Part shown: positions 1 to 25,304 of the stretch, piece by piece
How the letters are laid out: each line of letters opens with the position of its first letter
Numbering within the stretch: the first letter of the stretch is position 1
Virus record (IMG/VR): IMGVR_UViG_3300010883_014317
Span: 1 to 25,304 of that record
Source of the DNA: a virus
DNA: 25,304 bases
Direction: 5' to 3' (one strand)
Notes under the pieces: generated by a model
Told to the model about the DNA's origin: nothing
The model's input: only the letters and a program-made list of their open reading frames with translations
Database searches by the model: none
Position numbers and translations under genes: made by a program

Positions 1-405
1 CTCCGCTTCTGAGTTTTTTGCTTCTTCATTTGTCCCTGTCGAGACGCTAACCACATGATTAAATATATCGTTTACCAAGTCCATGTGATCTGCGCCCAAC
101 GCCGCCACTACAGACGATGGATCGGTTAGCTCAGCATCGTCAACAATAACATTTTTATAATCAGACGTATATGCCGTCAAAACTTCCTTGAGAAGTTTCC
201 AATACTTATTAAACGAGTCTGGATCATCCTCGTCTACGGAAAGACCCCCAAAAAGGTTTACCTTCGTAGCCTTCTGAACTGTAAACATATCCTCAACAGT
301 TAGTGGCTTAAAAGTTAATGATATTTGCTCATTTTCTGGTAGCTCGTCGTTTTGGCCCCACTTAGGGATGTAGGTGCGCTCTTTCCTACTAATTCTTAGG
401 GCCAT
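1..405 (-). CDS. Tail assembly chaperone candidate (partial, C-terminus outside window)
   Basis: The reading frame opens with ATG at 405 and stays open to the window edge, giving the first 135 residues. A GAGGA ribosome-binding site lies 6 nt upstream and overlaps the stop of the preceding gene. The start (MALRISRKERTYIPKWGQND) and the acidic, helical composition are those of a small soluble tail-assembly protein. Position is the main argument: one gene separates it from the tail tube, where long-tailed phages keep their G/GT-type chaperone, which binds tape-measure protein before tail polymerisation. The programmed frameshift usual in that pair would lie beyond base 1 and cannot be checked here. 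No family motif is recognised with certainty; another minor tail protein is possible. Confidence 0.6.
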   Translation of the reverse strand, partial: MALRISRKERTYIPKWGQNDELPENEQISLTFKPLTVEDMFTVQKATKVNLFGGLSVDEDDPDSFNKYWKLLKEVLTAYTSDYKNVIVDDAELTDPSSVVAALGADHMDLVNDIFNHVVSVSTGTNEEAKNSEAE

Positions 406-413
406 GTTATTCC

Positions 414-731
414 TCAGTCGAAGGGGTTTGATCCCCAATGTGATTTGTTATTTACACGCTTTGCAATATACCAAACTGCCTTACTGGCAATAGCCATAAC
501 AACTAAAACCCACCAAGGTGTCTGGCTGAAATACCAAAGACCAAACTGGATAGGCCAATGCCCCGCGAAACTAGCAAGATGGTACCAGTTCCACTTTTTT
601 AGCTTATTTAACTTCGGCCACCACGATTGTTGTGAAAAGTGCTCATGGCTTGGCGATGCCCAGACATGAGTGAGGACGATCCCCAACTCCGTGGTGGCCG
701 AAATAAATACAACTAATAAGCAGTCTATCAT
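414..731 (-). CDS. Trp-rich small membrane protein, unknown function
   Basis: This is a 105-aa protein with a hydrophobic N-terminal segment (about residues 2-22) and a second one (about residues 70-90), so probably two membrane spans with a basic, aromatic central stretch between them. It is unusually rich in Trp (about ten) and His. It sits 2 nt after the tail tube gene and 8 nt before the chaperone candidate, so it is translated with the tail operon. No structural tail protein is expected to be membrane-embedded, so it looks like an inserted accessory gene (for example envelope targeting or superinfection exclusion). The function is not recognised. Confidence 0.6.
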   Translation of the reverse strand: MIDCLLVVFISATTELGIVLTHVWASPSHEHFSQQSWWPKLNKLKKWNWYHLASFAGHWPIQFGLWYFSQTPWWVLVVMAIASKAVWYIAKRVNNKSHWGSNPFD

Positions 732-733
732 TA

Positions 734-1978
734 TTACATGAAGCGAACTTTGAGTGAATCGTTACCGTTGGTCCCATAAGCGCGGCCCGACATAGAAATT
801 CTGACAGCCTCTTGCTCTGGAACGTCAAGCGAGGTAAAGTCCCACTCGGCTTTCTTCATTTCGATTTTCATCGTCTTATTGGATTGATCGCCAATATTGA
901 CTTCAATATCTGCCGAAGTATTAGTGACCATGTTACCCAGTAACTTCGTCACTTCATCCTTTTTAAGTATGAAATCCAAAGTAAAAGAAACATTACGGCG
1001 ATCATTACGCATGACGCGAGATGCCGAATCGTAACCAACCTCTTCGTTCAGCAATGCGCGATTATCCTCTATGGAAACAGTGCCGCCAAGATGATCTATT
1101 TTTGAAGTGTTTCCATTGAGCGACAAGAATCCAATACGCGCATGGAGGGGCGAACCCGCAGTGCTTTCAGTGGGATTGTAAGGGGCAACAACCTTGCCCG
1201 ACGAAGTAGTCGCACTGAGCGTCTCCGAATAACTAATAACATTCGAGGTGTAGTTTACAGTATCGACTGCGATACCAGAACCACCACCCGTATTCGTACT
1301 GGCGAAATTGGAGTTATCGACGAGCTGGAACACTGACCCAACAGTCAACTCCTTGGCATTATCCACTCTAAACGAACCCGCGCCCGTTGCAATGCTGGTA
1401 TATCCAGTACCAACAGACGTATTGCCAGTATAGCCGTAATCTTTGGCTTGTCCGCGAAACGTGACTTGACCAAGCCCATTATTGCCATTTGCGCCCCAAG
1501 CTATCTCTGCACCATTGACAATCGCCCCACGGACATGCTCCTGCAACTCAGCAAGACCACCGCCACCGCCAGTGCGAATACCACGCCGAATAGATAGAGA
1601 AGCCGTATGCGCCGTAGCTTGTATATACTCAATGCTCGTAGCACCTACAGACACATGGCCGAACAAATTCTCCCACAAGTGAGTATCATCTGGCTCAGTT
1701 GTCGCCGACCCAGAAGGTAGGATGAGCTTTGTAATCTCAAACTCTGCACTCTTGCGGCCAACGTAACGCTCCAAGTGATCCGCGCTACCAGACCTATCGG
1801 GACGAGGCTCGCGCTCTTCTGCTCCAGTAAACGTCTCCGACAGAGTACGCATGGCATTAACACCATTAATACGGGCAGTCACGCCGTAGCCCCCAGTTTC
1901 TTGGCCGACATATATGACGGTCTGTGAGCCAGGAAAAAGCTCACCCGCGCCACCAACGATAAGATTATTTCTTTTCAT
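734..1978 (-). CDS. Major tail protein (tail tube subunit)
   Basis: This is a 414-aa protein, the largest in the structural block, starting MKRNNLIVGGAGELFPGSQT. The composition is that of a beta-rich virion protein: many Gly, Ser, Thr and Asn residues, no Cys, and no membrane segment. The N-terminal Gly-rich segment followed by a long beta-rich body resembles major tail proteins of long-tailed phages. A Gly/Ser/Thr-rich stretch at roughly residues 180-270 could be a surface domain inserted into the tube fold. It lies between tail completion genes upstream and the chaperone candidate downstream, where the tube gene normally sits. The start overlaps the previous gene by 14 nt, with TGA inside the coupling region. 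A structural role is well supported; the exact identity rests on gene order. Confidence 0.68.
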   Translation of the reverse strand: MKRNNLIVGGAGELFPGSQTVIYVGQETGGYGVTARINGVNAMRTLSETFTGAEEREPRPDRSGSADHLERYVGRKSAEFEITKLILPSGSATTEPDDTHLWENLFGHVSVGATSIEYIQATAHTASLSIRRGIRTGGGGGLAELQEHVRGAIVNGAEIAWGANGNNGLGQVTFRGQAKDYGYTGNTSVGTGYTSIATGAGSFRVDNAKELTVGSVFQLVDNSNFASTNTGGGSGIAVDTVNYTSNVISYSETLSATTSSGKVVAPYNPTESTAGSPLHARIGFLSLNGNTSKIDHLGGTVSIEDNRALLNEEVGYDSASRVMRNDRRNVSFTLDFILKKDEVTKLLGNMVTNTSADIEVNIGDQSNKTMKIEMKKAEWDFTSLDVPEQEAVRISMSGRAYGTNGNDSLKVRFM

Positions 1979-2162
1979 CTGTGCCTTCTCCTTGACTATT
2001 AATAGCGGAAGCCGCCGATTCCTTCTTCACCCTCGCCTTAACATCCTTAACAGGTTTGTAGTTCTTGTTGGGCGCAGAGGGCATCTCCAAAATCTGCCCC
2101 GGCTCAACAAGGCGCGACCCATAACGAGCCGCCTCCTGTCCCTCATATCTAAATTTAGGCAT
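1965..2162 (-). CDS. Small basic protein in tail operon, unknown
   Basis: This is a 65-aa hydrophilic protein starting MPKFRYEGQEAARYGSRLVE with a Lys/Ala/Ser-rich, probably disordered C-terminus. Its stop lies 14 nt inside the tail tube gene, which suggests translational coupling and stoichiometric expression with the tube. An AGAGGAGGGC ribosome-binding region precedes the ATG at 2162. Short basic proteins of this kind often sit next to tail or head-tail genes. No family is recognised. Confidence 0.6.
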   Translation of the reverse strand: MPKFRYEGQEAARYGSRLVEPGQILEMPSAPNKNYKPVKDVKARVKKESAASAINSQGEGTDEKK

Positions 2163-2174
2163 TTTTGCCCTCCT

Positions 2175-2663
2175 CTACATGGTTTCTACTCGGATACGAA
2201 TCTGACCTTCTTGCATGAAATTGGGGTTGTTTTCTTCTGCTACAATTGGGGAGTACTCTTTATCCAAAAGAATAACGTCATTCACCTCGGATAATAATGT
2301 CCTGTTCTCTATTAGAACTTCCTCCACTGCTCTCACAGTTCGCTTTGTCCTACGACTCAAGATTTCTTCTGGCTCACCCCTGCTTATCAAAGCGACGGCT
2401 ACAGTCAAGAAATGATGCTCCAACCCATATCTTTCTTGGCCGTCAAATGGGTGTAGGTCTGTTCTCTCTCCAAGCACGGCAAACAAAGGAAATCCTACTG
2501 GATTAATTTTTTCCGATGTAAACATCAAATCATTGGGTATGTCCTCAAGTATTATCCCGTCGTTGTACTCGGCATCCAATGAGTCAATCTTTGCCACAAG
2601 CTTACTTTGCATGGTGGTGACTACCTGATCAGCCACCCACGCTATGTCCCGCTTGCCCGCCAC
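2175..2663 (-). CDS. Tail terminator / tail completion protein candidate
   Basis: This is a 162-aa protein beginning at GTG 2663, whose G overlaps the TAG stop of the upstream gene by one base. It has the size and alpha/beta look of tail terminator proteins: an N-terminal helix (VADQVVTTMQSKL), then a central strand-rich part including FPLFAVLGER and HHFLTVAVALISRG, and later helices. The strand order with an 'xHxxTVxVAL' segment is typical of phage minor tail/terminator folds (lambda gpU-like), which cap the tube and set the head-facing end. The order completion protein, then this, then tube fits. The assignment is by size, fold impression and gene order, not by a diagnostic motif. Confidence 0.5.
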   Translation of the reverse strand: MAGKRDIAWVADQVVTTMQSKLVAKIDSLDAEYNDGIILEDIPNDLMFTSEKINPVGFPLFAVLGERTDLHPFDGQERYGLEHHFLTVAVALISRGEPEEILSRRTKRTVRAVEEVLIENRTLLSEVNDVILLDKEYSPIVAEENNPNFMQEGQIRIRVETM

Positions 2664-3298
2664 TACCCTAACCTCTCAAATCCGAACGACTTCGTATTAA
2701 CCAAGTGCCTAAGTATCGCACTATTCCACTTTTTCCTCGCCGTGTCTGGAATCCTTATTAGCGTTCTTTGAGGCAACCCACCCTGCGGATTTCCCGCGTC
2801 ATGTATCCCTGCGTATTTTACACTAGTTCCAATTTCCATATATCTTCTATTAGACCTAAAAATGAAATTGGAATGCCCTCTCTGCGTCAAAGAAGCGCGC
2901 AAATTTCCCGACCGAACCAATATCCTACTTGCATTTTTTTTATACGGAGAGGACTTCTTTCTATCTATCGTAGATTGCTTTAATGGTGCCCATTTATTAT
3001 AACTGGAATTGGCCCCGCCCCGCTTAAAAACTGTCCCCTCTTTTGTTGCAAAATCATCGGCGATGTATTCCCACACTGGTGACATATCAGAGAGGCGATC
3101 CAACCTAATCTTATTAGCGGCAAGAGCGGCACTTGCGTCTACGCTTGCCGTAATAGATAGGTTGGTGTTTGGTTGCCCCCCCTGCGCCGATCCACCGCCC
3201 ATCGACAGCAACGAGCCAGCCACATCTCCCATCATAGAGCGCGCAGCAGGCCTAGCCGCAAACCTCGCCGCCACCCTAAGTACCACACCCCACGCCAT
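2663..3298 (-). CDS. Virion morphogenesis / tail completion protein (Mu gpG / P2 gpS-like)
   Basis: This is a 211-aa basic protein. An Ala/Arg-rich N-terminus (about residues 1-50) precedes a domain with WAPLKQSTIDRKKSS, ILVRSGNLRASLTQRG, and then IGTSVKYAGIHDAGNPQGG and LPQRTLIRIPD. The pattern 'W.pl...Ti.rK', 'L..tG.L..S' and 'G....Ya.iHq.G....ip.R.fl' is characteristic of the phage virion-morphogenesis family, which is needed for joining or finishing the tail. Its stop TAG overlaps the next GTG start, and its ATG overlaps the upstream stop by one base, so the three genes are coupled. The extra N-terminal Gly/Ala region is longer than in typical family members. Confidence 0.72.
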   Translation of the reverse strand: MAWGVVLRVAARFAARPAARSMMGDVAGSLLSMGGGSAQGGQPNTNLSITASVDASAALAANKIRLDRLSDMSPVWEYIADDFATKEGTVFKRGGANSSYNKWAPLKQSTIDRKKSSPYKKNASRILVRSGNLRASLTQRGHSNFIFRSNRRYMEIGTSVKYAGIHDAGNPQGGLPQRTLIRIPDTARKKWNSAILRHLVNTKSFGFERLG

Positions 3299-3801
3299 TA
3301 GAACTTCTTATCCCTTGTAAAAACTGGATCTTGCTCATCTCCACCCACCACAAAAAACCTACTCTGCGGCTTTTGCTCAGCGGGACGCAATCTGTACGCG
3401 CCCTCCCTTGTAGCGTCCGTAATGGCGATCTGACCTCGCTGGAATGACTGCCAAAGCAAGTTCCTCTGCTCCTGCAAAGCCGCGCCCTGCGCCGACACTT
3501 GTGCATTGCCACCCCTTGCCGCTATGTCCACTTGAGCCGCAACGTCCATCGCATGTATCTTGCCCAAAGTACCTGAAGTAGTGGAGTTTACCGAAGAAGG
3601 GACAGGCGTAACATAACCCATCTCTGCCAGAACCCCATTCATCACATCAAATGAGTCTCTAGTATATATAGTCAATACCTGTTTCTTCGTGGGGCGAGTC
3701 GTGGAGTTAAACGTAAGCCAAGGGACATACGCGCTGATCCGCTCAAAAGTAGCATAGCAATCCACCGACAACTCTAGATCTAACGTAGCATTGCGAGACA
3801 T
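3298..3801 (-). CDS. Head-tail connector candidate
   Basis: This is a 167-aa soluble protein (MSRNATLDLELSVDCYATFE start). It has an Ala/Gln-rich central segment (AAQVDIAARGGNAQVSAQGA, about residues 87-106) likely to be helical. It sits directly before the virion-morphogenesis gene, the slot usually held by a small head-tail adaptor or neck protein. The start follows the upstream stop with no gap and its own stop overlaps the next start. No catalytic motif or membrane segment is seen. The role is inferred from order and size only; a hypothetical neck protein is the safe reading. Confidence 0.48.
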   Translation of the reverse strand: MSRNATLDLELSVDCYATFERISAYVPWLTFNSTTRPTKKQVLTIYTRDSFDVMNGVLAEMGYVTPVPSSVNSTTSGTLGKIHAMDVAAQVDIAARGGNAQVSAQGAALQEQRNLLWQSFQRGQIAITDATREGAYRLRPAEQKPQSRFFVVGGDEQDPVFTRDKKF

Positions 3802-4083
3802 TTACTTTTTCCTACTCGTCAACTTCTTAGACGCGGATTTCACCACTTTCTTCTCTTCTTTTGCCACAATCTTTTCCGCGCCCTTCAAAAAGTATATATT
3901 TGCGCCAACGACCCCCCTATGACTCCAACCCTTCTTCACTAAATCAGCCCGTGCCTCCACTGACACAACAACATTAAAAGACCCCTTAGAAGACGGAGAC
4001 TTTGGATTGTCCTGTATATCAACGTCCTCCTCACCGCACTCAATACAAATATCATTAATGGCTTCTTTAACTGAATCAAGCAT
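3802..4083 (-). CDS. Small lysine-rich protein, first gene of structural operon
   Basis: This is a 93-aa protein. The start chosen is the ATG at 4083 because AAGGAGG lies 8 nt upstream. A longer in-frame start at 4134 has no ribosome-binding site and would run into the likely promoter/leader. The N-terminus is acidic (ECGEEDVDIQ), the middle is beta-like (FNVVVSVEARADLVKKGW), and the last 25 residues are Lys-rich (AKEEKKVVKSASKK) and probably disordered. A basic tail of this kind suggests nucleic-acid or acidic-surface binding. It is the first gene after the cassette terminator. No family is recognised. Confidence 0.55.
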   Translation of the reverse strand: MLDSVKEAINDICIECGEEDVDIQDNPKSPSSKGSFNVVVSVEARADLVKKGWSHRGVVGANIYFLKGAEKIVAKEEKKVVKSASKKLTSRKK

Positions 4084-4149
4084 CGGATAGCCCTCCTTTA
4101 TATAGTGTATTATCGGTGCGACTACAGTTCCCACGGAAATGTAGTGTAA

Positions 4150-4177
4150 AGTATAACAAAAAAAGGTGTTTTGTAAC
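4150..4177 (-). promoter_or_regulatory. Candidate sigma70-type promoter for the structural operon
   Basis: On the minus strand GTTACA (4177-4172, 4 of 6 to TTGACA) is 16 bp from TATACT (4155-4150, 5 of 6 to TATAAT). The -35 falls inside the terminator stem. It would give a leader of about 60 nt before the strong AAGGAGG of the 4083 gene. Such a promoter makes sense because the upstream operon ends at the terminator here. Two degenerate hexamers are weak evidence. Confidence 0.3.
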
Positions 4178-4206
4178 AGACTATAGCCCTATTACAAAAC
4201 ACCTTT
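4158..4206 (-). terminator. Strong rho-independent terminator ending the glycan cassette
   Basis: A perfect 15-bp inverted repeat (4162-4176 and 4192-4206, arm AAAGGTGTTTTGTAA) encloses a 15-nt loop. On the minus strand it is followed by seven T residues (4164-4158). It begins 22 nt after the stop of the SPASM radical SAM gene. On the plus strand the stem is followed by TTTACTTTTT, so it may also stop antisense transcription, but no plus-strand gene ends here. It separates the glycan cassette from the structural genes. Confidence 0.85.
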
Positions 4207-4227
4207 ACTTTTTCATTGAATGAAAAT

Positions 4228-5358
4228 TTAAGTAAAATTCACATGCACAGGATCTTCGCCTATGGGCAACGGATCGCTTGAATTGATTTCCTTGTTGGTG
4301 TTTTCAATAATCTCAGTAAACTGACAACGCTCACACTCTTGCGGGTTGAATTGGTCGAAGTCATCATGCTTATGCTTAGAGTCCCACATCTGCTTGAAAG
4401 ACTGCTCCTTTAGCGACCCAACTAATCCATGCAGATTATACGCGTAAACACAGCATCTATATACATTTAAGTCGCCGCCGATATAGGTTGTAAAGTGCTG
4501 ATATGAGCAAAATTCAAAATCTGGAGTACCTTTTTCAAGCTCGCCGTGCTTTTCCGACACTCTATTGATTACTGAAAATTTACTATCGCTGAAATCTTCA
4601 ACCGCCCTTACTGCGATATAGCCCATATCGTGCTTGCAATCCTCAAAAGGATCGGCATTATCTGGATTAAACATTAAACCCAATCTCACATTGTCGAATC
4701 CAATTTCCTTATAGAGCTTTACGGCATCGTGAATTTGAGTCCAATTTCTCGGAGTCACTACAAATCCCGCTCCAATTACTGGACGCTCACCCTGATCCTT
4801 ACACTCTTCCACAAGACTACGAACTCCCGAAAGCATCCTATCCCAAGACTTAGTACCAACACCCCTCTCCTCCGAGTAGTGATCAGCATTGGCGGCATCT
4901 ATAGACACCCTCATCCATGTCATATTGCGAATAACTTCCCTCTGATCCACCCTATGAAGCATATTCCCATTAGTTATTAGTGCCGTGTCAAATCCTAAAT
5001 CTTGCGCGTACTTAGCTATCTCCACGAAATCGGGATGCACGGTAGGCTCCCCGCCTCCAGTGAACTGAATAGCCTTTACATCCATTTTCTTGCAATCGTC
5101 TAGTATCTCAAACACCTTCTCTTTAGGGATCATCCTTCTTGGATTACGCGCCTTTCTTGACTGCCCCTCTTCTATTTGGAATAGCTGATTAGAGGTATAT
5201 CCAGACATCCTATATGCACAGAATCCGCAGTCGTGATTGCAGAAATCAGATATAATAATTTCCACATGCACCGGATACGGCTGTTTCCCAGAGCGAAGGG
5301 CCTCCATCCTGTCGGTGTGGTGGACGGGCTTGCTCGTTGAGTACACACTTAGAGGCAT
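4228..5358 (-). CDS. Radical SAM/SPASM domain enzyme
   Basis: This is a 376-aa protein. The classical radical SAM cluster motif CX3CX2C is at residues 40-47 (C40, C44, C47; CNHDCGFC). It is followed by a GGGEP segment (FTGGGEPTVHPDF) that contacts S-adenosylmethionine. The C-terminal region (about 284-346) has five Cys (one, a CC pair, then CERC) in the spacing of a SPASM or twitch domain that binds extra iron-sulfur clusters. Such enzymes make 5'-deoxyadenosyl radicals and modify peptides, proteins or sugars; the substrate cannot be read here. The ATG at 5358 was preferred over GTG 5364 because GGGGA sits at good distance. It overlaps the upstream gene by 10 nt and is the last gene before the terminator. 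Confidence 0.88.
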   Translation of the reverse strand: MPLSVYSTSKPVHHTDRMEALRSGKQPYPVHVEIIISDFCNHDCGFCAYRMSGYTSNQLFQIEEGQSRKARNPRRMIPKEKVFEILDDCKKMDVKAIQFTGGGEPTVHPDFVEIAKYAQDLGFDTALITNGNMLHRVDQREVIRNMTWMRVSIDAANADHYSEERGVGTKSWDRMLSGVRSLVEECKDQGERPVIGAGFVVTPRNWTQIHDAVKLYKEIGFDNVRLGLMFNPDNADPFEDCKHDMGYIAVRAVEDFSDSKFSVINRVSEKHGELEKGTPDFEFCSYQHFTTYIGGDLNVYRCCVYAYNLHGLVGSLKEQSFKQMWDSKHKHDDFDQFNPQECERCQFTEIIENTNKEINSSDPLPIGEDPVHVNFT

Positions 5359-5840
5359 TGGCACATCCCCGCGAATAGCTTGTCGAGTTGTCGCACAACA
5401 TCATTCCGAAACTGGTTTTGTAGGTCTATCGCTCGTTGTGTGTCTTTAAAGTCCTCAAGCGTAGACTTATAAGAGTCAGTGGTCTCTGTGGTAGCCCCTA
5501 TGTTGACCATTTCTTTTTTTAATCCTTGGACATGGGTCTGGAGTTGCCAGTAGGTGCTGTGGATAACAACAAGCCGACTAATACAGTCCCCAATAGTCTC
5601 GGGGACAGATTGGTCTTCCGACTCGTGGTCCTTGTGGTCGTGGTATCGTATGCGCCACTTTTGCTGTGGATTCACAAGGCCAGCCGTAGCGTCCATCATT
5701 AGGCGAGTAATCTCTTCTCTTAGGTCGCTGGCATCCCCTTCTAGTGCCTCAACGGCGTCTTTCTTGTCTTTGATTTTGAAGTGGTGCAACTTTAGGTCTA
5801 CAATTGCCAGTTCGTCAACCATATCGCCAAATGTCCTCAC
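5349..5840 (-). CDS. DUF4254-like helical protein of a glycan cluster, unknown function
   Basis: This is a 163-aa protein starting at GTG 5840, whose G is also the last base of the upstream TAG; AGGGGG lies just before it. A longer open frame reaches 5960 but lies inside the radical SAM gene and has no ribosome-binding site. The sequence is mostly helical and shows an internal repeat: TFGDMVDELAIVDLKLHHF (about 3-21) and TIGDCISRLVVIHSTYWQL (about 81-99). The 'DxLxIxxlKxxH' pattern resembles, from memory, DUF4254-type proteins encoded beside glycosyltransferases; this was not checked by search. The strict overlaps with both radical SAM genes suggest the three are produced together. Confidence 0.55.
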   Translation of the reverse strand: MRTFGDMVDELAIVDLKLHHFKIKDKKDAVEALEGDASDLREEITRLMMDATAGLVNPQQKWRIRYHDHKDHESEDQSVPETIGDCISRLVVIHSTYWQLQTHVQGLKKEMVNIGATTETTDSYKSTLEDFKDTQRAIDLQNQFRNDVVRQLDKLFAGMCQCL

Positions 5841-7741
5841 TATACCCCCTCTATGTGCCGATAGGTGTGCTTCATAGGACTTCGGGCAACAAGCTTGCCC
5901 AACCCCTGCGGTGTGGTGCCAAACAGTTCTAACTGCGAAGTGAAGAACTCTTTTTGCCAATCCTCATAAGCAAATTTCAACTTATAAGGCGATGACCCCA
6001 ATTTCGGGATCTCAGCAAACCCCGCCTCTTCTAGTCCCACAAAATCATAAGAGAACTCCCCCGTATCTACTTCATCTAATCGTGAGAGATAACCCTTTTT
6101 GAGATGGCAATAGTCTTGCAAATCTAAGAGATAATCAACTTGCTCTTTTCCAAGGTGGGATAGGTATGTTCGTGCTAGCCTGTAGACAAAGTCATTGAGA
6201 AGGTGGGCGTTGTAAAACATAAGACTGCCTTGAGCATTATATAGTAGATTATTACCAATTGTCCCATTTTCAATACCCTCTTTGGACACTTGGTTACTAA
6301 ATTCATCTTCCGCGCCACTAAAAAACTCGTCATAAATTTCCACAATCTCACTTGGTGCATCCTTATCCAATATTGACTGATGTAAGTAAAGAAGGAAGTC
6401 GGAATACTTCTCACCCAAAGCCTTCATCATCTGGCTTAGCTCAAAGAAAATGCGCTCATTGTAAAATAATGCCACTGTCAACCCAAAGCCTCTACACCAA
6501 GTGTAATCATCGTAAGTCATATCATTATGACTAACTACAATCTCTTCAGTCTCAGCTATACAATGCTCATCACCATAAAATGAATACACCCCAAAAGACC
6601 GTTGTAGTATTCGCGTTTTGTACTCGATGCCGTATTTTTCCTGCTCGGCTGTTGTACCTAGCTGACTGCCATTCAGTAAATTAAGTTGGTGCATACGGAT
6701 CTGATCAAAGCCTATGTCCACCAACTCACAAATTCCTTCGGAGTGCTTTTCCTTGGTGTCTCCAGGCAATCCCAAGATCAACTCCGAGTAAGTATTCGCC
6801 TTGCCACTCTGTAGAGTGTTCGACATCCCAACCATCTCGTCGTGCGATATGTTTTTACGAGCAATCTTAGACAATACGTCAGCATCTAATGACTGTACCG
6901 ATGCGGCAATGCGAAGCGCACCCCCCATATTGGCAGAAACCTCCATTACTCTAACTTTATTGTTTTTACCCGTAGAGGTGTTTATGTATTGCGGGAAGCC
7001 ATATTCGGCTTGTATCTCCCGCACGGCCTCGCTAAACACAACATCCTCCTTGAACATACCGAAATTTGCATCAGCAAAGAAAAGCGTCTTTCCTTTATAT
7101 CGCTGAGCAATGTATGTGAGTTCATCAATTAATCGCTGTGTCTCATACTTATGAACCTTACTACGCGACTGCTCCCCGTCCACGCAAAAAGTACAGGAAA
7201 AGGGACAGCCCCTATTCGACTCCATGATGGGGGTGAGCTTGGGATCAGCTAAAAACTCATCCAGCATACCATTTAGGTAGGGGGAGGGGGTTTCGTCCAT
7301 ACTCATCACGCGATTATGTCCGAATACTCCCGGCATCTTGCCTACGTCACCGCCCGCACTAACAAACTGATTGACTAATTCTGCGAAAGCACACTCACCC
7401 TCGCCCTCTATATAGAAGTCATAAGGACGCTCCGACAACCACACCTCACGGATATCCATCTCTAATGGGAACTCAGGACCACCCCCGACCATCAAAATTT
7501 CTGGGTGGGCTTTCTTTATTAGTCGCGCAATCTCTACAGAGAGTGTGGTATTCCACATGTAGTTAGAAAAGCCCATAACATCAGGGGGCTGTTCCATAGC
7601 TTTTTCTAAACTTACCACGCTCTTAAATATTTGCACTTCAGCCCCCAAGTGCTTCGCCGCATAACTACCAATACAGGCTATAGCATATGGAACCACCTCA
7701 GATCCACCATCATGCGTTAGATCGCATAGATATATTTTCAT
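5840..7741 (-). CDS. B12-binding-type radical SAM enzyme
   Basis: This is a 633-aa protein. The start is ATG 7741 (ATGA overlap with the upstream stop, GGGAG 5 nt before); an in-frame GTG/ATG further upstream would be inside the neighbour. Residues 1-125 form a Rossmann-like cobalamin-binding domain (PPDVMGFSNYMWNTTLSVEI, MVGGGPEFP, and the hinge FYIEGEGECAF). No DxHxxG motif is seen, so cobalamin would bind without a protein histidine ligand. The radical SAM motif CX3CX2C is at C179, C183 and C186 (RGCPFSCTFC), followed by a TIM-barrel part (SELILGLPGDT). A long C-terminal domain (about 400-633) is helical and unassigned. Family members do radical methylation, ring closure or C-C chemistry. 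The substrate is unknown; context points to a sugar or a small decorating group. Confidence 0.88.
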   Translation of the reverse strand: MKIYLCDLTHDGGSEVVPYAIACIGSYAAKHLGAEVQIFKSVVSLEKAMEQPPDVMGFSNYMWNTTLSVEIARLIKKAHPEILMVGGGPEFPLEMDIREVWLSERPYDFYIEGEGECAFAELVNQFVSAGGDVGKMPGVFGHNRVMSMDETPSPYLNGMLDEFLADPKLTPIMESNRGCPFSCTFCVDGEQSRSKVHKYETQRLIDELTYIAQRYKGKTLFFADANFGMFKEDVVFSEAVREIQAEYGFPQYINTSTGKNNKVRVMEVSANMGGALRIAASVQSLDADVLSKIARKNISHDEMVGMSNTLQSGKANTYSELILGLPGDTKEKHSEGICELVDIGFDQIRMHQLNLLNGSQLGTTAEQEKYGIEYKTRILQRSFGVYSFYGDEHCIAETEEIVVSHNDMTYDDYTWCRGFGLTVALFYNERIFFELSQMMKALGEKYSDFLLYLHQSILDKDAPSEIVEIYDEFFSGAEDEFSNQVSKEGIENGTIGNNLLYNAQGSLMFYNAHLLNDFVYRLARTYLSHLGKEQVDYLLDLQDYCHLKKGYLSRLDEVDTGEFSYDFVGLEEAGFAEIPKLGSSPYKLKFAYEDWQKEFFTSQLELFGTTPQGLGKLVARSPMKHTYRHIEGV

Positions 7742-8436
7742 GTGTGCTCCCACCCCTTCGGAGACGGATGATGGTACCTTATCCCATCATTAAAACCATA
7801 AGCTGTCGGAGAAAAAACGTGCTTCTTTGTTCCCAAAACAGAATCCCCCAAACATTGCTCAAAGCACCAACGATTGGTTACTTCTACACTACTTAATCTA
7901 CTGACAATATCAGCTTTGGCTATAAATAACTGAGGCATAAAGTCCCCATTAGAATGATCTTGAAATCTACCTTCACCCTTATGATTAGGATTAAGCATGT
8001 CCTCTTCCGTCCAATGGGAGGCGTGGAAATTCTGCCCCATAGCCCTTGATACTGCTATATCGCTATCCCCCATACGGTCAATTATCCTACTTATACCATC
8101 AAGATGCACGAACTCAGTATCGCCTGTAATTCCAACAGCATAGGCAATATTATTATTTTGAGCAATCCCCTTAAAACCACAAGAAAAGTTACGAGCCATT
8201 GATCTTGCGCCTACATCAAGTCGCTCCGCTTTTGCATCTTGATTTTCCCTCACATCTAAATTAGGGAAACGAGTATACACCCCCTTGGGATGCCGCCGCA
8301 GTCTCTCTTCAATGAGGGGGTAAGGGTCTACGCCAGATTGAACTAGCTCTATGTGCGAAAACGCACTTCCCCACCTATCAAGATTCTTGACCATACAATC
8401 CACCTCATCATACATACTCACAGCGAGAGCGATCAT
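7738..8436 (-). CDS. Glycosyltransferase-like protein, paralogue A
   Basis: This is a 232-aa protein starting immediately after the TAA of the nucleotidyltransferase gene and ending in an ATGA overlap with the radical SAM gene. Recognisable blocks are SMYDEV (7-12), ELVQSGVDP, ARNFSCGF, VGITGDTEF (DxE where GT-A enzymes have DxD), SRAMGQNFHASH, GRFQDHSNGDFMPQLFIA, and VTNRWCFEQCLGD. The same blocks recur in order in the protein at 10969-11691, so the two are paralogues. The GT-A-like layout (N-terminal strand with SMYDE, acidic motif near residue 105, C-terminal WCxEQ) suggests nucleotide-sugar binding, but it matches no family I can name. Because it follows a nucleotidyltransferase, it may use the activated compound made by that enzyme. 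Confidence 0.55.
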   Translation of the reverse strand: MIALAVSMYDEVDCMVKNLDRWGSAFSHIELVQSGVDPYPLIEERLRRHPKGVYTRFPNLDVRENQDAKAERLDVGARSMARNFSCGFKGIAQNNNIAYAVGITGDTEFVHLDGISRIIDRMGDSDIAVSRAMGQNFHASHWTEEDMLNPNHKGEGRFQDHSNGDFMPQLFIAKADIVSRLSSVEVTNRWCFEQCLGDSVLGTKKHVFSPTAYGFNDGIRYHHPSPKGWEHT

Positions 8437-9180
8437 TTAGTCATACAAATGGATGTGGGTCTGTTCTATGAGTGAGCAGTTTGCGATAGTGCTCTCTAAC
8501 TCGACAGGCGTTCCCATAGGAAAAACACGCGGCACAGGGTAAGCCAACACCAGATCTCCTCGTTGTATCATTACATTATATACAGAGCCTAAATGATACT
8601 CACCCACCACAGGTTCACTGACTAACTCTTCTAAATCATCCATTAGCCTCCCGCCACTGCAAAAGTAACGAACTCCTGCTATCGCATCGCTTGTAATGGG
8701 AACTTTTTCAATCACAGACTCAACCCTCATATCCGTATCAAAATAAGCATACGACCAATTAGATTGCCTTCCTCTGAATACGGTCATTGATCCATTAGCC
8801 TCATTTCTCCTTGCGAACGAAAGAAAATGCTCTGGTACCCAATCTAATAATTGATCGGGATCGGCAATGACCACCTCATCGTCTGCTCCTATATCATCCT
8901 TCGCCGCCAACACAGTACAAGCGGCACCACTCGTCAGATGAGGCAAAGGAACCCCTATAACATCATCGGGCAAAAAAGTTGACGTTTTAAACCAATGCTG
9001 TACCCACTCCTCATGCTCACCACGATACACTACAACTGTCTTGTCCGCTATGGGAAGATTACCTATAGCCCGATCTATCATAGCCCTACCCATAACATCA
9101 ATAAAGGGCTTAGGCTCCTTATATCCCTCCGCACTAAATCGACTACCCTCTCCCGCAATAGGCAAAATGAGAGTTAGCAT
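8437..9180 (-). CDS. Nucleotidyltransferase (sugar- or alcohol-phosphate NTP transferase)
   Basis: This is a 247-aa protein. The N-terminal signature LPIAGEGSRF followed by EPKPFIDV (residues 6-28) is the GxGxR...KP nucleotide-binding loop of the NTP_transferase family (catalytic K24), and ADPDQLLDW carries the metal-binding acidic pair. These enzymes couple a sugar-1-phosphate, or a phospho-alcohol such as phosphocholine, to NTP to give an activated NDP/CDP donor. The length fits the short LicC/MurU/IspD-like type without a left-handed beta-helix. ATG 9180 was chosen with AAGGAGG 10 nt upstream; a GTG at 9189 leaves no room for a ribosome-binding site. The kinase two genes upstream could supply its phosphorylated substrate. 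Confidence 0.85.
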   Translation of the reverse strand: MLTLILPIAGEGSRFSAEGYKEPKPFIDVMGRAMIDRAIGNLPIADKTVVVYRGEHEEWVQHWFKTSTFLPDDVIGVPLPHLTSGAACTVLAAKDDIGADDEVVIADPDQLLDWVPEHFLSFARRNEANGSMTVFRGRQSNWSYAYFDTDMRVESVIEKVPITSDAIAGVRYFCSGGRLMDDLEELVSEPVVGEYHLGSVYNVMIQRGDLVLAYPVPRVFPMGTPVELESTIANCSLIEQTHIHLYD

Positions 9181-9185
9181 CCTCC

Positions 9186-10118
9186 TCACTCCTCCTTCGT
9201 GTGGCTATCAGGGTCGGGCGACGGCATGTCAAATAAGTCTTCTATTGCATGATATGAAGTGTGCAACATAACCTGCTTCGCGCCAAAATCCGCAGTAGAC
9301 GCATCGCTCACATTCTGAAAGGGGTCTTCCATTTTCTTCCGAATGACATACAAGCCCCTATCGTCGGCATTCCCAAAGTAGCTGTGCGGGTCATCTTCGC
9401 TCGGCGTTCCTGTAAATAACATAGTGTCATATTGCGGAAAACTTTTCTCAATAATCCTATGTAACTCTTCACCCGTATTGAGAAATTGCGTGTCGTGAAA
9501 AACCACCACCCCGCCCTCTACGATGTAAGGCTCAATCATAAGGAACTCGTACAGGGCCAATCGTTTCCATGAGTCAATTAATGCAAAATCTACCTGTTTT
9601 ACTTTATCCAAAAGATTCTGCAACCCACCCGTGTCACTACGCTCTTTGATGCACTCCACGTAGGGATGATTCATAATCTCAGGAGCAATAAGCTTGTCTT
9701 CGGGGTCGAAGCTGTAAACCTTGCCCTTCCCCCAAGTTTCACACGCTTTTGCTAGAAACAATGTGGAATACCCGTAAAAAGTGCCCGTTTCAATTATAAC
9801 ATCGGGATGCACATTAAGGGCTAAGGCAAATAGGAGAATCCCCGTATGAGGATGAACACCCCCCGCTGAGTACGGGATCTCATGCTTGAAATCCAAATCA
9901 AACGAATGAAACAACCCCTCGGCGATATGATGCACAAAAGGCCCAAAGTCCTGTCCGTCAGGATAAGACACCCCAATAGGCTTAGAGGTCATCATCCCCC
10001 GATCATCACAATCGGGTTGCTTTGTCCCATCGGGCGGCATCTGCTCCCCATCTATAGAGTGGGGTAGTGGGTAAGGCCCCTCTGTAAATGTCCTTTTTTT
10101 GTAGCCTATTTTTTTCAC
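9186..10118 (-). CDS. Class I SAM-dependent methyltransferase (Methyltransf_24-like)
   Basis: This is a 310-aa protein. The Rossmann SAM-binding segment is VIIETGTFYGYSTLFLAKA (107-125, motif I ExGxxxGxS), followed by KVYSFDPED (133-141, acidic residue for the ribose), VDFALIDSW (176-184) and EGGVVVFHDT (201-210). This 'IDG/IDS ... vvFHDt' layout is that of the O-methyltransferase family common in polysaccharide clusters (CmcI/Methyltransf_24). The start is GTG 10118, with AAGGA 8 nt upstream, overlapping the kinase stop by 4 nt. The N-terminal 60 residues and the C-terminal 60 have no recognised motif. It probably methylates a sugar or another cassette product, in the cytoplasm. Confidence 0.85.
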   Translation of the reverse strand: MKKIGYKKRTFTEGPYPLPHSIDGEQMPPDGTKQPDCDDRGMMTSKPIGVSYPDGQDFGPFVHHIAEGLFHSFDLDFKHEIPYSAGGVHPHTGILLFALALNVHPDVIIETGTFYGYSTLFLAKACETWGKGKVYSFDPEDKLIAPEIMNHPYVECIKERSDTGGLQNLLDKVKQVDFALIDSWKRLALYEFLMIEPYIVEGGVVVFHDTQFLNTGEELHRIIEKSFPQYDTMLFTGTPSEDDPHSYFGNADDRGLYVIRKKMEDPFQNVSDASTADFGAKQVMLHTSYHAIEDLFDMPSPDPDSHTKEE

Positions 10119-10972
10119 ATCAATAGTCCTTTGGGTCTGAGGGGGCTTCCTTTAAGATATTGTTTTAGTAGCGTTACAGCCATGCTGAGTAATTGAAATT
10201 GCTGAATAGATGTGTGGCAATAGGGTATGATTCGGGATAGTGTCGTTGCCAGATATAAGACTAATCTATGCTTACAGCACTCCACGTTGTCCAAGACCAC
10301 CTCGGCAAAACGCAACTGCTTCCGCAAGGGAGGCCGTATGGCAATAGCTGAGCGCACCTCTTTCCAGTGGCACAAGGTGCTTTGCATCAGCTTAGCCACA
10401 TCCCAATAGAAATTGTCGAACTCTTGGCAAAGTGGATCAATTAACGTAATTCTGGTTCCATCGTAAAAGATGTTGTCCATAGCCATATCGCCGTGCGAGA
10501 ATGTGGGCTTTTGTGTGGATGTAAGGTCTACCAATTCAACTAGCTTAGCGTACTCATCTGCCTTGGGCCAATTGTAATCGCCTACGTATTCACAGGCTCG
10601 GTGCAATTTGTGCTTGATAAATTCATTCTCACTATCTTGCTGACCGTCGAGTGGAGCATTCGCAGAAAATTGGTTGATTACACAAGACAGCTTATTCGCC
10701 ACGATCACCACATCTTCATGGCCCATGTCTGGTAAAATGTCCTCCAAGCGCGGAACATCAATGCGCCCCATCTCGTAGCACAACGCACCCCGCTCGTTTA
10801 CATAGCTACGGATAATATGCGGCACATCAAATAAATTGCTGAACTCACGCGCCATATATCGAATACGTAAGATCTCGTTCTCTACCTTTTGATTCTGCTC
10901 GGGGCCAGCCGCTACTTTTACTACGTAGTTTTTATGCCATATGATGGACCCACCCGAAAACCCTTGGGTCAC
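10115..10972 (-). CDS. APH/choline-kinase-like small-molecule kinase
   Basis: This is a 285-aa protein with the aminoglycoside-phosphotransferase/choline-kinase fold motifs: N-lobe Lys in YVVKVAAG (K19), a Glu in VENEILRIR, Brenner motif SHGDMAMDN (H160, D162, N167) and the metal-binding LIDPL (D179, DFG equivalent). Kinases of this type in surface-polysaccharide clusters phosphorylate choline, ethanolamine-like alcohols or sugars (LicA-like). The start GTG 10972 makes a 4-nt GTGA overlap with the upstream stop. The nearby nucleotidyltransferase supports a kinase-then-nucleotidyltransferase activation route. Antibiotic resistance is unlikely given the context. Confidence 0.82.
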   Translation of the reverse strand: MTQGFSGGSIIWHKNYVVKVAAGPEQNQKVENEILRIRYMAREFSNLFDVPHIIRSYVNERGALCYEMGRIDVPRLEDILPDMGHEDVVIVANKLSCVINQFSANAPLDGQQDSENEFIKHKLHRACEYVGDYNWPKADEYAKLVELVDLTSTQKPTFSHGDMAMDNIFYDGTRITLIDPLCQEFDNFYWDVAKLMQSTLCHWKEVRSAIAIRPPLRKQLRFAEVVLDNVECCKHRLVLYLATTLSRIIPYCHTSIQQFQLLSMAVTLLKQYLKGSPLRPKGLLM

Positions 10973-11691
10973 TGCGAGTACATCTCATCGCTTGCATAGT
11001 TGTATACAACTCCATCGGCAAACCCAAATGCCTCCCACGAAAAAACATAAGGCAATCCTTTATGTTTATTCATTACATCAGCCAAACACTGCTCCGAGCA
11101 CCACTTATTCGTCACTTGAATGCCACTAAACGCATCTACTAAATCCTTGCCGACAATAAACATCTGCGGCAGAAAATCATCATTAGATGAATCTTGTAGC
11201 CTACCTCCCCCCTCGCCTCCAGACTCAAAGTGATCCAATGTAAGATCCGCACGATGGAAAGACTGACCCAATGCCCTTGAGCAACCTACACTACATCCTT
11301 TTTCAATCATGGCATCTATAATTGTATCTATCCCCCACAAATTCCAAAGCAATGTACCACCCGTAATACAAACCAAGTAATCTACATTTATTGCTTCGCC
11401 GACATTCGCCTTTTTGTAGCCCCCAAACAGATGAGAATAATTTCTGCATACCGCCTTTGAGGTTAGCTCCCAACCCGATCCATTTTCCCCTAAATACTTA
11501 AGCGTCTTATACTTGCATACAGCTTCCGCAGAAGTTAATAATCTACCCACCTCATCTGCCTTGCGATCTCCAGATTGAACAATTCCAACATACTTACAAT
11601 CATTTACTACGTTCGTAAGGGTGTTGCATACTGTGCTTACCTCGTCGTACATTGAAACCAACAAGCCGATGTTTTTTTTGAACTCAAACAT
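10969..11691 (-). CDS. Glycosyltransferase-like protein, paralogue B
   Basis: This is a 240-aa protein. ATG 11691 was chosen over TTG 11697 because AAGGA lies 8 nt upstream. It repeats the blocks of the protein at 7738-8436 in order: SMYDEV, GIVQSGD, CRNYSHLFGG, VCITGGTL, SRALGQSFHRAD, GRLQDSSNDDFLPQMFIVG, VTNKWCSEQCLADV, and AFGFADGVVYN. At the place where paralogue A has ITGDTEF this protein has ITGGTLL, so the acidic pair is missing. B may therefore bind a donor differently or be non-catalytic. It lies directly upstream of the kinase gene with a 4-nt overlap. Confidence 0.55.
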   Translation of the reverse strand: MFEFKKNIGLLVSMYDEVSTVCNTLTNVVNDCKYVGIVQSGDRKADEVGRLLTSAEAVCKYKTLKYLGENGSGWELTSKAVCRNYSHLFGGYKKANVGEAINVDYLVCITGGTLLWNLWGIDTIIDAMIEKGCSVGCSRALGQSFHRADLTLDHFESGGEGGGRLQDSSNDDFLPQMFIVGKDLVDAFSGIQVTNKWCSEQCLADVMNKHKGLPYVFSWEAFGFADGVVYNYASDEMYSQ

Positions 11692-11693
11692 TA

Positions 11694-11906
11694 TCAACTT
11701 CCTTCAATTGTATACGGATAGCGGCTCCACACCCTTAGATCAGACTTTGTGTATCTTTTATTGAACTCATCCTCGCTCACTTTCAATTCTTGCCCCGTAT
11801 CTATAAACAAAAGCACTCTCTGGTTTCCCAACCTGTCCCGGTCCTTAACGAATACAGAAAACCCATCATCACGATAGTAAAGACGCACAAGCCTTTTTCG
11901 GCTCAT
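11694..11906 (-). CDS. Small basic protein, unknown
   Basis: This is a 70-aa protein, MSRKRLVRLYYRDDGFSVFV at the N-terminus, rich in Arg/Lys and beta-prone. Its ATG makes a 4-nt overlap with the holin stop and its TGA is 2 nt before the next start, so it is a real link in the operon. There is no membrane segment, no Cys and no known motif. It sits between the holin and paralogue B. Confidence 0.6.
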   Translation of the reverse strand: MSRKRLVRLYYRDDGFSVFVKDRDRLGNQRVLLFIDTGQELKVSEDEFNKRYTKSDLRVWSRYPYTIEGS

Positions 11907-12349
11907 CCATTAATAGCCTTGATCAATGAACTGTCTTCAGCCTTCCCTTTTCCACGAAACTTTTCCGCGCTCCTACCGACAACCCAGACGCTCACAACGC
12001 CTCCCCATGCAATCCAGAATTGATCCGGTAGTTCTGGTATTTCACTGAACATATTCACTATGTGATGTATAGTTATCAGAGCCATTCCCCAATAAACCAC
12101 GGTCGGCCTTGCGCGCTTGGTAAAGTTATCCCCCTGTGCCATCTCAGCAGAGATAACCTCTTGCGTCATGGTCATTCGCTGTCTAAACGTCTGCTCTACT
12201 TGATTTTCTTTTTCCTGTAGAATCCTCTGCATCTCAAGGTCAAACTCTTTTTTAGCATTGGGATCTCCAATAAACTTTTCAGCTACACTTTTTATTGTCC
12301 CAAGCGTGTCTCCAGTAAGCAAACCAGCAACACTCGACAGAATATTCAT
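11903..12349 (-). CDS. Holin, 3TM-type family
   Basis: This is a 148-aa protein. ATG 12349 (ATGA overlap with the upstream stop, GGGAG 8 nt before) was chosen; a longer open frame to 12427 lacks support. After an amphipathic N-terminal half with a charged helix (about 31-75), the block FTKRARPTVVYWGMALITI (76-94) and FWIAWGGVVSVWVVGRSAEK (111-130) gives two clear membrane spans. They carry the 'RP..vy.g......W....GR.aeK' pattern of the phage Holin_3TM family. Such proteins permeabilise the inner membrane to start lysis. It is unusual that it lies inside the glycan operon, more than 6 kb from the endolysin and under different transcription. Confidence 0.78.
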   Translation of the reverse strand: MNILSSVAGLLTGDTLGTIKSVAEKFIGDPNAKKEFDLEMQRILQEKENQVEQTFRQRMTMTQEVISAEMAQGDNFTKRARPTVVYWGMALITIHHIVNMFSEIPELPDQFWIAWGGVVSVWVVGRSAEKFRGKGKAEDSSLIKAING

Positions 12350-12978
12350 TTGAAAAACTCCCTTGCCTCTTCGTAGAAGTCCGTGCAAATCCCAACAAAA
12401 TGCGAATCGTCTTTCACCATCCTCCAATGAGCATGTAGATAAGACTCATCCCCTATCGCCCACTTTTTAACATCAGCCCCTAAGTGAAGCTCCGGTGACA
12501 CATAGTAATGAGGAACCTTCCCAGTAGAGTTGGACGATGGCATCTTGCTTATCATTAAATCATTTTTTTCTCTTTTATTCCACTCCCACCGATCAGACCA
12601 TATCCCACAATTCGTTGAGTAAGGGCTTACATCCTCCTCAAGATCACTGTATCTATCCATGACATTACCACCCCACGCCGCATAGCTCATCCTGCATGGG
12701 TACGGCATATTGAAAGCAAACCACCTATCTTCCCCCACTGTCGAGTTCATAATATTAGCTATTACTCGCTCGTTTCCATCAGACTTGATATTCAATGCAT
12801 ACATGCTATAATTTGGATACCTTAAGATCCAATCAAGCACTCCTACACTATTATCTCCTACGATGGGGTCGCGCGATAGGCGAGGCGCACCCTGAGAGTC
12901 TCGCACATCTATCTCCACTCCAAGACTACAATCAAGATTCTCGGTTATGGTCTGTGCGCCGTGAGCAAGTACGATCAC
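12346..12978 (-). CDS. GDPD-like phosphodiesterase with altered active-site histidine
   Basis: This is a 210-aa protein starting at GTG 12978. The N-terminus reads IVLAHGAQTITEN (H6, E13, N14), then VEIDVRDSQG (E22, D24) and LSRDPI (R36, D37). This is the glycerophosphodiester phosphodiesterase TIM-barrel pattern HRG...EN...E.DV...HD. The first His and the metal-binding Glu/Asp are present, but the second catalytic His of the HD pair is Arg. Later segments YALNIKSDGN and GIWSDRWEWN resemble the short GDPD-like proteins found in polysaccharide clusters. It could hydrolyse or transfer a phosphodiester (glycerol- or choline-phosphate), or have lost hydrolysis. No signal peptide is seen, so the protein is probably cytoplasmic. 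Confidence 0.65.
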   Translation of the reverse strand: MIVLAHGAQTITENLDCSLGVEIDVRDSQGAPRLSRDPIVGDNSVGVLDWILRYPNYSMYALNIKSDGNERVIANIMNSTVGEDRWFAFNMPYPCRMSYAAWGGNVMDRYSDLEEDVSPYSTNCGIWSDRWEWNKREKNDLMISKMPSSNSTGKVPHYYVSPELHLGADVKKWAIGDESYLHAHWRMVKDDSHFVGICTDFYEEAREFFK

Positions 12979-12984
12979 TGCAAC

Positions 12985-13176
12985 TTACTCAACATCCTTA
13001 TTTTTCACAGCAGTCAGCGCGTGTATTTGACCCGCTATATTACAGTATACTGGGTCGGCATTTGCGATCACATTGAGCCTCTCCTGTTGCTTGATTTTCA
13101 ATTCCTCTATGGCACCGTCTATGGTGAGCGCGCCAACTTCATCTACTTCATCTACTTCATTTACTTCATTACCCAT
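12985..13176 (-). CDS. Small acidic protein with Glu-Val repeats, unknown
   Basis: This is a 63-aa protein. ATG 13176 was chosen because GGAGGTG lies 6 nt upstream; the longer frame to 13266 lies inside the preceding gene. The N-terminus is four triplets ending in EV (NEVNEVDEVDEV), produced by four near-identical 9-bp units. A predicted helical body follows (DGAIEELKIKQQERLNVIAN) and a short tail. It is probably soluble and may oligomerise. It lies 6 nt before the GDPD-like gene. No family is recognised. Confidence 0.62.
   Translation of the reverse strand: MGNEVNEVDEVDEVGALTIDGAIEELKIKQQERLNVIANADPVYCNIAGQIHALTAVKNKDVE
13136..13171. repeat. Four tandem 9-bp units inside a coding region
   Basis: The plus strand reads ACTTCATCT, ACTTCATCT, ACTTCATTT, ACTTCATTA in direct succession. 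They encode the (N/D)EV triplets at the N-terminus of the 63-aa protein. Nine-base units keep the frame, so copy-number change would only lengthen or shorten the acidic N-terminus. Confidence 0.85.
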
Positions 13177-13189
13177 ATCAACACCTCCA

Positions 13190-14071
13190 TTAAAGATTAT
13201 TTTGCATGTCCCTTGACTCACCTTGAACAAGGTGGTACGAGATCGACCGTGGGCATAGGTACCCAACTACTCCAGAATCATAAATCTTGTCCATGTACGA
13301 AACATCGCCAGTAACACCTTCTTCGTTTACCTCATCCGACAATGGCCCAAACTCTTCCCATAGTTTTTTTCCTTGGAGCCATGTCACTCCATCTGGTCTT
13401 TTCTGTGAGCCTCTTGATGGATGGCGATAGTACAAGCCGCACATATCCCCCCGTATCCCTAACTCGTTATCATACCTATGTATCTGACTATTGGCATACG
13501 AATCGAATCTTATTGCATCAAAGTCATCGGGCGTATGACCCCACTGCTTCGTCTCATGCCTTGAACTCCGCGCAAGATCAGACTCGACTGTCCAACAGTG
13601 ATACACCCCATTTGGATGCTTCCGCTCACACTCAACTAACGCACGAAGCCAGTTATCGCTAAAAAACTGGTCACTCCCCATACGAGCTACATACTTCGTC
13701 TTTGCCTCAGAGTAGCCGAGATTCCAACAAGCGTATAGGTTTTCCAAAAACCAACCCGTATCAACTACTGGCGTAGGGCGTTCTGTTCCAAAGTCAACAG
13801 GCCAATCTGGTTGCTCAACTTTTTTATATCTTTTCTCAGTTGCACGATACGGGACATACTTTATATCATATCCCAATAACTCTTGCCCCTTCACCCACTC
13901 ATGTATTTTCTCGTGCCCATTGCCATCAGACTCATTGATCCAATTAACAATAACCCACTTGTGATCAAATCCAGCCCTGTCCCTCGCATTAGTCACGCAC
14001 CAATCCAATAGTTTTACATCGCGTGAAATTATAGTGTAGCAAGTAACGTCAGTGCGCGTATCAAATTTCAT
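13190..14071 (-). CDS. Glycosyltransferase, GT-A-like
   Basis: This is a 293-aa protein. It starts with TCYTIISRDVKLLDWCVTNA (10-29), a typical GT-A N-terminal strand-helix. It then has ENLYACWNLGYSEAKTKYVA (about 109-128) followed by RMGSDQFFSDNWL, where the acidic SDQ replaces the DxD that binds metal and the sugar nucleotide. The C-terminal half has GVYHCWTVESD and a late GDVSYMDKIY, compatible with acceptor binding. This architecture is that of family-2-like glycosyltransferases, without a transmembrane anchor. The start is ATG 14071, overlapping the methyltransferase stop by 4 nt. Donor and acceptor are unknown. Confidence 0.65.
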   Translation of the reverse strand: MKFDTRTDVTCYTIISRDVKLLDWCVTNARDRAGFDHKWVIVNWINESDGNGHEKIHEWVKGQELLGYDIKYVPYRATEKRYKKVEQPDWPVDFGTERPTPVVDTGWFLENLYACWNLGYSEAKTKYVARMGSDQFFSDNWLRALVECERKHPNGVYHCWTVESDLARSSRHETKQWGHTPDDFDAIRFDSYANSQIHRYDNELGIRGDMCGLYYRHPSRGSQKRPDGVTWLQGKKLWEEFGPLSDEVNEEGVTGDVSYMDKIYDSGVVGYLCPRSISYHLVQGESRDMQNNL

Positions 14072-14541
14072 AGGTCTACAACTTTTTCTTTAATTGTTGT
14101 TAGCTGATAGTGCGCGTTTTCTGTTTCTGGGTTTCTTTGATACTCAGTTTTGAACTCGCCGCTTATGCCATACATCGGGCCGCGCTCTATGATATATTCC
14201 CCATCCTTCTTTTCCCACATCTGGAATGACCACTCATCCCAATCTTTTTTCTTATGTGTGTAATCCTTGCCACAATTAGGCGATCCAAGCGCAGGGACTT
14301 CTACATACACTTTTACACCATGCTTACAGACACGCCACATCTCATCAACAATAAATATCAAATCCTCACCGTCAAAGTGCTCCAGTATGTGCTTTGCCAT
14401 TATCCCATCTATGCTACTATCGGCAAAAGGCAACCCCCTCCGCAGATCACGCACTATGTCAACGCCATCGAACTCCCAACGATCTATCCCTGTAAATCCT
14501 TGATTCTTATTTGGGCCACAACCCAAATCAAGCATAATCAT
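14068..14541 (-). CDS. Class I SAM-dependent methyltransferase (Methyltransf_11-like)
   Basis: This is a 157-aa protein. It starts directly at motif I, LDLGCGPNKNQGFTGID (4-20), followed by DIVRDLRRGLPFADSSIDGI (28-47) and the post-motif segment KHILEHF (50-56), then VDEMWRVCKHGVKVYVEVPA. These are textbook motifs of the small Methyltransf_11 group. The enzyme is short, ending after a PALGSPNCGKDY region, so it is a minimal form. Its ATG makes a 4-nt ATGA overlap with the glycosyltransferase upstream. It probably methylates a cassette sugar; protein or lipid acceptors are possible. Confidence 0.88.
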   Translation of the reverse strand: MIMLDLGCGPNKNQGFTGIDRWEFDGVDIVRDLRRGLPFADSSIDGIMAKHILEHFDGEDLIFIVDEMWRVCKHGVKVYVEVPALGSPNCGKDYTHKKKDWDEWSFQMWEKKDGEYIIERGPMYGISGEFKTEYQRNPETENAHYQLTTIKEKVVDL

Positions 14542-15440
14542 ACTTTGCCTTTATTCCTTTTTATCCGATCCACAAAAGACAACAACTGACCTGCGTAGTT
14601 GTCCCACGACAGATGATCGACTAAGTACCTCCTATTAAACAGTCTCCCCAGAGCCTTCTTAATAAGTATCTCTCTAAGCCCATCCGCATCACCACTCACA
14701 AACATATGATGATCATTATCCTCAGACTTGCCCAAGAAGTCGGGAACAAACCCAACGTCAGCCGCTATCACTGGAACTCCACAAGCCAACGCCTCAAGTA
14801 ATGCCATAGGACCACCCTCCCATAAGGAAGGGATTAGTAGATAGTCTATGGTGTGGTAGAATGACTGATATGAGTCATAGTCTTCGTTTTCATCAGTAAA
14901 AATATTATGCCCCTCGAAAGACGAGACATCCCAACCCTTACCCTTAAACAGCAGTGAGAAGTGATCTCTTAAATCGGAAGGCATCCCACTGCTCCAAACT
15001 TTTTGTAAAAATCCATCTCCCTTGCCCTCAAACCCCCCACGTTGCGCCACACCCAAGATCAAGGGACGGAGTCTAAAGTCCCTGACATCACCGGGGGGAC
15101 AAACAATCATTTGATCTTCATTGTACCACTTCTCTCTCAAGAATACTTGGTGGTATCTATTGCACATATGCACAATGCCATCAAGATCATCCCACCCACC
15201 CCTAAATGAGCTTATGTCATCACCATCAAGATGCGTGAACATCCCAATATGTGTAGCGTTATTTAGTCTCCGTCTTATTAGTGGGTTCCAACAATTCTGA
15301 ACATCTACATAATAGTAGGCATCTAAGTCTGTTGGTATTTCGTTGGTGTGCAGTGAGAACACTTCGCTACATGCCGCTATTTTCTTGGCAATGGAAGTGA
15401 GAATCCACCCACTATCTGGATGGACAATTCCTACTCTCAC
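14538..15440 (-). CDS. Glycosyltransferase family 4-like (GT-B fold)
   Basis: This protein is about 300 aa. The start chosen is GTG 15440, which makes a GTGA 4-nt overlap with the stop of the 38-aa membrane peptide; an in-frame TTG at 15452 would be the alternative. The C-terminal domain contains LIPSLWEGGPMALLEALACG followed by VPVIAADVGFVPDFL, the E-x7-E type donor-binding region of GT4 retaining glycosyltransferases. The N-terminal half (VGIVHPDSGWILTSIAKKIA and HIGMFTHLDGDD) is the acceptor Rossmann domain. The protein is short for GT4 (usually 350-400 aa), with a compressed N-domain. It acts in the cytoplasm on NDP-sugars. Confidence 0.85.
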   Translation of the reverse strand: MRVGIVHPDSGWILTSIAKKIAACSEVFSLHTNEIPTDLDAYYYVDVQNCWNPLIRRRLNNATHIGMFTHLDGDDISSFRGGWDDLDGIVHMCNRYHQVFLREKWYNEDQMIVCPPGDVRDFRLRPLILGVAQRGGFEGKGDGFLQKVWSSGMPSDLRDHFSLLFKGKGWDVSSFEGHNIFTDENEDYDSYQSFYHTIDYLLIPSLWEGGPMALLEALACGVPVIAADVGFVPDFLGKSEDNDHHMFVSGDADGLREILIKKALGRLFNRRYLVDHLSWDNYAGQLLSFVDRIKRNKGKV

Positions 15441-15553
15441 ACTGCAATCCAACTAAGAATCTTCAATGCAATACTCTGCGATGTGTAAAATACTATCCAA
15501 GCAACCACCGCCATTACATATATCGCCAAGAAACTCCCAATGGCCTTTGCCAT
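15437..15553 (-). CDS. 38-aa single-span membrane peptide
   Basis: An open frame from ATG 15553 to TGA 15437 encodes a 38-aa peptide. The N-terminal MAKAIG is followed by a continuous hydrophobic stretch (FLAIYVMAVVAWIVFYT, about 8-24), then SQSIALKILSWIAV. The ATG comes 1 nt after the TAA of the upstream glycosyltransferase, and the stop overlaps the next GTG start as GTGA. It exactly fills the only otherwise empty 100-nt gap in this stretch of the operon. The spacing is that of a real gene, and the sequence is a plain membrane helix. It could anchor the glycosyltransferases to the membrane or act as a small lysis/regulatory peptide. No Shine-Dalgarno better than GGAGAG at 13 nt is seen, so coupling to the upstream gene is likely. 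Confidence 0.62.
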   Translation of the reverse strand: MAKAIGSFLAIYVMAVVAWIVFYTSQSIALKILSWIAV

Positions 15554-15554
15554 C

Positions 15555-16391
15555 TTATTTTCTTTCTCTCCACTCTTTATAGCTACCATACCCCCTCATA
15601 GTCTCTGGATCAAACACCGGACTCAAGTCCACATCAGCACCCGTAGTATGTAAGCAATCTCCCAAGTACCACTCAGGCAACCACTCTCGCTCTACTTGGA
15701 CTAGTGCGAGATCTGCATCTTCCGTGACGAGCCTGTCTAACGCCCATCCGTCCTGTCCTTGGTCTCTATATGCAAAGTATTTTTTTGCTATCTCATCATC
15801 AGAGGCAAATCCAAGATGTATCAATTTCCCATCATCATCGGGAAACTTTGACGTTACCGTCTGCACTTCGTCATCATTATGGTAAAAGTGTGGGAACTGC
15901 TTTTGGTGCAATTTCCCTACGGGGCGATAATGCAATTGCCCTGTGTTTTTCCAAAAAACACCGTGCCAAAGGTCATTAAATGAATTGTCAGTTCGATAAT
16001 ATTTATCCGATCTCCACAAGTTCAGATTATGAAGATGCAACAAAACTATTCCCTGACTCTCGGTCTGCTCAAGTGTCTCTACAGCCCTATCCCTATCCTC
16101 CCAATGCCTCCCCAATATAGCGTCCGTATCGAACCAACAAATCCAATCGGGAGCCATTCGCATTGCCACGGAGAGCAATTCCTGCTTGTGGTATAGCTCT
16201 CGCTGAAACTCGTTGCGGGGGCTATATAGGGTCACGCAGCCAAAGTCCTCATAGAGAGGCGAAACAAGCTCACTTGAGCCATCGTCATAGACGACAATCT
16301 CATCGCATACCCTACGCATTGAGTACAGACACTGCGACAAAAAGCCATTGTCTACATTGTTATAGTTTTGCAAGAATCCTACTATTTTCAC
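15555..16391 (-). CDS. Glycosyltransferase family 2-like
   Basis: This is a 278-aa protein starting at GTG 16391 with AGGA 7 nt upstream. KIVGFLQNYNNVDNGFLSQC (2-21) and EIVVYDDGSSE (31-41) form the GT-A nucleotide-binding region, and WICWFDTDAIL (about 83-93) provides the DxD metal motif. A tail with KYYRTDN, HLGFASDDEIAKKYFAYRDQ and EWYLGD resembles glycan-cluster GT2-like proteins that recognise specific acceptors. There is no membrane anchor. It is preceded by a 131-nt gap with an inverted repeat and followed 1 nt later by the 38-aa peptide. Confidence 0.8.
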   Translation of the reverse strand: MKIVGFLQNYNNVDNGFLSQCLYSMRRVCDEIVVYDDGSSELVSPLYEDFGCVTLYSPRNEFQRELYHKQELLSVAMRMAPDWICWFDTDAILGRHWEDRDRAVETLEQTESQGIVLLHLHNLNLWRSDKYYRTDNSFNDLWHGVFWKNTGQLHYRPVGKLHQKQFPHFYHNDDEVQTVTSKFPDDDGKLIHLGFASDDEIAKKYFAYRDQGQDGWALDRLVTEDADLALVQVEREWLPEWYLGDCLHTTGADVDLSPVFDPETMRGYGSYKEWRERK

Positions 16392-16411
16392 CGTATATTC
16401 CTAGAAGTAAA

Positions 16412-16481
16412 GAAGGGGGGAAGAATGCCCCGAAGGAACAGGCAACTGCTCATACGATACGAAAGCTCTCAACCCCCCTTC
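16412..16481 (-). other. Intergenic inverted repeat, possible structured leader or processing site
   Basis: The 131-nt gap between two glycosyltransferase genes is the largest inside the cassette. It contains a perfect 9-bp G/C-rich inverted repeat (GAAGGGGGG 16412-16420, CCCCCCTTC 16473-16481) around 52 nt. Within it a smaller imperfect stem (GCTTTCGTA ... TATGAGC on the minus strand) can form. The minus-strand stem is followed by TTTACTTC rather than a proper T-run, so it is a poor terminator. It could adjust expression of the downstream glycosyltransferase or stabilise a processed end. No convincing ORF fills the gap. Confidence 0.4.
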
Positions 16482-16522
16482 ACAGAGTACGCCCAATCAG
16501 ATCGTCCTCTTATCTGATTTCC

Positions 16523-17299
16523 CTAAACAGGCGCACTCGATTCCTCTGCCTCAAGGTCTGGAAGCCAGACATGGCCCCCTGCCCCGTACTTATCTTTTAT
16601 GTACTCCATATCTTGCCGCTTCTTGTCTCTCTCTTCTGGATCTTTAAGGGTTCGCAACATCTGTCCTTCGTGTACCCTGCGCCTCACAAGGGGAACATTC
16701 AATGCCGCGAAATTATACCGCTCAGCCACCCTAAGTAAAAACTCGTAGTCCTGTGCATGTACCATGTCTTCATTGAATGCGCCACACTCATCTATTACAG
16801 ACCTACGGAACATTACAGTAGCCGCATTTACAAAACAATGCTGTTTCAGCGCATCGAAAAAATCAGATTGAGTGGGATACTGAGCGGCGGGCCATGTGTT
16901 GGCCGTAATGGGTATCCCCTCCTCATAAGAGCAATAACTGACGCTGTAATCCTTGCCTATCATAAACTTTAACTGTTGATCTGTTTTCTTCGTAGAGAAC
17001 AAATCATCAGACGGCAACCACTGAATAAATTCCCCCGTCGATTCCTCTAATCCCCTATTCAGCGCACCAGCCACCCCTTTATTCTCTTGATACACATACT
17101 TACAAGGCACTCCAAAGTCATCAGAATACCCCTCCATGACCTCTGCCACAGACCCCTCTTGCGAAGGCACGGACCCATCATCAATAATGACTATTTCACA
17201 AGGGTATGTCTGGTGCTTCGCGCTAAGCAATGCGGCTCTTAGATATTGCTCACTCTGATTAAATGTCGGTATTATTATACTGACTACTCTATCACTCAC
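16523..17299 (-). CDS. Glycosyltransferase family 2
   Basis: This is a 258-aa protein, the most canonical glycosyltransferase here. VSIIIPTFNQSEQYLRAAL (6-24) and EIVIIDDGSVPS (about 35-46) form the GT-A donor site. NKGVAGALNRGLEESTGEF (about 74-92) leads into WLPSDD (about 94-99, the DxD-like metal site). DYEFLLRVAERY (about 183-194) is the ED/catalytic-base region and RRRVHEGQML matches the usual C-terminal end of the domain. The start GTG 17299 overlaps the nuclease gene by 8 nt with GAGGGA upstream. It is a cytoplasmic enzyme adding a sugar from an NDP donor. It heads the glycan part of the operon. Confidence 0.92.
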   Translation of the reverse strand: MSDRVVSIIIPTFNQSEQYLRAALLSAKHQTYPCEIVIIDDGSVPSQEGSVAEVMEGYSDDFGVPCKYVYQENKGVAGALNRGLEESTGEFIQWLPSDDLFSTKKTDQQLKFMIGKDYSVSYCSYEEGIPITANTWPAAQYPTQSDFFDALKQHCFVNAATVMFRRSVIDECGAFNEDMVHAQDYEFLLRVAERYNFAALNVPLVRRRVHEGQMLRTLKDPEERDKKRQDMEYIKDKYGAGGHVWLPDLEAEESSAPV

Positions 17300-17741
17300 T
17301 TAAAGTCCCTCTCACTCTGCGAATCTCTCTAAGCTCTTCAAGGTCTTTAACTTTTTTGCCGCCATCGTATTCCCACGCGTACCCCTCCTGCACCATCTCC
17401 ATATTAATAGACATTACCCCACCTAAAGACGTAATTAGCTCATCTTCTTTTTTATTCTCATACAACCAACCCAACATTCTTCCAAACTTCCCATCCTTGG
17501 CCGTTTTTATGATCAAGTCATGCCCATCACGCTTTAGGTCGTTAAGTCTTACTGTCATCCACTCAGTAGCATCCAAGCCCAACACTTTTTCCTCTGCGTC
17601 CCTCGTCCTTTTCTCTGGCGTATCTATCCCCGCCACCCTAACCCTCTGCTTCTTCAATATGCCAAACCCAAGATCTATGAGTACGTCTATTGTATCCCCA
17701 TCTACAATTTTCACAACTTGCTTCACTTTATATGTATACAT
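17292..17741 (-). CDS. Staphylococcal nuclease-like (SNase) protein
   Basis: This is a 149-aa protein. KIVDGDTIDVLID (11-23) carries metal-binding Asp. RVRVAGIDTPEKR (33-45) has R35, D40, T41 and E43, the same numbers as in the staphylococcal enzyme. KFGRMLGWLY (85-94) contains the second catalytic Arg (R88). All active residues are kept, so it should be an active Ca-dependent DNA/RNA nuclease. No signal peptide is present (MYTYKVKQVV start), so it acts inside the cell or in lysate. Host DNA/RNA degradation or clearing DNA after lysis are possible roles. It starts 18 nt downstream of the terminator of the preceding unit. Confidence 0.9.
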   Translation of the reverse strand: MYTYKVKQVVKIVDGDTIDVLIDLGFGILKKQRVRVAGIDTPEKRTRDAEEKVLGLDATEWMTVRLNDLKRDGHDLIIKTAKDGKFGRMLGWLYENKKEDELITSLGGVMSINMEMVQEGYAWEYDGGKKVKDLEELREIRRVRGTLSE

Positions 17742-17758
17742 GATTGCCTTTTTGACCC

Positions 17759-17782
17759 AAAAAAAGCGCGGATAACGCGCTT
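17759..17782 (-). terminator. Rho-independent terminator overlapping a stop codon
   Basis: On the minus strand a 7-bp G/C-rich stem (AAGCGCG / CGCGCTT, plus-strand arms 17764-17770 and 17776-17782) with a 5-nt loop is followed by seven T residues. The first base pairs of the stem share the TAA stop of the 101-aa gene. It should end, or partly end, transcription before the nuclease-glycan cassette; no clear promoter fits in the 18 nt left before the nuclease start. Confidence 0.85.
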
Positions 17783-18086
17783 AGATGTTTCCTAGCCTGT
17801 CATTAGAAGCATAAAAGATTGAGCACAACTCACTCACCTCTTCTTTTGTTAGCCCCCCATCATCATTGGCCGTTTTGTAGTTATCGACAAGCTTTGCCAT
17901 CTTGTCTAGCTCAGAGCGGACTTTTTTTCGCGTATCTTGTAAGCTGGTCGCAATGGCTGTAAGTGCCGAATCGTCGGCGTGTTCTCTTCCAAAAGAAGGG
18001 AGAGTTATATTCGATGCGGCAACCTTAAACATCCAGCCCACAACAACCCCCACCGTAAAAGACAGAATATCTATTTCGACATTCAT
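17781..18086 (-). CDS. Small N-terminally anchored coiled-coil protein
   Basis: This is a 101-aa protein. Residues 7-25 (ILSFTVGVVVGWMFKVAAS) form one membrane span. The rest is hydrophilic, with a helical segment rich in heptad-like charged residues (SLQDTRKKVRSELDKMAKLV, about 48-67) and a second helix (LTKEEVSELCSIFY). The topology (N-in, C-out single span with coiled coil) resembles inner-membrane spanins, and it lies near the endolysin. However, no overlapping outer-membrane spanin gene is visible, so this remains a guess. It ends in its own terminator. Confidence 0.55.
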   Translation of the reverse strand: MNVEIDILSFTVGVVVGWMFKVAASNITLPSFGREHADDSALTAIATSLQDTRKKVRSELDKMAKLVDNYKTANDDGGLTKEEVSELCSIFYASNDRLGNI

Positions 18087-18112
18087 TACACTTTTCTATA
18101 TATTAAGTGGAA

Positions 18113-18185
18113 GTAGGGGCATATTGCTATGCCCCTACCCATGCGTCCTATGGCGACTTCTGGCGGGTAGAAGGTTATAGGACGC
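18113..18185 (-). ncRNA. Tandem-hairpin element, possible structured RNA
   Basis: The 103-nt gap between the 54-aa and 101-aa genes holds two adjacent structures. The first is a perfect 11-bp stem (18113-18123 and 18128-18138, arm GTAGGGGCATA) with a 4-nt loop reading GCAA on the minus strand, a GNRA tetraloop. The second is a 9-bp perfect outer stem (18143-18151 and 18177-18185, GCGTCCTAT) with an inner 5-bp stem (CTTCT 18157-18161, AGAAG 18169-18173) and a purine-rich loop. Only 4 nt separate them. The minus-strand hairpin is followed by TTCCACTT, not a T-run, so it is not a simple terminator. A stable non-coding RNA, an RNase-processed leader or a protein-binding site are options. Confidence 0.45.
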
Positions 18186-18189
18186 TAAT

Positions 18190-18354
18190 TTATCTTTTAA
18201 CTTTTTCGTACTCTTCTTTTACTAGTTCCGCTATTATAATGTATATAGGCCGCCCACTTATGGCAGACAACTGCTTGACCATGCTCTTTGTTTCTTGGAG
18301 AGCATTTAGCGTGGTGAACTTGTGAGGTCTTCCGGTTTCTTTTAGCTTTTCCAT
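18190..18354 (-). CDS. Small ribbon-helix-helix-like DNA-binding protein
   Basis: This is a 54-aa basic protein starting at ATG 18354. A longer frame to 18465 would run across the divergent promoter and into the amidase gene. GRPHKFTTLNALQ (9-21) could form the beta strand and first turn, ETKSMVKQLSAISG (22-35) the first helix, and RPIYIIIAELVKEEYEK (36-52) the second. The spacing of helix, 'sG-r', helix is that of Arc/CopG-type ribbon-helix-helix repressors, which bind DNA as dimers. The divergent position next to the endolysin, with tandem repeats in the spacer, fits an autoregulated repressor. No ribosome-binding site is visible; the leader is predicted to be about 7 nt. Confidence 0.55.
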   Translation of the reverse strand: MEKLKETGRPHKFTTLNALQETKSMVKQLSAISGRPIYIIIAELVKEEYEKVKR

Positions 18355-18375
18355 TATATTACTAAATAGTTTAAT
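18347..18375 (+). promoter_or_regulatory. Predicted weak promoter for the amidase
   Basis: TTTTCC (18347-18352, 3 of 6) is 17 bp from TTTAAT (18370-18375, 5 of 6). It would start transcription near 18382, which is why the ATG at 18407 rather than 18377 is taken as the amidase start. The -35 is poor, so an activator or phage sigma factor may be involved. Confidence 0.3.
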
Positions 18376-18390
18376 AATGGAACAATGGAA
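18349..18390. promoter_or_regulatory. Divergent operator: inverted and tandem AATGGAA repeats
   Basis: TTCCATTAT (18349-18357) and ATAATGGAA (18374-18382) form a perfect 9-bp inverted repeat, and a second AATGGAA follows 8 bp on (18384-18390 after 18376-18382). The two tandem copies fill precisely the 17-bp spacer of the predicted minus-strand promoter. Repeats with 8-bp spacing are the usual layout for ribbon-helix-helix repressor dimers, and such a protein is encoded next door. Part of the repeat arises because both genes begin with ATGGAA, so some symmetry could be coincidence. Confidence 0.5.
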
Positions 18391-18396
18391 AGTCAA
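18368..18396 (-). promoter_or_regulatory. Predicted promoter for the 54-aa regulator
   Basis: On the minus strand TTGACT (18396-18391, 5 of 6 to consensus) is 17 bp from TAAACT (18373-18368, 4 of 6). Transcription would begin near 18361, 7 nt before the ATG. Confidence 0.45.
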
Positions 18397-18406
18397 GGGT
18401 GATTTT

Positions 18407-19015
18407 ATGGAAGTTGAAAAAAGATCCACTGTCCACAAGAGGGGTGTGAGGAAGCTTGAGGACATAACTCTTGCAGTCGTTCACTACACCGGAAGCATGA
18501 ACTTCCAAGGGACGCTGAATTGGTTCGGGGATGATAGATCTAAGGTTTCTGCTCAGTATGTGATCGACAGGGATGGGGGTGTAGTTGCGTACGATGACCT
18601 ATATCCTGTGATGTGGCACTGTGGGAAATCTAAATGGGAGGGGACTAAGTGGTGTAATAGGAGGGCCGTGGGATACGAACTTGTGGGGACTTTCGACAGC
18701 GGATTTACAGATAACCAGATGGACTCGCTCACTCAACTACTTTACGATGACATATTTACTACGCGCATAACCTCTATCGTAGGGCACGAGCACATATCTC
18801 CAGGCAGGAAGGTTGATCCCGGTCCAGAATTTAATTGGAGCTACATTAGAGAGTCTCACAAGGCGAATCCATTCCGCAACATGCTAAAAGAACCCATAAC
18901 ACACATAGGATCGCATCCAGTTCATTTGCCTAAAAAAACATATGAGGAAGAAGTCAGGATAGAGTCAGGCAAGGATGCGCCCTATGTGGTATGGAGGCCG
19001 ATGTTTTTTAAATAG
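18407..19015 (+). CDS. N-acetylmuramoyl-L-alanine amidase endolysin (Amidase_2, T7 lysozyme-like)
   Basis: This is a 202-aa protein and the only plus-strand gene of the window. TLAVVHYTGS (21-30) holds zinc ligand H26, SAQYVIDRDG (48-57) has the conserved Tyr, IVGHEHISPGRKVDPGPEF (124-142) has the second His (H127/H129), K135 and D137. These correspond to the H, Y, H, K and third-ligand positions of T7 lysozyme. It cuts the amide between muramic acid and L-Ala in peptidoglycan. No signal peptide is present, so it needs a holin. Residues 150-202 are a C-terminal extension without a known wall-binding motif. ATG 18407 with AAGGGTG 5 nt upstream is preferred over ATG 18377. The 3' end overlaps the convergent gene by 8 nt. 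Confidence 0.9.
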   Translation: MEVEKRSTVHKRGVRKLEDITLAVVHYTGSMNFQGTLNWFGDDRSKVSAQYVIDRDGGVVAYDDLYPVMWHCGKSKWEGTKWCNRRAVGYELVGTFDSGFTDNQMDSLTQLLYDDIFTTRITSIVGHEHISPGRKVDPGPEFNWSYIRESHKANPFRNMLKEPITHIGSHPVHLPKKTYEEEVRIESGKDAPYVVWRPMFFK

Positions 19016-19253
19016 GTGCGGGTTCCCAATCATCATAACCCTCTGAGTAAGGCCCCAAGTTGTCTAAGAAAATCCTAGCGGGACGCTCCAAACTATAAGC
19101 CTTAGTGTGACCGTCTTCCCACCTATTTACACGAACAGTTAATATTTTCCTCTCCGCGTCATCTGATTTTGGGAAGATGGGCTTGATGTCCAATATATCG
19201 AACCTTTCAGCCACCCCGCGCCTACTCTTCTTCGCCGCTTCTTGCCACTTCAT
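19008..19253 (-). CDS. Small basic protein, unknown, convergent with endolysin
   Basis: This is an 81-aa protein (MKWQEAAKKSRRGVAERFDI start) with strand-like stretches (KILTVRVNRWEDG and AYSLERPARIFL). It has no Cys or membrane segment. The ATG at 19253 has AAGGAG 12 nt upstream and lies 32 nt inside the upstream gene. The 3' end overlaps the amidase end by 8 nt, so the two transcripts converge without a visible terminator. The function is not recognised. Confidence 0.6.
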   Translation of the reverse strand: MKWQEAAKKSRRGVAERFDILDIKPIFPKSDDAERKILTVRVNRWEDGHTKAYSLERPARIFLDNLGPYSEGYDDWEPAPI

Positions 19254-19584
19254 CTTTTTCGTACTCCTTTCTATATGAGACTTCTCTAGAAGTGTGCCAC
19301 CTCAATATACGAAGTCCATTCTCTGAATTGTCAGGTGTTTGATACCTCATATGTAACCATGCCCATTGCCACTGTAGCAATGCGATAGTTATATCTTTAT
19401 CTTTTACTTTGGGTCTATTTAATTTGCATCGCATGTACTCAACTTGCTCTTCAAGAGTATCTCTGTTCTCTGGGGGCAAGGTCATCATGCCATCTACTTC
19501 ATCAAAGCAGAATGCTGTATCTGACACAGAAGAGCGCAATGCCCCAACCTTCCCTGCCTTAGATTTTGCCTTTTTAGTCTCCAT
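19222..19584 (-). CDS. Hypothetical protein of the replication block
   Basis: This is a 120-aa protein. The N-terminus is basic (METKKAKSKAGKVGALRSS). A helical, Trp-rich middle (ALLQWQWAWLHMRYQ, about 68-82) and a highly charged C-terminus follow. It overlaps the HNH-like gene upstream by 11 nt with AAGGG before the ATG, so it is translated in this operon. No enzyme motif is seen. It may be an accessory to the HNH-like or DnaB genes. Confidence 0.6.
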   Translation of the reverse strand: METKKAKSKAGKVGALRSSVSDTAFCFDEVDGMMTLPPENRDTLEEQVEYMRCKLNRPKVKDKDITIALLQWQWAWLHMRYQTPDNSENGLRILRWHTSREVSYRKEYEKDEVARSGEEE

Positions 19585-20473
19585 TCAAACCCTTACCTAT
19601 ATCTTGCTTGTTAAATGAGTAGTGGGCCGTCCAACGCACATCTATCTCATGCTTATTGTAAAACCACTCACACAGGACCAGCTTATGTCGATTCCAGAAC
19701 GTAGGGTCGCTATGCACCTCAGTGTGGAACTCCCGCGAAAGAGGGATGACAAGTGCGTCTGATCCCCCTGACCCGACACTTTGAACATGATGTGGGTCTG
19801 CCTCTAAGTCTCCAGTGATCACGCAAGCCCACTCTGGCTGAGTCTTTATCCAACGTATGTAATCTGGGTCTCCTTCTCTCTGTGGCCTTGGGAACTCTTG
19901 CATAGTTTTCTCCGCGTCTGTCAGCGTTTCTCTAAGAGCAGACCTGACTCCGACCATCTCCCCCATCTGATCATCAGACACGTTTCCGCGATTTATCTCT
20001 TCCGTTATTTGGGTGACGACATTTTCAACTTGAGCCGCCGCCCTTTCTCCTTCGGCCATAAGTTCGTGATTTTTTGAATCAGACTGCATCCCCACATTCT
20101 TGGGCAATACATTCTTCCTAATAGATGACCACGTAACACGCATCCCCTTTTGGCCCATGTCGAAAAACAAATTACGCAAATCTTGCTCAGCGGGACACCT
20201 TTCCGCAAGTCTCTTAGCCGCATACAACTGAGTCCAATAAATCCCCAACTTCTCGGCTATATTCTTTACGGTCCCCTCGCCAAATCCCTTAACTATCCAT
20301 CCCTCGGCTTCGTACTGGATATACTTGCATCCGATTTCCCAGAATCCTACAATCACCTCCTCAGCAGAAGGTTTTATTTTTCTTTGGTATATCTCATGGC
20401 ATTCTTGAACAAGGGTGGCCTCGTCCCTAACTCTTACTTCCACATCGTTGTGGGGGATAACGGTGTTTGTCAT
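19574..20473 (-). CDS. HNH-type nuclease-like protein with N-terminal helical domain
   Basis: This is a 299-aa protein. The first 100 residues, including FWEIGCKYIQYEAEGWIVKG then FGEGTVKNIAEKLGIYW, resemble helical DUF3102-type/phage DNA-associated regions with a helix-turn-helix look. The C-terminal part reads YIRWIKTQPEWACVIT, EADPHHVQS (H228, H229) and IPLSREFHTEVH (H250, H254). This matches phage HNH-like nucleases of the DUF968/Ref type ('C..tG...eaHHi...g.gg.....iPL.r.hH.e.H'). One of the usual zinc cysteines may be missing. A role in recombination, repair or packaging cuts is likely. It begins with an ATGA overlap and GGAAGG upstream. Confidence 0.72.
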   Translation of the reverse strand: MTNTVIPHNDVEVRVRDEATLVQECHEIYQRKIKPSAEEVIVGFWEIGCKYIQYEAEGWIVKGFGEGTVKNIAEKLGIYWTQLYAAKRLAERCPAEQDLRNLFFDMGQKGMRVTWSSIRKNVLPKNVGMQSDSKNHELMAEGERAAAQVENVVTQITEEINRGNVSDDQMGEMVGVRSALRETLTDAEKTMQEFPRPQREGDPDYIRWIKTQPEWACVITGDLEADPHHVQSVGSGGSDALVIPLSREFHTEVHSDPTFWNRHKLVLCEWFYNKHEIDVRWTAHYSFNKQDIGKGLNGD

Positions 20474-20730
20474 TTCTTGAGCCTTCCTATGAATTTCCCG
20501 CTTGCATCTCTTTTTGGCATCATTGTTTTTTTCCTCTGCTTAATATAAGATTTCAATGTCGAATATTCTCTTGCGTAGCAACTAAAACAAAGTGACACCC
20601 TCACAACCGCTACATGATGATCTTTACACTCTGAACATGCCCCGTTTCTCGCTCCACCAACCCTCGCACTTCTTTTGCCAAAATCCCGTTGGGTCTGATT
20701 CTTTTTCCGTACACTCCCACCCTTGCTCAT
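20470..20730 (-). CDS. Small CXXC zinc-binding-like protein
   Basis: This is an 86-aa basic protein. CSECKDHHVAVVRVSLCFSC (residues 32-51) has two CXXC pairs that could hold one zinc. The N-terminal KRSARVGGARNG and the C-terminal KQRKKTMMPKRDASGK are strongly basic and suited to nucleic-acid binding. Its start makes a 4-nt ATGA overlap with the DnaB stop, and its stop overlaps the next start in the same way. It is probably a helicase or replication accessory protein. No family is recognised. Confidence 0.7.
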   Translation of the reverse strand: MSKGGSVRKKNQTQRDFGKRSARVGGARNGACSECKDHHVAVVRVSLCFSCYAREYSTLKSYIKQRKKTMMPKRDASGKFIGRLKK

Positions 20731-22070
20731 ACAACCTCCTGTGGTTCGGTGAACTGAGCATAGTCACTGCGAAACTCCAACTCTACTTCTCCGATCTCAC
20801 CGTTCCTATGCTTGTCTATGAAAAGGAATGCCTTCCCCTCTAAGTCTCCGTGCTCCTCATCGTAAGTGGTCCCGTAATACTCGGGCCTGTGTATGAATCC
20901 TACGATGTCTGCCGCCTGTTCTATGGCCCCAGACTCCCGTAGATCTGAAAGTCTGGGTCTGTTGCCTACTCGCCTGTCTGTCTCTCTCGACAACTGAGCA
21001 AGAGCAACAACGCACACATTCAGATCCTTTCCGATGCCCTTCAACCCCTCTGCTACACGCGCAACTTCTTGCTCCCTTGTTTGAGCCTTGCCCTCATACG
21101 TCACAAGCTGTAAGTAGTCTATAAATATAACCTTCACTCCATACTCCTGTATGTATCTGCGAGTTCGGAATCGTATTTGCTCAATTGAAATCCCTGCTTG
21201 GTCATCTATGAAGAGTGGGCAATCTCCTTTCATCGCTCCTATCACTTTTTGAACTCGCCCCGATTGTTTGAGCGTAAGCTCTTCGGCCATAAATAGTTTA
21301 TACGGTGAGATCTTCGCCTCCGCGCCTATCAGTCTTGTTTGAACTCTCGACTTTGACATTTCAAGCGAGAAGAACAACGCAGGTACCCTATCTACAAACA
21401 CCGTATTCCGAACGAATCCTATAGCAAGAGCCGTCTTCCCCATAGAGGCCCTCCCTGCGTATATGTGCGTGTCTCCCGGTATAAATCCACCTACAAGGGC
21501 ATTGAGTTCAGATATTCCCGTAGATGCTCCGACTTTTGTTCCCCACTCTGCAACAGTATCGTCTAAGCCTACCCCTACATGCGTGTTTGTATCCCCGCCC
21601 AACTGTGCGGTTAGGCCAAGCATAACTTGGGAGTGCTGATCCATTAAAGATGAGGTGGTCTCCAATGAATCATTTGCGCTGTTTAATTGCTCAAACGCAG
21701 ATCTTATATAGGATCGTCTAAGCCAGTACTCCCTGACTATTTTACAGTGCGACTCTATAGTAGTGGGTGATGTCCAGTGCTTGGCTGTCAAATCGGCCAA
21801 GTAAAGTATTCCCCCCACTTTATCTAGCGTCTTTTGTGCTCTCAAGACTTCCGCTAACATCACCTGATCCACGGCCCCCTCTCTGTTGTATATCTTGAGC
21901 AGAGCCGCCCATACAGTGCCATTCTTAGTTTCGTAGAAAAACTCTTTGCGTATAAGGTTTGACGCGAGGGATATTGTCTTATTGTCAGACATGCACACGG
22001 CCAGTATACATTTCTCTGACTCAACCGCTTGCTTCTCATGTGTCTTCATTAAATCCGTGGCGGCATTCAT
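20727..22070 (-). CDS. dnaB: Replicative DNA helicase, DnaB family
   Basis: This is a 447-aa protein with the two-domain DnaB layout. The N-terminal helical domain (about 10-130) and a linker precede the RecA-like domain. Walker A GRASMGKT is at 206-213, FFSLEMSKSRVQTRLIGA at about 233-250 is the next conserved block, and Walker B IFIDYLQL is at 315-322. VVALAQLSRETDRR followed by PRLSDLRESGAIEQAAD carries the DnaB H4 region. It unwinds DNA 5'-3' at the fork and recruits primase. The length is close to bacterial DnaB (about 470). ATG 22070 has AAGGAG 6 nt upstream. No separate loader gene is seen in the window; none of the small neighbours shows an AAA+ motif. Confidence 0.95.
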   Translation of the reverse strand: MNAATDLMKTHEKQAVESEKCILAVCMSDNKTISLASNLIRKEFFYETKNGTVWAALLKIYNREGAVDQVMLAEVLRAQKTLDKVGGILYLADLTAKHWTSPTTIESHCKIVREYWLRRSYIRSAFEQLNSANDSLETTSSLMDQHSQVMLGLTAQLGGDTNTHVGVGLDDTVAEWGTKVGASTGISELNALVGGFIPGDTHIYAGRASMGKTALAIGFVRNTVFVDRVPALFFSLEMSKSRVQTRLIGAEAKISPYKLFMAEELTLKQSGRVQKVIGAMKGDCPLFIDDQAGISIEQIRFRTRRYIQEYGVKVIFIDYLQLVTYEGKAQTREQEVARVAEGLKGIGKDLNVCVVALAQLSRETDRRVGNRPRLSDLRESGAIEQAADIVGFIHRPEYYGTTYDEEHGDLEGKAFLFIDKHRNGEIGEVELEFRSDYAQFTEPQEVV

Positions 22071-22099
22071 AGCATTCTCCTTGTGTGGTGTAGCATTTA

Positions 22100-22387
22100 T
22101 TACTCCCCTTTTAATTCTATGACAAAGCGGGACGGCTCATAATCTCCCTCTGAATCATATTCAGCGTAGACGGGGAATCCCCCATCCATAGTAGTATTCA
22201 CTAAAACCTTCCTTTGATAAACAGTCCCGTAGTCTCCTTTCTCGGCGGCACTGACGATACTCTGTAGGTGTATTGGCAGACTTATAGCATCGAGTACAAA
22301 CTGAGGATCACTAATGCAAATTGTACCCGTTCCGACAGGCACGACTCCGATCAACTTACGATCACCGTCTTTCGTAGACTGATACAC
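22100..22387 (-). CDS. Hypothetical protein, beta-rich
   Basis: This is a 95-aa protein starting at GTG 22387 with AAGGA 8 nt upstream. The N-terminal half IGVVPVGTGTICISDPQFVL (13-32) has the 'G.v.V.tG...i.DP' look of small phage and bacterial proteins with a beta-sandwich. The C-terminus is acidic (YAEYDSEGDYEPSRFVIEL). It has no membrane or zinc motif. It lies 3 nt after the ParB-like gene and 29 nt before DnaB. The function is unknown. Confidence 0.65.
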   Translation of the reverse strand: MYQSTKDGDRKLIGVVPVGTGTICISDPQFVLDAISLPIHLQSIVSAAEKGDYGTVYQRKVLVNTTMDGGFPVYAEYDSEGDYEPSRFVIELKGE

Positions 22388-22390
22388 GGC

Positions 22391-23803
22391 TTAATCCTTC
22401 ACTAACTTTTGCGGCATGAACTTCTTCCCTAACGCGATAGACTTCTCAGGGTGCTTGGGGCAGATATATGTCATATACTTCCTATTATTCCTACTCACCT
22501 GTCCCTTAGTCAATCCCTTTCCGCATTCCGGGCACTTAGGGACGGGTCGAAGAGGCTTGTATGCAGGGTGCCTACGATAGCTGTCCCATATACTCTCCCA
22601 TTTCTTGCACGACTTCGACTTCACAGGATCGCGTAATCCCTTGGGGCTTGCGAGTGGTATCCCCTCGTCAACCCAACACATTTTGGCCCCTACAATAATC
22701 TCCTCGACTACCTCCCACTCTTGCCCATCTATACGCACTATATCATGTAATGCTTTTGCGTAAGATACCACATCTCCATTTTTAGCGGTTGGTGGAAAGC
22801 CTATAGTGTCTTCCCAAAGCTTTACTAATTTGTGCGCCTCAGATGGGATGTCTTTGGCGTTTTTGGGTGTCTGTGATCCCCGTCCAGTTCCTTTCATAGT
22901 TCCCGTCCGTATCCACTCTCTCGCTCCGTTTAACGTCTTAACGGTGCCTTGTCGAAGCTCGGATGGTATACTGCCTAGTTCGTCTATCCCATCTGATGCC
23001 GAAGCTTTGACTTGCCCCAGAGATTCCCCGAAGATGCCTTTCACATCCTCAACCTCTTTTATCACAGTGTAAAGCAAGTTCAAAGCTCTGTATACTTTCC
23101 CCTTAACATCAAAGGGCATATCGGCCAGAGGTGATTTTCCTTCCGCATCTACTTTTTCATCCGATGAAAGAGATACGGGAGTCTCGTCTTCACTAAGGGG
23201 TTCATCGTCTGCGGCTGTCCAAGACTTTTTCTCAGGCTCTGTAGCGGGGGATTCCGGTTCCTTCTCTTTCTCTTTTGCCTGTTCCTTCTGATGCCCGCCA
23301 ATCCCCGATGTATCCATCTCTTGCTCTTTGCCGCCCTTCGTAATCACCTTCGTAGTAGTTCGACTGCCCCCATCGTCCTCTATGCAAGTACGAACTAAAT
23401 ACTCTGATGTTCCAGACATCTCTGCTAACCGTCTATTCGACAACTTCTTCCACTCAGCATCTTTGAGTAGTCGCTCAACTACTTTTCTTTTGTCCGCATT
23501 ACTAAAGCGCAATCCGTGGTAAGCGTTGGCCTTTATGGCCTCAAGGATAGCGTCTCGCTTTGTCCCTTTGCGGACAATTGCTTCTATTGTCGCTCTTCGC
23601 AGGTCTTTATTGGCTCTGTGGCGATGAAATCCATCTGACAGCCACTTCTTCTTTCCATCGTCTATCACAACCACCGGAGGAAACGTATCCCCTGCCTTGA
23701 TCCTCTCCGTATAATCCTTCACTACATGCTGATTTAGTGAGATTCTCGGCTGAATATCATTGTCCACGGTGATGTCTGATAGCTTGATGTTCTTAGTTGC
23801 CAT
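22391..23803 (-). CDS. ParB-like nuclease-domain protein with C-terminal zinc ribbon
   Basis: This is a 470-aa protein. Residues 5-90 form a ParB/Srx-like domain. FPPVVVIDDG, WLSDGFHRHRAN (54-65, the 'DGxHRxxA' motif) and AYHGLRFSNADKRKVVERLL (94-113) run into a helix-turn-helix (RRLAEMSGTSEYLVRTCI, 124-141). A long acidic, low-complexity linker (about 155-225) separates it from a helical middle. At the end, CPECGKGLTKGQ and YICPKHPEK (about 425-460) form a zinc ribbon. ParB family proteins bind centromere-like sites or, in phages, act as DNA-modification or transcription factors. No parA gene or parS-like site was found, so partition is not shown. It is much longer than typical ParB. Confidence 0.82.
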   Translation of the reverse strand: MATKNIKLSDITVDNDIQPRISLNQHVVKDYTERIKAGDTFPPVVVIDDGKKKWLSDGFHRHRANKDLRRATIEAIVRKGTKRDAILEAIKANAYHGLRFSNADKRKVVERLLKDAEWKKLSNRRLAEMSGTSEYLVRTCIEDDGGSRTTTKVITKGGKEQEMDTSGIGGHQKEQAKEKEKEPESPATEPEKKSWTAADDEPLSEDETPVSLSSDEKVDAEGKSPLADMPFDVKGKVYRALNLLYTVIKEVEDVKGIFGESLGQVKASASDGIDELGSIPSELRQGTVKTLNGAREWIRTGTMKGTGRGSQTPKNAKDIPSEAHKLVKLWEDTIGFPPTAKNGDVVSYAKALHDIVRIDGQEWEVVEEIIVGAKMCWVDEGIPLASPKGLRDPVKSKSCKKWESIWDSYRRHPAYKPLRPVPKCPECGKGLTKGQVSRNNRKYMTYICPKHPEKSIALGKKFMPQKLVKD

Positions 23804-23816
23804 TGTTGAGGCTCCG

Positions 23817-25304
23817 TTAGTTTAGGTTGGCGGCTTCTATGAGTGCTTGCTTTCTAATCAGTACACTTGCAAGTCTTTCATCCAAGGGATGCTCTGCGAT
23901 TAGCCTTGTTATCACAACTCCCCTCGTTTGACCGATCCGACACAAGCGATCTTCGGCTTGCAAGTTCATGGCGGGGGTCCAATCCATATCTATAAATACG
24001 GCTTGGTGGGCGCGGGTCAGTGTTATTCCCACGCCCCCTGCGGCAATAGTACAGGCAAGGCCGCTTAGCTTGCCCTCTTGGAATGTTCTAACTATGTCTG
24101 CCCTGTCTTCGGTTTTGGTTGCTCCTGTAATAATAGCCCATCCATTTCTTTGGCTTATGATGTTTATCGGGTCGAGGTGTGCTGAAAACACAACAACAGG
24201 CTCCCCTGCTTCTTCATACATGTCGAGCAGTGACATGGCGTAGGGTGTTTTTGCTGTGGCGAGTTCGCGCCGCGCCTCTGAGATTTCTTCAAATAAAGTT
24301 CTTCGCGTCCCCGTCTTAATAGCCTCAGACACAGCGTCCTCTAAATCTACCCCTGCCAAGTCTGCTTCTATTAGTACAGAATCGCACAAGCCATACGTTG
24401 CTTTGTTGATTTTCACTCTCACTTTTCGATACATCTTAGTTGGAAGATCTGGCAACACCTCCTTTCTCGTCCTCCGTATGGCGACTCTTCGTATTCGACT
24501 TGGGACACTCGGATCTGGGTCTCCAAACTTCCAAGCATTCCACTCATCCTTCCTCGCTTTGAAAAGCTTTTTGAAGGTGTTCCATCCATCAAAAGCATCC
24601 TTCTCCAAGCTTGCCGCATTGAGGACGTTCCACATCTCAAGGGGGTTATTCATCATGGGCGTTCCGCTAACAAGCCAGACGTTGCCATTGGCCTTTATGG
24701 TGTTCTTGGAGAGGTTGCGGAAATACTTAGTGCGCCTCGCGGCAGAGTTTTTCAAGTAATGGCACTCGTCTGCAATGAGGTGCAGTGGGAACGATACATC
24801 ACTAAGCTCATCGCTCTTTAGTATCTCGTAGTTAATGATCACTACCTCTCCGCAATCGGGAAAACGAAACGAGTTCCTTCCCGACAGTATTACTGGCGAT
24901 AGATCAGATCGCCATCTCTGACATTCATCATACCACACAGACTTTATAGATGCAGGGCATACAACAATAGATCTGCATACATCCGATGGAGGCAACGCCA
25001 TTAGGACAAGGGGTGTCTTCCCTGTCCCCATCTCTGAGGCCAGTAATCCACGGTTCCTGCAAGCAAGCCATACAGCATCCTCCTTTTGATAGGGGAAGAG
25101 TGATGATTTTTGGATAGAGGTTATTCTATCCATGTCTATATTGTTGATCCCGAAATACGCAATCTTTACGTAACTTGATACATCTACTAAGAGATTGGCA
25201 TATCGCAGAGATCGCACAAAGTCCAACGCAACCTCAATTGGGAGCATGTCTTGCTCAATCTCGGCATCCCATTGTGTGCCGTGCTCTGTGCAAATACTTC
25301 TGTA
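23817..25304 (-). CDS. SNF2-family DEAD/DEAH-like helicase (partial, N-terminus outside window)
   Basis: The frame continues in phase from the first internal ATG (25247) back to the window edge without a stop, so the true start is upstream of base 25304. At least 19 further residues are present. Motif I is SEMGTGKTP (Walker A), motif II DECHYLKN (DExH variant), motif III VSGTPMMNN, and a C-terminal helicase domain has IAAGGVGITLTRAHQAVFID then EDRLCRIGQTRGVVITRLI (motifs V and VI). This is the SNF2/HepA-type Superfamily 2 ATPase common in phages. It could translocate on DNA during replication or clear bound proteins, or anneal strands. It is the first gene in transcription order of this window. 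Confidence 0.92.
   Translation of the reverse strand, partial: YRSICTEHGTQWDAEIEQDMLPIEVALDFVRSLRYANLLVDVSSYVKIAYFGINNIDMDRITSIQKSSLFPYQKEDAVWLACRNRGLLASEMGTGKTPLVLMALPPSDVCRSIVVCPASIKSVWYDECQRWRSDLSPVILSGRNSFRFPDCGEVVIINYEILKSDELSDVSFPLHLIADECHYLKNSAARRTKYFRNLSKNTIKANGNVWLVSGTPMMNNPLEMWNVLNAASLEKDAFDGWNTFKKLFKARKDEWNAWKFGDPDPSVPSRIRRVAIRRTRKEVLPDLPTKMYRKVRVKINKATYGLCDSVLIEADLAGVDLEDAVSEAIKTGTRRTLFEEISEARRELATAKTPYAMSLLDMYEEAGEPVVVFSAHLDPINIISQRNGWAIITGATKTEDRADIVRTFQEGKLSGLACTIAAGGVGITLTRAHQAVFIDMDWTPAMNLQAEDRLCRIGQTRGVVITRLIAEHPLDERLASVLIRKQALIEAANLN

Follow-up and report, generated by a model that had tools for sequence, protein, structure and literature searches.

Two predicted radical SAM enzymes and an optional DUF4254-family partner in a probable viral glycan modification cassette

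The cassette described here is a glycan modification cassette in which two predicted radical SAM enzymes are genuinely associated and a DUF4254-family protein is an optional partner; we infer the substrate and the joint reaction. The gene set, whose probable role is to alter sugars at the surface of the host cell, was found in the window, i.e., the whole stretch of DNA analyzed (25,304 nt), which derives from an uncultured virus of bacteria (IMGVR_UViG_3300010883_014317).

Layout of the cassette

All three genes of interest lie on the minus strand at the end of a co-directional cassette containing glycosyltransferases, methyltransferases, and a sugar nucleotidyltransferase, and their bounds and placement agree with those given in an earlier note on this DNA. 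The features are as follows.

4162 to 4206, minus strand: intrinsic terminator-like hairpin with a T tract, directly 3' of the twitch gene and before the tail genes
4228 to 5358, minus strand: predicted twitch-type radical SAM enzyme, 376 aa, ATG at 5358
5349 to 5840, minus strand: DUF4254-family helical protein, 163 aa, GTG at 5840
5840 to 7741, minus strand: predicted B12 radical SAM enzyme, 633 aa, ATG at 7741
7738 to 8436, minus strand: 232-aa protein without assignment, paralogue of 10969-11697 (36% identical)
8437 to 9189, minus strand: sugar nucleotidyltransferase-like protein (NTP_transferase)
9186 to 10118, minus strand: Methyltransf_24/CmcI-like methyltransferase
10115 to 10972, minus strand: APH-like kinase
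10969 to 17299, minus strand: remaining glycan cassette, with the genes below
10969 to 11697, minus strand: paralogue of 7738-8436
11903 to 12427: holin-like gene lying within this part
13190 to 14071, minus strand: GT2-like
14068 to 14541, minus strand: Methyltransf_11
14538 to 15452, minus strand: GT4/GT1
15555 to 16391, minus strand: gene without assignment
16523 to 17299, minus strand: GT2

The B12 gene overlaps the DUF4254 gene by 1 nt (TAGTG) and the latter overlaps the twitch gene by 10 nt, as previously noted, while a further overlap (ATGA) links the B12 gene with its upstream gene at 7738-8436. The trio was also rightly placed as the final genes of the cassette, being separated from the tail genes by the hairpin (MFE -24.1 kcal/mol, z = -6.4) and its T tract. 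Alternative starts exist at an in-frame GTG at 7753, which would extend the B12 enzyme by four residues, and at a TTG at 5960, which would give a DUF4254 protein of 203 aa. No full deoxysugar pathway was found within the window, which counts against a sugar-modifying role, and a search with the major tail protein returned no match in any named phage.

The two radical SAM enzymes

The 633-aa protein is, as judged from its sequence and predicted structure, a TokK/CysS-type cobalamin-dependent radical SAM enzyme and a predicted methylase; it is assigned to this type because the full-length fold and the lower-axial tryptophan are shared and likeness to MiaB is absent. The protein comprises a B12-binding domain (residues ∼1-170), a radical SAM domain (∼171-425), and a C-terminal domain (∼430-633), and Pfam recovered Radical_SAM (8.8e-10) and B12-binding (PF02310, 4.4e-8). 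The earlier reading of a B12-type enzyme with C179, C183, and C186 is confirmed by the CxxxCxxC cluster motif, whose cysteines are invariant across 33 aligned sequences, and the DxHxxG motif is indeed absent from the translation. W63 aligns with Trp76 of TokK and Trp75 of CysS, which lie below the cobalt at the lower-axial position (PMC9692996, PMC12846815), and this tryptophan is also invariant (33/33 sequences). Profile searches matched TokK at 7.1e-65 and CysS at 2.7e-55, and the AF2 model (pLDDT 89.8) matched TokK over its full length (E 6.8e-38, TM 0.79, ∼680-700 alignment columns) and likewise CysS, C-terminal domain included (TM 0.75), with a TM of 0.46 for TsrM. The best family matches were TokK/CysS/KedN5 (5.4e-47). 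Membership of the KedN5 subfamily (NF033712) was rejected because the score was 160 bits against a cut-off of 700, which makes the enzyme a relative rather than a member.

These comparisons also bear on whether either enzyme modifies tRNA or rRNA in the manner of MiaB, RimO, or TYW1, an explanation that is largely refuted and to which we assign next to no probability. Weak matches to MiaB/RimO and TYW1 arise through the common radical SAM core, but the model of the B12 enzyme resembles MiaB (TM 0.42) much less than TokK (0.79), and relatives of neither enzyme sit with tRNA genes. A methylthiotransferase of the MiaB/RimO type was rejected because the best family and fold matches lie elsewhere and Pfam detected no TRAM domain. 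Neither enzyme groups with a tRNA modification family, a grouping that the earlier note had set against its own proposal.

Members of the branch containing the B12 enzyme were found across many phyla of bacteria and in at least three lineages of viruses. The idea that phages seldom carry radical SAM enzymes did not survive, given that one pattern scan of IMG/VR returned 288 relatives of the B12 enzyme. As a separate observation, inteins are present at the third cysteine of the cluster in two viral relatives.

The 376-aa protein belongs to the radical SAM enzymes and has an auxiliary-cluster domain of the twitch type. Pfam gave Radical_SAM (3.8e-20) and SPASM (PF13186, 3.7e-6, 27.6 bits with a cut-off of 21.5). 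It had been described as a SPASM-type enzyme with C40, C44, C47, and five late cysteines; the cysteines are as described (the late ones being C284, C302, C303, C342, and C345), but the full SPASM assignment is not borne out, because only C284, C302, C342, and C345 are conserved. A seven-cysteine SPASM domain with two auxiliary clusters was likewise rejected, as four conserved late cysteines are twitch-like. The C-terminal tail, HVNFT, follows the pattern HxxF[ITV] found family-wide; the first alignment of the family was too divergent to be used as a search query. Among solved structures, the top sequence matches were the sugar enzymes BlsE and DesII, and the top fold matches included BlsE, DesII, and the peptide enzymes SuiB and SkfB.

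The presence of SuiB and SkfB among these fold matches is consistent with a role of the enzymes in the maturation of a peptide or protein, either RiPP-like or through modification of a virion protein, a kind of role that many SPASM-type radical SAM enzymes have, and B12 radical SAM enzymes are common in RiPP pathways, with TIGR03975 and ApyD appearing among the matches. We nevertheless consider this explanation improbable: BlsE and DesII equal SuiB as matches of the twitch enzyme, which has four rather than seven conserved late cysteines; RiPP models matched the B12 enzyme at only 4.6e-17, far behind the TokK/CysS/KedN5 matches; Pfam gave no recognition-element domain; and the neighbors in the cassette are sugar genes.

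Association of the enzymes and its glycan setting

That the two radical SAM enzymes are associated, as the earlier note had proposed, is upheld by their bacterial homologues, which co-occur far above chance and are adjacent in several clusters. Both families were found together in 7 of 385 bacterial genomes, against 0.9 expected (p = 5e-6), and, after removal of the five genomes chosen for the B12 enzyme, in 5 against 0.57 expected (p = 9e-5); these p values are optimistic because the sampled genomes share kinship. Homologues of the two enzymes are adjacent in four loci (L101, L207, L220, and L221). On a plasmid of Azospirillum oryzae KACC 14407, the radical SAM gene directly beside the B12 gene matches the twitch family only weakly, and true family members lie ∼3.6 kb and ∼22 kb from the B12 gene. 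The pair is regarded as real because both kinds of enzyme co-occur in bacterial sugar-building clusters.

The trio as a unit, in contrast, was not recovered, the same three genes being found in no other genome searched, an outcome that the earlier note had named as one that would refute its proposal. It is not a conserved unit because the twitch enzyme occurs with neither the B12 enzyme nor DUF4254 in three sister phages (L008, L009, and L174), phage L175 has DUF4254 and the twitch enzyme without the B12 enzyme, and none of the seven PF14063 matches among the 385 class members falls in a genome with either radical enzyme. In 32 genomes or records with B12 homologues, PF14063 matched twice, both times away from the B12 gene, and viral scans with DUF4254 queries returned only the pair in L175 (whose contig is also that of L219) and a fortuitous match to a tail protein in L007. 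The DUF4254-like nature of the 163-aa protein itself stands, marginally (PF14063, E 6.4e-7, 29.8 bits with a cut-off of 27); its homologue in L175, which adjoins the twitch gene, is 28% identical and scores 17 bits, under the cut-off. Comparison of DUF4254 with solved structures gave nothing significant, and a literature search on its function found no publication; a bacterial DUF4254 gene adjoins a GT9 heptosyltransferase gene in one locus (L260).

The phages with an incomplete trio would also fit an explanation in which the genes are independently gained pieces of the cassette that act on different glycan residues with no joint chemistry. Viral B12 enzymes with full-length matches, which fall at no fewer than three separate places in the tree, point the same way, as do phages L002 and L004, where B12 homologues are present and a twitch homologue was not detected nearby. 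Independent gain is a possibility that we take seriously without thinking it likely, because the two families co-occur and directly adjoin in bacteria.

As for the substrate, the earlier note had offered a sugar or possibly a peptide. Surface-carbohydrate clusters hold bacterial homologues of both enzymes and so support the former, whereas the latter gained no positive support. The Pfam domains tallied among neighboring genes are headed by Epimerase, GDP_Man_Dehyd, and RmlD, with counts that are lower bounds owing to wrong-frame ORFs in the first gene calls of GC-rich loci. Sugar genes occurred near the B12 homologue in 23 of 39 loci, whereas 2 of the 19 stretches used as controls had them (p = 4e-4); one control (L245) had been left out as it overlaps L102 on the same contig. 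In L088, matches to RfbF and CDP-glucose 4,6-dehydratase lie 3' of the B12 gene; in L210, the sporadic carbohydrate cluster genes TIGR04323 and TIGR04324 are two genes from the twitch homologue; and in phages L169, L170, and L181, glycan genes adjoin it. Against a glycan role, twitch relatives outside glycan clusters were found in bacterial L211, L212, and L214-L218.

Proposed reactions and related systems

It is on balance probable that the genes form the end of a phage surface-glycan modification cassette in which both radical enzymes edit an activated or lipid-linked sugar, with DUF4254 being optional. By analogy with TokK and CysS, a first SAM would methylate cob(I)alamin in the B12 enzyme, a second SAM at the C179/C183/C186 cluster would give rise to a 5'-deoxyadenosyl radical able to abstract hydrogen from an unactivated carbon, after which the substrate radical would take the methyl group from methylcobalamin. 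The twitch enzyme might perform a second radical step on the sugar, such as epimerization, deoxygenation, or decarboxylation. Gene company suggests that the shared substrate would be a nucleotide-activated or lipid-linked sugar and that the product, a sugar that is C-methylated or altered by radical chemistry in some other way, would be attached to the host surface by the cassette glycosyltransferases during infection, which would probably alter receptors or shut out competing phages. DUF4254 would be an optional helical partner, more likely involved in complex assembly or transfer than in radical chemistry. Both enzymes were probably taken from bacterial carbohydrate clusters, and the B12 gene was probably gained separately, entering between its upstream neighbor and the twitch gene; in sister phages, a homologue of the upstream 232-aa protein sits immediately upstream of the twitch gene. 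More speculative, and rather unlikely in our estimate, is that the B12 and twitch enzymes constitute a two-step module for one sugar, common to bacterial surface-glycan clusters and phages, whose product would be a C-methylated or radically branched sugar new to phage-altered surfaces; in some phages, DUF4254 would serve as a docking factor.

By linking an unassigned branch of cobalamin-dependent radical methylases with surface carbohydrates and with another radical enzyme, the analysis offers a concrete lead that can be tested. If the link is right, some phages use radical chemistry and host B12 to change the sugars to which other phages attach. The recurrent bacterial pairing offers cultivable cases, such as A. 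oryzae, Thalassospira, and other Rhodospirillales.

TokK, CysS, and KedN5 share with the B12 enzyme the three-domain architecture, full-length fold, cluster motif, and lower-axial tryptophan, but they are only ∼25% identical to it, and the phage version is viral. These best-characterized relatives act on antibiotic precursors, not sugars, and the surface-carbohydrate gene company of the B12 enzyme differs from the antibiotic biosynthesis typical of them. The sporadic carbohydrate cluster and related bacterial clusters contain twitch and B12 relatives with DegT, transketolase, and CDP-glucose genes, whereas the phage has DUF4254 and no deoxysugar dehydratases; among the window proteins compared with NCBIfam, none matched TIGR04323 or TIGR04324. 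BlsE (cytosylglucuronate decarboxylase) and DesII (TDP-amino-sugar ammonia-lyase), which act on sugars, resemble the twitch enzyme in belonging to the radical SAM enzymes and having an auxiliary cluster, but the likeness is confined to the core (TM ∼0.6, 13-18% identity), the HxxF[ITV] tail is not in evidence in them, and function is not transferable. In the consulted parts of a report on pelagimyophages and cyanophages, radical SAM cassettes are described as gained among LPS and glycosyltransferase genes in host-recognition regions (PMC7029224); those phages belong to a different group, and a TokK/CysS-like B12 methylase joined to a twitch enzyme is not described in these parts. In HTVC008M and SynMITS9220M01, related enzymes adjoin glycan genes.

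The radical SAM trio and the glycan cassette

The window, 25,304 bases in length, is a viral record from IMG/VR. The last genes of its cassette encode two radical SAM enzymes and a DUF4254 protein, with the following Pfam matches.
5840-7741, minus strand: cobalamin-dependent (B12) enzyme, 633 aa; B12-binding and Radical_SAM
5349-5840, minus strand: DUF4254 protein, 163 aa; DUF4254
4228-5358, minus strand: second radical SAM enzyme (twitch enzyme), 376 aa; Radical_SAM and SPASM

Their positions, their cluster cysteines (C179, C183 and C186; C40, C44 and C47) and their overlaps of 1 and 10 nt all agree with the earlier note. The same strand carries, further upstream, genes for glycosyltransferases, methyltransferases, an NTP_transferase and an APH-like kinase, and the trio closes this cassette, as had been proposed, because it is followed by a strong terminator-like hairpin and then by genes conserved with the tail region of the sister phages. 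The accompanying view that radical SAM enzymes are rare in phages had to be abandoned, given that one scan returned 288 viral relatives of this kind. A GTA-type three-TM holin gene lies within the cassette (11903-12427). The window also encodes paralogous proteins at 7738-8436 and 10969-11697 (36% identical), which had no match in Pfam, PHROG or NCBIfam and possibly form a new glycosyltransferase-like family.

The proposed coupling of the two enzymes through the DUF4254 protein does not correspond to a conserved unit. The sister phages L008, L009 and L174 have the window's backbone and the twitch enzyme in common with it (65-66% identical), the twitch gene directly following the 7738-8436 homologue, and a search of these loci for the B12 and DUF4254 genes found neither. 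The viral locus L175, which is without the B12 gene, has a DUF4254 homologue (28%, 4e-9) whose gene shares 4 nt with that of the twitch enzyme; in the bacteria searched, DUF4254 was never found with either radical SAM enzyme, and one such gene (L260:5553-6149) adjoins a GT9 heptosyltransferase gene identified by Pfam. DUF4254 therefore fits the role of a partner in glycan assembly, paired with the twitch enzyme in some phages, better than that of a link between the radical enzymes; a specific partnership with the twitch enzyme is rather doubtful. Another bacterial DUF4254 gene (L258:210-644) is followed by an overlapping unassigned gene that is GT9-like to the eye, without a Pfam match; the location beside glycan genes in L258 and L260 is a possible clue to DUF4254 function. 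In L008, the interval separating the twitch enzyme from the tail genes contains a cytidylyltransferase-like gene in opposite orientation (PF01467; 11102-11500), which is absent at the corresponding window position.

Identity and relatives of the B12 enzyme

The top NCBIfam match of the B12 enzyme was KedN5 (5.4e-47, though scoring far short of the cut-off for that family), and TokK and CysS were the only solved structures matched by its sequence. They were also the top fold matches of its AlphaFold2 model (33 sequences, pLDDT 89.8), with TM 0.79 and 0.75, respectively, over about 680-700 alignment columns, those of TsrM, OxsB and MiaB being far weaker. W63, invariant in 33/33 sequences, corresponds in the alignment to the residue beneath the cobalt, Trp76 in TokK and Trp75 in CysS (PMC9692996, PMC12846815). 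Because of these sequence matches, the model fold and the invariant W63, the protein is regarded as a TokK/CysS-type cobalamin-dependent radical enzyme; we have high confidence that it is a cobalamin radical methylase, most likely a C-methylase, where methylation itself is what we infer.

Full-length relatives are scattered among Alphaproteobacteria, Chloroflexota, Planctomycetota, Omnitrophota, Verrucomicrobiota and archaea. In the tree, the window enzyme clusters with L087-L090 and L121 (support 99/98), and the remaining full-length viral copies, L002 with L003 and L004 with L010, are placed elsewhere; because the viral copies fall in separate places, the tree indicates at least three separate gains of the gene by viruses. 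Sugar-nucleotide families dominate the neighboring genes. With query donors and the overlapping control L245 left out, 23 of 39 B12 loci had at least one sugar-pathway homologue within ~10 kb, compared with 2 of 19 control regions taken from those genomes (p = 4e-4). The B12 gene of L088, which is among the nearest relatives, is followed by matches to glucose-1-phosphate cytidylyltransferase and CDP-glucose 4,6-dehydratase and by an RfbH-like gene of the DegT family, and L089 and L090 carry SIS/HAD genes resembling GmhA/GmhB.

The twitch enzyme and inteins in its relatives

The designation of the second enzyme as SPASM-type stands as far as the Pfam match is concerned, but the full SPASM cysteine set is missing. 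Hallmarks of the family are CxxxCxxC, four conserved late cysteines and, at the C terminus, HxxF[ITV], which is found at the very end of the phage enzymes (4228-4240 in the window) and of 14/15 bacterial homologues checked, and which is ordered in the model (pTM 0.86), though without secondary structure. The top solved sequence matches were BlsE and DesII; SuiB, DesII and BlsE match the model fold about equally, so sugar and peptide cannot be told apart from the fold by itself. The gene company leans toward sugar: phage relatives have heptose genes, glycosyltransferases, methyltransferases, split transketolases and epimerases as neighbors, and DegT, transketolase and sporadic-carbohydrate-cluster genes accompany relatives in bacteria. 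Other relatives, however, stand alone in unrelated surroundings.

Two distant viral relatives of the twitch enzyme carry inteins at one and the same site, immediately preceding the third cysteine of the cluster motif.
L175:6015-8036, insert residues 49-343: intein, 295 aa; Hint/intein Pfam matches
L182:6741-8864, insert residues 47-387: intein, 341 aa; Hint/intein Pfam matches

Both end in VVHN/C. Because the inserts split CxxxCxxC, these enzymes would depend on splicing to form the cluster site and hence to be active. An archaeal MoaA intein presumably occupies the same place; a literature search gave no confirmation of it at that site.

Association of the two enzymes and their proposed role

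Among 385 alphaproteobacterial genomes, the twitch family (E <= 1e-30) was found in 20 and the full-length B12 family (E < 1e-200) in 17. Both occurred in 7 genomes versus 0.9 expected (p = 5e-6), or in 5 versus 0.57 (p = 9e-5) when five genomes included on account of B12 were left out, p values that kinship among genomes makes optimistic. The two genes are direct neighbors with the same orientation in L220 (13 nt between), L221, L101 and L207; in L210, L213 and the A. oryzae plasmid, 2-4 kb separate them. Because of this co-occurrence above expectation and adjacency, the association is real at the family level; a shared substrate does not follow from adjacency, and the chances that both enzymes serve one pathway are about even.

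The order of the genes, their families, the fold class, the conserved residues and the co-occurrence were directly observed. In the mechanism that we infer, cobalamin would mediate methyl transfer to a sugar carbon, the twitch enzyme would perform a second radical step, and the enzymes would serve in infection to alter host surface glycans. The substrate is probably a sugar or glycan. Such a change during infection would be in line with pelagimyophage host-recognition regions, which have been described as carrying LPS genes and gaining radical SAM cassettes (PMC7029224). Split transketolase halves lie beside twitch genes in large viral contigs (L181:6803-8001 and L183:10199-11321), in the same arrangement as in the bacterial loci L101 and L207.
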